Assembly: GCA_016215115.1 (NCBI GenBank)
Contig: JACRLN010000012.1
Span: forward strand, 62,001 to 126,000
Origin: Nitrospirota bacterium
GTDB taxonomy: Bacteria > Nitrospirota > Thermodesulfovibrionia > UBA6902
Direction of reading: 5' to 3'
DNA length: 64,000 nucleotides
Shown: positions 1 to 64,000 of the stretch, in pieces
Layout of the letters: each line of letters starts with the position of its first letter
Position numbering within the stretch: the stretch's first letter is position 1
The notes under the pieces: generated by a model
The model's input: the letters and a program-made list of their open reading frames with translations, nothing else
What the model was told of the DNA's origin: nothing
Database searches by the model: none
Made by a program: the position numbers and the translations under genes

Positions 1-1766
1 AAGACTTTACCGTTAAGTGATGGTTTTAAATTTACTGTACTCAAGATCATATCCTTAACCTGACAGGCGTTAAGAGAGGGATAAAGAGTGAAAATCAATC
101 CTGCAACACCTGAGACATGAGGCGCAGCCATTGATGTGCCGGCATAACTTGTATAAGTGAAACCGCTTGCTGAAATCGGCTTTCTTGAAAGCGTTACATC
201 ATCAATATAAACTCCGTCATAATTTACTGAATTGTCAGACGTTAATCCGAATCCAAAATAAAAACTTTTAAACATTTCTGATAGATCTGTAACGTCAGTA
301 GAATACGAAACGAAATTTCCATTTATTCCTGTCCTTCTATCTATCCAATACCATATTGTTCCGTTAGTGGAAAAATTAATATTAAGATAATCTACATTGT
401 TTTCAAGCGCACCTTTCCACTGAAAAGTGAGTGTATAAATATTATCCTTCACTGATGATATGAGCGTCATAAAGCCTGCCCATGAACTTGTATTATTCAG
501 ATAATTTCCTCCGGGGCTGTCTTCAAGGCTGTTGGTCCCGCTGAGGCCTGTGCCATTTGTTATAGCCCATGTAGAATTATTGCCCCCCCTGTCCCATCCT
601 AACACCGGAAGAGATTCTGGAAAAGGTCCTGATGCACCATCAAAATTTTCACTATAGACGGTTACCGGAGAGCCATAGCTAAACTGAGGAATTGTGCTAT
701 AAATATTAACTCCAGGCGCTGCAAGATCCACTGTTTTGACTCCAAAGTTTGAGAAAGATGCGAGGTTGTCACTATGATCAGAGGCTGTAACTGTTATTAT
801 GTTGGAGCTTTTGAAACTTGCCGGATAATTTGGTATTACGTCTATGTTTGCGCTGCCGCTCCCGCCGTCGTTTCCTGCCGCACAGACTACCACTGCGCTG
901 GATGCGTCTATGGCATCTTTAAGCGCCTGGCTGTAACCGGAGCCTCCCCAACTGCAGTTTATTACATTTGCTCCTTTGGCGTTTGCATATAGTATTGCAG
1001 CAATGGCATCTGCGGTTGTTCCTGACCCGTTTACCCCCAGGAATCTTAACGGCATTATCTTTGCTTTCCACATTACACCTGTAATTCCGGTGCTATTGTT
1101 TCCAACTGCAGCAATTGTACCTGCAACATGCGTACCGTGTCCATTATAATCGGATGGGTCATTGTCATCACCTGTAAAATTCCATCCTTTGCAGTCATCT
1201 ATATAACCGTTCCCGTCATTATCTACGCCGTCCGTACAACTGGTTTCTCCTGCATTTATCCAGATATTGGCGCTCAGATCGGGATGATTATATGCAACTC
1301 CACTATCAACAACAGCAATGACAACATCATTGGACCCGGTTGTTATATCCCATGCCTCAGGCGCATCAATATCAGCATCAACGGTTCCGCCGGTCTGTCC
1401 AGTATTATTAAGTCCCCAGAGTTGAGTGAAAGGCGGATCATCTGGCGTTGTTGCCAAGGCATGAACAATAAAATTGGGTTCGGCATATTCCACATTCGGG
1501 TCGTTTTTGTAATATTCAACGGCTTCTTCCACGCTCATATCATCAGGGAGTTTTATGTGCTGGACTTTGATTTGCCTGAATTCTCTCTTCTTGACAGATT
1601 GTGCATATGCATGAAGATTATTGATTGCGACTTCACTTGAGGTGTCATTGAATTTAACCAGAATTTCCCCGGGAACGTATTCCTGCATATTATTTTTACC
1701 GAATGCGGAATGACTTAATGCTGTTCCAATTATTACAGTGATAAGAAACGATAAATTTTTCTTCAT
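1..1766 (-). CDS. S8 (subtilisin-like) serine peptidase, 3' part runs off the window
   Basis: Reverse-strand reading from ATG at 1766 gives MKKNLSFLITVIIGTALSHSAFG signal peptide, PGEILVKF propeptide, VVDSGVAYNHPDL (Asp), GHGTHVAGTIA (His), GTSMAAPHVSG (Ser). Missing from the ORF track because it has no stop in the window. Confidence 0.93.
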   Translation of the reverse strand, partial: MKKNLSFLITVIIGTALSHSAFGKNNMQEYVPGEILVKFNDTSSEVAINNLHAYAQSVKKREFRQIKVQHIKLPDDMSVEEAVEYYKNDPNVEYAEPNFIVHALATTPDDPPFTQLWGLNNTGQTGGTVDADIDAPEAWDITTGSNDVVIAVVDSGVAYNHPDLSANIWINAGETSCTDGVDNDGNGYIDDCKGWNFTGDDNDPSDYNGHGTHVAGTIAAVGNNSTGITGVMWKAKIMPLRFLGVNGSGTTADAIAAILYANAKGANVINCSWGGSGYSQALKDAIDASSAVVVCAAGNDGGSGSANIDVIPNYPASFKSSNIITVTASDHSDNLASFSNFGVKTVDLAAPGVNIYSTIPQFSYGSPVTVYSENFDGASGPFPESLPVLGWDRGGNNSTWAITNGTGLSGTNSLEDSPGGNYLNNTSSWAGFMTLISSVKDNIYTLTFQWKGALENNVDYLNINFSTNGTIWYWIDRRTGINGNFVSYSTDVTDLSEMFKSFYFGFGLTSDNSVNYDGVYIDDVTLSRKPISASGFTYTSYAGTSMAAPHVSGVAGLIFTLYPSLNACQVKDMILSTVNLKPSLNGKV

Positions 1767-1941
1767 TATGTTTATTGTAATGCTTAGTTTCGTTAACCCC
1801 CAAAATGCAATTAAATAATACCACAGAAATACAGTATAAATTCGTGCTTCGGATTTTTCTTTATTGTCTCTGTGTTCTCTGTGGTTAATTGCATTATTCG
1901 GGTTAAGAATCAGGGATAAAGACAGAGGGATGAAAAAGGAA

Positions 1942-2586
1942 TTAAAAGGCTGGAAGAAAGGGTTCCCTGTTTAGATACCTAAGGTGTTTTTTGAGAAATT
2001 TCAACTCGTTAATAGTATCCACATCGTACCAGAAAGGGAGGAGAAATAATTTGATATCCAGATGTTCTATGTTGTCGAGGGTTTTATTTAACACCTTGGA
2101 TGAATCCCATGAAATATCGAGAAATATGTCCGGTACTATTTTCTTGCTTGCGCCTATCAGATACAGCCCGCCATCGCAGCATGGTCCAAGTACAAAATCG
2201 TGTTTATCTAAAGCGGCAAATGCCTTCTTTATATAACTCATCGGAATTGTCGGACTGTCGCTGCCAATTAAAACTATTTTAGAATATCCTTTTTTTAAAT
2301 AATCACTGAAGGCGTTTACTATCTTCTCTCCAAGGTTTGTACCTCGCTGATCAAAACTTTTTAGTTTATATTTTTTCGCAATTTCTTTAAGGAAAGCATG
2401 ATTTTTTGATGGGGCACAACCTAAAAACCTGTCTGCTTCTTTTAATCGGTCACACTGTGCAACTATTTCGGCTATGAAAGTTTTGTAGATTTCAGCAACC
2501 TTGTCCGGCTCGAGGTCAGTCTGCAACCTTGTCTTTACCCTGCCTGGAACAGGGGCTTTAACAAATGTGATAAGAGCATTTTTCAT
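1942..2586 (-). CDS. TIGR04282/DUF2064 family glycosyltransferase-like protein
   Basis: MKNALITFVKAPVPGRVKTRL..., GSDSPTIP, GPCCDGGLYLIG motifs. Confidence 0.85.
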   Translation of the reverse strand: MKNALITFVKAPVPGRVKTRLQTDLEPDKVAEIYKTFIAEIVAQCDRLKEADRFLGCAPSKNHAFLKEIAKKYKLKSFDQRGTNLGEKIVNAFSDYLKKGYSKIVLIGSDSPTIPMSYIKKAFAALDKHDFVLGPCCDGGLYLIGASKKIVPDIFLDISWDSSKVLNKTLDNIEHLDIKLFLLPFWYDVDTINELKFLKKHLRYLNREPFLPAF

Positions 2587-2738
2587 GGTTCGTAATCAAT
2601 GACAGGTTTATGCATTAACATTGAAATGCATATGCTGTTAAAATATTTATAAACAATTCATAAATTATTTTTTTTGGACATATGTGATAGAAATAGTTTA
2701 ATGAATACCCGACAACGATTGCAATGGGTTTTAGTTGT

Positions 2739-3383
2739 TTAAAAGATCCAGCACCTGCTGACTTTTCTTGTATCAACTCCCTGATAATTACCTGTCTTTA
2801 GCAGATCAAGAAAATTATCGTATGTTACCTTATCATAAAATTCAGTAAAACATGCACCCACTTCTTTTGACTCATGTGCATCAGACCCGCCTGTATAGGG
2901 CAGTTTCAGTTTTTTTGCTGCTTCAATGGCCTTGATATTTTGGGAATGATGGTTATATCCGTTATATCCCTCAATCGCAGAGAAGTCTTTTATTTGTTCT
3001 ATTTTATCGCCCAGACTGTTTCCTCCGCGAAAAGGATGAGAGGGAATAATAACACCACCGGATTCAATGACAATCCTGGTAACTTCTTCGACTGGCGCGT
3101 TTTTGATAGAAAGCTTGTCAGTATTCACTCCAAAGATCAGACAATGGCCTTCCGCTGCTGAGAATTCAACGCCCCTGAATATCATAATCCGGTCCTTATA
3201 TAATTCTCTCAATTTCTCAGCATGTTCCGATGCCTCGTATGAATAATGCTCTGTAAAAACGAGCCCCTGAAGGTTTAAAGTGACGGCGTGAAGAACGGTA
3301 TCCTCAGGCTCCGTGTAATTATCCCCGCTGAATTTAGTATGAACATGAAGATCGAGATTGAAGATCATATTTTTATGATACAC
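2739..3383 (-). CDS. PHP domain metal-dependent phosphoesterase
   Basis: LDLHVHTKFSGD, FTEHYS, SHPFRGG, GGSDAHE motifs. Confidence 0.85.
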   Translation of the reverse strand: MYHKNMIFNLDLHVHTKFSGDNYTEPEDTVLHAVTLNLQGLVFTEHYSYEASEHAEKLRELYKDRIMIFRGVEFSAAEGHCLIFGVNTDKLSIKNAPVEEVTRIVIESGGVIIPSHPFRGGNSLGDKIEQIKDFSAIEGYNGYNHHSQNIKAIEAAKKLKLPYTGGSDAHESKEVGACFTEFYDKVTYDNFLDLLKTGNYQGVDTRKVSRCWIF

Positions 3384-3390
3384 TTATAAA

Positions 3391-4050
3391 TCAATAGAAA
3401 TATTGTTCCAATCTTTCGAGCGCCTGAATATGGAGCCTCTCTGAGGGTATCATTCTGAATTCAATCAAGTTAGGTTCTTTTACAGGGGCGTCTACAGATA
3501 TAGCTGCGACCGCAAAGTATTTCCCGTACTGTTTTTCCAGAACCGGCTCTGTTGCATAGAGCGCATTCAATATATAAGCAGTCATTTTTTGGACCTCAAA
3601 TCTTAATTCTTTATTTAGATTGGGATCTGCGGTAATTGGCAGGTTTATGCTGATTAGTATAAGGCTGATATGGCTACTGATATCCGGGTTACTTAGGGCA
3701 GAGAGGAAAACACGGCTTAGCTTATTTAGCATTAAAGGTTTTGATCTCTCTTTATGGTGAGGAATGGCAAACAACAGTGACTGGTCGACAAATATTGAAC
3801 CTCTCCTGAATGTTATGCCCTTGGCAGTTGTCCCAAATTCTTTTATGAGCAGGTTATTGATTTCCTGATTGAATTTAATGCGAGGTTCGGTAATTGCTAA
3901 AGCTGGTTCCAGAAATCTCTGGATTTTGACTGCCCTGTAATAGAGTAAAGCGCTCAATACCAGAATACCGATAAGTGTCAGACTTAACATCGGCCCTGTC
4001 GATCTCATGATTGTTTTGATAACATTATCCTTCATATTAAAATTGTTCAT
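3391..4050 (-). CDS. Membrane-anchored protein with a divergent OmpA/MotB-like periplasmic domain
   Basis: Single N-terminal TM helix then GSIFVDQSLLFAIP...LNKLSRVFLSAL...NKELRFEVQKMTAYILNALY, an order reminiscent of OmpA/MotB domains; overlaps the upstream gene by 14 nt. Confidence 0.45.
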   Translation of the reverse strand: MNNFNMKDNVIKTIMRSTGPMLSLTLIGILVLSALLYYRAVKIQRFLEPALAITEPRIKFNQEINNLLIKEFGTTAKGITFRRGSIFVDQSLLFAIPHHKERSKPLMLNKLSRVFLSALSNPDISSHISLILISINLPITADPNLNKELRFEVQKMTAYILNALYATEPVLEKQYGKYFAVAAISVDAPVKEPNLIEFRMIPSERLHIQALERLEQYFY

Positions 4051-4924
4051 CCAGTAAACTTATATTATTTACTGCATAATCAAAATCTTTTTCAGATAAG
4101 GTCCCCGGATGATGTATGGCCCTGTTCCTTAACTGTACAAATTTATGAAACAGCCCTATCCTGGATTTACTAATGAGGCTGCTGCTTTCCAATGCCTTAA
4201 AACATTCCGAAAGCAGGGGGAACGATTGCCCGAGGGCGCGGCGGGTGAATAATTTAAGCCGGGTCTCAAGACAATGGCCAAGCAGGAGAGATGCGACTAT
4301 CATGTCTCCATTCCTGTAATTCTCCCGTGCCTGCTCGGGAGTTACTGCTGATTTAAAGATGTGGATATTTTCACGGGATTCATGCTCTCCAGGGGCAATA
4401 TCCTGTATTTTCTGATAGATTTCCATGCATTTCTCTATCATGTCCTTCTCAAGATAGGATTCGGCAAGCAGGAACAGTTCCCTCACCTTATCAAATCCCT
4501 CTTGCTGCTTGAGGACATAAGAATAGGCCCTCCGCAGCGCTTCGGTTTTGTCATCTTTTTTGTCAAGGACATCGAAATGCCTGGCCCAGCGCTTCTCCTT
4601 TAATACATTATCTTTTGTAAAACGGAATAATTGTTCCAATACTTCGCTTTTATTGAGTTTACCGCTGATAACAATTATATTAAGTGTCGGATGGTTTTCG
4701 AAAATCTCAGGCAATGCATTGAGGCCTTCATTCAGCTTGTCAAATTCTATATCCAAAGTCATGAGGTCAAAGACCTGGGTTGTCAAAAGTTGCATTGCTT
4801 GTCTTATGCTGGCGGCCTCGCTAAATCTGATATCAGGGCGCTCGGGACCGAGCGAACGCTGAATTTCAAGCTTCAAGAGTTCCCGGTCCTCAAAGTCATC
4901 GTCGGCAATAAGTACTTTAAACAT
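4037..4924 (-). CDS. Response regulator with TPR-like middle and HEPN-like C-terminal domain
   Basis: N-terminal REC (VLIADDDFEDREL, DLMTLDIEFD, IIVISG, K in NVLKEK); C-terminal helices ending LRNRAIHHPG, an Rx4H (RNxxxH) motif. Confidence 0.7.
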   Translation of the reverse strand: MFKVLIADDDFEDRELLKLEIQRSLGPERPDIRFSEAASIRQAMQLLTTQVFDLMTLDIEFDKLNEGLNALPEIFENHPTLNIIVISGKLNKSEVLEQLFRFTKDNVLKEKRWARHFDVLDKKDDKTEALRRAYSYVLKQQEGFDKVRELFLLAESYLEKDMIEKCMEIYQKIQDIAPGEHESRENIHIFKSAVTPEQARENYRNGDMIVASLLLGHCLETRLKLFTRRALGQSFPLLSECFKALESSSLISKSRIGLFHKFVQLRNRAIHHPGTLSEKDFDYAVNNISLLDEQF

Positions 4925-5964
4925 TAGAGCTCTTCCTCAACATAAGGCAGATTAATAATTATCTCGGTGCCTTTACCCAAAGCGGTATACTCTTTTCCGA
5001 CCCTGATTTTTCCAGCATGGAGACCAACCACATATTTGGCGAAATATAACCCTTCTCCCCATCCACCGTCAGATGCCTTACTTTTGTAGAAACAGTGGTC
5101 AGCTTCCTGCTCGTCCATACCGAGGCCTTCATCCCGGAAAAAAATAGTGAAATATCGTCTGTTGCGGTCAGTATCCTGTGAGAAAGAAATTACAATGCGG
5201 GCACGTTCCTGGTCCCGTTTTTTATATTTTATGGCATTATCGATCAGATTTTCAAAAACTGTCTTCAAAAGGGTCTGTGAAGCAAAAATGACCGGAGGCG
5301 ATGCTTCATCCTGAAGACTGAAATCAGCCAGGTCGCTGTATTGCCCGGTTAAACCGACGATCAGTTCTTTGAGCTCCACCTTTTCAAAGTTTATGAGACT
5401 TGATTCCCTTTCATCAGAGATCTTTTTAAATATGTCGATATCAGCAAAAAGCTTTTCCAAGTTGTCGTCGATACGGGCCATCACATCCTGTGGAAGGCCA
5501 TGAAGCAGGTCGAGTCTACGCTTTATCCTCCCAAGGTTATTCTTGAACTCATGGCCAATAGTTGCCGAGATATAGCGAATAAATTCATTCCGTCTCGCGA
5601 TCTCCTGATTTTTAAGTGAAAGTAATTCATTTTCACGTGTTCGCCTCTGTTTTTGCTGATAAACAAGAGTAAAATATATGCAGAGTAATGCGAAGGCGGC
5701 TATCATTGTAAAGAGTGCATAATGTGCTATCATTTTTGAGCCGTCAAGCTGACTTTGCATAATCGCGAGACTTTCATCCATTGTGGATGTTCCAGTACTG
5801 GAAACCGTTACTCTCCATGGCATCAGCCATGGCAAGAGCCTGTCAAAGGGCTTAATAAAACGGTCAACGTAAACCATACCCAACAATAGCCATATAAACA
5901 CGGTCAATGCTAAAATTAATATATACCTTAAAGAATTAAAGGTCTTTTTCACTGAAAAAGTCAT
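4924..5964 (-). CDS. Membrane sensor histidine kinase
   Basis: Two TM segments, H-box IGHEFKNNL, N-box NLIDNAIKYKK, RDEGLGM, GGWGEGLYFAKYVV; stop overlaps start of downstream gene. Confidence 0.85.
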   Translation of the reverse strand: MTFSVKKTFNSLRYILILALTVFIWLLLGMVYVDRFIKPFDRLLPWLMPWRVTVSSTGTSTMDESLAIMQSQLDGSKMIAHYALFTMIAAFALLCIYFTLVYQQKQRRTRENELLSLKNQEIARRNEFIRYISATIGHEFKNNLGRIKRRLDLLHGLPQDVMARIDDNLEKLFADIDIFKKISDERESSLINFEKVELKELIVGLTGQYSDLADFSLQDEASPPVIFASQTLLKTVFENLIDNAIKYKKRDQERARIVISFSQDTDRNRRYFTIFFRDEGLGMDEQEADHCFYKSKASDGGWGEGLYFAKYVVGLHAGKIRVGKEYTALGKGTEIIINLPYVEEEL

Positions 5965-6157
5965 GAGTAATTCTAACTGATTTCCATCCTTAATTTCTCA
6001 GTGATAGTAGTTGCTGTGCTTTTTACCCTTACCCTATTTCAAATATTGCCTTTGACTTTAGAATTATGTATGGCAAGTTATGCAGTACAAGATCATATGG
6101 TACGGGTAAGCTTGCATTTTAGAGCATGATGATTTTCTCAAAATGGTATAATCTTTT

Positions 6158-7432
6158 ATGCGATTTATTGCCGACCTTCACATCCATTCAAAATATTCAC
6201 GGGCAACCAGCAAAGACATGTCACCGGAAAGCATCTGGAAATGGGCGCAGCTCAAGGGCATTACAGTAATTGGCACAGGAGATTTTACCCATCCGAAATG
6301 GCTTATTGAACTGAAGGAAAAGCTCGAGCCGGCAGGCAATGGATTGTTCAGACTGAAAAAAAATTTTCTCTCTGATGACATTCCTGATTCCTGCAAGGAG
6401 GATGTCTTTTTTCTTCTCTCTGCGGAAATAAGCTGTATTTACAGCAAAAATGGCAAAACCCGGAAGATACATTCAATAGTTTTTGTCCCTGATTTTGCCG
6501 ATGCTGCAAAGATAAATTCAGCTTTGTCCAAAATCGGCAACCTCAATTCTGACGGAAGACCCATACTGGGGCTTGATGCAAAGAAACTCTTGAAAATCAT
6601 ACTGGACGCCTCTCCTGATGCCATGCTGGTCCCTGCTCATGCATGGACTCCGCACTTCTCTGTTTTTGGTGCAGTGTCGGGCTTCGATTCACTTGATGAA
6701 TGCTTTGAGGAGCTAACGCCATATATTTATGCTATTGAGACAGGACTTTCATCAGATCCGGCAATGAACTGGCGGCTTTCGGCGCTCGACAGGATAACAC
6801 TGATATCCAATTCCGATGCGCATTCCCCGGCAAAAATAGGGCGGGAGGCAAATATCTTTGATACCGAAATTTCGTATAAACATGTTATGAGCGCATTGAA
6901 AACTAAAAAAGGTTTTATCGGTACAATCGAGTTTTTCCCCGAGGAAGGGAAATACCATTTTGACGGGCACAGACAATGTGAAGTAAGACTTTCGCCAAAA
7001 GAGACTATACAGTATGACTTCCTCTGTCCGGTATGTGGTAAAAAGGTTACGGTGGGCGTAATGCACAGGGTTGAAAAGCTTGCCGACAGGAATGAAGGAT
7101 TTAAACCAAGTGGCTCTCCAGCCTTCCATTCCATAATACCCCTACCAGAAATTATTGCTGAGACACTGAAAGTTGGTGTAAACAGCAAAGCAGTTGGAAA
7201 TGAATATAATAAGTTGCTGCTGAAGCTTGGCAATGAATTCAAGATACTCATGAAGGTCCCTTTGAATGAAATAGAAAAAGCCGGGGTCCCTCTTCTCAGT
7301 GAGGCCCTATCACGGATGCGTTCAGGGGATGTTCTTATTGTGCCTGGGTTTGACGGTGAATATGGGAAGATAAAAATATTTAGCGCTATGAAGAAGAAAA
7401 AGATTAAAGATCCCAAAAGGCTTGAACTGTGA
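6158..7432 (+). CDS. Endonuclease Q-like PHP-family protein (TIGR00375 type)
   Basis: MRFIADLHIHSKYSRATSKDMSPESIWKWAQLKGITVIGTGDFTHP; HAWTPHFSVFGA; ISNSDAHSPAKIGREAN; CPVCGK. Confidence 0.85.
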   Translation: MRFIADLHIHSKYSRATSKDMSPESIWKWAQLKGITVIGTGDFTHPKWLIELKEKLEPAGNGLFRLKKNFLSDDIPDSCKEDVFFLLSAEISCIYSKNGKTRKIHSIVFVPDFADAAKINSALSKIGNLNSDGRPILGLDAKKLLKIILDASPDAMLVPAHAWTPHFSVFGAVSGFDSLDECFEELTPYIYAIETGLSSDPAMNWRLSALDRITLISNSDAHSPAKIGREANIFDTEISYKHVMSALKTKKGFIGTIEFFPEEGKYHFDGHRQCEVRLSPKETIQYDFLCPVCGKKVTVGVMHRVEKLADRNEGFKPSGSPAFHSIIPLPEIIAETLKVGVNSKAVGNEYNKLLLKLGNEFKILMKVPLNEIEKAGVPLLSEALSRMRSGDVLIVPGFDGEYGKIKIFSAMKKKKIKDPKRLEL

Positions 7433-7488
7433 TAAAATTTATAGAAGAGTTATAAGTTTTTTTTAGGTTAAACTAATAAAATGGGGGT

Positions 7489-7803
7489 ATGAAAATGTGG
7501 TACATTTCAGTTTTTGACGCCAAAGAAAACGTAACCAGGGCGGATATTAATCATGAAAGGGCAGAGTGGATAAGAAAAAGCATGGATAAGACTCTTAAAC
7601 AGAGATGTAAAACTGTTAAACGATATGAAGTGCTGGGAGGTTCTCCACTTAAAATCTTTCTTGTTATTGAAACAGAGGATCCAACTGCATTAAATCTGCT
7701 TTCGACTCATTTCGGCAACATCTGGAATTCAGTAACATATCCCGTGATCGATCGTGAAATAGCTGAGGCATTAGAGGAAGATCATACAGTTATTGGCGGT
7801 TAA
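7489..7803 (+). CDS. Small conserved-looking hypothetical protein (104 aa)
   Basis: Intact ORF 57 bp downstream of the EndoQ-like gene, same strand, AT-rich gap; family not recognised. Confidence 0.5.
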   Translation: MKMWYISVFDAKENVTRADINHERAEWIRKSMDKTLKQRCKTVKRYEVLGGSPLKIFLVIETEDPTALNLLSTHFGNIWNSVTYPVIDREIAEALEEDHTVIGG

Positions 7804-7824
7804 GCCAAATAAAGCAGACATTGG

Positions 7825-9636
7825 TTATCCCTGGATACAGTCGAAGTGTCTGATGTTGCCGTCATAATCGCCTGATATTATTTCAATTATTCCGTTATTC
7901 ATGATCAGGAAGGGAGAACTGTGGTTTTGCATTCTGATCTCATGGAGAAAATCTCTTTCAAGAAAAACAAGGTTATTGAGATCAATGGAAGATTTGTCCC
8001 CCTCATGCAATTGCGCGATATATGTTCTTATCTTCCCGTCCTCCTGGCCGACAAAAAGATAAAGAGTGTTTTTATCCCTGATAACAGCCGGTGTTGAAAA
8101 ACCTTTGACCTGTATATTATCGAACAGCCCTGTAAGCGGTTCCCATACAGGCAGACCGTCAATTATTTCTTTAATTTTATATACATAAATTTTTCCGTCA
8201 TCGGCGCCTGTGAGAAGCTCCCATTTCCCGTCATTATCAATATCATAAATGGCTGGGGTGCTGTGATATTTTTTCCGCAAACCTTTAAAAAATTTTTTTT
8301 CTTCCCTCCATGAAGGTATATCTGCCGAACCGTAGTTAATAAATGCCTTTATATCGCCGTTGCTTTCTCCGGTAATAAGGAGGTCCTTACCGTTCCAATC
8401 CGTAAAAACTCCGCGTGAAAATCCCGATACCTTTATATTACCAAGATATCCTTTTCTCTCTTTCCAGGGCAGTTGCCCGGGTTCATTTCTAAACTCATAA
8501 AGCCTTAATTTGCCATCCATATTTCCGACAACCATATAAAGCCTGTTTCCAATAAAAGACATTGTCGGGGCGCAGGCAGGACCTGCAAATATCCTGTTGT
8601 TGAATAATTCCTGGTTTTTTTCCCAAATGGTGAAATCTTTCTTCTTGTTTTCATAATATGTAAGGACGCCGTCTCCGTCAGCCAGTACAAGGTCGAAACG
8701 GGTCTTGTCGAGAAGATTAGTAAAGGCCGGAGATAAAAACCTCTTTGCAGACAGATCAGCCGTTATATTTTTTGCTGAAATCTTATTATTCCCTTTTTCT
8801 AATTCAAACATGTAAAGCTTTCCCAATGAAGTTCCTATTGTCAGAATAACCTTGTCTTTCAATTTTAAAGCAGAAGGAACAGCATACTTATCAAAGGACT
8901 TTTTAAGCAGAATAGACTTGTCACGTACAAACCTGATGTTCTTACCGGTCGAAATATTTTTAAAAAAGAATATCTCCCCTTCGGAGTTGCCTGCTATTAT
9001 GTCGGGGATTCCGTCAAAATTGTAATCAACTATTGTTACAGCTGCGTCATTCCCGATTTTTATATCCGTCCCCTCAAGCTTCACCCATTTTGGAGCATCC
9101 ATTGAACCGGAATTTTTAAAAAACAAAAGCCTGCCGGAATCAGATGAAAAACCGCCGGTGCCGACAACGATTTCCACCTTTCCATCCCTGTCAATATCAC
9201 CAACCGCAGGATCTGAAAAGGCGCCTGTGCTGATGCCGTCGAAATATCCTTCTACAGGCTTCCAGTAACGTACTTGGGCATCTCCCGAATTCTGGTATAA
9301 ATAAAGCAACCCGTTTTTACCGCCAACTATCATATCTGCCAAGCCGTCGCCGTTCATATCAAAAAACGCGGGCTTGATAAAAGGAATAACCTTCATACCG
9401 CTTATATTGAAATTTGTGTCCGTATTCTCCTCACAGCGCATTGTGCGGATTTTGTCGGACTTTTTATCTTCTTGCGCTATTTCTTCTTTTTTAGGTGATC
9501 CCGTCTTTTTTTCAGCTTCCGTTTCCTTTTTAACAGGAACTGAAACCGTGGGTCTTTCTTTTTGTACGGCACATGAGGCGATAAAGACAGCGGCGAGAAG
9601 AAAGATGAAATGCTTATATTCTGAAATCTTCAACAT
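7825..9636 (-). CDS. FG-GAP/VCBS-repeat lipoprotein
   Basis: Lipobox-like FLLAAVFIASCAVQ; repeated DxNGDGxxD / DIDRDGKVEI / DIDNDGKWEL motifs. Confidence 0.8.
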   Translation of the reverse strand: MLKISEYKHFIFLLAAVFIASCAVQKERPTVSVPVKKETEAEKKTGSPKKEEIAQEDKKSDKIRTMRCEENTDTNFNISGMKVIPFIKPAFFDMNGDGLADMIVGGKNGLLYLYQNSGDAQVRYWKPVEGYFDGISTGAFSDPAVGDIDRDGKVEIVVGTGGFSSDSGRLLFFKNSGSMDAPKWVKLEGTDIKIGNDAAVTIVDYNFDGIPDIIAGNSEGEIFFFKNISTGKNIRFVRDKSILLKKSFDKYAVPSALKLKDKVILTIGTSLGKLYMFELEKGNNKISAKNITADLSAKRFLSPAFTNLLDKTRFDLVLADGDGVLTYYENKKKDFTIWEKNQELFNNRIFAGPACAPTMSFIGNRLYMVVGNMDGKLRLYEFRNEPGQLPWKERKGYLGNIKVSGFSRGVFTDWNGKDLLITGESNGDIKAFINYGSADIPSWREEKKFFKGLRKKYHSTPAIYDIDNDGKWELLTGADDGKIYVYKIKEIIDGLPVWEPLTGLFDNIQVKGFSTPAVIRDKNTLYLFVGQEDGKIRTYIAQLHEGDKSSIDLNNLVFLERDFLHEIRMQNHSSPFLIMNNGIIEIISGDYDGNIRHFDCIQG

Positions 9637-9650
9637 GTTAATAAAAAGAT

Positions 9651-9686
9651 ACGGCAGAAGTTGAAACTTTCTTCAACTTCTGCCGT
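9651..9686 (-). terminator. Intrinsic terminator-like hairpin downstream of the ompA-like gene
   Basis: ACGGCAGAAGTTGAA-ACTTTC-TTCAACTTCTGCCGT, perfect 15-bp stem; followed on the minus strand by ATCTTTTTATT. Confidence 0.8.
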
Positions 9687-9731
9687 TAGATCCGTCAATT
9701 AAAATTTACAAAGCACTTCTCTATTATACGC

Positions 9732-10790
9732 TTAATTCGTAATTACAACAAAGTGTACCCTTCTGTTGGTCTTAGCCTCTGTTGAGTTTTTGTTCTTTGG
9801 TGTAGGGATTTCAGGCATGGCCAGCCTCGTTTCACCATAAGCGATTGTGGTCATGCTATCTGGAGATATGCCCCCTTCCTTCATCAGATACTCCTTAACG
9901 GCATTTGCCCTTCTTTCGCTCAATCTGAGGTTGTAATCATCCTGCCCGTGTGCACAGGTATGCCCTTCTATACGGACTTTGATCCCGGGATTTTCTTTCA
10001 TGGACTGTATATTCTTTTTCAGTATTCCCTTCGCTTCCTCTGTTAGAGTCGCCTTATCAAAATCAAAATGAATATCCTCAAGTACAACAACCTTCGTCTC
10101 CTTTACAGGCGGCGGCGGTGGTGGTGCAACAGGTGCAGGAGGCGGTGGTGGTGCAACAGGTGCAGGAGGCGGCGGTGGTGGTGCAACAGGTTCCGGGGCT
10201 TTAGGCTGAGGAGCAACCGGTTCTGGTGCAGGCGCCGGAACTGCCTTTTTCTCCCCTCCGAATAAAAATGTAAGCCCTACTGTATAAATTACATTATATT
10301 TTGGATCATCTGTAATAATATGCCTGATGTCACCGCGAATTGCTAAATTCTCTGTTAAAAAATACTTGATGCCGGCTCCGTAATTAAATAAAGGGTCCGA
10401 CCCTCTTTCATCAGTATCACCAGAAATTCTGACTGCTCCCACACCTGCAGAAAGATAGGGAACCAGTTTTTTCTCAGGCATAAAATGATAGATAGCATCC
10501 AGCCGGTAAAGATATGCCTTTACATCTTCTCCGTCTGAAGAGTCTGCATTTGAATCTGTATCAACATAATTAAAATTACCTTCAACTCCCCAATTTTCAG
10601 TAAAATTATAACCCAATCCTATTCCATAAGTTATGTCATTCTCAATATGCTGACCTCCCTGAAAAACATAACCTCCTATGTTAGGATTGAGGGAAACCGA
10701 TCCTTGCCTGATCTGGCTCATTCCGTTTACTGCAAAAAAAGTCAGCAAGAATACCATTGCTAAAGCACCGCACTTCATAATACTTTTCAT
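9732..10790 (-). CDS. OmpA-family outer membrane protein (beta-barrel, Pro-rich linker, OmpA C-terminal domain)
   Basis: Signal peptide MKSIMKCGALAMVFLLTFFAVNG (start moved in from 10880; AAAGGAAA RBS); VAPPPPPP repeats; IHFDFDKATLTEEAKGIL, IEGHTCAHGQDDYNLRLSERRANAVKEYL. Confidence 0.9.
   Translation of the reverse strand: MKSIMKCGALAMVFLLTFFAVNGMSQIRQGSVSLNPNIGGYVFQGGQHIENDITYGIGLGYNFTENWGVEGNFNYVDTDSNADSSDGEDVKAYLYRLDAIYHFMPEKKLVPYLSAGVGAVRISGDTDERGSDPLFNYGAGIKYFLTENLAIRGDIRHIITDDPKYNVIYTVGLTFLFGGEKKAVPAPAPEPVAPQPKAPEPVAPPPPPPAPVAPPPPPAPVAPPPPPPVKETKVVVLEDIHFDFDKATLTEEAKGILKKNIQSMKENPGIKVRIEGHTCAHGQDDYNLRLSERRANAVKEYLMKEGGISPDSMTTIAYGETRLAMPEIPTPKNKNSTEAKTNRRVHFVVITN
10109..10200 (-). repeat. 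Imperfect ~27-30 bp tandem repeat encoding the Pro/Ala linker
   Basis: GGCGGTGGTGGTGCAACAGGTGCAGGA-type unit about three times. Confidence 0.75.
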
Positions 10791-11105
10791 GTAAATTTTC
10801 CTTTCTTTTTTTATGATCTCAACACATGGTTGCTGTTTAAAGATTTCTTTCGTACTACTATAAAAAAATACTGCATACAAATTCAGTCGTTATAGTTATT
10901 TCTTGAATGGCTTCTTTAAAGTTCTTTAACCCTTGACAATAATTTAAGAAGCTTTTTTAAATGTACTTCAGTTAAGATTTTCCTGAAAATTATTAGATTG
11001 CTTATATCTTTTATCATAAAAAAATATCTTTGTCAAAAAAAACTCAGAATATATTATTCTCATTTACAAGCTATAATATGGGTACTTATAGTATTGGAAG
11101 GAACC

Positions 11106-11855
11106 ATGAATCCTCTCGATGTTTATAAAAAACTCCCCCGCAAGAACTGCGGAAAATGTTCTGCGGGAACCTGCATGGCTTTCGCAGTTCAATTTTTGAG
11201 GAAGATGATTTTAACATCTGAATGCACTGAACTCGATGAGCAGGGTAAGCAGGAAATCGATGTCATGCTGTCTGACACCGGCGACTGGATGGAAAGACGG
11301 CTTCAGGAGCTTTTCAATGAGATATCACGGATAAATTTTTCGAATGTTGCAGAGGGCCTCGGGGCAGTTGCTGAAGGTGATTTTCTGAAAATCCGGTACA
11401 TGGGAAAAGATGTAGTCGTCACCCCTTCAGAGTTTAAGGAAGAATTAACTATTTGGGACAAGCTCCTCATTCTTATGTATATAAAAAATGCGGGGAGTAG
11501 TCTCCTTTCAGGCAAGTGGGTTGCGTTCAGAGATTTGAAAGACGGATTAATCCGTGCGGAAAGTTTTCACGAAGCGTGTGAACTGTCTCTTGCAAGGATG
11601 TTCGGTAATAATCCGGATGGCTTTCTTCAGAAATTGACCGTATTGGGAGCACAGGATATATCAGGTTTTTCAGCTAAACACAGCCTCGTAGTTTATCCCC
11701 TGCCTAAAATCCCCTTTCTTGTCCTTCTCTGGCCGGGGGATGAGGAGTTTGAACCTGACTGCAAGATACTCTTTGATTCTACAGTGACGGAGTTTCTTGA
11801 CGTTGAGGCGCTGCTTTATTTGGGAATGGCACTGGTCAGGGCACTGAAGATCTGA
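11106..11855 (+). CDS. 4Fe-4S-domain / DUF3786-like protein
   Basis: Start at MNPLDVYKKLPRKNCGKCSAGTCMAFA...SEC (CX2CX4C...C Fe-S pattern); track start at 10998 is likely too early. Confidence 0.7.
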   Translation: MNPLDVYKKLPRKNCGKCSAGTCMAFAVQFLRKMILTSECTELDEQGKQEIDVMLSDTGDWMERRLQELFNEISRINFSNVAEGLGAVAEGDFLKIRYMGKDVVVTPSEFKEELTIWDKLLILMYIKNAGSSLLSGKWVAFRDLKDGLIRAESFHEACELSLARMFGNNPDGFLQKLTVLGAQDISGFSAKHSLVVYPLPKIPFLVLLWPGDEEFEPDCKILFDSTVTEFLDVEALLYLGMALVRALKI

Positions 11856-11877
11856 CTAAAGAAAAATCGGCGCATAC

Positions 11878-13203
11878 TTACCTTTCCAATTTTTTCTGAA
11901 TGTCAGCAACAGGGGTGAAGATGAACTTCTTGCCCTCTTTTCGCATCTCAAGTAGTCCCATATCTCTCAGGCCGAGCAAATCCGTGCGCGCAGTCTGATA
12001 CGTCACACCATGAATGTTGGAGTGAGTCTCTATCGTAAAAAGCTCTTGAGGCTTTTCAATCGCATCGGCAAGCAGTGTGCGCTGCCTCAGGTTTAATCCC
12101 GGGTAACTCGCGGCAAAACGGAATGCATGTCTTTTTTCTTTCTGTTTTCTTTCAATGTATTCATTTAGTTTCTCTATCGCCTTATGTATTGCCTTGAGGT
12201 TATATACGATGAAGTATGTGGCGTCGTTATCATCGATTTCGGAATAAAGAAATGATCTGTAGTACTGGGTCCGCGCGCTAAGGATCGCGGTGGACACCGA
12301 AAGGTATTCGAAAAGCCAATAACGGTTCTTGAGCATGTACCAATAAAAGAGCGCCCTTGCAGTACGTCCATTGCCGTCCATGAAAGGATGCACATATGCA
12401 ACCCAGAAATGAAGCAGTATCCCCTTTACAATAGGATTGACAAATTCGTCCTCCCTGTCGCTGTTTGCATAATCGCAAAGCCCTTTCATCAGAGCGTGTA
12501 CAGCATCTGCCTTGGGCGGGACATGGAGAACTGTTTGCACGTCACTGTCAAAAACATGTATCTCTTCGTCATCAGGAGTTCTGAATCTGCCTGCCCATGA
12601 TGGGTCATCAAGAGTATTAACGGTCATGCCGGCGTGAATATTTTGTATCAGCTCTATCGAAAGCGGCTCGGCCAAATGCTTCTTTATCATCTGCATCGAC
12701 AGATAATTATTGTATATCATTTGCTCCGAGCGGTCCTTCGGTTTTCTGCCTGTCCTGAGCATTTCTTTAGCAACAACCCTTGTGGTGACCGCACCCTCGA
12801 TCTGACTTGAGGATATTGCCTCATCAACTAATGACCTGATTAAATATCTCCGCTTTTCGTCGGCATGCACCGATGGGTCATCTACAAGAATAGACCCGCC
12901 TGCCTGCTGGTCTATAAAATGACTTTCCCGAAGTATACAATCCGGAAGCCAGTAACCAAATGGATTCCCTTTTGAATCAGTAAGAGCTATATATCTTGTT
13001 TGAACAACTCTCGACAATTTAAGTATGACCCATGCCGCCTCGGTTGTTACACCTTCCGGCACAGGTTGGTGCTTCAGTTCATCCCAATACATATATTCGC
13101 TGTTTGCCTTTTTAACTAAATCCTTAGTCTTACGCGCCAGATCAGGAGTTATAGGTTGTTCTAATATTCCGTCACAAGATGGCGCCTTTTCCGGTATTTT
13201 CAA
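11878..13203 (-). CDS. Fic/DOC family protein with C-terminal winged-helix-like region
   Basis: Fic core HPFMDGNGRTAR; N-terminal inhibitory-type motif SSQIEGA; C-term LTDLLGLRDMGLLEMRKEGKKFIFTP. Confidence 0.92.
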   Translation of the reverse strand: MKIPEKAPSCDGILEQPITPDLARKTKDLVKKANSEYMYWDELKHQPVPEGVTTEAAWVILKLSRVVQTRYIALTDSKGNPFGYWLPDCILRESHFIDQQAGGSILVDDPSVHADEKRRYLIRSLVDEAISSSQIEGAVTTRVVAKEMLRTGRKPKDRSEQMIYNNYLSMQMIKKHLAEPLSIELIQNIHAGMTVNTLDDPSWAGRFRTPDDEEIHVFDSDVQTVLHVPPKADAVHALMKGLCDYANSDREDEFVNPIVKGILLHFWVAYVHPFMDGNGRTARALFYWYMLKNRYWLFEYLSVSTAILSARTQYYRSFLYSEIDDNDATYFIVYNLKAIHKAIEKLNEYIERKQKEKRHAFRFAASYPGLNLRQRTLLADAIEKPQELFTIETHSNIHGVTYQTARTDLLGLRDMGLLEMRKEGKKFIFTPVADIQKKLER

Positions 13204-13217
13204 TGTGTTACCTCCAA

Positions 13218-13339
13218 ATACTAATTTGACATTAATTAGTAGAAAATTAGTAGTTATTCGTATAAATGTAACTACTAATAAATTTTATATTAGTAGTTAC
13301 ATTATGTCAAGCTCTTACTAATTTTACAATATTTAGTAG
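13218..13339. promoter_or_regulatory. Array of seven TTAGTAG-type sites (both orientations) upstream of fic, including a perfect 16-bp inverted repeat
   Basis: Sites near 13221, 13236, 13247, 13272, 13290, 13315, 13333; AATGTAACTACTAATA-AATTTTA-TATTAGTAGTTACATT at 13265-13303. Confidence 0.75.
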
Positions 13340-13496
13340 ATTGTGCTTTGGGGTTGTTGCTTTTTGATGTGCGTATCGCTTTGCTAAGCAGTCATTCTGT
13401 ACTTGAGGCGGAATACAGTCCTTTTGAACTTCCGCGCTTATGCTTTATTTGCCATTGACAACCGGAGGTCTTTAAGGATTCGGCAATATTATTATC

Positions 13497-13865
13497 TTAG
13501 CCATACGCAAAAAGATAAGCTCTGACACAAATAATCACATAATCCCCGATCAGATTATCGAGTTTAGTACCCAGTGGAACCGGATTTTTCTTTGAAAGGG
13601 TTTTGACTTGAATCAGAACCTTTCGTAATGCGTTCTGACTATACAATAGAATATCTATTCCCTTAGCATTTCTTGCAGTGGGCATCACATTCCATCCAAA
13701 CAAGGAAAGCTTGTAGCACACGTAGTAAAGACCAATATTGCCAATAGTCTGACTCGTTACAATATTCATAGGAAACTTAGTCCTCATTCTAGTCATTTTA
13801 TCTTTATGCCGAACAGATATTCGACGGAAAGATTGATATTGAATATGCCTCCTATTGCATAGCAC
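13497..13865 (-). CDS. Small PD-(D/E)XK-like protein, possibly truncated
   Basis: GWNVMPTARNAKGIDILLYSQNALRKVLIQVKTL: D ... QVK pattern; start uncertain. Confidence 0.45.
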   Translation of the reverse strand: MLCNRRHIQYQSFRRISVRHKDKMTRMRTKFPMNIVTSQTIGNIGLYYVCYKLSLFGWNVMPTARNAKGIDILLYSQNALRKVLIQVKTLSKKNPVPLGTKLDNLIGDYVIICVRAYLFAYG

Positions 13866-13996
13866 AATATTGAAAAATATTTATATCGAAGAGCGTAAAA
13901 TAAGTTTACTTAAGGGCAGGAGAGAAAGGCAAGAATAAAATTAAATGATTTGGCATTACTTATGAACTACTTATTAATAGCATGAAGTATTTAAAG

Positions 13997-14542
13997 CTAT
14001 TCCTTCTTCGTCCCCACGAACATGTCTTTCTTGTCCCCGAAGAAGACATTAAATGTAGTGAGTGAGCCATAACAGCGTGATATGTATTGCTGGAGATTTA
14101 CCTTTTCACTATCTGTAAGTTTTTCAGAAGCATTAATATTCTGCTCAAGGACCCGGAGTTGATTGCGGACCATAATGATTTTATGGAAAAAGGTTTCGAT
14201 GGGTACAGACTTTTCCTGCATCCCTTCTTTACCGGGTTTCAGGACCAGCTCCCCCCCAATCCATTTATCAACTATGGCAGTTACACCTATTAACCCTTCT
14301 TCCAGTAAAACCTCGCGAATGGCGTCTTTTAATGCATTGATATCCATACCTTGCTCCTCTGTACATTGTTCCCGCTGTTGATCCGGCGGATCGGACAATT
14401 CGGTTTCCGCTTCTGTTTCCGTAAAATATTTCACGCCGGCCTTAATAAAGTTCACAACTAAACGCTCATTCTCTATATGAACTACTTTGCCGGTCCCGAA
14501 GATCTTATGATAGACAACTCTTCCGGTGTAAAACTCTTCCAT
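13997..14542 (-). CDS. Hypothetical protein with Tudor/UvrD-C-like N-terminus
   Basis: GRVVYHKIFGTGKVVHIENERLVVNFIKAGVKYF. Confidence 0.45.
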   Translation of the reverse strand: MEEFYTGRVVYHKIFGTGKVVHIENERLVVNFIKAGVKYFTETEAETELSDPPDQQREQCTEEQGMDINALKDAIREVLLEEGLIGVTAIVDKWIGGELVLKPGKEGMQEKSVPIETFFHKIIMVRNQLRVLEQNINASEKLTDSEKVNLQQYISRCYGSLTTFNVFFGDKKDMFVGTKKE

Positions 14543-14563
14543 AAAATTTTACTTCCTGCCTCT

Positions 14564-17551
14564 TTACAGCGCCACGTCTAACACCATCTTCTTTTCCTCG
14601 TCCTTATCTTTTCTCAATATCTCAACTTTAACCGTCTCGCCTGTTTTCTTGTACAGAAGATGGATTTTTATATCATTTATAGTTTTTACCGGCATATTAT
14701 CAAGCGAGAGTATAATATCTCCTTCTTTAATACCAGCCTTTTCGGAAACGCTATTTTCAGGGAACCCCTTTATTTTAAGCTCCCCGTTTTCTTCTGTTAA
14801 AAATATCATGAGTTTTGGAGAGGTAACGCCTTCCACCGGTTTCGGGAAAATTATGTAATCAGCAATGCCCTTTTCAACTTCAGCGTCTATGAGAACAATT
14901 GCATAATTACTGCCATCCCTCCTGAAAGTCCTCTTCGGGATGCCTGAACCATATTCAAGATGCCCCTGGCCCGCAAGAACAACTATTTGATAATCAGGGT
15001 TTTTATTGAGGAACTCATCTATGGACTGTGACATCGTCTCATCCCACAGCAACTGGGCTTGATAGAAGAAGTCAAAATTTTTGCCTTCGGAATTCTTGTG
15101 CTGATCAAAAATCTTTTTCAGCCTCTCTCTATAATTATTATCGGACAAATCCATATCCGGCGGGATCTCATTTTTTTCTTCAATAGAGAGTGAATCAAGC
15201 CCTTCACGCGATACTTTCTCTATGATTTCACGTTTCAGGTTTAATGCGACAACAGGTATTTTCTCTGATCTTGCATAATCAAGTATCGGTTTGTATAAAT
15301 GGTAATCAAACCCCCATCTCTTAAAATATTCTGACATCTTCAGAAAATCTGTCTCATCCATCTTTCCAGAGATGAAGCTGTCAAGTGTTTCCTGAAAAGG
15401 TCTCTGAAACATTTCCATCCCTATTGCGACCTTCCTGATTTTCTTGTATATTCCTCTGATTATATCAAGCTGGACCGCGTGATGGGCAAACACATCGTGA
15501 GCCTCGCCGACATAGATTATTTTCCTGTCTACAACGCTGGTTGTAACTTCTGACAGTGTTCTGGTTGTTGAAAGATCAACAGCCGGAGCATCTTCCTGCA
15601 TGTTCATAATTATTCCCCTGTCTGTTTGAGTTATTTCTTTATAAGTATTTTTTCCATTTTCAAAAAGCAGCTTGCTGTATTTTCCGTAATGAGCTATTTT
15701 CCCATATGCAGCGTCTACCTCTTTTTTCGATTTTCCATTTATTATTCCTATAACCTTTTGAGGATTCAAAGGATTTTCTTTCACAATCATGGAAAAACCT
15801 GCATCTTCAGAAGGAACCTTACCGAAAATTCTGCCTGTCAGCGGGTTATCGAAACCAAAAATTATAACTGAAGACGACATGATGTCAGAGTTTTTAATAT
15901 CCCCTTCATCCATTTTCACCGGCTTATTGCTTTCGAATTCCTCTATGATGCTGCTGTAAATTTCCGCATTTTCCCGCGGCATGGCGATGAGGAGACATTT
16001 ATCGCCCAGAAGCCTCGCAATCACAGGGGCGAATTCTTGCGGGTCAAGCTCACGGGCGACATCATAATCCTCGTCAAAGACTATCCTGTCCGGTCTTTCC
16101 GGAAAGGAAAATTCAAAGCTGTTTTTTCCCTTATCGACAGCGAGAGATTTTGTAACGGCGTCATTCCTGATATATATGGTCATGGGGAGAGTGAGCCGGT
16201 AAACTTTCCCCTTTTGACTGACCGTGAAATTCAGTTTATAGTCGATGCCGTTCTGTTCTACTTTCAGACCGTCGATACTGATGTCGGGCAATCCTGTTCC
16301 GTCCACCCATTGCTCAAAGAACCACGAAAGATCCTGTCCGTAAGATTTTTCAAATGACTCCTTCAGGTTGTCCCATGAAACCATCCGGAAGGGGTTCTCT
16401 TTCACAATATCCTTCAGGGCGTCAAAAAACGCTTGCTCTCCGGCCATCATCTTCAGCATATGGAAAACCATTGCCGTCTTGCCGTATCCTATGACCCGAG
16501 TTGAAAGATCAACCCTTCCTTTGAAGTCTTTTAATGGAAATTCATTCTGGGATGTAACGTAGCTTTTGTAGTCGGTTAAAATCTGCTTCCTGTATTCCCA
16601 ACCCTTATTCTTCTGTTCTTCATATAAATGGTCCGCAAGATATGTAGTCAATCCCTCTGCCCAGTTGCCTCTTTGATAATCAACATAAACATAATTGCCA
16701 AACCACTGGTGTAGAATTTCATGCCCCAGGGAAGTCTCAACAATAAAAGGAAGTTGTACTATCGTATTCCCGAGGAGTGTAAAGGTTGGAAACGAGTATC
16801 CTGTGGGCAGGAAGTTCTCAACAATGGAGAATCTTTTATATGGATATTTTCCTAAAAGGCTTTCATATAATTTGAGGTACTTTTTTGTAAATTCAATATA
16901 GGTTGATGCAAGATTTATATCTTCGCTGAAAAAATATGCATAGATCTGAACATTATTATAATTATCTTTCCTTACACGATATTTATCTGATGCTGTGAGG
17001 TTTATGCCGTCTGACGGATATGGGAAATCAAAATAGAATTCTACCGAATCATTCTTAAGTACCTTTTTGACTTCATCTGCCTCCGCTACCGCCTCATATC
17101 CTTTGGGAAGGGTCACTTTAAGATTGTAATATGCCTGCCCTTTAATTTCAGGATACCAGGTATTTGTAAGCGATATCCCTTTTGCATCAATTACATTTTT
17201 CACTGCCCCGGCATTTTTTTCATAAGAACCATGATCGTCCCTGAAATATACTTTATAACTTATCTCTAATATTCCGTCCTTGTCAGAAACTATTCTTAAA
17301 GTTCGGGAACCTTCATCTAAACCAATCTGTTTGTTATTGAGTTTTATGTAATTTATTTCAAGAGTCCCATTTATCACTAATAACAGCTCTTTTCCGGCAA
17401 CAACATCAATTCGGGAAATGCCGGTTAGTTCAGAGGCGGAGACATCAATGGAGACATCCAGATTATATGTCGTTACAGGAAATGCCAGGATGACAGAAGG
17501 GGAAAATATGAAAACAATTATGATGAAAACTGTTTTTTGTAATAATTTCAT
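14564..17551 (-). CDS. M1-type metallopeptidase - ChaN (haem-binding/Tiki-like) - PDZ fusion protein
   Basis: HEILHQWF...E (HExxH); YVGEAHDVFAHHAVQLDIIRGIY...AGQGHLEYGSGIPKR; SEKAGIKEGDIILSLDNMPVKTINDI. Confidence 0.85.
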   Translation of the reverse strand: MKLLQKTVFIIIVFIFSPSVILAFPVTTYNLDVSIDVSASELTGISRIDVVAGKELLLVINGTLEINYIKLNNKQIGLDEGSRTLRIVSDKDGILEISYKVYFRDDHGSYEKNAGAVKNVIDAKGISLTNTWYPEIKGQAYYNLKVTLPKGYEAVAEADEVKKVLKNDSVEFYFDFPYPSDGINLTASDKYRVRKDNYNNVQIYAYFFSEDINLASTYIEFTKKYLKLYESLLGKYPYKRFSIVENFLPTGYSFPTFTLLGNTIVQLPFIVETSLGHEILHQWFGNYVYVDYQRGNWAEGLTTYLADHLYEEQKNKGWEYRKQILTDYKSYVTSQNEFPLKDFKGRVDLSTRVIGYGKTAMVFHMLKMMAGEQAFFDALKDIVKENPFRMVSWDNLKESFEKSYGQDLSWFFEQWVDGTGLPDISIDGLKVEQNGIDYKLNFTVSQKGKVYRLTLPMTIYIRNDAVTKSLAVDKGKNSFEFSFPERPDRIVFDEDYDVARELDPQEFAPVIARLLGDKCLLIAMPRENAEIYSSIIEEFESNKPVKMDEGDIKNSDIMSSSVIIFGFDNPLTGRIFGKVPSEDAGFSMIVKENPLNPQKVIGIINGKSKKEVDAAYGKIAHYGKYSKLLFENGKNTYKEITQTDRGIIMNMQEDAPAVDLSTTRTLSEVTTSVVDRKIIYVGEAHDVFAHHAVQLDIIRGIYKKIRKVAIGMEMFQRPFQETLDSFISGKMDETDFLKMSEYFKRWGFDYHLYKPILDYARSEKIPVVALNLKREIIEKVSREGLDSLSIEEKNEIPPDMDLSDNNYRERLKKIFDQHKNSEGKNFDFFYQAQLLWDETMSQSIDEFLNKNPDYQIVVLAGQGHLEYGSGIPKRTFRRDGSNYAIVLIDAEVEKGIADYIIFPKPVEGVTSPKLMIFLTEENGELKIKGFPENSVSEKAGIKEGDIILSLDNMPVKTINDIKIHLLYKKTGETVKVEILRKDKDEEKKMVLDVAL

Positions 17552-20013
17552 TATATCTTTTTGACCTCTTCATCCAGAATTTCCCTCACTTTTTTCAATA
17601 ACTGGTTTGGTAAAATGGGCTTTGGGAGAAAATTTAATTTTAAATCAATAATCCCTTTTTTGTGGACAATTTCAGAAGTATACCCGCTTACAAATAATGC
17701 TTTTATACCCGGATATATCTTTTTAATTTCATCATATACCTCTTTTCCGTTCTTCTTCGGCATTATCACATCAAGGATCAGAAACTTAACTTTTTCCTTA
17801 TGTTCATTGAATTTCTCAATCGCATCGGCGCCATCTTTTGCTTCTATGACCGTATAACCAAACTCTTTAAGAACCGACCCTGCAAGCTCCCTCAACGATT
17901 CATCATCCTCAGCTATAAGTATTGTCTCTGTTCCTCCTTTTATTATTTCAACTATCTGAGAGGTTATTTCTTTCGTTGCCATAGTATTTATTAGCGGGAG
18001 GTAAATATTAAATGTTGTGCCTTTTCCAGGTTCAGTCAATACAGTTATATAACCGCCATTTTGTTTTATGGCCCCGTACACCATAGCAAGCCCCAGCCCT
18101 GTACCGCGTCCCACCTCTTTTGTGGTAAAGAAAGGCTCGAATATCCTTTCTCTCGTTTTTTCATCCATTCCAATACCGGTATCTGCTACTGAAAGAAGCG
18201 CATATTCCCCTCTATCGCCGAAACCATGCTGCTTGATGAATTGTTCGTCAATAGTCGATATTTCTGTTCCTATTGTTAATGAACCTCCTTGAGGCATCGC
18301 ATCTTTTGCATTGGTAGCGAGGTTCATCAATATCTGCTCCATCTGTCCGCTGTCTGCCATTATGGTCAAATGTCTTTCATCAAGAACAACCTTCAGTTCT
18401 ATATCTTCAGCAATTACTCTGCCCAGAAGTTTCTGCACATTTCTTATAATAATATTTATATCTACCGGTTTCGGGCTGATAAGCTGTTTCCTGCTGAAAG
18501 CAAGGAGGCTTTGGGTTAAATGAGCGCCTCTCTCAGAAGACCTCAGTATATGATCAAGATGAGCTTTCAGAGGGTCCTCTTTTTTCATTTTCATTTTTAT
18601 AATATTTGCATACCCTATAATTGCGGTAAGAATATTGTTGAAATCATGGGCCACTCCTCCAGCAAGCAGTCCAACGGCCTCCATCTTTTGTGACTGAAGC
18701 AGTTGTTCCTGCAGTCTCAGCTTTTCTTCTTCTGCTTTCTTGCGTTCAGTAATGTCAACAATAAGTCCATCATATGCAATCAGTTTCCCATCCTTATCAT
18801 ACCTCGGGACAGGGGTGTTTCTTACCCATTTTACATCTCCATTCTTATGGATGATTCTATGTTCCAGTGGTTGTATACTTTCACCTGAAATCGCTCTGTT
18901 AGCGTGTTTTATTACAGATTCCCTGTCTTCTTCATGCACCATTCTGTACCAGAGGTATGGATCAGCTTCATATTCCTCAGATGAATATCCCGTAACTGCA
19001 ATACAACCCGGTCCGTGTTTTGTTGATACAGCTTTCCCATTCCGCACCTCTACGGTAAAAATATAGTCTGTGACTGAATCAACGAGTTTTCTGTATCGTT
19101 CTTCGCCTGCTATTTTATCTTTTTCCGCCTGCTTTCGTTCGGTGATGTCATAGGCAATACCCTGTACTGCCAGAACATGCCCGTTTGAACTATAGACAGG
19201 CACTTCGCTCACTTCAAGCCATCTGATGCTGCCGTCTTTATGATAAATCTCCACTTCATATGGCTGCTGCTGCTCGCCCTTGATGCTTAGTTCAGTATGA
19301 CGTTCTACCTCTTTATTAACAGGGTTATCAGTCAGATATCTCGTATAGTGAGTAAGAAATTCTTCGGATGTGTACCCCAAAATTTTGATAATTGAAGGAC
19401 TTATATACGTAAAAACGCCCTCAGTGTTGTGTATGTATATAAAATGTTTTTCTTCAATGCTTTCAATCAGGGCTCGGTATTTTTGCTTGTTTTCTTCGAG
19501 CGCATCTACATACAGGGCGTTCTGTATTGCCTGCGCCAGGCGTGGAGCAAGGAACTGGAGAACAAAACGCTTTCCCTTTATGATCCCTTTTATTTTCATG
19601 GCGCAGACATTTAATGTGCCTATGCATTGTTTGTTCACAACAAGGGGAATAAGGAGATCAGACCGGAAACCGGCTTTAAGAAGGATTTTGTCTACTTCGT
19701 ATTCAGTCTGCCACGTTTTGATATTAGGGCGATAGAGCGGTTCAGCATGATTGATAACTTCAGAAAGGACGGTTTTTTCAAAAGGCAGAAACTTTCCGGA
19801 CTCGATTCCCTTAATTTCCATGCCAGCTTCATAGAGCAGAAACCCACCGGTTTCTTTCTGAAGCAGGGCGATCGATGCGCGTCTGATGCCAAGCCGGTTC
19901 TGGATAAACTCCAGTGAACGCCGGGTGATATAGGAGAAGTGCAGATGAGCTATCTCCTCATCAAACTCCTTGATGGTAGTCAGTATCTTATGAAAAGAAT
20001 TGTTTTTATTCAA
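17551..20013 (-). CDS. Hybrid sensor histidine kinase (GAF-PAS-PAS-HisKA-HATPase-REC)
   Basis: GVAHDFNNILTAIIGYA; GTGLGLAMVYGAIKQNGG; C-term ILIAEDDESL...LILDVIMP. Confidence 0.93.
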   Translation of the reverse strand: MNKNNSFHKILTTIKEFDEEIAHLHFSYITRRSLEFIQNRLGIRRASIALLQKETGGFLLYEAGMEIKGIESGKFLPFEKTVLSEVINHAEPLYRPNIKTWQTEYEVDKILLKAGFRSDLLIPLVVNKQCIGTLNVCAMKIKGIIKGKRFVLQFLAPRLAQAIQNALYVDALEENKQKYRALIESIEEKHFIYIHNTEGVFTYISPSIIKILGYTSEEFLTHYTRYLTDNPVNKEVERHTELSIKGEQQQPYEVEIYHKDGSIRWLEVSEVPVYSSNGHVLAVQGIAYDITERKQAEKDKIAGEERYRKLVDSVTDYIFTVEVRNGKAVSTKHGPGCIAVTGYSSEEYEADPYLWYRMVHEEDRESVIKHANRAISGESIQPLEHRIIHKNGDVKWVRNTPVPRYDKDGKLIAYDGLIVDITERKKAEEEKLRLQEQLLQSQKMEAVGLLAGGVAHDFNNILTAIIGYANIIKMKMKKEDPLKAHLDHILRSSERGAHLTQSLLAFSRKQLISPKPVDINIIIRNVQKLLGRVIAEDIELKVVLDERHLTIMADSGQMEQILMNLATNAKDAMPQGGSLTIGTEISTIDEQFIKQHGFGDRGEYALLSVADTGIGMDEKTRERIFEPFFTTKEVGRGTGLGLAMVYGAIKQNGGYITVLTEPGKGTTFNIYLPLINTMATKEITSQIVEIIKGGTETILIAEDDESLRELAGSVLKEFGYTVIEAKDGADAIEKFNEHKEKVKFLILDVIMPKKNGKEVYDEIKKIYPGIKALFVSGYTSEIVHKKGIIDLKLNFLPKPILPNQLLKKVREILDEEVKKI

Positions 20014-20240
20014 TATGAAAATTTTACCACAAAGTGATAAAAGACTACTATTTTAAAATGCTCCCAGGGGTAACCATTCAGTGACGGGGGGTAATTGTAA
20101 CCATTCCATTAAATAAATAGCCGCAAAGTTTGCTTATCTCTGCTTAAATTCCATTTAATCTTCCGAATCAATTAGTTGTTTTCATTTATCGTGTTTTTTA
20201 TCTTGACTTACGTTTGTATTAGTTGCAATAATTATTCAAC

Positions 20241-20564
20241 TTACATCAAGGCTTTTAAAGATTCTTTATATGATAGAGGGGGGTCGATTATTTCCATGCC
20301 AATACTGTTTGTCAGTCCATGAGGCGGGGTTTTATAGGACCATTTTACTTTGCAATTAAGACATTGTTCGTCTCCGGAGGGAAGTTGAAATCTCAACTCA
20401 AGAAATGTATCAGGTGGAAAATCCGCAACAGATTTTAAAGAAGAGGTTATTACATAGACCCCATCTTCAGAAAGGTTCTCTATAGAACTTGCAATACGAA
20501 TGTCCCTGAATATAAGTTCAGCCTCAAGGCTGACTATAAACCTTTTATTCTGTCTTGCATCCAT
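20241..20564 (-). CDS. PilZ domain protein
   Basis: RQNKR (RxxxR) and NLSEDGVYV ([D/N]xSxxG) c-di-GMP-binding motifs. Confidence 0.8.
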   Translation of the reverse strand: MDARQNKRFIVSLEAELIFRDIRIASSIENLSEDGVYVITSSLKSVADFPPDTFLELRFQLPSGDEQCLNCKVKWSYKTPPHGLTNSIGMEIIDPPLSYKESLKALM

Positions 20565-20641
20565 TGGTTATACTACCATATTCGGCATTTATATCGTATG
20601 AATAACTAGGGTTTGTTTATAAATTGCAAGTTTTCAATTTC

Positions 20642-20720
20642 GTCATGCCCGAAGTCTGTAATCGGGCATCCAGAACTTGTTAAAAAACTGGATCCCCGCT
20701 TAAAGGACTGCGGGGATGAC
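20642..20720. repeat. Dispersed double-hairpin element, copy R1
   Basis: GTCATGCCCGA..TCGGGCATCCAG....CTGGATCCCCGC..GCGGGGATGAC. Confidence 0.85.
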
Positions 20721-20766
20721 ACGCTTTAAACAATTATTGCCATCCATACTGAAGGATTACCCAAAA

Positions 20767-21897
20767 CTATAAATCCCTCTTGATAATATTGTAGTACATA
20801 TCCCTCTGTGCTGGTTTGAAACCCGCTGCTTTTATAGAGGTAATAATATCATTGATTGAAACCCTGTGTTTTACTCCTGCCGCAGCGACAACGTTTTCCT
20901 CAATCATTGTTGATCCGAAATCATTGGCGCCGAATCTGAGTGCAACCTGTGCCATCTTGATTCCCTGCGTCACCCACGAAGCCTGTATGTTCGGGACATT
21001 GTCAAGATAGATCCTTGAAAGTGCAAGCACGCGGAGATAGTCCGCCGCAGTAGCTGGTTGAAGTGACGAGTGACGAGTGACAAGTGACGAGTTTGGTTTT
21101 GAATTTTGAATTTTGAGTTTTGAGTTTTTCTTTGACTTCTGACTTCTGACTTCTGACTTCTGACTTAATTCCGTGTTCCCCGGCTGGAAACTCCATGGAA
21201 TAAATGCCGTAAAACCATTGGTCTTTTCCTGCAATTTCCGTATCGTATCAAGGTGTTCAATAATATCTTCCGGTTCCTCAATGCTCCCGAACATCATCGT
21301 CGCTGTTGTCTTTATGCCAATTCGGTGGGCTTGTTCCATGACTTCAAGCCACCTGTCCTTGCCGATCTTTTTGGGACTGATCTTTTCCCTGATCCTGTCA
21401 GAAAGGATTTCCGCCCCTCCGCCCGGAATGGAATCAAGACCTGCTTCATTTAGGATCTGCAATGTTCTCTTTATCGTAAGACCAGCTATGTCTGCCATGT
21501 AGCAAATCTCTGGCGGCGAAAACCCGTGAATATGAATAGGGAATTTTGCTTTGACAGTTTTCAGGAGGTCAACGTAATAATTAATATCAAGTTCCGGATG
21601 GAGCCCCCCCTGTATCAATATCTGTGTCCCGCCAAGAGCAATTGTTTCCTTTATCTTGTTATAGAGTTGCCTCTTGCTTAGAACATATGCTTCCGGATCA
21701 TTTTTGTCTCTGTAAAATGCACAAAATTTACACCTGTTAATACATACGTTGGTGTAATTGATATTGCGGTCAATGATAAAAGAAACTATACCTTTGGGAT
21801 GCAATCTCTTTCTGACATTGTCAGCCATCTGCCCGAGACCGAGAAGGTCAGCGGATTTAAGGAGGGTTAAGGCTTCTTTTTTAGTTGTCCTGTTCAT
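20767..21897 (-). CDS. mqnC: Cyclic dehypoxanthinyl futalosine synthase, radical SAM
   Basis: [55 protein letters not shown]. Confidence 0.88.
   Translation of the reverse strand: MNRTTKKEALTLLKSADLLGLGQMADNVRKRLHPKGIVSFIIDRNINYTNVCINRCKFCAFYRDKNDPEAYVLSKRQLYNKIKETIALGGTQILIQGGLHPELDINYYVDLLKTVKAKFPIHIHGFSPPEICYMADIAGLTIKRTLQILNEAGLDSIPGGGAEILSDRIREKISPKKIGKDRWLEVMEQAHRIGIKTTATMMFGSIEEPEDIIEHLDTIRKLQEKTNGFTAFIPWSFQPGNTELSQKSEVRSQKSKKNSKLKIQNSKPNSSLVTRHSSLQPATAADYLRVLALSRIYLDNVPNIQASWVTQGIKMAQVALRFGANDFGSTMIEENVVAAAGVKHRVSINDIITSIKAAGFKPAQRDMYYNIIKRDL
21061..21167. repeat. Three successive 7-bp tandem arrays inside mqnC
   Basis: (GTGACGA)n, then (TTTTGAA/TTTTGAG)n, then (CTTCTGA)n; encodes [36 protein letters not shown]. 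Confidence 0.93.
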
Positions 21898-21942
21898 CGA
21901 TATCCACTGTTTAGAATCAACTTTTCAGAGGTTATCCCTTTT

Positions 21943-23169
21943 TCACAATTTATTTGGGCGACCACGCAGGGTTGCCCCTATCGGCCTGTAAAACGAGTCC
22001 CGCTCCACCGGGACCTTGCCGGCTTTTTCAATTAAATTTATCAACTGTGCCCTTGTCATTACAGTGCCCGAAAGTGCACCTGCGGAGTGAGTTATCTTTT
22101 CTTCAATTATAGTTCCGTCAAGATCATCTGCACCGAACATGAGGGCCAGCTGGGCGATCTTCTCTCCAAGCATTATCCAGTAAGCTTTTATGTGTGGGAA
22201 GTTGTCAAGAAAGAGTCTTGCAATTGCAATGGTTTTCAGGTCATCAATTCCTGATGTGTAACGATTGAGATTGGGGATGGGAAGATTTGACTTCTGACTT
22301 CTGACTTCTGACTTCTGACTTAATTCAGTGTTCATTGGATGAAATGCAAGTGGTATAAATGCCTGAAAACCCCCTGTTCTGTCCTGAAGTTCTCTGAGGC
22401 GTAACATGTGCTCAACCCTGTGCTTGTATGTTTCGAGATGTCCGTAAAGCATTGTTGCATTAGTTTTAATTCCGGCATTATGGGCCTTCTCCATTACATT
22501 GAGCCACTCTTTGCCGGTAATTTTCTCAGGACATATCTTATTCCTTGCCTGTGTATTGAATATTTCCGCGCCGCCGCCGGGCATGGAATCAAGACCGGCT
22601 TTTTTTAATTCTTTGAGAGTATCGGTAATCCCCTGTTCACTTATCTTTGAAAAATAATCTATCTCAACCGCGGTAAATGCCTTGATATGAATATTCGGGA
22701 AATTCGTTTTTATCTTTTTGAGCATTTCAAGGTAATATTCGAAAGGCCAATCAGGATGCAGCCCTCCGACGATGTGGACCTCGGTATAAGACGGTGACGA
22801 ATGGTGAGTGACGAATTTAGTTCTAAATTTTGAGTTTTGAGTTTTGAGTTTTTCTGACTGCTGACCGCTGACCGCTGACCGCTGTGTTTTCAGTTTCTTT
22901 ATTATCTCTCTGATGCTTAATTCATACGCGCCTTTTTCGCCTTTTGAACGGCTGAAGGCGCAGAATTTACAGCGGTTAACGCAAATGTTAGTGGGGTTTA
23001 TATGATGGTTTTGGATAAAATATGCGTTCTTGCCGTTCTTTCTCCCGGCGGCGATATTAGCAAGCCTGCCGATGGTGAAAATGTCGTCACTTTCAAAAAA
23101 TGCAAGGGCGTCATCTTTTGTCAGACGACGCCCTGCGATTACCTTTTTCTCGATTTTTTTAAGAGACAC
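21943..23169 (-). CDS. mqnE: Aminofutalosine synthase, radical SAM
   Basis: [63 protein letters not shown]. Confidence 0.88.
21957..21983. repeat. Palindrome-like repeat at the 3' end of mqnE
   Basis: GGGCGACCACGCAGGGTTGCCCC; encodes C-terminal GATLRGRP. Confidence 0.6.
22288..22322. repeat. 7-bp array (CTTCTGA)n in mqnE
   Basis: GACTTCTGACTTCTGACTTCTGACTTCTGACTT; encodes [11 protein letters not shown]. Confidence 0.92.
22793..22883. repeat. Composite 7-bp arrays, second insertion in mqnE
   Basis: GGTGACGAATGGTGAGTGACGA.. / TTTTGAG x3 / (GACCGCT)n; encodes [32 protein letters not shown]. Confidence 0.9.
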
Positions 23170-24007
23170 GGCGCATGGCTTCGAGTCTTGCTATCCTCTC
23201 CTCAACAGGTGGATGTGTGCTGAATAATTTTAACAATCCTCCGCCTGTAAGCGGATTTACAATAAACATGTGAGCAGTGGCCGGCTGCGCTTCCATGGGT
23301 ATTCTTTTGGATGCCGTATCAAGCTTTTTCAGTGCGCCTGCAAGATATCCCGGATTTCCTGCAAGCCTTGCGCCGCCTTCATCAGCGGAATATTCTCTTG
23401 AACGTGATATAGCCATTTGTATGAGCATTGCTGCAATAGGCCCCACGATCATCATGATAAGTGCTGCAATGGGACTTCCGCCTTCATCATCATCTCTTCT
23501 GCCGCCGCCAAATATCATGGCCCATTGAGCCATCTGTGCAAGATAGCTTATTGCGCCTGCAATTGTGGCGGCAATCGTGCTGATGAGAATGTCCCTGTGT
23601 TTTACATGGGCCAGTTCATGTCCAATGACGCCTTCAAGTTCTTCCTTGCTCAGGATTCTCAAAATGCCTGTTGTCACAGCAACCGCTGCATGGTTTGGAT
23701 TTCTTCCTGTGGCAAATGCATTAGGCTGGTCTTGCTCTATGATGTAAACTTTTGGCATCGGGATCTCAGCCTTCTGTGCAAGCCTTCTTACGATTGAGTA
23801 AAGTTCAGGAGCGTCATGTTCACTGACTTCCCGAGCTTTATACATTTTTAGCACGATTTTGTCGCTGAACCAATAGGCAAAAAGGTTCATTGCCATGGCA
23901 AATATAAGCGCCATTGTCATGCCTGATCTGCCTCCAAGGGCGGCCCCGGCCCATACAAGAACGAGCGTAAGGCCCACCATAAGGACTGTTGTTTTAACCA
24001 TGTTCAT
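23159..24007 (-). CDS. htpX: HtpX-type membrane zinc metalloprotease
   Basis: [50 protein letters not shown]. Confidence 0.93.
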
Positions 24008-24172
24008 TTACTTTTGTTACCTCCATTAAAATGTGAATCTGAAATTATTTTACATAAGGATCAGTTTTAAAAGCAATAAGCTTAAATAAGCTTCAGCACA
24101 TGCTACTTTCTGTGGTGCGGGGTAAAATGCTACAATAGCAACTGCTGAAATTATATTCCCGGAGACTATCTA

Positions 24173-27100
24173 ATGGGTTTAATTCATTTTTACAGAATAC
24201 CTGCCTTGTCAGAAGCAAGTGGAAAGGAACTTTTGCTGCTTTGCCGGCAAAAGATATCATCTGATATTGAAGGCTTAAAAACCGAATACTGTTTCAATAT
24301 TGAGACCCTTGAACCGATTACCTCTGAGGAGATAAAAACTCTCAAATGGCTTCTCGCTGAGACATTCGAGCCGGAGAAATTTTCCGATAAAAGCTTTTTA
24401 AACTCCGAAATTTCTGTAGGGGCGATTCATGAATCGCCCCTACGCCGAATGCCGAACGCCGAACTCATTTTCGAGGTTGGGCCCCGAATGAATTTTACAA
24501 CTGCGTGGTCAACGAATGCTGTTTCAGTTTGCCACGCTTGCGGACTTCATAAGATAACAAGGATTGAACGCTCAAGGCGCTATCAGTTATTTTTCAATCA
24601 GCAGATCAGTCAGGGCGCATTGCCATGCGCCCCTGCAACAAACTCTGAACTCTTCTCGTCACTTGTCACTCGCCACTCGTCACTGTTTTACGACCGGATG
24701 ACCGAGTGCCCTTATCCAAACCCCATAGAAACATTTGAAACAGGAATAAAACCGGAGCCTGTTTTTATTCTGCCGTTAATTGAAGAAGGTCCTGATGCAC
24801 TGCGGAAAATCAATAAGGAAATGGGGCTTGGCTTTGATGAATGGGATATCGAATATTATTATAATTTATTTGTTCGTGACATAGGCAGAGATCCCACCAA
24901 CGTTGAATGCTTTGACTTGAGCCAGTCGAACAGCGAACACTCACGCCACTGGTTTTTTAAAGGCAAGCTTATTATTGACAGCGAAGAAATGCCTCTTAAT
25001 CTTATTGAGATCGTCAAACTTCCTCTCGATTTAAATCCAAATAATAGCGTGATTGCATTCCGTGATAATTCGAGTTCAATCAGAGGATATAAAGTTCAGA
25101 CGATAATCCCTGAAAACCCTCTCGCTCCTTCGCCTTTTAGAAAGACTGTCCTTAACTATGATGTTATCTTTACCGCAGAAACTCACAATTTTCCAAGCGG
25201 GGTTGCCCCTTTTCCAGGCGCTGAAACAGGCACGGGTGGACGGATAAGAGATGTAGAGGCAACCGGAAGAGGAGGATTGGTCATTGCGGGAACGGCTGCG
25301 TATTGCGTCGGCAATCTTCTGATCCCCGGCTATGAATTGCCGTGGGAAGATAAATCATTTCATTATCCCGATAACCTTGCAACGCCCCTTGAAATCGAGA
25401 TTCAGGCGTCAAACGGCGCATCTGATTACGGAAATAAATTCGGCGAGCCTGTTATACAGGGATTTACACGCTCATTCGGCATGAGGCTGTCAAATGGTGA
25501 ACGTTACGAATGGATTAAGCCAATTATGTTCACAGGCGGAATCGGACAGATGGATGCGCGGCATATAGAAAAAGAAAAGCCCGGGAAAGGGATGCTGGTT
25601 GTAAAAATCGGCGGGCCCGCATACAGAATCGGCATCGGCGGCGGCGCTGCATCGAGCATGATACAGGGAGAGAATATTGCCGAACTTGATTTTAATGCTG
25701 TTCAGCGTGGTGATGCGGAGATGGAGCAGAAGATGAACAGGGTCCTGCGCGCCTGCATTGATATGGGCGATGAAAACCCGATTGTCAGCATTCATGATCA
25801 GGGCGCGGGTGGTAACTGCAATGTAGTGAAAGAGATAATTTATCCTGCAGGCGCAAAGATTGAAGTGAGAAAAATCCAGCTCGGTGACAACACTCTCTCG
25901 GTCCTTGAGATATGGGGGGCTGAATATCAGGAACAGAATGCCCTGCTTTTAACACCTGAGGCTGTCGCTCTTTTTCGAAAAATGTGTGAACGCGAGAAAG
26001 TTCCTTATGCCGTAATCGGCGAGATTACCGGCGATGGCTATATTATTCTTTATGATGAAAATGACGGGAGTACGCCTGTTAATCTTTCTTTGAGAAAAAT
26101 CCTCGGCGATATGCCTCAAAAGACATTTCTCCTTGATAGTATCCGGATAGAGAATAAGCCTCTTAAATTACCGGAAAACATCCCAGTAAAAGATGCACTT
26201 GAAAGAGTGCTCCGTCTGCTGTCAGTCGGGTCCAAAAGATTTCTTACAAACAAGGTCGACCGATGTGTTACAGGACTTATTGCACGACAGCAATGCGCGG
26301 GTCCCCTGCAGCTTACTGTGTCCGATGTTGCTGTTATTGCTCAAAGTCACTTTGGACTGACCGGCGCTGCGATAGCAATTGGTGAACAGCCGATAAAAAC
26401 ATTGATTAATCCTGCTGCGATGGCCCGTATGAGCGTAGGTGAGGCCTTAACAAATATTGTATGGGCGAAGATCAGCGCACTGGAAGATATCAAATGTTCC
26501 GGCAACTGGATGTGGGCTGCAAAACTGCCTGGCGAAGGAGCAAAGTTGTACGATGCGGCGGTTGCTTTAGGCGATATTTTAACAAAGCTCGGTATCGCAA
26601 TTGATGGCGGTAAAGACAGTCTCTCAATGGCCGCACAGGTCAAAAGACAGGAAACAGTAAACAGGGAACAGGGAACAGAAGACAGCGAGCAAACAACAGA
26701 GGTTGTTAAGTCACCCGGGACTCTCGTTATATCGGCTTATGCGACATGCCCTGACATTACAAAAGTGGTTACTCCTGATATTAAAAAACCGGGCCAAAGC
26801 AAACTTATTTATATCGATCTTGGCAACGGGAAGAACCGCCTTGGCGGAAGCGCATTGGCACAGGTGTACGACCAAATCGGGAATGAGTCCCCCGATGTTG
26901 ATGACCCGAAATTATTAAAAAGTGCATTTAACGCTGTACAATTATTGATAGAAAAAGGATTGATTCTTTCAGGTCATGATAGAAGCGACGGCGGCCTGAT
27001 TACTACACTCCTTGAGATGGCGTTTGCAGGAAATTGCGGAATCGAGATAAATCTCAGATCGGAAGCGGGGAAGCGGGGAAGCGGGGAAGCAAAAGATGGA

Positions 27101-28321
27101 GTTTCCGAACGTTCGAGCTTAACCTCTTCCGCGCTTCCGCACTTATTCTCCGAAGAACTGGGTTTGGTTATCGAATATCTTCCTGAAAAAGAGGATAAGA
27201 TCATCTCGACTCTTAATAATTACGCTGTGCCTTATCAAATCATAGGCAGAACCTTATCTGAAAAGAAAATCAGAATAGACTTCCGCGCTTCCGCGCTTCC
27301 GGACTTCCTCACTGTTCTTGACGAGGACATGCGTGTCCTTAGGGACATCTGGGAAGAGACAAGCTATCAGCTTGAACGGCTGCAAGCGAATCCTGATTGT
27401 GCTTTGGAGGAGAAGAAAAATATTTATGACAGAAAAGGGCCACAATATATTCTAACCTTTACGCCTGAAGCATCCTACTCCCTACCCCCTAATCCCTATC
27501 CCCCTAAGGTTGCGATTATCCGCGAGGAAGGCAGTAACAGCGACAGGGAAATGACATCGGCTTTTTTTGAGGCAGGGTTTGAACCGTGGGACCTGACAAT
27601 GACGGATTTTCTCGAGGGAAGAATCACGCTCGCTGATTTCAGGGGAATAGCATTTGTCGGCGGTTTCAGTTATGCAGACGTGCTGGATTCAGCAAAGGGA
27701 TGGGCAGGAGTTATTCGTTTCAACAAAGGAATATGGGAAGAATTCCAGAATTTTTATCAAAGAAAAGATACATTCAGTCTCGGCGTGTGCAATGGATGCC
27801 AGCTCATGGCATTACTTGGATGGGTTCCCTGGCAGGGCATTAAAAATACGGAACAACCGAGATTTATCCATAACGTATCCGGAAGATTTGAATCACGATT
27901 TTCGACCGTTAAAATACTTCCGAGTCCGTCAATTATGTTAAATGAGATGAAAGGTTCAGTACTCGGTATTTGGGTTGCTCATGGTGAAGGCAGGGCGCAT
28001 TTCCCGGATGAAAACATACTTAAAAAGATAGAAAAGGATAATCTGGCGCCGGTACGTTATGTTGAAGACAATAATGAAATTACAATGAAATATCCCTATA
28101 ATCCAAATGGTTCTGTTCATGGCATAGCGGGTCTCTGCTCCCCGGATGGAAGACATTTGGCAATAATGCCCCATCCTGAAAGGACGTTCCTGAAATGGCA
28201 ATGGCCGTGGATGCCTGAGGATTGGAAAGTAGGGGCGAACGGCCGTGCGCCCTTACAGGCATCACCGTGGTTGAGGATGTTTCAGAATGCACGGGAATGG
28301 TGCGATAAAAACAGGGATTAA
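24173..28321 (+). CDS. purL: Phosphoribosylformylglycinamidine synthase, large single-chain type, with several repeat-derived insertions
   Basis: ETHNFPSGVAPFPGAETGTGGRIRD; SIHDQGAGGNCNVVKEI; GGKDSLSMA; SGHDRSDGGL; C-term GATase CNGCQLMALLGW. Confidence 0.95.
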   Translation: MGLIHFYRIPALSEASGKELLLLCRQKISSDIEGLKTEYCFNIETLEPITSEEIKTLKWLLAETFEPEKFSDKSFLNSEISVGAIHESPLRRMPNAELIFEVGPRMNFTTAWSTNAVSVCHACGLHKITRIERSRRYQLFFNQQISQGALPCAPATNSELFSSLVTRHSSLFYDRMTECPYPNPIETFETGIKPEPVFILPLIEEGPDALRKINKEMGLGFDEWDIEYYYNLFVRDIGRDPTNVECFDLSQSNSEHSRHWFFKGKLIIDSEEMPLNLIEIVKLPLDLNPNNSVIAFRDNSSSIRGYKVQTIIPENPLAPSPFRKTVLNYDVIFTAETHNFPSGVAPFPGAETGTGGRIRDVEATGRGGLVIAGTAAYCVGNLLIPGYELPWEDKSFHYPDNLATPLEIEIQASNGASDYGNKFGEPVIQGFTRSFGMRLSNGERYEWIKPIMFTGGIGQMDARHIEKEKPGKGMLVVKIGGPAYRIGIGGGAASSMIQGENIAELDFNAVQRGDAEMEQKMNRVLRACIDMGDENPIVSIHDQGAGGNCNVVKEIIYPAGAKIEVRKIQLGDNTLSVLEIWGAEYQEQNALLLTPEAVALFRKMCEREKVPYAVIGEITGDGYIILYDENDGSTPVNLSLRKILGDMPQKTFLLDSIRIENKPLKLPENIPVKDALERVLRLLSVGSKRFLTNKVDRCVTGLIARQQCAGPLQLTVSDVAVIAQSHFGLTGAAIAIGEQPIKTLINPAAMARMSVGEALTNIVWAKISALEDIKCSGNWMWAAKLPGEGAKLYDAAVALGDILTKLGIAIDGGKDSLSMAAQVKRQETVNREQGTEDSEQTTEVVKSPGTLVISAYATCPDITKVVTPDIKKPGQSKLIYIDLGNGKNRLGGSALAQVYDQIGNESPDVDDPKLLKSAFNAVQLLIEKGLILSGHDRSDGGLITTLLEMAFAGNCGIEINLRSEAGKRGSGEAKDGVSERSSLTSSALPHLFSEELGLVIEYLPEKEDKIISTLNNYAVPYQIIGRTLSEKKIRIDFRASALPDFLTVLDEDMRVLRDIWEETSYQLERLQANPDCALEEKKNIYDRKGPQYILTFTPEASYSLPPNPYPPKVAIIREEGSNSDREMTSAFFEAGFEPWDLTMTDFLEGRITLADFRGIAFVGGFSYADVLDSAKGWAGVIRFNKGIWEEFQNFYQRKDTFSLGVCNGCQLMALLGWVPWQGIKNTEQPRFIHNVSGRFESRFSTVKILPSPSIMLNEMKGSVLGIWVAHGEGRAHFPDENILKKIEKDNLAPVRYVEDNNEITMKYPYNPNGSVHGIAGLCSPDGRHLAIMPHPERTFLKWQWPWMPEDWKVGANGRAPLQASPWLRMFQNAREWCDKNRD
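24416..24443. repeat. 28-bp perfect palindrome in purL
   Basis: GTAGGGGCGATTCATGAATCGCCCCTAC (self reverse-complementary); encodes VGAIHESPLR. Confidence 0.97.
24612..24685. repeat. Palindromic repeat plus 7-bp array in purL
   Basis: AGGGCGCATTGCCATGCGCCCCT then CTCGTCACTTGTCACTCGCCACTCGTCACT. Confidence 0.88.
26645..26700. repeat. 7-bp degenerate array in purL
   Basis: GACAGGAAACAGTAAACAGGGAACAGGGAACAGAAGACAG; encodes RQETVNREQGTEDSEQ. Confidence 0.8.
27058..27142. repeat. 8-bp arrays in purL, inverted relative to each other
   Basis: GGAAGCGGGGAAGCGGGGAAGCGGGGAAGC ... CTTCCGCGCTTCCGC. Confidence 0.85.
27476..27506. repeat. 7-bp array in purL
   Basis: ACTCCCTACCCCCTAATCCCTATCCCCCTAA; encodes SYSLPPNPYPPK. 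Confidence 0.8.
28229..28256. repeat. 28-bp near-palindrome near 3' end of purL
   Basis: GTAGGGGCGAACGGCCGTGCGCCCTTAC; encodes VGANGRAPLQ. Confidence 0.88.
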
Positions 28322-28358
28322 GGAGTAAGGATTAGGGATTAGGGGGTAGGGGGTTGTT
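28321..28358. repeat. 7-bp array at the purL stop codon
   Basis: AGGAGTAAGGATTAGGGATTAGGGGGTAGGGGG. Confidence 0.8.
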
Positions 28359-28445
28359 GGATTTCAGGATTTTTAATCTTAAATGTTATACTAAGTCTGC
28401 TGATTATAATTTACTAAGACGGTCATAAGTAAAGCCACATAGATT

Positions 28446-28521
28446 GTCATTCCCGCAGTCCGTTGAGCGGGAATCCAGACGCTAAAGAACTGGATGCCCG
28501 ATTAAGAACTTCGGGCATGAC
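28446..28521. repeat. Dispersed double-hairpin element, copy R2, with unique outer inverted repeats
   Basis: GTCATTCCCGC..GCGGGAATCCAG....CTGGATGCCCGA..TCGGGCATGAC; outer arms 28427-28441 and 28530-28544. Confidence 0.88.
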
Positions 28522-28583
28522 GATTCATTTATGTGTCTTTACTTAAGAATTCATTAAGATATCTGGAAGAGGGAATACATAAT

Positions 28584-30038
28584 ATGAACAAGAAATTATT
28601 TCACTCGTCACTCGTCACTCGTCACTCCTCACTGTTTTCTGACAAGTTTCATGATGAATGCGGAGTATTCGGCATTTACGGTCATAATGAGGCTGCAAAC
28701 CTGACATATCTGGGGCTTCATGCCCTTCAGCACAGGGGACAGGAAGGAGCCGGTATATGTTCTTCCGACGGAAGACAGCTTAATATTGAAAAATCCATGG
28801 GGCTTGTTGCTGACATTTTTTCTGAAAAGCGGTTGAAACGGCTTCCCGGAGATATAGCGATCGGGCATAATCGCTATTCCACGGCAGGATCAAGCTCTTT
28901 GAAGAATGTTCAGCCTATCATGGTCAACTTTTCTCTTGGTTCCCTCGCAATTGCACATAACGGCAATCTTGTAAATGCACTTGAGTTGAGAAGCGAACTT
29001 GAGTCAAATGGGGCTATATTCCAGTCAACATCAGACAGCGAGGTGATTGTCCACCTTATTGCAAGCTCCCGGGGCAGTCTATATGAACGTCTTATAGATG
29101 CAATAAAGGCTATCTCCGGCGCTTTCAGTCTATTAATCATGACCGAAAATGAGCTAATCGCAATCAGAGACCCTTATGGATTCAGACCCTTGAGCATTGG
29201 CAGATATGACGGCGCATATGTTGTTGCATCTGAGACGTGTGCACTGGACCTCATAGGGGCAAAATATGTAAGAGACGTTGAACCTGGAGAGATGGTTATT
29301 ATTAATGAAAACGGAATAAATTCGATGAAACCGCTGCAGTCCCCGAGAAATGCCTTTTGCATTTTTGAATTTATATATTTTTCGAGACCCGACAGCAATA
29401 TATTCGGAAATATCAATGTAGATGCAGTGAGAAAGGAATTCGGCCGGCAATTAGCGAGAGAACATGGCATCGAAGCGGATGTTGTTATCCCGGTGCCTGA
29501 TTCAGGGGTCCCTGCATCATTGGGTTATGCACAGGAAAGCAAAATACCTTTTGATTTCGGATTAATAAGAAATCACTATGTGGGCCGTACATTCATTGAA
29601 CCCCGGCAGTCCATACGGCACTTTGGCGTAAAGATAAAATTAAATCCTGTCCGGAAACTCCTTGAAGGCAAAAGGGTTCTGGTGATTGACGATTCAATTG
29701 TAAGAGGAACTACAAGTAAAAAGATTGTAAAAATGATAAAGGAAGGCGGCGGGGCCAAAGAAGTGCATATGAGAATAAGCTCTCCTCCTACCATCGGCCC
29801 ATGTTTCTACGGCATTGATACGCCTTCAAGAAAAGAACTGATTGCAGCTACTCATAGCGTTGATGAAACAAGAAAATATATTACAGCCAACACCCTTCAA
29901 TACTTAAGTCTTGCAGGATTGCTTAAAGTAGTGCCCAATCCTGAAAAATATTGTACAGCATGTTTTGATGATAACTATCCTGTGCTGACACATCAGGAAA
30001 AAATAGAGCAGATGGAGCTCTTTCTGACAGGCTCTTAA
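28584..30038 (+). CDS. purF: Amidophosphoribosyltransferase
   Basis: [52 protein letters not shown]; start moved to 28584 (GAGGGAA RBS). Confidence 0.95.
28601..28634. repeat. 7-bp array (CGTCACT)n in the purF propeptide region
   Basis: TCACTCGTCACTCGTCACTCGTCACTCCTCACT; encodes [11 protein letters not shown]. Confidence 0.93.
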
Positions 30039-30493
30039 AAGTTTCTATTATTATTGCAATCTATATCGAAAGTCTCTCCAGCTATTCTCGTTCCGTCAAT
30101 GCCTGTTGCTATTGCATGAAAACACGGCGTTTGCGCCGCGCCGTTTAAGTCCTGATTTGAAACTATCCGGTAGCTGAAATTAGCCGCATTTCCGGGCTGA
30201 AATCCTGGAAGTGCTTCGCCTGCCGTAGTTCGAATTGCTGTTTCATTAGCGTCGCGAACAGCAAAGGTGCTCCCCGCAGCGCCGAGGGTTGCCGTATATC
30301 TTGCACTTTCAGCAAAAAACTGTTCCTCAAGAAGCCGTAACGCCTGAAGATTTGTATACGCCTCTGTCCTTGCTGCGTTTCTCTGCTGGCCGACATAGGC
30401 TGGAATTGCGATCATAGCAAGTATGCCGATTATTGTTACGACAATAATCAGCTCTACGAGGGTAAATCCTTTATGTGAAGAAATTGCTTTCAT
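30035..30493 (-). CDS. Type IV pilin-like protein
   Basis: [42 protein letters not shown]. Confidence 0.9.
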
Positions 30494-30522
30494 ATGTTCT
30501 CCTTTACCTACGTTATATATAA

Positions 30523-31020
30523 TTAATCCGCAGCAACAACTTTAGTATAAATTAGCGTGCCAGTGTTATCCTGAACTGTTATGTTAATAGCACCCATAGG
30601 AAGATGGGAGCAGTCAATTTGTCCCAGTGCCGTGCCCCCGGATTTCCACAGATTAAGTGCAGGATTCCATGGCGAAATCTCAGACCTGTTTGCCGTATAA
30701 AGAATGCATAACCCGTTTGCTTTTGCAAATTCTCCCGCCAAACCGTTGTTATTCATATCCACACCAACTTGAATTTGACCGTTTCCATCCGTATCGATTT
30801 CCGTCATCAATGCCTGAAAACCTATCCTTCGGGCTGCATGTATCCAAGCCTGGATTTCAGGTGCTGCCCCTTCTGCTGACCTGATTACTGCGCTTTTCCT
30901 CGCGCGCTCCTGTAAACCGATATAACCGGGAATACTGGTTGCAGCGAGTATGCCAATGATGGTTACTACAACGAGAAGTTCGATAAGAGTAAAACCTTTT
31001 TCATGTGTATGCTTGGACAT
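30523..31020 (-). CDS. Type IV pilin-like protein (paralogue of the next)
   Basis: [38 protein letters not shown]. Confidence 0.9.
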   Translation of the reverse strand: MSKHTHEKGFTLIELLVVVTIIGILAATSIPGYIGLQERARKSAVIRSAEGAAPEIQAWIHAARRIGFQALMTEIDTDGNGQIQVGVDMNNNGLAGEFAKANGLCILYTANRSEISPWNPALNLWKSGGTALGQIDCSHLPMGAINITVQDNTGTLIYTKVVAAD

Positions 31021-31041
31021 TATTCCAATCTCCCTAAAAAA

Positions 31042-31066
31042 GAAGGAGGGAATGTTTCCCTCCTTC
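31042..31066 (-). terminator. Intrinsic terminator-like hairpin between pilin genes
   Basis: GAAGGAGGGAA-TGT-TTCCCTCCTTC followed by TTTTTT on the minus strand. Confidence 0.85.
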
Positions 31067-31079
31067 GTAATCCATTCTT

Positions 31080-31586
31080 TTAGTCAGCTGAGATGAACTG
31101 TGTCGCAATCGTGGTTCCCGCGCCATCCTGTGCAGTTAATGTGATATTTCCATTAGCAGGGTGAGTACAGGAAATATAACCGGGACCGGGAACTGCAGCC
31201 TGCCACATATTGACAGTGGCATTCCACGGAGACATTTCAGTTGCTCTATTTGCAACATATAATGCGCATAATCCGTCAGCAGCGGCATACGCAGTTGCGA
31301 GCACAGCATTAGTGGAATCTGTACCAACTACAACTGAACCACTACCATCTGTATCAACCCAGGTGTTAGCTGCCCGTCCGTCTTTTGCTGCTGTAATCCA
31401 TGCCTGAAGGTCAGGTACTGCTGTGGTAAGTCCCCTCTGTGTACCACCTAATCTTCCTCTTTCCTGCATACCGATATATCCTGGAATTGCGATAGCTGCC
31501 AGAATGCCAATGATGGCAACAACTATCAATAATTCAATCAAGGTAAAACCTTTTTGCTCTCTGATATTGTTAATCGCTTTGTACAT
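31080..31586 (-). CDS. Type IV pilin-like protein
   Basis: KGFTLIELLIVVAIIGILAAIAIPGYIGMQERGRLGGTQ. Confidence 0.92.
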   Translation of the reverse strand: MYKAINNIREQKGFTLIELLIVVAIIGILAAIAIPGYIGMQERGRLGGTQRGLTTAVPDLQAWITAAKDGRAANTWVDTDGSGSVVVGTDSTNAVLATAYAAADGLCALYVANRATEMSPWNATVNMWQAAVPGPGYISCTHPANGNITLTAQDGAGTTIATQFISAD

Positions 31587-31920
31587 TTACGTCCTCCTGT
31601 TTTAAATCTGATTTTTGGTCCTATTGACCGTTTATAATTTTAAAGGGAAGTCTATCAAATCTGTCTATTTGCTCCCCTTCCTTAAGTCTTACTCATCACC
31701 TCCTCTTTTAAGTTTTCAACAGTTAATCTGTTTTTCGTTTTTATTAAAGCATTTTTTATACCAGATGATTTATCTGTAAAAAAACTAATTATTACAGGCA
31801 GTTGCTTGTTTTGTATAAGGTGATGTCAGATGTGAATTAATTAAACTATTTGTCGTAACTGACGTTTTTTGTCAGTCAAGTTAGTAAGGTTCTCATAATA
31901 AATTGTACATACTTAGAATC

Positions 31921-31951
31921 GTCATTCCCGCAGTCAGTAAGCGGGAATGAC
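31921..31951. repeat. Dispersed element R3, single-hairpin form
   Basis: GTCATTCCCGCAGTCAGTAAGCGGGAATGAC. Confidence 0.85.
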
Positions 31952-32072
31952 AAACAATACTTACGGCAGAGACTACCTGCAACCCCGTAACTGAAGGGTT
32001 GACAATAAATTGAGATTTTTTATTTGACATGTTATAATGGGTCTTATTCTTTTTTAAAAGGAGGTATAATAC

Positions 32073-32657
32073 ATGAATTTAATTGAGAAAAAATTAAAAG
32101 CAGCATTAGATTTAATGGTAAGCAGACGGAGCATGCTTACCGGTGGTCTCGTAGCTTTAGCTTCGAGTTTTATCCCCCGTAAGGCCCTTTCAGCAGTAAA
32201 GGATATGCTGGTGCCTGAGCGGTCTCTTTTTTTGTACAATATTTATACCGGGGAAAAACTGCAGGCAGATTATTGGAGCAACGGACAGTACTTAACAGAT
32301 ACTCTTTTAGAGATCAATCATATTTTTCGTGACCATTTAACTGAAACAATCGAAGCGATTGATACTAATCTTTTAGACCTGCTTTTTGTCCTTAAGGAAA
32401 AACTTGGAATTAATGAACCATTTCACATTGTTTCCGGCTATCGCTCACCACAGACTAATGCCAAACTCAGAAAAATGAAAAGAGGGGTAGCCAAGAACAG
32501 TCTTCATATGTACGGGAAAGCTGTTGATATACGGGTACCGAGCTATTCTACCAAGGCTTTAAAGCTCACGGCGATGGATTTACGAGCAGGGGGTGTTGGA
32601 TATTATCCCCGGTCAGGTTTTGTTCATTTAGATGTGGGAGAAGTTCGCCACTGGTAG
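32073..32657 (+). CDS. DUF882/YcbK-like M15-type peptidase with Tat-like signal
   Basis: SRRSMLTGGLVALASSF; HIVSGYRSPQTNAKLR; KNSLHMYGKAVDIR; FVHLDVGEVRHW. Confidence 0.87.
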   Translation: MNLIEKKLKAALDLMVSRRSMLTGGLVALASSFIPRKALSAVKDMLVPERSLFLYNIYTGEKLQADYWSNGQYLTDTLLEINHIFRDHLTETIEAIDTNLLDLLFVLKEKLGINEPFHIVSGYRSPQTNAKLRKMKRGVAKNSLHMYGKAVDIRVPSYSTKALKLTAMDLRAGGVGYYPRSGFVHLDVGEVRHW

Positions 32658-32674
32658 AAAATCGAGGTTGTGTT

Positions 32675-32696
32675 CCCCTCTTTGGCAAAGAGGGGG
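32675..32696. repeat. CCCCTCTTTG-CAAAGAGGGG palindromic repeat
   Basis: CCCCTCTTTGGCAAAGAGGGGG; related copy in murG-murC gap. Confidence 0.7.
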
Positions 32697-32981
32697 TAAT
32701 AACCACCCGTAACTGTGAAGGATTACAGCCGGTTGCTTGTTTTAATTCTTATCGCAACCTGCTATAATTATACTTACAGTAGACGTATAAACATTTTAAG
32801 AGGACATTACGGGACACGAAGATGACCTCTGAAATAAATAAAAACTCGGCATTTACCCAAACAGTAAAAAGCTTTTCTATCAATTGCATCCTCCGTCCAT
32901 CTCCAGTAAACTAAGAATTTTATAATTGGCCGAGTTATTTAAAGAGGTTCTTCCGGGAAGAGTATGGATAAGCTAAACGCT

Positions 32982-33087
32982 GTCATTCCCGCAGTCCTTA
33001 AGCGGGAATCCAGAAGCAGTTGATTTAAAAGAATACTGGATTCGTCCCCGAAGGTCTTTATCGGGGATAAAAAACTTCGGGAATGAC
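32982..33087. repeat. Dispersed double-hairpin element, copy R4
   Basis: GTCATTCCCGC..GCGGGAATCCAG....CTGGATTCGTCCCCGA..TCGGGG..CTTCGGGAATGAC. Confidence 0.8.
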
Positions 33088-33143
33088 GAGACGACACTTT
33101 GCATATATCTTGATGTCGGATGAACGTTTAAAGAAGAGATAGC

Positions 33144-33479
33144 ATGACTACAGTAATTAATTTTAATTTCTTAAACTTTTTTAAACTTAAGCTTGACAAT
33201 CACAATATAAATTTAAATGCAAATGATAACCGCTCGTATAATCAGTATCTTGACAATAGAAGACAGAATTATTTCCCGGAGCAGGAAGACGTTATTGATG
33301 TAACTCCTTATAGCCGGGTTGTAGATGAAAATGATGAAAGCTCAGCACTGCAACTAATTGATTCTCGCAAGACAAAGGACCTTGTTAGCAATTCCGGAGC
33401 CCCTAACATATATAATCGTAAAGGCAAAACTATCCAGTACTTTCAGGAAAAGGGACTCCGTATAAATTCGTTTGCCTGA
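33144..33479 (+). CDS. Small hypothetical protein (111 aa)
   Basis: Intact ORF isolated between two repeat elements; no family recognised. Confidence 0.4.
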   Translation: MTTVINFNFLNFFKLKLDNHNINLNANDNRSYNQYLDNRRQNYFPEQEDVIDVTPYSRVVDENDESSALQLIDSRKTKDLVSNSGAPNIYNRKGKTIQYFQEKGLRINSFA

Positions 33480-33541
33480 TGCGGAATAGTGTTTGTTAAT
33501 AAACTCTGTTTGTCTGTCGTTGACCCGAAAATACCTTTAAT

Positions 33542-33618
33542 GTCATACTCGCGAAAGCGGGTATCCAGAGTCTTTTTTACAAGGAACTGGATTCCGGCTT
33601 AAGGACTGCCGGAATGAC
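33542..33618. repeat. Dispersed double-hairpin element, copy R5, with outer inverted repeats
   Basis: GTCATACTCGCGAAAGCGGGTATCCAG....CTGGATTCCGGC..GCCGGAATGAC; outer TTGACCCGAAAAT 33520-33532 / ATTTTCGGGTCAA 33631-33643. Confidence 0.88.
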
Positions 33619-33656
33619 AACTTTAAAAGCATTTTCGGGTCAATGATGAATTGCTC

Positions 33657-35255
33657 TTACTTTAATTTCGAAGCTTCCCTCTCCAATATCCACTCAACTG
33701 CACCTGCTAAATCTTTTGCAACAAAAGATGCGCAGGTATTTTCTGGAGAGGGGGGTGATGATATTAAAACTCCTGTAGCGCCGGTTTTCCGGGCCAGTTG
33801 GACGTCTAATTCCTTATCGCCGATTACATAGGAAGCTTTTAAATTTATTCTGTGCCTGAGTCTTGCCAGTAGCGGCATCACCGGTTCAGGTTTTCTGCAA
33901 GAGCAACGTTCATCAGGATGATGCGGGCAATAGTAAAAATCATCTATTCCAAATTCTTCCTGCAGATAAGTATTTAATTCAATGACAAAATGTTCATTAA
34001 TAATCCCTCTTGCAACTCCGGATTGATTTGTGATGCCGATGAGTTTAAATCCGGCATTCTTTAATTTTCGCAGGTTTTCTTTTGCATTCGGGAAAATAAC
34101 CAGGTTATCAAAGCTGTTAAGATAATGTTTATCTTCTATTATTGTTCCATCCCTGTCAAGAAAGACCGCTTTTTCCTTGGGAAGAACTTCTTTTAATGCT
34201 GCAAACACATTATCAGCGGTAATCTCTGTCATGCATTTAAGATGTCCTTCAGGGCATTTTCTTTTCATGCATGGCGAACAGGGAAGATTTTTTGTGATGA
34301 TATTATGGCCCTCTCCGAAAGGTCCGGTAGATGCTTTGTTAGTTGAACCGAATATTGCAACGACCGGCACAAAAAGGGCGGAAGCCATGTGCATCGGCCC
34401 TGAATCATTGGTGATGAACGCATCGCATTCAGCAATAAGCGCTGCAAGTTCTCGGAGGTTGGTTTTGCCGGCCATGTTGAGAATATGAGTTTTGAGTTTT
34501 TGGGGTAGGGGCGATTCACGAATCGCCCTCTGTGTTTTGACCAATCCAACAATTTCATCCGCAATCTCATTCTCTGATTTGCTTCCGAATATTATGACCC
34601 TCCCATTCATTTCATTAATTATTCTGAATATTAATTCAGCAAATCTTTCAGGCATCCATCTTTTTGCAGAACCATATGTTGCCCCGGGGTTGATGCCTAT
34701 AGTAGGGGCGTATTGCAATACGCCCTTACGGGGTAGGGGCGATTCATGAATCGCCCCTACGGTATTCCTCGCCCACATCCTTTCTTCATCTGTGAGATAA
34801 ATGCAGGGCTGTGCTTCTTTTGTCTCAATGCCTATTGACTTGAGGAGATTCAGATAATAATAAACCTGGTGTTGTGATAGAATATCTTTTGTTACATGTA
34901 TTGACTTTGTTAAAAGAAATCCACGTCCGTCCCTGCTGTACCCGATTCTTTCAGGAATATCAGCAAGCCATGCAAGTAATGCAGCATCAAAGGCATTCTG
35001 AAGAAGTATTGCAATATCAAATCGTTGCCGGCGCAATTTATTTGCAAGCCTGAATTTCCCTTTTATACCCCTAAAACTCTCATCATAGAGAATAATTTCA
35101 TTGATGTCAGGATTCTCTTTAAAGAGTTCAGCAACCCATGGTTTTACAAGCAGGCTTATATGCGCATCAGGATAGGCCCGGCGTATGGCTCTGACAGATG
35201 GAGTTGTAATAACAGCATCGCCGATCCAGTTTACCCCGCGGATTAGGATTTTCAT
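33657..35255 (-). CDS. Fusion: ADP-heptose LPS heptosyltransferase (WaaF-like) + HAD-type heptose bisphosphate phosphatase (GmhB-like)
   Basis: N-term MKILIRGVNWIGDAVITTPSVRAIRRAYP, TNDSGPMHMASAL; C-term KAVFLDRDGTIIEDKHYL, ITNQSGVARG, CYYCPHHPDERCSCRKP-type zinc loop. Confidence 0.9.
   Translation of the reverse strand: MKILIRGVNWIGDAVITTPSVRAIRRAYPDAHISLLVKPWVAELFKENPDINEIILYDESFRGIKGKFRLANKLRRQRFDIAILLQNAFDAALLAWLADIPERIGYSRDGRGFLLTKSIHVTKDILSQHQVYYYLNLLKSIGIETKEAQPCIYLTDEERMWARNTVGAIHESPLPRKGVLQYAPTIGINPGATYGSAKRWMPERFAELIFRIINEMNGRVIIFGSKSENEIADEIVGLVKTQRAIRESPLPQKLKTHILNMAGKTNLRELAALIAECDAFITNDSGPMHMASALFVPVVAIFGSTNKASTGPFGEGHNIITKNLPCSPCMKRKCPEGHLKCMTEITADNVFAALKEVLPKEKAVFLDRDGTIIEDKHYLNSFDNLVIFPNAKENLRKLKNAGFKLIGITNQSGVARGIINEHFVIELNTYLQEEFGIDDFYYCPHHPDERCSCRKPEPVMPLLARLRHRINLKASYVIGDKELDVQLARKTGATGVLISSPPSPENTCASFVAKDLAGAVEWILEREASKLK
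34488..34532. repeat. Short TTTTGAG-type array plus palindrome in the heptosyltransferase part
   Basis: AGTTTTGAGTTTTTGGGGTAGGGGCGATTCACGAATCGCCCTCTG. Confidence 0.85.
34702..34760. repeat. Two adjacent 28-bp palindromes in the heptosyltransferase part
   Basis: GTAGGGGCGTATTGCAATACGCCCTTAC then GTAGGGGCGATTCATGAATCGCCCCTAC, 3 nt apart. Confidence 0.96.
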
Positions 35256-35280
35256 GAGGGGATTCTTGCAGAATTTATTG

Positions 35281-37701
35281 TTAATCTTTTTTATTATTCC
35301 CTTCCCTGGACTCCGGCCCCTTCTCGGCTTTCAGAGCCTCGGAGAATTCCTTTAGTTTTTTCGCAACCATGAAGTTGAAGGACCCTTCAGGATAAGTCCC
35401 GTCAGGCTGTATTTCTCCGGGAGGCATTCCTGTCAGAATCTCTATGCCGTCTTCGACATTGTCTATGCAATAGATGTTAAATTTACCGTTCAGCACAGCA
35501 TCAATCACTTCTTTCTTTAACATCAGGTTCATTAAGTTCCGCTTCGGAATAATAACGCCGTGTTCTCCACTGAGAGCATTAAGTTTGCAAACTTCAAAAA
35601 ATCCCTCTATTTTTTCATTGACTCCTCCGATGGGCTGAACTTGTCCATGCTGGTTCATTGAGCCTGTTATTGCATAACATTGTTTTAAAGGCACACCGGA
35701 TATGCTGCTTAGAAGTGCGTAAACCTCTGCGCATGTGGCGCTGTCTCCTTCAATCCCGCCATAAAGTTGTTCAAATGTCAATGAGGCTGTGAGGCTGAGA
35801 GACTGTTTTATAGCATATTTCCCTCCAAGATAAGCTGTTAGTATCAATATTGCCTTCTCGTGTATCTTCCCGCTCATCTTGGTTTCTCTTTCAATATTTA
35901 TAATCCCCGCTCTTCCGGCATAACTTTTAGCGGTAATTCTTGAAGGCATGCCAAAACTGTAATCCCCGAGATCCAGCACAGAGAGACCATTGATTTGTCC
36001 TATTACAGCTCCTTCTGTGTCAATAAGTATGGTTCCCTCTTGAGTTGCTTCCAGAATTTTTTGTTCCACCTTGTTGGAACGATATATCTTCTCTTCCAGA
36101 GCCTTTTCAATATCCTGCGAAGTTACAACGCTGTTTTTATTGTATCTGGCCCAGTAATCGGACTCTCTTAATATATCCGCTATTTCACTGAATTTTGCTG
36201 AGAGTTTTTGCTGATGCTCGGCAAGCCTTGAGCCGTATTCGACAACCTTTGCAATTGCATTATTATCAAAAGGCATGAGACCTCTTTCATCGCATTTTGT
36301 CTTCACAAAACTGGCATACCTGAGCATGTTCTCTGTGTTTCTGTCCATACGGTTTTCATAGTCAGCCTTGACTTTGAACAATTCCCTGTATTCCTCATCA
36401 AGATTGTAGAGAAGATAATAAAGACGGGGGTTCCCGATCAATACGACTTTTACGTTAAAAGGGATTGCCTCAGGTTTCAGGCTAATTGTGGAAATTAAAC
36501 GGTACTGTTCCCAAACGTCTTCTATTTTTATTACTTTCTCCTTGATCGTTCTTTTGAGAGAGTCGTAGGAGAAAATATTCTTTAGAAGTTCGAGTGCATC
36601 GACAACCAGATAACCGCCGTTTGCCATCTGCAGTGAACCGGCTTTTATCATGGTGAAATCAGTGATTGCAATCCCGTACTGAACCTTGTGTTCAACCCGT
36701 CCGAAGAGATTGTAATAGGTCGGATTGCTTTCTATGACAACAGGCACGCCCTTAAGCTCACTGTTATTTACAAGGACATTTACGCTATATCTTATAAATG
36801 AAGGTTCTGTTTTCGAAAGTCTCATGAATGGAAGGGACGGCACCTGTTCTTCCTGCGGCTTGAAATCATCAAGATGCTCGAGAATGTCCTCTTTTACTTC
36901 TTCAAGATAATTCAGGATATTGGTATTATCTTTGTATTTGTTTTTTAGTTCATCAATCCTGTGCCCGACAGAGGAAAGCGTGGCCTGGCGCTCAAGCTGT
37001 GTCATCATGTCCTTAATCTTCTTTTCTTCTTCTCTAACTATCCTTATTACATCGTCAAGTTTGTCCTGCAGTTCTTTTCCTATGGTTTCTATTTTCTTCT
37101 TTACTTTCGGCTCCAGGGCTTCGTATTCTTCCTCACTTAAAGTCTCGCCTGTTGTTTTCACCGGAAGCAGGACGAGCCCGCTGACGGTTTTTCGCAGCGT
37201 AAAATCTTTTTCTTTTGCTTCTTCCTCAAGGTCTGTAAAATATTTCTTCTGTTTTTGCTGGAAATCCTCGAGTATTTTAGAACGCTGTTTTTCATATTCC
37301 TTTGATTCAAATATCTTTGGTATTTCCTGCCGCAGAGCGGTAACGAGTTCAACCATATCTTTTTGAAAGGCAAGGCCTGTCCCGGGAGGGAGGCTGAGGG
37401 CGCGGGGTACATCCGGGTTTTTGAAGTTATAAACGTAACACCAGTCGTTTGGTACGGGTTCGTTTTTTGCTTTCTCTTCCAGAATTGTTTTGATTGTGGT
37501 CATCTTGCCGGTACCGCTTTCCCCGAGAATATATATATTAAACCCGTGGCTGTCGATACCGAGGCCGAACTTCAGGGCGCTGAGCGCCCTTTTCTGACCG
37601 ATGGTTTCCTTTAAGGAAGAAATCTCATCTGTTGTTTTAAATGGCAATTCAGAAAGTTCACAGCATTTATAGAGTTCTTCTTTTGCGACTTTTCTCAGCA
37701 T
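35281..37701 (-). CDS. Lon-like ATP-dependent protease (AAA + S16 domain)
   Basis: ILGESGTGKMTT Walker A; EGDSATCAEVYALLSSISGVPL catalytic Ser; GGVNEKIEGFFEVC Lys. Confidence 0.9.
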   Translation of the reverse strand: MLRKVAKEELYKCCELSELPFKTTDEISSLKETIGQKRALSALKFGLGIDSHGFNIYILGESGTGKMTTIKTILEEKAKNEPVPNDWCYVYNFKNPDVPRALSLPPGTGLAFQKDMVELVTALRQEIPKIFESKEYEKQRSKILEDFQQKQKKYFTDLEEEAKEKDFTLRKTVSGLVLLPVKTTGETLSEEEYEALEPKVKKKIETIGKELQDKLDDVIRIVREEEKKIKDMMTQLERQATLSSVGHRIDELKNKYKDNTNILNYLEEVKEDILEHLDDFKPQEEQVPSLPFMRLSKTEPSFIRYSVNVLVNNSELKGVPVVIESNPTYYNLFGRVEHKVQYGIAITDFTMIKAGSLQMANGGYLVVDALELLKNIFSYDSLKRTIKEKVIKIEDVWEQYRLISTISLKPEAIPFNVKVVLIGNPRLYYLLYNLDEEYRELFKVKADYENRMDRNTENMLRYASFVKTKCDERGLMPFDNNAIAKVVEYGSRLAEHQQKLSAKFSEIADILRESDYWARYNKNSVVTSQDIEKALEEKIYRSNKVEQKILEATQEGTILIDTEGAVIGQINGLSVLDLGDYSFGMPSRITAKSYAGRAGIINIERETKMSGKIHEKAILILTAYLGGKYAIKQSLSLTASLTFEQLYGGIEGDSATCAEVYALLSSISGVPLKQCYAITGSMNQHGQVQPIGGVNEKIEGFFEVCKLNALSGEHGVIIPKRNLMNLMLKKEVIDAVLNGKFNIYCIDNVEDGIEILTGMPPGEIQPDGTYPEGSFNFMVAKKLKEFSEALKAEKGPESREGNNKKD

Positions 37702-37754
37702 ACGTTAGCCTCCCTTATCAATTACATTAGAGGCTCTTGCAAAAGTCTTTATTC

Positions 37755-37861
37755 GTCATTCCCGAGGTCTTTATCGGGAATCCAGTATTCTTTAAAACCA
37801 AAGACCCCCGATTAAGACCTTCGAGGGCAGGCTTCTGGATACCCGCCTTCGCGGGTATGAC
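37755..37861. repeat. Dispersed element R6, with outer inverted repeats
   Basis: GTCATTCCCGA..TCGGGAATCCAG....TTCTGGATACCCGC..GCGGGTATGAC; outer GAGGCTCTTGCAAAAGT 37730-37746 / ACTTTTGCAAGAGGCTC 37883-37899. Confidence 0.88.
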
Positions 37862-37964
37862 GGCAAAAGCAATTTCCTCGATACTTTTGCAAGAGGCTCA
37901 TTAATTATTATGTAATACAGGATACAAGATACAGGATGCAGGATGCAAGATTCAAGGGGGGCTT

Positions 37965-38037
37965 GTCATTGTTATTTTCCCGCGTGACTGGAGAATCCAG
38001 AAAGAAGAAACTGGATTCCCACTTTCGTGGGAATGAC
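37965..38037. repeat. Dispersed element R7, preceded by a 7-bp array
   Basis: GTCATTGTTATTTTCCCGCG...CTGGATTCCCAC..GTGGGAATGAC; upstream GATACAAGATACAGGATGCAGGATGCAAGATTCAA. Confidence 0.8.
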
Positions 38038-38058
38038 ATAGAGCGGGTCTAAAGTAAC

Positions 38059-38934
38059 TTATCCCCTGGGATGGTATTCTTTGTGGATCTTTTTCAATCG
38101 TTCCGGTGTAACTTTCGTATATATCTGTGTTGTTGATATATCAGTATGTCCGAGCATTTTTTGAAGGGCCCGCAAATCTGCACCGCCGTCCAGTAAGTGG
38201 CTGGCAAAACAATGCCTCAGGGTATGAGGAGAGATCTTGATCGATAATTCTTTCGAATATATTTTGATTAACTGCCACAATCTTTGTCTTGTCATCGGTT
38301 TTCCGCCTTTTCTGAGAAACAGATAGTGACTTGTTTTTTTATTCAGAAGCACGGGTCTTAATTCTTCAATATATCTTTTTAGCGTCTTTAAAGCGGTTTC
38401 GTTTACCGGTATGACTCTTTCCTTTGATCCCTTCCCCTGAATGGTAATGAATCCTGCCTCGAAGTTTATATCGCCGACTTTCATATTTACCACTTCACTG
38501 GCCCTCAAACCGGATGAATAAATAATCTCGAGTAGCGCCTGGTCCCTGAGTGAGAGCTTTTCCCCATGAGGTTTTTTCAGCAGGGAGGAGACATCTGCAA
38601 TGCCGAGTATTTTCGGAACCCGTTTCCATCCTTTCGGGGTAGTGAGGTTTTCAACGGGATCTTCCTTAATGATCCCTTCCATGAGCATGAATTTGCATAG
38701 CCCGCGCAAGGCAGCGATATTCCTTGCCAGGGTAGCAGATTGATTACCGGAATCGCGGAGATTGTTTATAAATGAAACGAGATCACTTCGTCTGAAATTC
38801 GTTATACTTTTTCCTGTTTCTTCGAGATAGGCATTAAATTTCCGGATATCTCTCTTGTAGGCTTCCAGAGTGTTTAATGAAAGACCTTTTTCAACTGTAA
38901 GATAGTAAAGAAATCTTTCTATCGGATCTATCAT
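38059..38934 (-). CDS. xerD: Tyrosine recombinase XerD-like
   Basis: YSSGLRASEVVNM; SPHTLRHCFASHLLDGGADLRALQKMLGHTDISTTQIYTKVT. Confidence 0.9.
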   Translation of the reverse strand: MIDPIERFLYYLTVEKGLSLNTLEAYKRDIRKFNAYLEETGKSITNFRRSDLVSFINNLRDSGNQSATLARNIAALRGLCKFMLMEGIIKEDPVENLTTPKGWKRVPKILGIADVSSLLKKPHGEKLSLRDQALLEIIYSSGLRASEVVNMKVGDINFEAGFITIQGKGSKERVIPVNETALKTLKRYIEELRPVLLNKKTSHYLFLRKGGKPMTRQRLWQLIKIYSKELSIKISPHTLRHCFASHLLDGGADLRALQKMLGHTDISTTQIYTKVTPERLKKIHKEYHPRG

Positions 38935-39093
38935 TAATTAAGGATACAAGATGCATGAGGAAGGTGGCAAGTGGGATATAATCGTTGGATTTTTTTGAGC
39001 TTAATTTAATACCTGTCTGATAACCCTACGGATTATCCCTATAAATAGTATTCCAATTCAGAAATACCACAAAATATAGTAGCTATTTTTTTC

Positions 39094-39122
39094 TTGACAA
39101 GTATTTGTAACATCTCTATACT
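39094..39122 (+). promoter_or_regulatory. Sigma70-type promoter of the dcw cluster
   Basis: TTGACA - 17 nt - TATACT. Confidence 0.8.
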
Positions 39123-39130
39123 TATCATAT

Positions 39131-39160
39131 GTGGTAGAATGTGGAGGAGAGTGGAGTAAG
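39131..39160 (+). promoter_or_regulatory. MraZ-box-like operator: three GTGG repeats with exact 10-bp period
   Basis: GTGGTAGAAT GTGGAGGAGA GTGGAGTAAG directly before mraZ ATG. Confidence 0.8.
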
Positions 39161-39613
39161 ATGCCAGCATTTACAGGAAAATATTATTATACAGTTGACC
39201 CCAAGGGCAGGATAATTATTCCTTCTCCTTTGAGAAAAACTATTTTTGATCATTATAGCACAAAACTTTTTGTCACGAATGCACTTTTCGACCGCTGCCT
39301 CCATATTTATCCGCAGGAAGAATGGAGCAAGCTTGAAGAAAAGGTACGCTTGCTTCCGAAGATGGACAAAGACATCAAGCTTTTTAACAGACGGGTTATA
39401 GCTTCGGCTACCGAGTGTGAGATTGATAATCAGGGCAGGATTTTGATTCCTGCCGCGCTTAGAGAAGACGCCGGCATTAATGGAGATATCGTAATTGTTG
39501 GTCAGCTTGAAAAAGTAGAGTTGTGGAACAAGAAAGAATGGGATGCCGTTACAGACCTTTCTGCTGTGAACCAGGCGGCGGTGGAAGAAAAACTGGCAGG
39601 TTATGGACTTTAA
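39161..39613 (+). CDS. mraZ: Transcriptional regulator MraZ
   Basis: MPAFTGKYYYTVDPKGRIIIPSPLRK; start at 39161, not GTG 39131. Confidence 0.93.
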   Translation: MPAFTGKYYYTVDPKGRIIIPSPLRKTIFDHYSTKLFVTNALFDRCLHIYPQEEWSKLEEKVRLLPKMDKDIKLFNRRVIASATECEIDNQGRILIPAALREDAGINGDIVIVGQLEKVELWNKKEWDAVTDLSAVNQAAVEEKLAGYGL

Positions 39614-39615
39614 AA

Positions 39616-40491
39616 ATGAATGTACTGCATATACCTGTAATGTTGAAGGAGGTAACTGAAATGCTTCAGCCTCAACATGATGGAATATATATTGATGCAA
39701 CGGTGGGACTTGGAGGACATGCAGAGGAAATCCTTCAATACGCTCATGGATGTACATTGATTGGAATAGACAGAGACGAGAAGGCGATAGAACTAACAAG
39801 AGAACGGTTGAACAAATACGGCAATGTTCATCTTGTAAAGGACAATTTTTCAAACATGAAAACGGTAGTCAATAATCTTGGTTTTAACAAAGTGGACGGG
39901 ATAATTCTTGATGCCGGAGTTTCAACTCTGCATCTGAAATCAGAAGGCAGGGGATTCAGTTTTCTGAAGGATGAACCACTGGATATGAGGATGAATCAAA
40001 GCCAGAAGCTTACCGCTCAAGAGGTTGTGAATAAATATTCTGAGAAAGACCTCGCATCTATTATATGGAAATATGGCGAGGAGAGATTTAGCAGAAAGAT
40101 AGCCAGGGCCATTGTTTATGCCCGTAAAATAAAGCCGATAACTTCCTGCAAAGAACTTGCAGAGATTATAGAGAAATCTATAGGGAGAAAGGGCCGGATT
40201 CATCCCGCAACGAGGGCCTTTCAGGCTATAAGAATCGAGGTTAATAAAGAACTCGAGGAACTGTCAAAAGCGGTCGAATCTGGGGTGGAACTTCTTCATA
40301 CAGGGGGTAGATTCTGCGTGCTTTCTTATCATTCTCTTGAGGACAGGATTGTAAAGAATGCTTTTAAAAACTTGGCAAAGAATGGTTTGTTTAACATTAT
40401 AACCAAAAAACCTCTTGTCCCGGGCCGGGAGGAGCAGAAATTAAACCCTTCATCAAGAAGTGCAAAACTCAGGGTTGGGGAGAGAATATGA
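39616..40491 (+). CDS. rsmH: 16S rRNA m4C1402 methyltransferase
   Basis: HIPVMLKEVTEML, DATVGLGGHAEEIL, ATRAFQAIRIEVNKEL, LSYHSLEDRIVK. Confidence 0.95.
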   Translation: MNVLHIPVMLKEVTEMLQPQHDGIYIDATVGLGGHAEEILQYAHGCTLIGIDRDEKAIELTRERLNKYGNVHLVKDNFSNMKTVVNNLGFNKVDGIILDAGVSTLHLKSEGRGFSFLKDEPLDMRMNQSQKLTAQEVVNKYSEKDLASIIWKYGEERFSRKIARAIVYARKIKPITSCKELAEIIEKSIGRKGRIHPATRAFQAIRIEVNKELEELSKAVESGVELLHTGGRFCVLSYHSLEDRIVKNAFKNLAKNGLFNIITKKPLVPGREEQKLNPSSRSAKLRVGERI

Positions 40492-40817
40492 CTAAAAGAA
40501 GAACAAAAAACAACTACAAAAGAAGTTTTCTGAAACTCTGTTTTCCCCTATATTTTGTCTTTTGTCTATTTGCCATTATATGGCTCAGGGCTGCAGTTAT
40601 AAATATGGAATATGAGCTTGGAGAGCTTGATAAAATGAAGGCGGAACTTATACGCGAGAGAAAAATGGTGGTTGCGCAAAGAGCAAATTTTTACTCAACA
40701 GAGAAAATAGAAAAAGTTGCCATGAACCGGCTTGGCATGACTCTTCCCGTGAGGGATAATGTTTTTTATGTTAAAAGGACGCCTGCTGCCGGCCCTTACA
40801 AGGCAGCATTGAAATAA
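40488..40817 (+). CDS. ftsL: Cell division protein FtsL-like
   Basis: Single TM, coiled coil, position between rsmH and ftsI. Confidence 0.75.
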   Translation: MTKRRTKNNYKRSFLKLCFPLYFVFCLFAIIWLRAAVINMEYELGELDKMKAELIRERKMVVAQRANFYSTEKIEKVAMNRLGMTLPVRDNVFYVKRTPAAGPYKAALK

Positions 40818-40931
40818 AGTCTGCCCTTATTGTTTGAGGATATTTTGAACATTGGAGAGAAAATTATAATTTTCTGGGATGAGCATGATTAAAAGATGAA
40901 GAATGAATTCAGGTAAATTGAGAGATATAGA

Positions 40932-42728
40932 TTGTTAAAAAGAAAGAGACAGAAAATCGATGACAGGAAACTCTGGGATGAAGATCTGAAGAATATCCCG
41001 CTTGAAAACAGCAGGAAAAGGGCCGTTGTTATTATTACAATAATAACTTTCGGTTTTGTTGTTATATTATTTCGCCTCATAAATCTCATGATTTTCGATC
41101 ATGAGAAGCTGTCCGGAAGAGCTTCCCAGCAATATATCCGCGAAAAAACATTAACGCCGCAGAGGGGAGTTATATGGGACAGGAACATGAAAGAGATGGC
41201 TACAAATATTGAAACGGATTCTCTCTATGCAGTGCCGTCCAACATAAGAGATGCAGGCAAATTGTCCACAAAAATTGCTCCGATAATAAAAGTCTCAGCA
41301 GGAGAGATAAACAGACTATTGGTAAAAAAGAAGGAAAGGTCTTTTACCTGGCTTTCGCGAAGGATGGATATGGACACCAGTGAAAAATTAAATGTACTGC
41401 GGGAACCTATCAAAGAAGGGGAGATAGGCTTTGTAACTGAGCCTAAACGTTATTATCCAAAAGGACAGACAGCTTCTCATATTCTGGGTTTTGCCAACAT
41501 TGATGACAAGGGAATCGCCGGACTTGAACTTGTTTATAATGATTATTTAAAAGGCGAGGTGAAAAGCGTTTCTGTGGGCATGGATGCACGCGGGAAGAGC
41601 CTTGTCAGTGACGTTAAAGAGGCTGCGCCAGGCAATAACATTTTACTTACTGTTGATGAGGGACTTCAGTATATCGTTGAGAGAGAATTGACAAACGCCA
41701 TGGAAGAGAGGGAGGCAAAGGCTGCTGTGGCAATCATGATGAATCCGATGACAGGAGAAATCCTTGCACTGGCTAACAGGCCTACTTATGACCCAAATTT
41801 TCCAGCCGAAGCCGGCGGTGAAGAAAAACGAAACAGGGCCATTACCGATTTGTATGAGCCCGGCTCCACGATGAAGTCAATCCTTGCATCTGCTGCCATA
41901 GAGGAGAAGGCGGTCAGTCTGGACAATATGTTTGACGTCTCAAAAGGCTCTATCACGGTTGGAGGCAAAACGATCCATGATGCTCACAGGCATGGGGTAC
42001 TTAATTTTCAGGAGGTCATAAAAAAATCTTCAAATGTCGGGGCCGTAAAGATCGGGATGAGGCTCGGGGCCACAAAATATTATGAGTATATGAAAAGGTT
42101 TGGCTTTGGTGAGAAGACCGGCATAGACTTCCCCGGTGAAGCAAGGGGGATTCTCAGGAATGTAAAAAACTGGTCTGGTACATCGCTTGCTGCAATGTCG
42201 ATAGGTCAGGAAATAGGAATGACGCCTTTACAGATGTTAAGGGCCTATTCTGCAATAGCAAACGGCGGCGTTTTGATGAAGCCGTATATTGTTTCGGAGA
42301 TAATCTCGCCGGACGGCAAAGCAATTAAACGGAATTCTCCAACTGAAGAAAGAAGGGTTATATCCAGGACAACTGCTGCAACGCTCAGGGATATACTGAA
42401 AACAGTTGTTGAAGAGGGAGGTACAGCGCAGAGGGCTAATGTGAAAGGTAATCTTGTTGCTGGCAAGACAGGTACTGCCCAGATATTCGACCCCAAAACA
42501 GGACAGTATTCCAGGAACAGATTTGTGAGTTCATTTGTTGGTTTTGCCCCTGCTGATAACCCGAAGGTAGCGCTTATTGTTGTTATTTATGAACCTGTAG
42601 GGGAAACATATGGAGGACTTGTTGCAGCTCCTGTATTTAAGAATATTATTGAACATACGTTTGCATATCTTGATGTGCCGATGGAAAAAGATGAGAATAA
42701 AATTTATCTTGTCAGCAGGGCCCGTTAA
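40932..42728 (+). CDS. ftsI: Peptidoglycan transpeptidase FtsI/PBP3-type
   Basis: EPGSTMKS (SxxK), SSNVG, GKTGTAQIFDP; TTG start. Confidence 0.92.
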   Translation: MLKRKRQKIDDRKLWDEDLKNIPLENSRKRAVVIITIITFGFVVILFRLINLMIFDHEKLSGRASQQYIREKTLTPQRGVIWDRNMKEMATNIETDSLYAVPSNIRDAGKLSTKIAPIIKVSAGEINRLLVKKKERSFTWLSRRMDMDTSEKLNVLREPIKEGEIGFVTEPKRYYPKGQTASHILGFANIDDKGIAGLELVYNDYLKGEVKSVSVGMDARGKSLVSDVKEAAPGNNILLTVDEGLQYIVERELTNAMEEREAKAAVAIMMNPMTGEILALANRPTYDPNFPAEAGGEEKRNRAITDLYEPGSTMKSILASAAIEEKAVSLDNMFDVSKGSITVGGKTIHDAHRHGVLNFQEVIKKSSNVGAVKIGMRLGATKYYEYMKRFGFGEKTGIDFPGEARGILRNVKNWSGTSLAAMSIGQEIGMTPLQMLRAYSAIANGGVLMKPYIVSEIISPDGKAIKRNSPTEERRVISRTTAATLRDILKTVVEEGGTAQRANVKGNLVAGKTGTAQIFDPKTGQYSRNRFVSSFVGFAPADNPKVALIVVIYEPVGETYGGLVAAPVFKNIIEHTFAYLDVPMEKDENKIYLVSRAR

Positions 42729-42819
42729 AGGATTTTTCAGGCGGTATAGGATATGCGGTATTATCATGTATTAATTACGATCTTACGGATATTGTAAATG
42801 AATTGCTCTTGCGGGATAA

Positions 42820-44349
42820 ATGACATTATCGAAACTTTTAGAAGGTCTGAAGGTAAAAAGGAAAACCGGGCCTCTCGATACGGAAATTAAGGGGATCGCT
42901 TATGATTCGAGATTCGTAAAAGAGGGTTTCATTTTTGTGGCTGTCACAGGGTTTTCCGTTGACGGCCATAATTACATAAGAGACGCGGTAAACAGGGGGG
43001 CTGCTGCCGTTGTTTCAGAAAAGGCAGCAGCGGATTTAGAAAGTGCAAATCAATTTGCTGTTCAAAGAAACGCTGCTTTTGTAGAAGTTACAGACAGCAG
43101 GGAAGCCCTGGCTTTAATCTCTGCTGCATTCTACGGCAGGCCCTCCCAACGTTTATCATTAATTGGAATTACAGGAACCAATGGTAAGACAACAACGAGT
43201 TTTATCACAAAAAATATTATTGCCGCAGGGGGCAAAAAGGCCGGCCTTCTGGGAACCATTTGTTACATTACGGGAGATAGTATGACGGCCGCATCGCATA
43301 CGACGCCGGAGTCATTGGATCTTCAAAGGTGTTTAAGCGAGATGGTGTATAATAATATGGATTACGCTGTGCTTGAGGTTTCCTCCCATGCATTGGCTCT
43401 TAAAAGGATAGAAGGGTGTTCTTTCAAGAGCGCAGCTTTTACAAATTTCTCTCAGGACCACCTCGATTTTCACGTCACAATGGAAGAGTACTTCAAAACT
43501 AAGTGCAAGCTCTTTAATTATCTTGATCCGGAAGGAACTGCTGTCCTGAACTGGGATGATCCAAAAATAAAACCATTGGCGCAGAAACTCAACTGTAATG
43601 TGCTTACCTGCGGTCTTGAAGAGGGTGCGATGATACGGGTGGAGAATATCAGAGAAATCAGCAGTCAGCAGTCAGCAGTCAGCGGTAAGAAAATCGGGGG
43701 ATTAGGCGGGATATCATTTGATATTAAGACCCCGAAAGGCGGTTTTACAATAACCTCAAACCTTATCGGACGCTTCAATGTGTACAACATTCTCATGTCT
43801 GTAGGGATAGCTTATTCATTAGGCATCAGTGAAGATGTGATGCAGCAGGGGATCTGGAATACAAAACCTGTTGAAGGACGTTTTGAAAATATAGATGAAG
43901 GACAGAAGTTCTTATGCATAGTTGATTATGCGCATACGGATGATGCACTGAAAAAGCTTATTCAGGAGGCAAGGCATTTAACAAAGAAGAGGGTAATAAC
44001 GGTTTTTGGCTGCGGAGGCAACAGAGACAGGACAAAAAGACCATTAATGGGTGCAGTAGCATCTGAATTGAGTGATTTTGTAATTGTCACTTCAGACAAT
44101 CCTCGAAATGAAGACCCCCTGGAGATAATTAAGGATATATTGAAAGGTATCATTAAAAATAATTTTATTGTACAGCCTGACAGAGCAGCGGCTATCAGGG
44201 AGGCGGTAGCGATGACAAAAGAAGGTGATACATTACTTGTTGCAGGTAAGGGTCATGAGGCTTATCAGGAGATAAAGGGAGTGAGGCACCACTTTAGTGA
44301 TAAAGAGGTGTTGAGGGAGGAGATTAAAAAGCTATTAGCTGATAGCTGA
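42820..44349 (+). CDS. murE: UDP-MurNAc-tripeptide synthetase
   Basis: GITGTNGKTTTSF; cluster position; DNPR motif. Confidence 0.95.
   Translation: MTLSKLLEGLKVKRKTGPLDTEIKGIAYDSRFVKEGFIFVAVTGFSVDGHNYIRDAVNRGAAAVVSEKAAADLESANQFAVQRNAAFVEVTDSREALALISAAFYGRPSQRLSLIGITGTNGKTTTSFITKNIIAAGGKKAGLLGTICYITGDSMTAASHTTPESLDLQRCLSEMVYNNMDYAVLEVSSHALALKRIEGCSFKSAAFTNFSQDHLDFHVTMEEYFKTKCKLFNYLDPEGTAVLNWDDPKIKPLAQKLNCNVLTCGLEEGAMIRVENIREISSQQSAVSGKKIGGLGGISFDIKTPKGGFTITSNLIGRFNVYNILMSVGIAYSLGISEDVMQQGIWNTKPVEGRFENIDEGQKFLCIVDYAHTDDALKKLIQEARHLTKKRVITVFGCGGNRDRTKRPLMGAVASELSDFVIVTSDNPRNEDPLEIIKDILKGIIKNNFIVQPDRAAAIREAVAMTKEGDTLLVAGKGHEAYQEIKGVRHHFSDKEVLREEIKKLLADS
43658..43684. repeat. 7-bp array (AGTCAGC)n in murE
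   Basis: CAGCAGTCAGCAGTCAGCAGTCAGC; encodes SSQQSAVSG. Confidence 0.92.
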
Positions 44350-44361
44350 TAGCTGATAGCT
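44332..44361. repeat. 7-bp array (AGCTGAT)n spanning murE stop to murF start
   Basis: CTATTAGCTGATAGCTGATAGCTGATAGCT. Confidence 0.9.
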
Positions 44362-45741
44362 ATGGCTTTGACAGCAGATGAAATAATTAAGTCAGCAGGA
44401 GGAGAGTTGCTCTGCGGCAATTCAAAGACATTCAGTGGCGTCTCAATTGATTCGCGAACTATTTCAGAAGGTGAAGTGTTTTTTGCAATCAGAGGAGAAA
44501 AGTTTGACGGGCACAACTTTCTCGACAAGGCGCTTTTAAAAGGTATAGGTGCGGTTGTGGATTCCAGACCTGTGTCATTACCGAAAGACAGGGTAATGAT
44601 TTATGTAAAAGATACCCTTAAAGCTTTGCAGGATTTAGCGCATTATCTGAGGATTAAACTTGATATTCCGGTTGTTGCGATAACCGGAAGCAACGGTAAA
44701 ACAACAACAAAAGAAATGGTGTACTCGATTCTTTCAGGAAGTTTTAAGACATTGAAAAACGAGGGCAATCTTAATAACCATATCGGTTTGCCGTTAAGTC
44801 TCATGAGGCTTGAACCTGATCACGAGGCGATAGTGCTTGAAATGGGAATGAATGCGCCGGGAGAAATAAGAAGACTATGCGAGATAACTGTGCCTACTCA
44901 TGGTATTGTTACCAATATAGGCTCTGCGCATCTTGGCAGACTCGGCAGTTATGAAGCGGTCAGGGATGCGAAGCTTGAAATCCTTGAGAGTCTCAGCGTC
45001 GCGGTTTTGAATGCTGATGACAGGTTCTTGATGCAGGGAGTTGCAGAGACAAAAAAATTTAATGGGGAAATTATCACCTTTTCAATTAATAATGATTCTC
45101 ACGTTATGGCAAAAGATATTCAGATAACAGAAAGAGGCAGTAATTTTAAACTGGAATTCAAAGATGCGGGCCTTATCCCTGTCAATCTGAACATTCATGG
45201 TATTTTTAATGTGTATAACGCCCTTGCAGCATCGGCTGTGTGCTTTTCATTAGGCATTCAAATCGATGAAATAAAAAGAGCTCTCGAAGAGTTCAGTGCT
45301 TTTCCTATGAGATTTGAGATAACAGAAAGGGAAGAGATAACAGTAATAAATGATGCATATAATGCAAATCCTTCGTCAATGGAAGAATCCCTTAAAGAAT
45401 TGATCCGTCCGGGCAGAAGGGGAAGAAGGATTGCCGCATTAGGCGATATGCGTGAGCTAAATGACTTTTCGGAGGAAGCACACAGGACCCTTGGGAGGAT
45501 GATAGCTGAAGTGAATGTAGATGTTTTTATAGCAGTTGGAGAGATGATGAGTCTGGCAGCAGAAGAATGTATGAAGGTAAAAGGAGGGAAATCTGTACCG
45601 GAGATTTATACATTCAGGGATGTAAATGATGCTAACGAGGATATGATGAATATAGTGAAACATGGAGATATAATACTGATAAAAGGTTCACGCTTGATGC
45701 AGATGGAAAAAATAGCAGGGAGAATATTGGATGCTATATAA
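44362..45741 (+). CDS. murF: UDP-MurNAc-pentapeptide synthetase
   Basis: VAITGSNGKTTTKEM; VINDAYNANPSSM. Confidence 0.95.
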   Translation: MALTADEIIKSAGGELLCGNSKTFSGVSIDSRTISEGEVFFAIRGEKFDGHNFLDKALLKGIGAVVDSRPVSLPKDRVMIYVKDTLKALQDLAHYLRIKLDIPVVAITGSNGKTTTKEMVYSILSGSFKTLKNEGNLNNHIGLPLSLMRLEPDHEAIVLEMGMNAPGEIRRLCEITVPTHGIVTNIGSAHLGRLGSYEAVRDAKLEILESLSVAVLNADDRFLMQGVAETKKFNGEIITFSINNDSHVMAKDIQITERGSNFKLEFKDAGLIPVNLNIHGIFNVYNALAASAVCFSLGIQIDEIKRALEEFSAFPMRFEITEREEITVINDAYNANPSSMEESLKELIRPGRRGRRIAALGDMRELNDFSEEAHRTLGRMIAEVNVDVFIAVGEMMSLAAEECMKVKGGKSVPEIYTFRDVNDANEDMMNIVKHGDIILIKGSRLMQMEKIAGRILDAI

Positions 45742-46813
45742 CTTGTTTTATTATTTTCACGATTATTATTCGCCATTTAATGTATTCAGGTATATTACGT
45801 TCAGGACTGCATTGGCTATTATTACTTCTTTAGTCATAACTTTTATATCGGCTCCATGGATAATAGGAAAACTCAGGAAACTTAGCATGACGCAGTATGT
45901 AAGAGATGACGGACCGCGGACCCATCTGAAAAAAGAGGGGACCCCGACAATGGGCGGTATCATGATTATCTTGTCTGTAGTTCTCAGTGTTTTGATGTGG
46001 GGCGATTTGAGCAATAAATTTATCTTAATCATGATAGCGTCAATTATAGGTTTTGGCCTTATAGGGTTAACGGATGATTATCTGAAAGTTGTTAAGAAAA
46101 ACCCCAAGGGATTAGGTGGATGGTATAAAGCCGGTGCACAGATCGCACTTGCTATTGCAATCGGCTTTAGCTTTTACTATGATCCTAACGATATTTATAT
46201 TGCAAAGTTAAGTATTCCTTTTTTTAAAAAATGGCTTATTGATCTTGGCTGGTTCTACGTCCCTTTTACAATTCTTGTAATTGTAGGGGCATCTAATGCA
46301 GTAAACCTGACTGATGGCATTGACGGTCTTGCGATTGGATTAGTTGGAGTCGCTTCTCTTGCAAACGCTGTATTCGTATATATTTCAGGACATACGGGTT
46401 TCTCGCAATACCTGAATGTGCTTTACCTCCCCGGGACGGGAGAGCTTACAGTTTTTTGTGGAGCAATGTTTGGCGCTGCTCTTGGTTTTCTCTGGTATAA
46501 CAGTTATCCTGCCGATATTTTTATGGGAGATGTAGGCTCACTCGCTCTGGGTGGGGCGCTCGGGACGCTTGCAGTAATAACCAAACAGGAAATTGTTCTG
46601 GCTATTGTCGGCGCTATTTTTGTTATAGAGACTTTCTCGGTAATAATTCAGGTTTCATCATTTAAACTTACTGGAAAAAGGGTTTTTAAGATGGCGCCCA
46701 TCCATCACCATTTCGAAGTTAAAGGATGGCCTGAAACAAAGGTGATTGTAAGATTCTGGATAATAGGTATTATCCTTGCGCTTTTGAGTTTAACGACGTT
46801 GAAGGTGAGGTAA
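45731..46813 (+). CDS. mraY: Phospho-MurNAc-pentapeptide translocase
   Basis: GTPTMGGIMI, NLTDGIDGLAIG, MAPIHHHFE. Confidence 0.96.
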   Translation: MLYNLFYYFHDYYSPFNVFRYITFRTALAIITSLVITFISAPWIIGKLRKLSMTQYVRDDGPRTHLKKEGTPTMGGIMIILSVVLSVLMWGDLSNKFILIMIASIIGFGLIGLTDDYLKVVKKNPKGLGGWYKAGAQIALAIAIGFSFYYDPNDIYIAKLSIPFFKKWLIDLGWFYVPFTILVIVGASNAVNLTDGIDGLAIGLVGVASLANAVFVYISGHTGFSQYLNVLYLPGTGELTVFCGAMFGAALGFLWYNSYPADIFMGDVGSLALGGALGTLAVITKQEIVLAIVGAIFVIETFSVIIQVSSFKLTGKRVFKMAPIHHHFEVKGWPETKVIVRFWIIGIILALLSLTTLKVR

Positions 46814-46848
46814 ACAGCTAATAGCTAATAGCTGACAGCTATCAGCTT
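46814..46848. repeat. 7-bp array (AGCTAAT)n with inverted AGCT copies between mraY and murD
   Basis: AACAGCTAATAGCTAATAGCTGACAGCTATCAGCTT. Confidence 0.88.
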
Positions 46849-46865
46849 TTATACATGACATATAA

Positions 46866-48395
46866 ATGATAACGATGCAAGATAAGATAAATATTTTCAA
46901 AGACAAGAACATAGTTGTCGTAGGACTTGCAAGAAGCGGCACAGGCGCTGCAAACCTCCTGTCCGGATTAGGGGCGGAAGTGACTATTACAGATAGTAAA
47001 TCCCGCAACTCGCTTGAGGCTAATATTAAAAAATTATTACCGTCTGTAAAGGTTATAACGGATGGTAATCCATCAGAAGTCCTCAATACAGCAGATCTAA
47101 TCGTGATAAGTCCCGGAGTGCCTCTTACAATCCCTCCTCTTGAACGTGCGAGACTTAAAGGCATCCCGGTGATTGGCGAACTTGAGCTTGCGTATCAGGT
47201 AATAAAGTCAGAAGTCAGAAGTCAGAAGTCAGAAGGGGCGATTCATGAATCGCCCTTACAGATAACAAAACCCTCTTTTATTGGAATCACAGGGACAAAT
47301 GGCAAGTCAACTACGACTACACTTGTTGATTTGATGCTGAAAGAAGAGAGATTTAATACTCTGTTAGGCGGGAATATCGGTATAGCTTTGACGGAGGAGA
47401 TATTAAAGGCAGTCAGCAGTCAGCAGTCAGGTAGGGGCGAACGGCCGTTCGCCCCTACGTCCATCGATTACATCGTTACAGAGATCTCAAGTTTTCAACT
47501 TGAGACGATAAGAGAATTCAGACCGAAGATCGCGGCTCTTCTAAACATAACACCCGACCACCTTGACAGATATAAAAATATGCAAGAGTATGTTGATGCA
47601 AAGGTGAGGATTTTTGAAAACCAGACATCGGGAGATTTTCTGATTCTGAATGCAGATGATCCTTTGTTAATGAAAGTGAGAAGTGAGAAGTTGGAAGTTA
47701 GAAGTGAAAAACCTGACATCTTTTATTTCAGCCGCATGAGCGAGGTAGAAGGAATTTATTTGAAAGATGGCATTATTTACTGCAATTTGCCTGAATCTAT
47801 TGTAGGGGCGATTCATGAATCGCCCCTACGGATTAACGCGAATGAAATCCGCATCCAGGGCGTTCACAACATCGAGAATGCAATGGCAGCTTCATTGGTT
47901 GCCTTGATTGCTGGATGTTCATTTGATACCGTCAGAAATGTGCTAAAAAAATTCCCCGGGCTTGAACACAGACTGGAGTTTGTCAGCGAGATCAGGGGGG
48001 TCAAATTTATCAATGACTCAAAGGGTACGAATGTAGGCGCTGTTGCAAAGTCTCTGGAAGGTTTCAATAAAGTAATATTGATTATGGGTGGACTGGATAA
48101 AGGAAGCGATTTTTCTGTTTTAAGAGATTTAGTAAAGCAACAAGTTAAATATCTGATCCTGATCGGCAAGGCAAAGGATAAAATCGCAAAGGCATTGGAG
48201 GGTATAACAGAAACGCTTATAGCTGAGAACATCAATTCAGCCGTTGAGTTGTCACTATCAAAGGCTTCCGCAGGCGATGTGGTATTGTTGTCACCCGGCT
48301 GCGCAAGTTTCGACATGTTTCAGGATTTTGAAGACAGAGGGAGAAAATTTAAAGAGGCAGTTAGATTAATTCAAAACTCAAAACTCAAAACTTAA
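46866..48395 (+). CDS. murD: UDP-MurNAc-L-Ala:D-Glu ligase
   Basis: FIGITGTNGKSTTTTLV; FINDSKGTNVGA; LLSPGCASFDMF. Confidence 0.95.
   Translation: MITMQDKINIFKDKNIVVVGLARSGTGAANLLSGLGAEVTITDSKSRNSLEANIKKLLPSVKVITDGNPSEVLNTADLIVISPGVPLTIPPLERARLKGIPVIGELELAYQVIKSEVRSQKSEGAIHESPLQITKPSFIGITGTNGKSTTTTLVDLMLKEERFNTLLGGNIGIALTEEILKAVSSQQSGRGERPFAPTSIDYIVTEISSFQLETIREFRPKIAALLNITPDHLDRYKNMQEYVDAKVRIFENQTSGDFLILNADDPLLMKVRSEKLEVRSEKPDIFYFSRMSEVEGIYLKDGIIYCNLPESIVGAIHESPLRINANEIRIQGVHNIENAMAASLVALIAGCSFDTVRNVLKKFPGLEHRLEFVSEIRGVKFINDSKGTNVGAVAKSLEGFNKVILIMGGLDKGSDFSVLRDLVKQQVKYLILIGKAKDKIAKALEGITETLIAENINSAVELSLSKASAGDVVLLSPGCASFDMFQDFEDRGRKFKEAVRLIQNSKLKT
47209..47259. repeat. 7-bp array (AGTCAGA)n abutting a palindrome in murD
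   Basis: AGTCAGAAGTCAGAAGTCAGAAGGGGCGATTCATGAATCGCCCTTAC. Confidence 0.95.
47408..47458. repeat. 7-bp array (AGTCAGC)n abutting a perfect 28-bp palindrome in murD
   Basis: GCAGTCAGCAGTCAGCAGTCAG + GTAGGGGCGAACGGCCGTTCGCCCCTAC. Confidence 0.97.
47678..47712. repeat. 7-bp degenerate array in murD
   Basis: GTGAGAAGTGAGAAGTTGGAAGTTAGAAGTGAAA; encodes VRSEKLEVRSEK. Confidence 0.85.
47802..47829. repeat. 28-bp perfect palindrome in murD
   Basis: GTAGGGGCGATTCATGAATCGCCCCTAC. Confidence 0.97.
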
Positions 48396-48399
48396 AACT
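48370..48399. repeat. 7-bp array (AAAACTC)n forming the murD 3' end
   Basis: TTCAAAACTCAAAACTCAAAACTTAAAAC; encodes QNSKLKT*. Confidence 0.9.
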
Positions 48400-49608
48400 A
48401 TGAATTCTAAAGACACACGCGGCATTATAATTTCTGTTTTTTTGCTGATATGCATGGGCATCCTCATGGTGTATAGTTCAACCGTCCTGATGTCCATGAA
48501 GAAATATAACAATAGTTTTCATTATTTGTTGAGTCATATTGCTACAGTATTTGTTGGAATTGCAGCGATGGTTATATTGTCAAAGATAGATTATAAAATC
48601 TTCAGACGGCCGCTATTTCATCTATCATCTTTTCAAGTTTCATTACTTCATGTACTATTGTTAGTTTCTCTGATACTATTATTGCTTGTTTTTGTGCCGG
48701 GTATCGGTATCTCCGCCAAAGGGGCCAAGAGATGGATCAGACTCTGGCCCACCACATTTCAACCTTCAGAGTTTGTGAAATTGGTAATGGTGATATTTCT
48801 TGCGGACCATATGGATAAGAATCTTCACAGGATGAAAGACCTCCGTTACGGCATTGCGATACCCATCGGCGTTATGGTTTTATTTCAGGGGATAATCATA
48901 CTTCAGCCGGATTTCGGCGCAGTAATGAGTCTGGGAATCCTTACTATAGGGCTTTTGATTCTGGGAGGTTTAAGGTTGAGATACATAGGTTGTATGCTTC
49001 TGTTCGCGATACCGGCTGCATGTAAACTCGCTACATCTGCTTCATACAGGGTGAAAAGGATTACGTGCTTTACGGATCCCTGGAAAGAACCTCTTGGTTG
49101 CGGATTCCAGCTTGTGCAGTCTTTCATCGCCTTCGGCAACGGGGGGGTAACAGGCCTCGGCCTCGGAGGCAGCAAGCAGAAACTGTATTTTCTGCCGGAG
49201 GTTCACACCGATTTTATTTTTTCTTTGATAGGAGAAGAACTGGGATTTATAGGCGCTGTTTTTGTACTGTTCGTTTTCTTTTATTTTTTTATAAAAGGTA
49301 TCAAGGTTGCCGGAAAAACAAATGATTCGTTCAGTTATTTCCTGACACTTGGTTTAACGATGATGATAGGCGTTCAGGTAATTATCAATTTTGCAGTAAC
49401 AACAGGACTGATGCCTACAAAAGGGCTGCCGCTGCCTTTTATAAGCTATGGCGGCTCATCGCTCCTCATCAATCTGGCTGCGGTCGGGATATTGATAAAC
49501 ATATCAAAAAACAATGAAGGCAGGGACGTGGAGAACAGAACGCTTGTTGACAGCTCTGCCTTCCGTAATACTTACATGTTTAATAAACCGCAGAGGGCGA
49601 AGATATGA
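48400..49608 (+). CDS. ftsW: Peptidoglycan glycosyltransferase FtsW
   Basis: SEDS features: RLWPTTFQPSEFVKL, LPLPFISYGGSS. Confidence 0.95.
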   Translation: MNSKDTRGIIISVFLLICMGILMVYSSTVLMSMKKYNNSFHYLLSHIATVFVGIAAMVILSKIDYKIFRRPLFHLSSFQVSLLHVLLLVSLILLLLVFVPGIGISAKGAKRWIRLWPTTFQPSEFVKLVMVIFLADHMDKNLHRMKDLRYGIAIPIGVMVLFQGIIILQPDFGAVMSLGILTIGLLILGGLRLRYIGCMLLFAIPAACKLATSASYRVKRITCFTDPWKEPLGCGFQLVQSFIAFGNGGVTGLGLGGSKQKLYFLPEVHTDFIFSLIGEELGFIGAVFVLFVFFYFFIKGIKVAGKTNDSFSYFLTLGLTMMIGVQVIINFAVTTGLMPTKGLPLPFISYGGSSLLINLAAVGILINISKNNEGRDVENRTLVDSSAFRNTYMFNKPQRAKI

Positions 49609-49669
49609 TGGAAAGGGTAGAAGTCAGGAAGATAGGAAGTTATGAAGATGAGAAAAGAGAAGGACAAAT

Positions 49670-50803
49670 ATGAATATTGTTATAGCAGGAGGCGGCACAG
49701 GCGGTCATGTCTTTCCGGCAATTGCCATTGCGAAGGAATTAAAAAAGGAAATTGCCAACATTAAGATCACTTTTGTCGGGACCACGAAAGGAATCGAATC
49801 AAAGATAATCCCCAAAGAAGGATATGACATAAGGTTTATAAAGTCAGAAGGCCTTGTGGGAAAGAATGTCTTCAAGACCATTAAATCAGTCCTTAAGATA
49901 CCTTTGTCATTAAAAGATTCCCAAAGAATATTGAAAGAACTTCAACCCGAACTGGTGTTGGGGGTAGGAGGCTATAGTTCAGGACCTGTTGTCCTGTGCG
50001 CTGCTCTGATGGGCATTCCCACAATGATTCATGAGCAGAATACACTTCCCGGACTTACCAATAAATTACTTGGCAAATTCGTTGATACAATAGCAGTTAC
50101 ATATCATGAGAGCATAAAGTTCTTCCCGCTGGAAAAGACCTACCTGACAGGCAATCCAGTAAGATTGGAGATACTGAAAGGCGACAGGGGAAGAGGCTGC
50201 AAAATCTTTAGTCTTGACGGGAAGCTTTTTACCATCTTTGTATTTGGCGGCAGTCTGGGTGCAACACGTATTAATAGCGCTGTCAGCGAGGCGCTGGCAT
50301 ATCTTGAACCGTTTAAAGACAGAATCCAGTTTCTGCATCAGACAGGTGATAAGGATTTTGATGTTGTGAGGAAGACATATCGTGAACGCGAATTTAAAGG
50401 AACTGTCATCCCTTTTGCATATGAAATGGCTGATGCATATGCAGTGGCGGACCTTATTATTTCGAGGGCCGGCGCAACTACTCTTGCTGAACTGACTGCT
50501 TGCGGTAAGGCTGCAATCCTTGTGCCCTATCCGTTCGCAGCAGGCAATCATCAGGAAATAAATGCAAGGAAACTCTGGGATGTCGGCGCTGCGCAGATGA
50601 TCCTTGACAAAGACTTAAATGGTAAAACGCTTGCGGAACTTATTAAATACTTATTGGAAGACCCTGATGCAATCGGACATATGGAACGTACAAGCAAGTC
50701 TCTCGGGAATCCGGAAGCGACTAAGAGAATAATCGAACTAATGTTAGGACTATTAAAAAAAAAATTACAAATTGTAAATTGTAAAGTGCAAATTGCAAAT
50801 TAA
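49670..50803 (+). CDS. murG: UDP-GlcNAc:lipid I transferase
   Basis: MNIVIAGGGTGGHVFPAIAIA; FGGSLGA; RAGATTLAE. Confidence 0.96.
   Translation: MNIVIAGGGTGGHVFPAIAIAKELKKEIANIKITFVGTTKGIESKIIPKEGYDIRFIKSEGLVGKNVFKTIKSVLKIPLSLKDSQRILKELQPELVLGVGGYSSGPVVLCAALMGIPTMIHEQNTLPGLTNKLLGKFVDTIAVTYHESIKFFPLEKTYLTGNPVRLEILKGDRGRGCKIFSLDGKLFTIFVFGGSLGATRINSAVSEALAYLEPFKDRIQFLHQTGDKDFDVVRKTYREREFKGTVIPFAYEMADAYAVADLIISRAGATTLAELTACGKAAILVPYPFAAGNHQEINARKLWDVGAAQMILDKDLNGKTLAELIKYLLEDPDAIGHMERTSKSLGNPEATKRIIELMLGLLKKKLQIVNCKVQIAN
50767..50802. repeat. 7-bp array (TTGTAAA/TTGCAAA)n at the murG 3' end
   Basis: ACAAATTGTAAATTGTAAAGTGCAAATTGCAAATT; encodes QIVNCKVQIAN*. Confidence 0.88.
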
Positions 50804-50858
50804 TACTAACAGAATATATAAAATGCCATATAGAGATTTAAAAACAAATATTTGTAGA

Positions 50859-50935
50859 ATCCCCCTGCATCCCCCTTTTCCAAAGGGGGAGGTAATTATT
50901 CCCCTCTTTGACAAAGAGGGGCGAGGGGAGATTTT
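50859..50935. repeat. Composite hairpin repeat in the murG-murC gap
   Basis: ATCCCCCTGCATCCCCCTTTTCCAAAGGGGGAGG...CCCCTCTTTGACAAAGAGGGGCGAGGGGAGATTT. Confidence 0.88.
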
Positions 50936-50942
50936 TTAAGCT

Positions 50943-52391
50943 ATGTACAAACGATTTGAAAAAATACATTTTGTCGGTATAGGCGGTGTCGGCATGAGCG
51001 GAATAGCCGAAGTTCTTTATAATCTTGGCTATAAAGTATCGGGTTCGGATCTGAAAGAATCTGAAACCACCGGCAGGCTGAGAGGGCAGGGGATAAACAT
51101 CGCTGTGGGACACAAGGCGGAAAATATAAAGGATGCGGATGTCGTGGTAATATCTTCGGCTGTATCTTCTTATAACCCTGAAGTTGAGGCTGCGCGCGCA
51201 TTCTCAATACCTGTTATACCAAGGGCGGAGATGCTTGCAGAGCTTGCGAGACTTAAATACGCTGTGCTGGTGGCAGGAGCGCACGGAAAGACAACCACAA
51301 CTTCATTGGTGGCAAGTGTCCTCGGCGAGGGCAAATTCGATCCAACCGTGGTAATAGGAGGTAAATTGAAAGGCATTGGCAGTAATGCAAGACTCGGACA
51401 GGGGGAGTTCCTTGTTGCCGAAGCAGACGAAAGCGATGGTTCGTTTCTGAAACTCTCGCCGACGATTGCGGTTGTTACGAATATAGACAGGGAACATCTG
51501 GATTTTTTCAAGACTATCGATGAAATAAAGAACGCCTTTCTTTTATTTATGAATAAAATACCGTTTTACGGACTCTCTATCCTGTATGGCGACAATGAAC
51601 ATATTAAAGAACTTTTACCAAAAATGCAGAGGAGATTTATCACATACGGATTAAGTGATAACCTCGACCTTGTGGCAAAAAACATTAAGACAGACGGTTT
51701 AAGTACAACATTCGAAGCTGTTTTGAACGGCAAGTCAATCGGAACATTTGAAGTGCCGCTTTTCGGTGTTCACAATGTATGCAACTGTCTTGCAGCAATT
51801 GCGGTCGCCAATGAACTCGAAATGAGCATGGATGACATCCGTAAGGCGTTGCGGCATTTTAGCGGGGTACAGAGACGTTTTGAGATAAAGGGTATGGTTT
51901 CAGGCATTAAAATAGTTGATGACTACGGACATCATCCAGCAGAGATTATGGCGACTTTGAGAGCTGCAAAAGAGGCAATGAGACAGGGGACAGAAGTCAG
52001 AACAAAGAACACAGACCGAGTAGGGGCAATTCATGAATTGCCCCTACAAAAAGAAGGTAGGGGCAGGTTGGTCGTCCTTTTTCAGCCGCACAGGTATACA
52101 AGGACGCGGGATTTGTTTAATGAGTTTTGCTATTCCTTTACGGACGCTGACAAGGTGGTGCTGATCGACATTTATCCTGCTGGAGAAAGACCTATAGAGG
52201 GGATAAATTCAGAAAATTTACTGAAAGGGATAAAGAATACCGGCAAAGATGTTGAATACATTAAAGATCGTACAGATGTATTAAATCGTCTTAAACAGGA
52301 ATTGAGAGAAGGCGATACTTTGTTAACGCTCGGCGCCGGCGATGTTTGGAAGATAGGGGAGGAGTTTTTGAAAATTAAAAATGCAAAATGA
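50943..52391 (+). CDS. murC: UDP-MurNAc:L-Ala ligase
   Basis: VGIGGVGMSGIAEVL; GAHGKTTTTSLV; DDYGHHPAEI. Confidence 0.96.
   Translation: MYKRFEKIHFVGIGGVGMSGIAEVLYNLGYKVSGSDLKESETTGRLRGQGINIAVGHKAENIKDADVVVISSAVSSYNPEVEAARAFSIPVIPRAEMLAELARLKYAVLVAGAHGKTTTTSLVASVLGEGKFDPTVVIGGKLKGIGSNARLGQGEFLVAEADESDGSFLKLSPTIAVVTNIDREHLDFFKTIDEIKNAFLLFMNKIPFYGLSILYGDNEHIKELLPKMQRRFITYGLSDNLDLVAKNIKTDGLSTTFEAVLNGKSIGTFEVPLFGVHNVCNCLAAIAVANELEMSMDDIRKALRHFSGVQRRFEIKGMVSGIKIVDDYGHHPAEIMATLRAAKEAMRQGTEVRTKNTDRVGAIHELPLQKEGRGRLVVLFQPHRYTRTRDLFNEFCYSFTDADKVVLIDIYPAGERPIEGINSENLLKGIKNTGKDVEYIKDRTDVLNRLKQELREGDTLLTLGAGDVWKIGEEFLKIKNAK
51995..52068. repeat. Degenerate array plus 28-bp palindrome in murC
   Basis: GAAGTCAGAACAAAGAACACAGACCGA + GTAGGGGCAATTCATGAATTGCCCCTAC (52020-52047). 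Confidence 0.93.
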
Positions 52392-52411
52392 AGAATGCAA
52401 AATTGCTTAGT

Positions 52412-52492
52412 GTCATTCCCGCTATCTTTTGAGCGGGAATCCAGAGTCTTTTATAAGGAACTGGATTCCGGCTTAAGAACTGCCGGAATGAC
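52412..52492. repeat. Dispersed double-hairpin element, copy R8
   Basis: GTCATTCCCGCTATCTTTTGAGCGGGAATCCAG....CTGGATTCCGGC..GCCGGAATGAC. Confidence 0.87.
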
Positions 52493-52518
52493 ATTTTCAA
52501 GTCAAGGACATTTAATTT

Positions 52519-53481
52519 ATGTTGAGTTGCACGATGAATAACAGAAAACTAAAAGAAATTTTTGATAAAACGTTTTTCAGGGGCGAAGTGAAATATAACG
52601 AGCCCATGTCAGCCCATACTTCTCTGAGGATAGGCGGTCCTGCGGATATGATGGTGTTTCCGGAGGACCCTGTATCTTTGAAAAACGTCCTGCTTGCTGC
52701 AAAGAGGGAACGGATCCCGGTTTTTGTTTTTGGAGGCGGAACTAATCTGCTTGTCGGGGATGGAGGGATTGAAGGAATTGTAACATCTTTGAAGGCATTT
52801 AACAACATTGAATTTACAAGAGAAACGAACGATAAATATGCTGTTTTGTATGCAGGAGCAGGGGTGGCGCTTGCAGGTTTAATAAATTTTGCACAAAAGA
52901 ACGGATGTGCAGGGATTGAAGCGCTTGTTGGAATCCCGGGTTATTTCGGCGGTGCTGTTTATATGAATGCAGGCTCTTTCGGTGTGGAGATTAAAGATGT
53001 GCTTGTTTCTGTTGCGCTGATGAATATGAATGGAGAGATTACAATTTTAAAGAAAGATGAACTGAACTTTTCATACAGAAGTTCAAACCTCCCCGAATAC
53101 TCAATCATACTCAGCGCAAACATTGCACTGAACAGAGACAACCCTGACGATATATCAAAGCGGATAAAGGAATTTCTGCAGAAAAAGAGGGATACCCAGC
53201 CGCTCGGGGAGCCTTCGGCCGGGTGTGTTTTTAAAAATCCTGAAGGCGATGGAGCAGGGAGGCTGATAGACGCCGCCGGATGTAAGGGGATGAGAATAGG
53301 TGATGTTGAGGTGAGCATGAAACATGCAAACTATTTTATTAACAAAGACAAAGCCACGTGCAGGGATTTCATTGAGCTGATGGAGAAAGTTATGTTACGG
53401 GTCAAAGAACACAGCGGGACAATCCTTGAGCCGGAGATAAAGATCGTGGGAAAATTTAAGCTGAAAGCTGACAGCTATTAG
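52519..53481 (+). CDS. murB: UDP-N-acetylenolpyruvoylglucosamine reductase
   Basis: HTSLRIGGPADMMVFP; GGGTNLLVGD; GIPGYFGGAVYMNAG; EPSAGCVFKNP. Confidence 0.95.
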   Translation: MLSCTMNNRKLKEIFDKTFFRGEVKYNEPMSAHTSLRIGGPADMMVFPEDPVSLKNVLLAAKRERIPVFVFGGGTNLLVGDGGIEGIVTSLKAFNNIEFTRETNDKYAVLYAGAGVALAGLINFAQKNGCAGIEALVGIPGYFGGAVYMNAGSFGVEIKDVLVSVALMNMNGEITILKKDELNFSYRSSNLPEYSIILSANIALNRDNPDDISKRIKEFLQKKRDTQPLGEPSAGCVFKNPEGDGAGRLIDAAGCKGMRIGDVEVSMKHANYFINKDKATCRDFIELMEKVMLRVKEHSGTILEPEIKIVGKFKLKADSY

Positions 53482-53564
53482 CTGATAGCTGAAGGAAAGA
53501 TTACTTAATGACAAAGCAAACTAAAATAGATTAGCAAATTAATACGATTGGATGGTGAGTATCA

Positions 53565-54521
53565 ATGACTAAGGGGCCAATTACAACAAGGAAAATAGGG
53601 GTTTTAATGGGAGGTGAGTCCTCCGAGAGGGATATTTCCATCAGGAGCGGGCTTGCAATATATCAGAGCCTCCAGGAACTTGGCTATAATGCTGTACCTA
53701 TTGATATCAGCAAGGATATCGTGAACACACTGAAAAAGGAAAAGATAAAGTTTGCATTTCTTGCGCTTCACGGCGGGATTGGAGAAAACGGCGCAATTCA
53801 GGGGATGCTTGAGGTACTGGGTATTTCATATACAGGCTCAGGCGTTCTGGCATCAGCGCTTGCAATGGATAAAGAGGTGTCGAAAAAAATATTCATATAT
53901 CATGGCTTACCGGTAGCTCCGTTTATAATTGTTCAGCGTTCAGCGTTCAGCGTTCAGCGTTCAGCAAAGAATGCCGAGCCCCAACTGCCGGCTATAGACT
54001 TTCCTTTGCCATGGGTCGTGAAACCTGTTGAAGAAGGTTCAAGCATCGGGGTGAGTATGGTTAAAGATGAGAAAGAGCTGTCTTCCGCAATTAAGAAGGC
54101 TTTCTCTCTCGGGAAAAGGACGATGATCGAAAAATTCATCCCCGGGAAAGAAATTCATATCGGTATTCTCGGTCAGAAGGTTCTTGGAGGAGTGGAAGTG
54201 AGGCCCTCACTGGAATTTTACAACTATGAAGCAAAGTATACATCAGGGCTTACAGATTACATAATTCCGCCGGAGATTGATGATACGACATATGAAAGTG
54301 CGAAGGATGTTGCCCTGAAAGCGCATATGGCTCTCGGATGTTCAGGGGCCAGCAGGGTGGATTTAAGAATAGAAGAAAACAGTAATATACCGAACATTCT
54401 TGAGGTCAATACATTGCCGGGCATGACCACAACAAGCCTGCTTCCCAAAATAGCAAAGTCTGCCGGCTTAAGTTTTAACAATCTTATAGAGGAGATTATA
54501 AGACTTGCGCTCAAAGAATAA
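53565..54521 (+). CDS. ddl: D-alanine--D-alanine ligase
   Basis: [46 protein letters not shown]. Confidence 0.95.
53931..53965. repeat. Perfect (GTTCAGC)5 array in ddl
   Basis: Exactly 35 bp = 5 x 7; encodes [12 protein letters not shown]. Confidence 0.98.
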
Positions 54522-55305
54522 TAAACGCAGACCGGCAACACGCCGTGAAGGGAAACTGGCGCTTTTTTTAAAACGTGCTGGTATTTTTTTGTCTATAGCG
54601 GCTCTTGTTACGATTATTGTTTTAAGTGCATATTTGGTGGCACAGGCATTTTATGTAAGGGATATCCAGGTTTCGGGCAATGGCCATCTAACCAAAGGAG
54701 ATATTGCAGATATTATTAATATAAGGAAAGGTGAATCACTGTTTAATCTTCGTCTCTCTGAGATAGATCAGCGTTTGAGGAGTAGCGCCTGGATCAGGAA
54801 AACATATTTAAGATGGCAGCTTCCGGGGACGCTTTTAATAAATATTGAGGAGGCAGCTCCCAAAGCGCTTTTAAACTTCGGGGGAGAGACGTTTCTTGTT
54901 AATGAGGATGGCAATATTATGGAGAAACTTCAGGATGTGGTTACGCCATTTCTTCCTGTGATTAAGGGGGTAGACCCGAGATATAAGAAAAATATGTCAG
55001 AAGCCATGAAGCTGATAGGGACGCTGGCTGCAAAGAATATTATTTCTGATAAGCAATCCCTCGATATAGGGATAGATTCATATGGACTCACTGTGAATAT
55101 TGACGGCGAGTTCATCAAGGTCGGCTACGGACAATATTCAGAAAAATTTGAAAAATGGATGGAGCTTGAACCGGAATTAAAGAAAAGGGGGGTTCCCATT
55201 CAATATGTGGACCTGAGGTTTAAAGATTCCGTTATTGTAAAACCGGTAACACCTGAAAAAGATAAAGATAAGGATAAAGAGAAAAAGAAGGAGAAAAAGA
55301 TTTAG
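54505..55305 (+). CDS. ftsQ: Cell division protein FtsQ
   Basis: TM + POTRA ([34 protein letters not shown]); position. Confidence 0.9.
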
Positions 55306-55353
55306 TGATTCAAAGAGATATGAAATTTTGGCTTACACCGGGGTGTGCTAAAT

Positions 55354-55459
55354 GTCATTCCCGCGAAAGCGGGAATCCAGCCCTTCGACAAGCTCAGGGT
55401 GATAATGGTGTCATGGTGAGCCTGTCGAACCATGGATTCCGCATCAAGTGCGGAATGAC
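55354..55459. repeat. Dispersed element R9 with a nested second repeat
   Basis: GTCATTCCCGCGAAAGCGGGAATCCAG ... CCTTCGACAAGCTCAGG...CCTGTCGAA ... GCGGAATGAC. Confidence 0.83.
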
Positions 55460-55520
55460 ATATTCTCTTTTTTATAGTTCTAATTTTTCTCTGTGCACTC
55501 TGTGGTTAAAGGAATAAACT

Positions 55521-56843
55521 ATGCATTTTGGATTTATTAAAGACATGACGTCAAAAAACAGCAACATTATAGTAGGTCTTGATATAGGTTCAACAAAGGT
55601 ATGCGCTGTTGTCGGGGAAGTTTATTCTGCTAAGAACAATAACCCCCCTCATTCCCCTCTTACCAAGGGGGGAATGAAGGGGGTGGAGGGATTTTCAGGT
55701 TATGACAGCAATATTCATATTGTCGGCGCTGGGAGCGCACTTTCAAGAGGGATTAAAAAGGGAGTTGTCATTAACATTGAACAGACAGTTGAAGCGATCA
55801 GAGAAGCGATACAACAGGCAGAGAAAACCTCAGGTGTTGATATAAAAATGGTCAATATTGGAATTACAGGAAGACATATAGAATATATCGCAAGTCAGGG
55901 AGTTATAGCCGTAAAAGAGAAAGAGATAGGATCCAGGGAGGTTGAACTGGTCCTGGACGCAGCAAGGGCAGTTGCTATTCCATTAGACAGAGAAATACTC
56001 CATGTGGTCCCGTCAGAGTTTATCGTGAACGGACAAAGTGGAATTACAGACCCCCGTGGAATGGTAGGGATAAGACTTGAAGCTAAAGTTCAGATCATTA
56101 CGGGTGCTGCATCATCAATACAGAATCTGACTAAATGTTGCCAGAAAGCAGGGCTTGAGGTTGTTGATGTTATGTTTCAGCCTGTTGCCACATCAGACGC
56201 AGTCCTTACAAGGGATGAAAAAGACCTTGGTGTGGCGCTTATAGATATCGGCGGCGGTACAACGGATATAGCTCTTTTTCAGGAAGGGAATATCGTTTAT
56301 TCTGCAATGTTGGAAGTAGGCGGAGCCAATTTTACAAATGATGTTGCAATAGGATTAAGGCTTCCATCTCTGGAAGCTGAACATATAAAAAGAGGACACG
56401 GCTGTTCAATGCTTGCTCTTATTGACAGGGAAGAGGAGATAGAGATCGGATATAGTGATGCTAAACCAGGCAAAAAAATACTGAGAACACATCTTGTGGA
56501 GATACTGCAGCCTCGTGCAGAAGAACTGTTCAGCTTGATAAAAGATGAACTCACTAACAAAGGCTATCATAAGTTCATGAATGCAGGGGTAGTATTGACA
56601 GGCGGACCGGTTTTAATGAAGGGGATGGATGTTATGGCTGAAAACATACTTGAACTGCCGGTCAGGATAGGGAAATCAGCAGGTATTGCAGGAGATGCGG
56701 ATATTATCAACAATCCTGCATATGCTTCAGTGTTAGGGCTTGTACTCCATGAGGCAGGTGAAAGTTTAAAAGATCAGGAATTAAGCAGCGGCAATATATT
56801 CGATGGTATAAGATCGAAAATGAGCGGATGGTTTAAGCTTTAG
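55521..56843 (+). CDS. ftsA: Cell division protein FtsA
   Basis: IIVGLDIGSTKVCAVVGEV; SRGIKKGVVINIE; IDIGGGTTDIALF. Confidence 0.95.
   Translation: MHFGFIKDMTSKNSNIIVGLDIGSTKVCAVVGEVYSAKNNNPPHSPLTKGGMKGVEGFSGYDSNIHIVGAGSALSRGIKKGVVINIEQTVEAIREAIQQAEKTSGVDIKMVNIGITGRHIEYIASQGVIAVKEKEIGSREVELVLDAARAVAIPLDREILHVVPSEFIVNGQSGITDPRGMVGIRLEAKVQIITGAASSIQNLTKCCQKAGLEVVDVMFQPVATSDAVLTRDEKDLGVALIDIGGGTTDIALFQEGNIVYSAMLEVGGANFTNDVAIGLRLPSLEAEHIKRGHGCSMLALIDREEEIEIGYSDAKPGKKILRTHLVEILQPRAEELFSLIKDELTNKGYHKFMNAGVVLTGGPVLMKGMDVMAENILELPVRIGKSAGIAGDADIINNPAYASVLGLVLHEAGESLKDQELSSGNIFDGIRSKMSGWFKL
55642..55692. repeat. Hairpin repeat inserted in the ftsA coding sequence
   Basis: ACCCCCCTCATTCCCCTCTTACCAAGGGGGGAATGAAGGGGGTGG; encodes NPPHSPLTKGGMKGVE. 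Confidence 0.92.
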
Positions 56844-56873
56844 TGATCTCAGGAATGAAAAAATATGACATTA

Positions 56874-56972
56874 GAAAGCGAGGAAGCGGGAAAGCGATGA
56901 AGTTGGGAAGTTCAGAAGCCACAAGGTCTTTTACTTCCGTACTTCCGAACTTCCGCGCTTCCGCGCTTTTAA
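56874..56972. repeat. Inverted 7/8-bp arrays in the ftsA-ftsZ gap
   Basis: GCGAGGAAGCGGGAAAGCG ... ACTTCCGTACTTCCGAACTTCCGCGCTTCCGCGCTT. Confidence 0.82.
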
Positions 56973-57043
56973 AGTATGTTTACAACTTATGAAATCAGAG
57001 AGAAACAATTTAAATAAATAATTTAAGGGAAAGGAGAACTGAT

Positions 57044-58204
57044 ATGAAGATTTTTGAACTGGAGGAGGTACAGAACAATTATACGAACAATCCCGCAAAG
57101 ATCAAGATCGCAGGCGTTGGCGGGGGTGGAAGCAATGCAGTAAACAGCATGATAGCGTCAAATCTGCAGGGGGTAGAATTTATAGCTATTAACACAGACG
57201 CACAGGCGCTTGAACTGTCCCTGGCGCATCAGCGCGTGCAGATAGGCAATTCATTGACAAAGGGACTCGGCTCCGGGGCAGATCCTGAGACGGGAAGACT
57301 GGCTGCCCTGGAAGACAGGAATTTAATTGAAGATGCATTAAGAGGCGCTGACATGGTATTTATAACAGCAGGCATGGGCGGGGGAACCGGAACAGGGGCC
57401 TCTCCTGTTGTTGCAGAGATAGCCGGAGAACTCGGCATCCTAACGACAGCAGTGATTACCCGGCCGTTTCTTTTTGAGGGGAATAAAAGAGCCCGGAATG
57501 CCGAGCATGGCATAAAAGAACTCCAGAAACATGTCGATTCTATAATCATTATACATAACAGCAGGCTTTTAAATATCACGGAAAGGGAGACGACCTGGCT
57601 GCATGCACTCAATCTTGCAAACGATGTTCTGAGGCAGGCGGTAAAAGGTATCTCTGATTTAATCCTGGTCCCCGGACTTATTAATCAGGACTTCGCAGAT
57701 ATAAAGACCATTTTGGCAGACAGCGGCAGATCCCTTATGGGAATCGGCAGTGCAAGCGGTGAAAACAGGGCCGTTGATGCAGCCAAGATGGCAATCACCA
57801 GCCCCCTGTTGGAGGAAACCTCCATTGATGGCGCTAAAGGCGTATTAATAAACATCACTGGAGGTTCCTCCCTCTCATTCCATGAGGTCCATGAGGCAGC
57901 CAGCCTTGTAAGGGATGCCGTCCATGAAGACGCCGAAATAATTTTTGGTTCGGTGATAGACCCTGACTTCGACGACAAGATAACTGTTACTGTAATAGCC
58001 ACAGGTTTTGAAGAAAAAGCCCAGGCTGTAATGCCTTCATATGATAAATGGAGACCCTCAAAGGATATAAATACATTAAAAGGCTCATACCGTCTTCTGT
58101 CAAAAGATACGCTCAAGGAGAATGATGAAAGCTATCTTGACGTACCGACGTTTATGCGGAAAAACGGGTATTCTACAGATGACAAGGATATAAAGACTGT
58201 TTAA
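57044..58204 (+). CDS. ftsZ: Cell division protein FtsZ
   Basis: GVGGGGSNAVN; GMGGGTGTGASPVVAEIA; C-terminal YLDVPTFMRKNG. Confidence 0.97.
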   Translation: MKIFELEEVQNNYTNNPAKIKIAGVGGGGSNAVNSMIASNLQGVEFIAINTDAQALELSLAHQRVQIGNSLTKGLGSGADPETGRLAALEDRNLIEDALRGADMVFITAGMGGGTGTGASPVVAEIAGELGILTTAVITRPFLFEGNKRARNAEHGIKELQKHVDSIIIIHNSRLLNITERETTWLHALNLANDVLRQAVKGISDLILVPGLINQDFADIKTILADSGRSLMGIGSASGENRAVDAAKMAITSPLLEETSIDGAKGVLINITGGSSLSFHEVHEAASLVRDAVHEDAEIIFGSVIDPDFDDKITVTVIATGFEEKAQAVMPSYDKWRPSKDINTLKGSYRLLSKDTLKENDESYLDVPTFMRKNGYSTDDKDIKTV

Positions 58205-58223
58205 AATAACAGAGTCTTCTGTT

Positions 58224-58262
58224 CCCTCTCCCTTGACGGGAGAGGGTTAGGGAGAGGGTGAT
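58224..58262. repeat. CCCTCTCCC..GGGAGAGGG hairpin repeat downstream of ftsZ
   Basis: CCCTCTCCCTTGACGGGAGAGGGTTAGGGAGAGGGTGA; may also terminate transcription. Confidence 0.75.
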
Positions 58263-58396
58263 GAATGATTGACTTCTTTTTAAACAAATTGTTATAACAT
58301 GGCGTCACCTTAGGGCAAAGCGATATTCATAATATTTTTTTCTGTTATAATTTAAGTATAAGATGTTTTCTCCAATAGATATTGTAGGGTATTTAT

Positions 58397-58966
58397 ATGA
58401 TAGAGACATCCACCATAATTGAAGCAATATACTATCTTCTCAGGAAACTGAAAAAAGCCGATAAAATCAAACTTGTTAAGCTTATATATCTTTCCGATAA
58501 ATATCATCTTATCCGCTACGGAAGAACTATAACGAATGATGATTATTACGCTATGGAACATGGACCTGTTGGTGCCACTGTTAAGGATGTCCTCAGCTTT
58601 GATTCATTCAATATTCCCCCAAAAACATTCAAATATCTCTCTACATTAATTAATAGGTATGATGATAACCATTTCAGTGTGAATCCTGATGCAAAAATCA
58701 CCTTCGACATGTTATCTGATACCGACAAAGAGGCACTGGATTTTGTTATTGAGAAATTTGGCAAGATGGGACAGTGGAAGTTGCGGGATTACACCCATAA
58801 GTACCCTGAATGGTACCAATATAAAGATTTGTTTGAAAATAAGTTAACGAGAAGAGAACGTATCGAGACTAAAGAGCTTTTATCTACATTAAAAGATGAC
58901 CCCTTATCAATGCCTCGCAAACATGTCAAAGAGTCAGAAAAAATTCTGACAGGAAACTTTGACTGA
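58397..58966 (+). CDS. Panacea (SocA-like/DUF4065) domain protein
   Basis: KLVKLIYLSDKYHLIRYGRTITNDDYYAMEHGPVGATVKDVL. Confidence 0.82.
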   Translation: MIETSTIIEAIYYLLRKLKKADKIKLVKLIYLSDKYHLIRYGRTITNDDYYAMEHGPVGATVKDVLSFDSFNIPPKTFKYLSTLINRYDDNHFSVNPDAKITFDMLSDTDKEALDFVIEKFGKMGQWKLRDYTHKYPEWYQYKDLFENKLTRRERIETKELLSTLKDDPLSMPRKHVKESEKILTGNFD

Positions 58967-59175
58967 TTGTGGACTTCCCAGCCCGATTGTGAAGCCTTTT
59001 ATCAAGAAACTGATAAGATACCCGTAAGCAGAAAATATTTCACTAAACATCGTTGCCCTACATTTGCTATAATCTTGTGAATCCATAATTTTCCTCATGC
59101 TAAAGCATCACCTTGCCGATGTTTCAGCAAAATTCTTTGATGGGTAAATTGTAAATTGCGAAAGGAGACATTGAG

Positions 59176-61147
59176 ATGAAAGCTTCTGAAACAAAATTGC
59201 AGCCTATCATTGAAGGAACAAAACAGTATGTTGTTCCTCTTTTCCAACGACCTTATAGCTGGACAAAAAAAGAATGGGAAATCTTATGGAATGATATTGT
59301 TGAACTATGCACTGTTGATAACCCCCGAACCCATTTTGTCGGTTCCATTGTAACAATGCCAACTATATCTGTCCCGGAAGGGGTAACAAAATATTTACTA
59401 ATTGACGGGCAACAGAGGCTTACCACTATTTTTATTTTGCTGGCTTTATTACGTGATAAGGCAAAACATGATGGAGAGGATAAATTGTCTGAAGAAATTA
59501 ATAATACGCTTCTGGTAAACCCATATAAAAGGGACACGGATTTCTACAAAATTCAACCAACTCAGATTGATATGGCATCTTTTCAGAAATTGATTCTTTC
59601 AGAAACAATATCCTCAAAAGATCAAATCGTAGAGGCATACCAATTTTTTGAAAGGAAATTCCGGCAGGCCAATTTAAATATAACCACAATTAAAAAAATT
59701 ATCACAAACAATTTATCGGTTGTGAGCATTGTTCTTGACCTCGAAGATAATCCACATTTGGTTTTTGAAAGTCTTAATGCAAAAGGGCGTCCGCTTACTC
59801 AGGCAGACCTGATACGCAATTATTTTTTCATGAAGATTCATATAAACAAGCAGGAAGTAATTTATTCGAAATATTGGAAACCGATGCAGGATGCACTGGG
59901 CGAGAATTTAACTGAGTTTATAAGGCACTATCTCATGAAGGGGGGTGTGATATAGTAAAACAAAGTGATGTATATTTTTCACTTAAAGATCTTGTTAATC
60001 AAGACAACGCATTAGAGTATCTTGAGAAACTTGCGATTTTTGCCAATTACTATAAAAAACTTCTTTATCCTGAATACGAACCAAATGCTGATATTCAGCG
60101 CTTAGTAAAAAGACTCAATCGCATAGAAGTAACTACAGCCTATCCCTTTTTGTTGAACTTTTATGATGATTATACCCAAAATAGAATTTCCGCAGGAAAC
60201 TTCGTCAATGTGCTGAAAGTAATTGAGAACTTTATGGTTCGTAGATTTGTTTGCAATATTCCTACATATGGGCTCAATAAAATTTTCCCTCCTCTTTATT
60301 CTCAAGTTTATAACATGGAAATGGAAAACCTTGTTGATGGAGTAAAGAAAATACTCCAAACTAAGGGTTATCCAAAGGATATGGAATTCAGAGCAAGATT
60401 GCTTGATGCAAAACTGTATGGCGCGGGTGACAGAGCAGATAAAACCAAGTCAATTCTCGAATCCATTGAAGAATCATATGGACATAAGGAACAGGTGTCA
60501 TTTGATAATCTTTCAATTGAGCACGTCATGCCGCAAACACTGACAGAATGGTGGCAAGATCATCTTGGCAACGAGTGGGAAATAACTCATGAATTGTTGT
60601 TGCATACTATCGGAAATCTCACATTAACTGCATATAATCCTGAACTTTCCAATGACGAATTTGAAAACAAAAAGAATCAATTAATGGAAAGTCATCTCGA
60701 GCTCAACAGGTACTTTCAAGATAAGACCATATGGAAAAAAGAGGACATAGAAAAAAGGGCTGAACACCTTGCAGAAAATTTACTCTCTATCTGGCCTTTT
60801 TTTGGCGATGATACTGCTGAACGGAGAGAGCAAGGAGATGTTACCGGGACAACGCCGAAGGGGCTATGGATTCTTGGTCAAAATTTTAAGGTTCAGACAT
60901 GGCGGGATGTGCTTGAACAGACTATGAATACCATTGCTGATTTAGAGCCTGATAAGTTTGAACAGATTATACAGCAGTTCCCGCGATTTATTGGACGAGA
61001 CAAGAAGAAATTTCGTGCTATAAGAGAATTAAAGACTGGCGCATTTAAGAAGTAAATCTGTCGGCCAAGAGTATTCAAAGCTTTTGTTTTCAAGCCCTTG
61101 AAGCAATAGAACTTACAGCAGATGACTGGCGAGTTGAGACAGAATAA
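59176..61147 (+). pseudogene. GmrSD-like (DUF262 + DUF1524) type IV restriction-like gene, interrupted by two frameshifts
   Basis: N-part 59176-59955 (PLFQRPYSWTKKEWEILWNDI, LIDGQQRLTTIFIL); continues in another frame through 60150-61055 (SIEHVMPQTL, GNLTLTAYNPELSN); third frame 61049-61147 EVNLSAKSIQSFCFQALEAIELTADDWRVETE*. Confidence 0.88.
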
Positions 61148-61315
61148 ATTGAGGAACTGGGCATTGTAATCAACTACGACATCAAATGCCGCATGGGGCG
61201 TGAGAGTGAAGAGGAGTGAACAAACACTCTGTATTAGACTGTTAATTGGAGACAAGTGTTGTAAGACATTTTTTTGGGGACTACACATGACTAATAAAAA
61301 AGGGGGGGAGAATTA

Positions 61316-63328
61316 ATGATAGGCAGGGAAATTAATGGGTTCAAAATTATTGATTCACTTGGTAGCGGCGCTTTCGGGCATACCTATAAAGTTCAAAAAG
61401 GCAGTGAAATCTACGCAATGAAGATTCTCAAGCCGGAAGCCATGAGTTCAGAAATACTGTCGGAAGGATACAAGAGATTTCAGAGAGAAATACGTTCCTT
61501 GCAAAAGGTACAAAGCGATTATGTTGTCGAATATTATGAAAGTGGGGTATGGGTTGATAAAGCTATAGATCACTATTTTATCGTAATGGAATTTGTGGAG
61601 GGTATGGATTTTGCCCAATTTCTTAAACTTCACAGAAAAACCTTTATCAAAGATGAAAATATGATGCAAGGGATTCTGTCACAAATTCTTCAGGGACTAT
61701 ACGATATTCACAATCTGAATATCATACATAGAGACCTGAAGCCTGCCAACATCTACATCACAGATGAAGATAAAGTTAAGTTGCTGGATTTCGGTCTTGT
61801 AAAAATGCTTGATTACAGCACCGTTACAACCAAGGGGAAAATAGTAGGCACACCGCTTTTTATGTCGCCTGAAATGATTGAGGGAAAGACTATTGATTAT
61901 AGAAGTGATCTTTATTCTTTTGGGGTTGTTTTATATTTCATTTTTACACAGGAATATCCCTTCCAGGGTGAAAACGTCTTTGTACTGTTAAATAATATTG
62001 TTAAGCAACAGCCGGCAAGAATTAGTGACAAGTTCCCCGGCATTTCCAATGCACTGGAAAATATCATTTTGAAACTGCTTGAAAAGCAGCCATACTTGAG
62101 ACCTTTCAAAGATGCTTTGGAACTTCGACAGGTTATGCTTGATGTTCCGCTACTACAGGCAGATATACCTTTATACACAATCAAAGATAAATCATTTTCT
62201 CAAAAGAAATATTTTATAAGATTATTGCATACGGAAAAAAATGAGTTGAAACGATTTCTGAATTCAGGAGGCATTGTCGACGGGATTGAATATCCGGCAA
62301 ATTATTTGCCTCAGTATAAAAATCAAATATCAGATATTAAAACATCCAATATCCCTTTTTTCTTTGATCCTTCTACAAACAGGCTGGCCTATTCAAAATT
62401 CTCCGAGACTCAAGGGTTGGTTAATTTGCCGTATGTCTATGACCGCTATAACAGAATTACACCCAGGCATTTATCAAGTATAAAAGATATTCAGAAATAT
62501 GTTTCCGATGTTCTGACATGGCAATTAAAATGGGAAACTGATATTTTGGTATCACCTTTTCATTATTCCCAAAATCTCAGTGATGAATGGCTTTCTGTAG
62601 ATCTTAAGCTGATTGAAGAATGTTTTGAATTTAAAGAGAAACACGGCATCAAAAAAGAATTATTTTCAGGTGTATGTATAGATATTGAAGATTTGACCGA
62701 TGAAGAGAATCGTCTTGAGTTAATAAACAGATATTCCAAGAAACTCCCGGACGGGTTCATTTTTTATGTGAATAATATACATGAAAAGACAACGAATATT
62801 GCTCAGCTTTATGCTTATATTGACATGTTAATAAAATTTAAAAAACTAAAAAGACCATTAATAGCCGCTCGTGTCGGTACGTTAGGTCTGGGGCTTGTAG
62901 AACTTGGAGTTGATTCTTTCTCGTCCGGCATTGCGTCCTTATCAAGCTTTTCAGAGCAAACTCTGTTATCAGACAGACAGTTAGGGTATGATATGGAACG
63001 CAAGTATTATATTAAAGATCTCCTGCTGACCTTAAAAGCTGGATTAACGAGTGAAATTCTGCAGAGGTTTCCGGAATACAGGTGTTCATGCAAATTTTGC
63101 CAAAACGAATATCAATTGGATAAAATTAATAAAAACGCAAAAGCTCATTTCTTGCAAGTTCGTTCTGATGAGATGAAAATGATTAATGATAATAGAAACA
63201 AACCATTTGTTTACTTAGCTAAATCCGCCAAGTCCAGTTTGGATAAGATAAAAAAGAAAGGGATATTGTTGCCGCCATATAATCATATCGATTCATGGAT
63301 AGATGTATTTTCCGAGTTTGCGAGGTAA
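61316..63328 (+). CDS. Ser/Thr protein kinase with a large C-terminal domain of unassigned (TIM-barrel-like?) fold
   Basis: YAMKILKPEAM, IIHRDLKPANIYI, LLDFGLVK, GTPLFMSPEMI; C-terminal ~380 aa not recognised, CSCKFC near the end. Confidence 0.85.
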   Translation: MIGREINGFKIIDSLGSGAFGHTYKVQKGSEIYAMKILKPEAMSSEILSEGYKRFQREIRSLQKVQSDYVVEYYESGVWVDKAIDHYFIVMEFVEGMDFAQFLKLHRKTFIKDENMMQGILSQILQGLYDIHNLNIIHRDLKPANIYITDEDKVKLLDFGLVKMLDYSTVTTKGKIVGTPLFMSPEMIEGKTIDYRSDLYSFGVVLYFIFTQEYPFQGENVFVLLNNIVKQQPARISDKFPGISNALENIILKLLEKQPYLRPFKDALELRQVMLDVPLLQADIPLYTIKDKSFSQKKYFIRLLHTEKNELKRFLNSGGIVDGIEYPANYLPQYKNQISDIKTSNIPFFFDPSTNRLAYSKFSETQGLVNLPYVYDRYNRITPRHLSSIKDIQKYVSDVLTWQLKWETDILVSPFHYSQNLSDEWLSVDLKLIEECFEFKEKHGIKKELFSGVCIDIEDLTDEENRLELINRYSKKLPDGFIFYVNNIHEKTTNIAQLYAYIDMLIKFKKLKRPLIAARVGTLGLGLVELGVDSFSSGIASLSSFSEQTLLSDRQLGYDMERKYYIKDLLLTLKAGLTSEILQRFPEYRCSCKFCQNEYQLDKINKNAKAHFLQVRSDEMKMINDNRNKPFVYLAKSAKSSLDKIKKKGILLPPYNHIDSWIDVFSEFAR

Positions 63329-63332
63329 TTTT

Positions 63333-63968
63333 ATGAAGTATGAGAAAGAAATGATTCCCGTGTTAACGGAATATTTAAATAATCAAAAAGGGTATTCGGT
63401 AATTACTAATGAACTTGATTCAGGCTATGGTATTGCAGATATAGTAGCTACTACTGATTTAAAAGGATTTAATTACCATCCATTTAATAATATATTTGAT
63501 GTTTTTTTATTAAATAATATCCCTTCTAATAAACCTGTTTCGTTTGAAGATATATGGAAAATGTCTTCTTATTCAAAAAAACATTTGAAGTACACAGTAT
63601 TAAAAGATTATATAGAAGGTGGTTTTTTAAAAAAAGATTGCAAAGGATATATGCGCATAAGGAAACTGAAAGTAGATAAAAATCCTATAATTGCCATTGA
63701 AGCCAAGCTGAAAAAATGGAAAGAAGCTTTTTTTCAGACCCAACGATACAAAAAATATGCTGATTTTTGTTATGTCGCTTTACCTGAAAAAATACTGCAA
63801 AATGTGGACTTACATTTATTTAGAGAAAATAATATCGGATTGCTTGCAATATCTCAGTCAAAATCTGTTCATGAGGTACTTAACCCCAAAAAGAATAGAG
63901 ATAAGCATGACCTATATTCAATTTTTGTAAATGGCGTTTTGTTAAAAAACAGCCAGCCGGCTACGTGA
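63333..63968 (+). CDS. PD-(D/E)XK-like nuclease protein
   Basis: SGYGIADIV ... IIAIEAKLKKWKEAFFQTQRYKKYADFCYVALP (D...ExK...Q); wHTH-like insertion between; start ATG 63333. Confidence 0.65.
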   Translation: MKYEKEMIPVLTEYLNNQKGYSVITNELDSGYGIADIVATTDLKGFNYHPFNNIFDVFLLNNIPSNKPVSFEDIWKMSSYSKKHLKYTVLKDYIEGGFLKKDCKGYMRIRKLKVDKNPIIAIEAKLKKWKEAFFQTQRYKKYADFCYVALPEKILQNVDLHLFRENNIGLLAISQSKSVHEVLNPKKNRDKHDLYSIFVNGVLLKNSQPAT

Positions 63969-64000
63969 TCATTAACTCTATTGAATGTCGAGAGAGGATG

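What the first reader, a model, noticed from the sequence alone, without database searches (positions are those of the whole stretch)
61316..63968. Candidate two-gene defence cassette: Ser/Thr kinase with novel C-terminal domain + PD-(D/E)XK-like nuclease
An active-looking kinase (VAIK-type Lys, HRDLKPAN, DFG) is fused to ~380 aa without a recognised family; its alternating strand/helix pattern (LVSPFHYSQNL..., GVCIDIEDL, PDGFIFYVNN, RPLIAARVGTLGLGLVELGVDSFSSG) suggests a TIM barrel, followed by a CSCKFC cluster. The stop is 5 bp from the start of a nuclease-like gene (IADIV...IEAKLKKW) with an internal wHTH-like insert. It lies beside GmrSD-like and Panacea genes. A kinase sensor controlling a nuclease would be a plausible abortive-infection system.
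Basis: partly seen in the sequence, partly recalled or inferred. Interest (0 to 1): 0.78.

Follow-up and report, generated by a model that had tools for sequence, protein, structure and literature searches.

The report
Kinase–TGT-like-barrel–nuclease gene module
These two genes encode an intact protein kinase fused to an unnamed barrel-shaped domain distantly like tRNA-guanine transglycosylase, and an intact DNase-type nuclease; together they are one member of an apparently undescribed gene module, often carrying its own protein phosphatase, that travels between bacteria and archaea on mobile DNA and is probably, but not yet shown to be, a phosphorylation-controlled antiviral system.

Summary
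A 670-aa active-looking Ser/Thr kinase with an unnamed C-terminal half is followed after 4 nt by a 211-aa PD-(D/E)XK nuclease with an inserted winged helix. AlphaFold gives the C-terminal half as a TIM barrel (pLDDT 91). Its best solved-structure match is archaeosine tRNA-guanine transglycosylase (TGT), and the Cys cluster corresponds to the TGT zinc site; the TGT nucleophile Asp is replaced. No Pfam, NCBIfam or PADLOC family matches the barrel. The grouping is conserved: of 62 nuclease relatives found across genomes, 61 have the barrel gene next door (the other contig is cut) and 46 also have the kinase, fused or separate, in many bacterial phyla; Natribaculum (archaea) has it too. All 54 kinases and all 68 nucleases examined keep their catalytic residues. 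Twenty loci add a PP2C phosphatase and three a calcineurin-type one; five replace the kinase with a PIN RNase. The three genes' distances correlate at 0.87-0.93. The window copy sits in a variable ftsZ-proS insertion with GmrSD and Panacea genes. I read it as a mobile, phosphorylation-controlled conflict module, probably antiviral. Function is inferred, and whether kinase or nuclease is the toxic arm is open.

The parts
61316..62155 (+). Ser/Thr (Hanks-type) protein kinase domain, residues 1-280, intact catalytic residues K36, D140, N145, D158
   Evidence: Pfam Pkinase 1.9e-50; residues conserved in 54/54 relatives
62165..63325 (+). TGT-like TIM barrel with C-terminal helices, residues 284-670; no named family
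   Evidence: AlphaFold pLDDT 91.1, pTM 0.90; Foldseek best 1IQ8 archaeosine TGT E=1.6e-5; no family match
62366..62368 (+). Asp351, invariant in 63/63 barrels, at the end of barrel strand 3 (topological counterpart of TGT Asp102)
   Evidence: the equivalence to TGT is by topology, from my knowledge of TGT, not from a superposition
63083..63148 (+). Putative zinc site C590-x-C592-x2-C595-x15-H611
   Evidence: sequence; the cysteine motif is found in 16 of 63 barrels; aligned with TGT zinc cysteines
63333..63968 (+). PD-(D/E)XK nuclease, 211 aa; E27, D36, E123, K125, Q135
   Evidence: AlphaFold pLDDT 95.4; catalytic residues invariant in 67-68 of 68; distant sce7726 similarity
63492..63656 (+). 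Winged-helix insert within the nuclease, residues 54-108
   Evidence: AlphaFold secondary structure; profile matches MarR/Lrp-type wHTH structures; insert bimodal across the family

Best explanation
This is one member of a conserved, horizontally spread module: Ser/Thr kinase, TGT-like barrel and PD-(D/E)XK nuclease, often with a dedicated protein phosphatase. I think it is an antiviral or anti-mobile-element system controlled by reversible phosphorylation. The barrel, derived from a nucleobase/tRNA-handling fold but lacking the TGT nucleophile, acts as the sensor or adaptor: it binds a nucleic-acid or nucleobase cue and is physically coupled to the kinase, to which it is fused here. The cue changes kinase activity; phosphorylation of the nuclease or barrel switches the nuclease on, and the phosphatase, where present, holds or resets it. 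The inserted winged helix tethers the nuclease to DNA. Shown: module conservation, catalytic integrity, predicted folds, mobility. Inferred: defence role, direction of signalling, substrates.
For: Barrel next to the nuclease in 61/62 genome loci and kinase in 46/62; correlated distances r=0.87-0.93; kinase and nuclease catalytic residues intact throughout; PP2C in 20 loci and a calcineurin-type phosphatase in 3; kinase-barrel fusions in 11 members; variable insertion site between ftsZ and proS with GmrSD and Panacea, absent in relatives; plasmid, prophage-like and TniQ-linked copies; restriction-type genes in flanks.
Against: No functional data. Nothing tested shows that the kinase acts on the nuclease. 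In five loci a PIN RNase takes the kinase's place, so the nuclease-barrel core does not need a kinase. Most fused members, including the window, have no adjacent phosphatase. Defence-gene enrichment in the flanks had no matched control. Shared organism ancestry contributes to the distance correlation.
Confidence: 0.45

Rival explanations
1. The kinase is the toxic effector, as in KKP, and the phosphatase its antidote. Nuclease plus TGT-like barrel form the sensing or regulatory core, which can be paired with different effectors: kinase, PIN RNase, and by analogy SIR2-like or RES enzymes.
For: PIN_3 RNase in place of the kinase in five Patescibacteria loci; SIR2-like ORF beside the G061 pair by motif only; RES beside sce7726/sce7725 pairs; KKP precedent in which kinases are the toxin and a PP2C the antitoxin (PMC11341870).
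Against: The nuclease active site is perfectly conserved, unexpected if it is only regulatory; the kinase is fused to the barrel rather than free. SIR2_2 did not match the SIR2-like ORF and sce7725 shows no detectable homology to the barrel.
Confidence: 0.27
2. A regulatory or maintenance module of mobile elements (control of transfer, stability or DNA repair) rather than immunity; the winged-helix nuclease acts on element DNA under kinase control.
For: Several members lie on plasmids, prophage-like contigs and a TniQ-linked element.
Against: Many members are on large chromosomal contigs, presence is very patchy (2 of 296 genomes in the phylum), and flanks include restriction genes.
Confidence: 0.13
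3. The barrel is an active enzyme that modifies a nucleobase in DNA or RNA (DpdA-like), and the nuclease cuts DNA or RNA lacking or bearing the mark: a restriction-modification-like system with a kinase regulator.
For: TGT-like fold, TGT-like zinc site in a subset, invariant Asp351. DpdA is a TGT homologue of a restriction system (PMC12839542).
Against: Position of the TGT nucleophile Asp is Thr/Ser in 50/63; zinc cysteines lost in 47/63; no deazaguanine-synthesis genes were looked for or seen next to the window copy.
Confidence: 0.1

Closest known systems
sce7726 / sce7725 family pair (NCBIfam NF033832 / NF033831), function unknown
   Same: A PD-(D/E)XK-type nuclease gene next to a second conserved gene on mobile DNA, with a third gene (RES) in four of the five plasmid loci read; the nucleases are distantly related (7 of 68 match sce7726, best 8.2e-6; hhalign E=7.6e-5)
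   Different: sce7725 is not detectably related to the barrel; no kinase or phosphatase in the loci read
tRNA-guanine transglycosylase (TGT) / DpdA
   Same: Best fold match (1IQ8); weak profile similarity in register; TGT-like CxCxxC...H zinc site in the window
   Different: Nucleophile Asp replaced; no Pfam TGT match; fused to a kinase
KKP (kinase-kinase-phosphatase) of Pf prophages
   Same: Ser/Thr kinase(s) with a PP2C phosphatase; mobile; antiphage (PMC11341870)
   Different: KKP has two kinases and no barrel or nuclease; here one kinase plus barrel plus nuclease
CapK/CapS immune regulators
   Same: Kinase plus wHTH protein controlling an immune output, sometimes a VapC-like nuclease (PMC13373217)
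   Different: CapK is a GHKL kinase and CapS a STAS-wHTH repressor; not the same families
PD-T4-6 and other single-kinase defence genes; PglW of type 2 BREX
   Same: Ser/Thr kinase domain (PADLOC PD-T4-6 best 1.1e-61); PglW also combines kinase and nuclease domains (PMC12839542)
   Different: PADLOC matches cover only the kinase domain; barrel and nuclease match nothing; no BREX components next to the window copy

Membership tests
PD-(D/E)XK nuclease superfamily | alpha-beta-beta-beta-alpha-beta core | tested here: met
   AlphaFold secondary structure, with wHTH inserted between strands 2 and 3; Foldseek against PDB was not significant
PD-(D/E)XK nuclease superfamily | D...(D/E)-x-K catalytic residues | tested here: met
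   D36, E123, K125 in 68/68
Hanks-type Ser/Thr kinase, active | VAIK Lys, HRD Asp, catalytic Asn, DFG Asp | tested here: met
   54/54 relatives
TGT superfamily (queuine/archaeosine TGT, DpdA) | TIM barrel closest to TGT | tested here: met
   Foldseek top hit 1IQ8, E=1.6e-5, TM 0.51; other TIM barrels follow closely
TGT superfamily (queuine/archaeosine TGT, DpdA) | nucleophile Asp (FDC motif) | tested here: not met
   Ser in the window, Thr/Ser in 50/63
TGT superfamily (queuine/archaeosine TGT, DpdA) | CxCxxC...H zinc site | tested here: inconclusive
   present in the window, cysteines in 16/63 of the family; zinc binding itself untested
TGT superfamily (queuine/archaeosine TGT, DpdA) | sequence match to Pfam TGT (PF01702) | tested here: not met
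   0 of 63 members at E<=0.01
sce7725/sce7726 pair | nuclease scores as sce7726 | tested here: not met
   18.9 bits against a cut-off of 70 for the window; distant relation only
sce7725/sce7726 pair | partner scores as sce7725 | tested here: not met
   no NCBIfam match of the window barrel; profile comparison no better than the reversed control
KKP | PP2C followed by two kinases | tested here: not met
   one kinase at the window, no adjacent phosphatase
Any PADLOC 2023 defence system | barrel and nuclease match a listed component | tested here: not met
   window barrel and nuclease no match; relatives give only weak scattered hits, mostly HTH-bearing models
Antiphage defence system (functional class) | protection against phage | not testable with these tools
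   needs a phage challenge

The most novel reading that the evidence does not exclude
A previously undescribed class of prokaryotic immune module in which a degenerate TGT-like barrel senses a nucleobase or tRNA cue and passes it by reversible Ser/Thr phosphorylation to a nuclease, with interchangeable output enzymes (kinase, PIN RNase and possibly others), present in bacteria and archaea.
Probability: 0.35. Interest if true: 0.88.

Novelty: new variant of a known kind. Interest (0 to 1): 0.7.

Why it matters
A kinase-phosphatase-nuclease module with a TGT-derived partner, conserved from Patescibacteria to haloarchaea and absent from the defence catalogue searched here, would add a phosphorylation-switched arm to prokaryotic immunity and give a role to a degenerate tRNA-modification fold. 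Because the same nuclease-barrel core occurs with a kinase or with a PIN RNase, the swap series is a natural experiment for deciding which component is sensor and which is effector. A member from an enterobacterium (Silvania, L040) could be tested directly in laboratory E. coli.

Tried and rejected
(1) Barrel as an sce7725 relative: profile comparison no better than the reversed control. (2) Barrel as an active TGT/DpdA: nucleophile missing, no Pfam TGT match. (3) Single-protein scans of genome and viral collections with the barrel found nothing; the nuclease alignment worked. (4) First nuclease alignment too diverse for genome contigs. (5) Foldseek for the nuclease gave no significant PDB match. 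(6) Barrel in the phage collection: none. (7) Barrel profile against PDB sequences gave only chance hits, mostly antibody chains. (8) PIN confirmation by PDB sequence search failed but Pfam PIN_3 succeeded. (9) SIR2_2 did not match the SIR2-like ORF of L008, so that label rests on motifs alone. (10) Literature searches found no description of this combination; only open-licence papers are held, so absence is weak evidence. (11) MADS and PD-T4-6 labels from PADLOC rejected as generic kinase-domain matches.

Full report
OBSERVATION. The window holds a 670-aa ORF (61316-63328) and, 4 nt on, a 211-aa ORF (63333-63968) on the + strand. The first begins with a Hanks kinase domain (Pkinase E=1.9e-50) with VAIK-type Lys36, HRD 138-140, Asn145, DFG 158-160 and SPE 184-186. 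Its C-terminal ~385 residues match no Pfam, NCBIfam or PADLOC model. The second ORF has only sub-threshold hits: HSDR_N E=0.026 and sce7726 E=0.0011.

CONSERVATION. tblastn of the C-terminal half against plasmids found a Priestia megaterium kinase (24% identity, E=2e-18), with a relative of the window's nuclease as the convergent neighbouring gene. Further plasmid hits gave Kocuria, Kineococcus and the archaeon Natribaculum; in the last two the kinase and the C-terminal domain are separate genes. A nuclease alignment then found 62 loci in species-representative genomes. Scored with my own HMMs, the barrel gene lies next to the nuclease in 61 of 62 (the remaining contig ends right after the nuclease) and the kinase in 46; 9 loci are cut by contig ends, 5 have a PIN RNase instead, and 2 have neither. 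Of 8 loci in viral contigs, 5 have the barrel, one contig ends, and two lack it (L022, L023). Pairwise distances of nuclease, barrel and kinase correlate at r=0.87-0.93 across 54 loci, no permutation of 1000 reaching that; shared organism ancestry contributes, but the barrel tree mixes phyla. For example a Chlorobiota MAG is sister to a Peptostreptococcaceae MAG, in a clade with the window's copy (94/95 support). Gene orders are PP2C>nuclease> <barrel<kinase; kinase>barrel>nuclease>; nuclease>kinase>barrel>; fusion>nuclease>; nuclease> <fusion. The kinase-barrel fusion occurs in 11 members.

ANATOMY. Kinase: K, HRD-Asp, Asn and DFG-Asp are present in 54/54. Nuclease: AlphaFold model at pLDDT 95.4 has helix-strand-strand-[wHTH]-strand-helix-strand; E27 67/68, D36, E123, K125 and Q135 68/68. 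The distance D36-E123 is bimodal (13-19 or 84-102 residues), so the winged helix is a discrete insert present in the window's form and absent from the kinase>barrel>nuclease> form; its profile matches MarR/Lrp-type wHTH structures. Barrel: AlphaFold pLDDT 91, pTM 0.90, alternating strands and helices of a TIM barrel plus C-terminal helices. Foldseek's best solved structure is archaeosine TGT 1IQ8 (E=1.6e-5, TM 0.51), ahead of generic TIM barrels. The profile of the Cys-bearing members aligns with bacterial TGT at E=0.0011 (reversed TGT 0.36, sce7725 0.46), in a register that puts GVDSFSS on TGT's GxDMFDC; with the confidence threshold lowered, CSCKFC falls on the TGT zinc cysteines. The whole family gives E=0.02. 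These are E-values of single comparisons, so the evidence is supportive rather than conclusive. Asp351 is invariant (63/63) at the end of strand 3, where TGT has Asp102 (topology, from general knowledge of TGT), but the TGT nucleophile Asp280 is Thr/Ser in 50/63. I therefore call it TGT-like, not a TGT.

EXTRA COMPONENTS. In 20 loci a PP2C gene lies directly upstream of the nuclease, or in one case beside the kinase; three examples checked exceed Pfam's cut-off (PP2C_2). Three loci have a calcineurin-type phosphatase found by motif (one checked by Pfam), and the gene after the Natribaculum barrel is another calcineurin-type phosphoesterase. In five Patescibacteria loci the place between nuclease and barrel holds a PIN RNase (PIN_3 over cut-off in all five genomes, at that place). 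Other kinase-less loci have a SocA/Panacea-like gene upstream: Haloarcula 2.9e-5, just under Pfam's cut-off; Arthrobacter 0.019. sce7726+sce7725 pairs carry RES genes, an analogous arrangement.

CONTEXT. In related genomes ftsZ and proS are adjacent (12 bp apart in G010, ~80 bp in G016). In the window the interval carries Panacea, GmrSD and this module, with proS following just beyond the window; a same-genus genome has Panacea plus different genes there. None of the other nine same-genus genomes searched has the barrel, and only 2 of 296 genomes in the phylum do. A same-family genome has barrel fragments with internal stops on a short contig whose end encodes a DNA methylase by motif. A Vibrio member lies about 3 kb from a TniQ gene and one viral-contig member about 1 kb from a terminase small-subunit gene. 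Of 104 flanking proteins scanned, several match restriction specificity subunits, MADS-type, GajA and HNH models at E<1e-15; there was no matched control.

MECHANISM. Shown: a mobile, co-inherited set of catalytically intact kinase and nuclease with a TGT-like barrel, often with a phosphatase. Inferred: that it is antiviral; that the barrel is sensor or adaptor (most conserved companion, ligand-binding fold, nucleophile lost, fused to the kinase); that phosphorylation gates the nuclease. The main rival makes the kinase the toxin, supported by its replacement by a PIN RNase and by KKP, in which kinases are the toxin and PP2C the antitoxin (PMC11341870). The two predict different phenotypes for kinase-dead and nuclease-dead mutants.

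NOVELTY. No PADLOC 2023 model, Pfam 2025 or NCBIfam 2026 family, and no paper found in the open library, covers the barrel or the combination (NCBIfam was run on the window's barrel and on the nuclease alignment, not on all barrels). The parts belong to known kinds, so I rate it a new variant of a known kind; if the defence role and phospho-switch were shown it would be a new class.

Noticed in passing
window 59176-61055: The GmrSD-type gene is read in two pieces (GmrSD_N 59176-59955, GmrSD_C in the ORF at 60150-61055); the reading frame breaks near a run of six G at about 59940-59945. It could be a pseudogene, phase variation or an assembly error.
   Followed up: partly
window 58205-64000 and beyond (ftsZ-proS interval); L145, L150, L153: The ftsZ-proS interval is a variable insertion site in this family: empty in G010 and G016, Panacea plus other genes in same-genus G005.
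   Followed up: partly
L030, L032, L035, L036, L044 (gap between nuclease and barrel): Patescibacteria version carries a PIN_3 RNase gene instead of the kinase.
   Followed up: yes
L008 7068-10487; L010 2387-5215; L011 3006-5242: Kinase-less version: SocA/Panacea-like or unassigned gene, short nuclease without wHTH, then barrel; L008 is followed by a SIR2-like ORF recognised by motif only.
   Followed up: partly
L120, L121, L123, L124: sce7726, sce7725 and a RES-family NAD+ phosphorylase form a recurrent three-gene set on plasmids; function unknown.
   Followed up: no
L007 4750-5336 and 5726-6778: A same-family genome carries barrel fragments 67-76% identical to the window's, with internal stops, close to a DNA-methylase-like ORF.
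   Followed up: no
L034 2217-4990; L019 5192-5722: Module copies lie near a TniQ gene (Vibrio) and near a terminase small-subunit gene (viral contig), suggesting transposon and prophage cargo.
   Followed up: partly
L014 3902-4663; L013 3968-4678: The nuclease gene has no listed gene in the Kocuria and Natribaculum plasmid tables (that table is known to be incomplete), so annotation-based surveys could miss the module.
   Followed up: no
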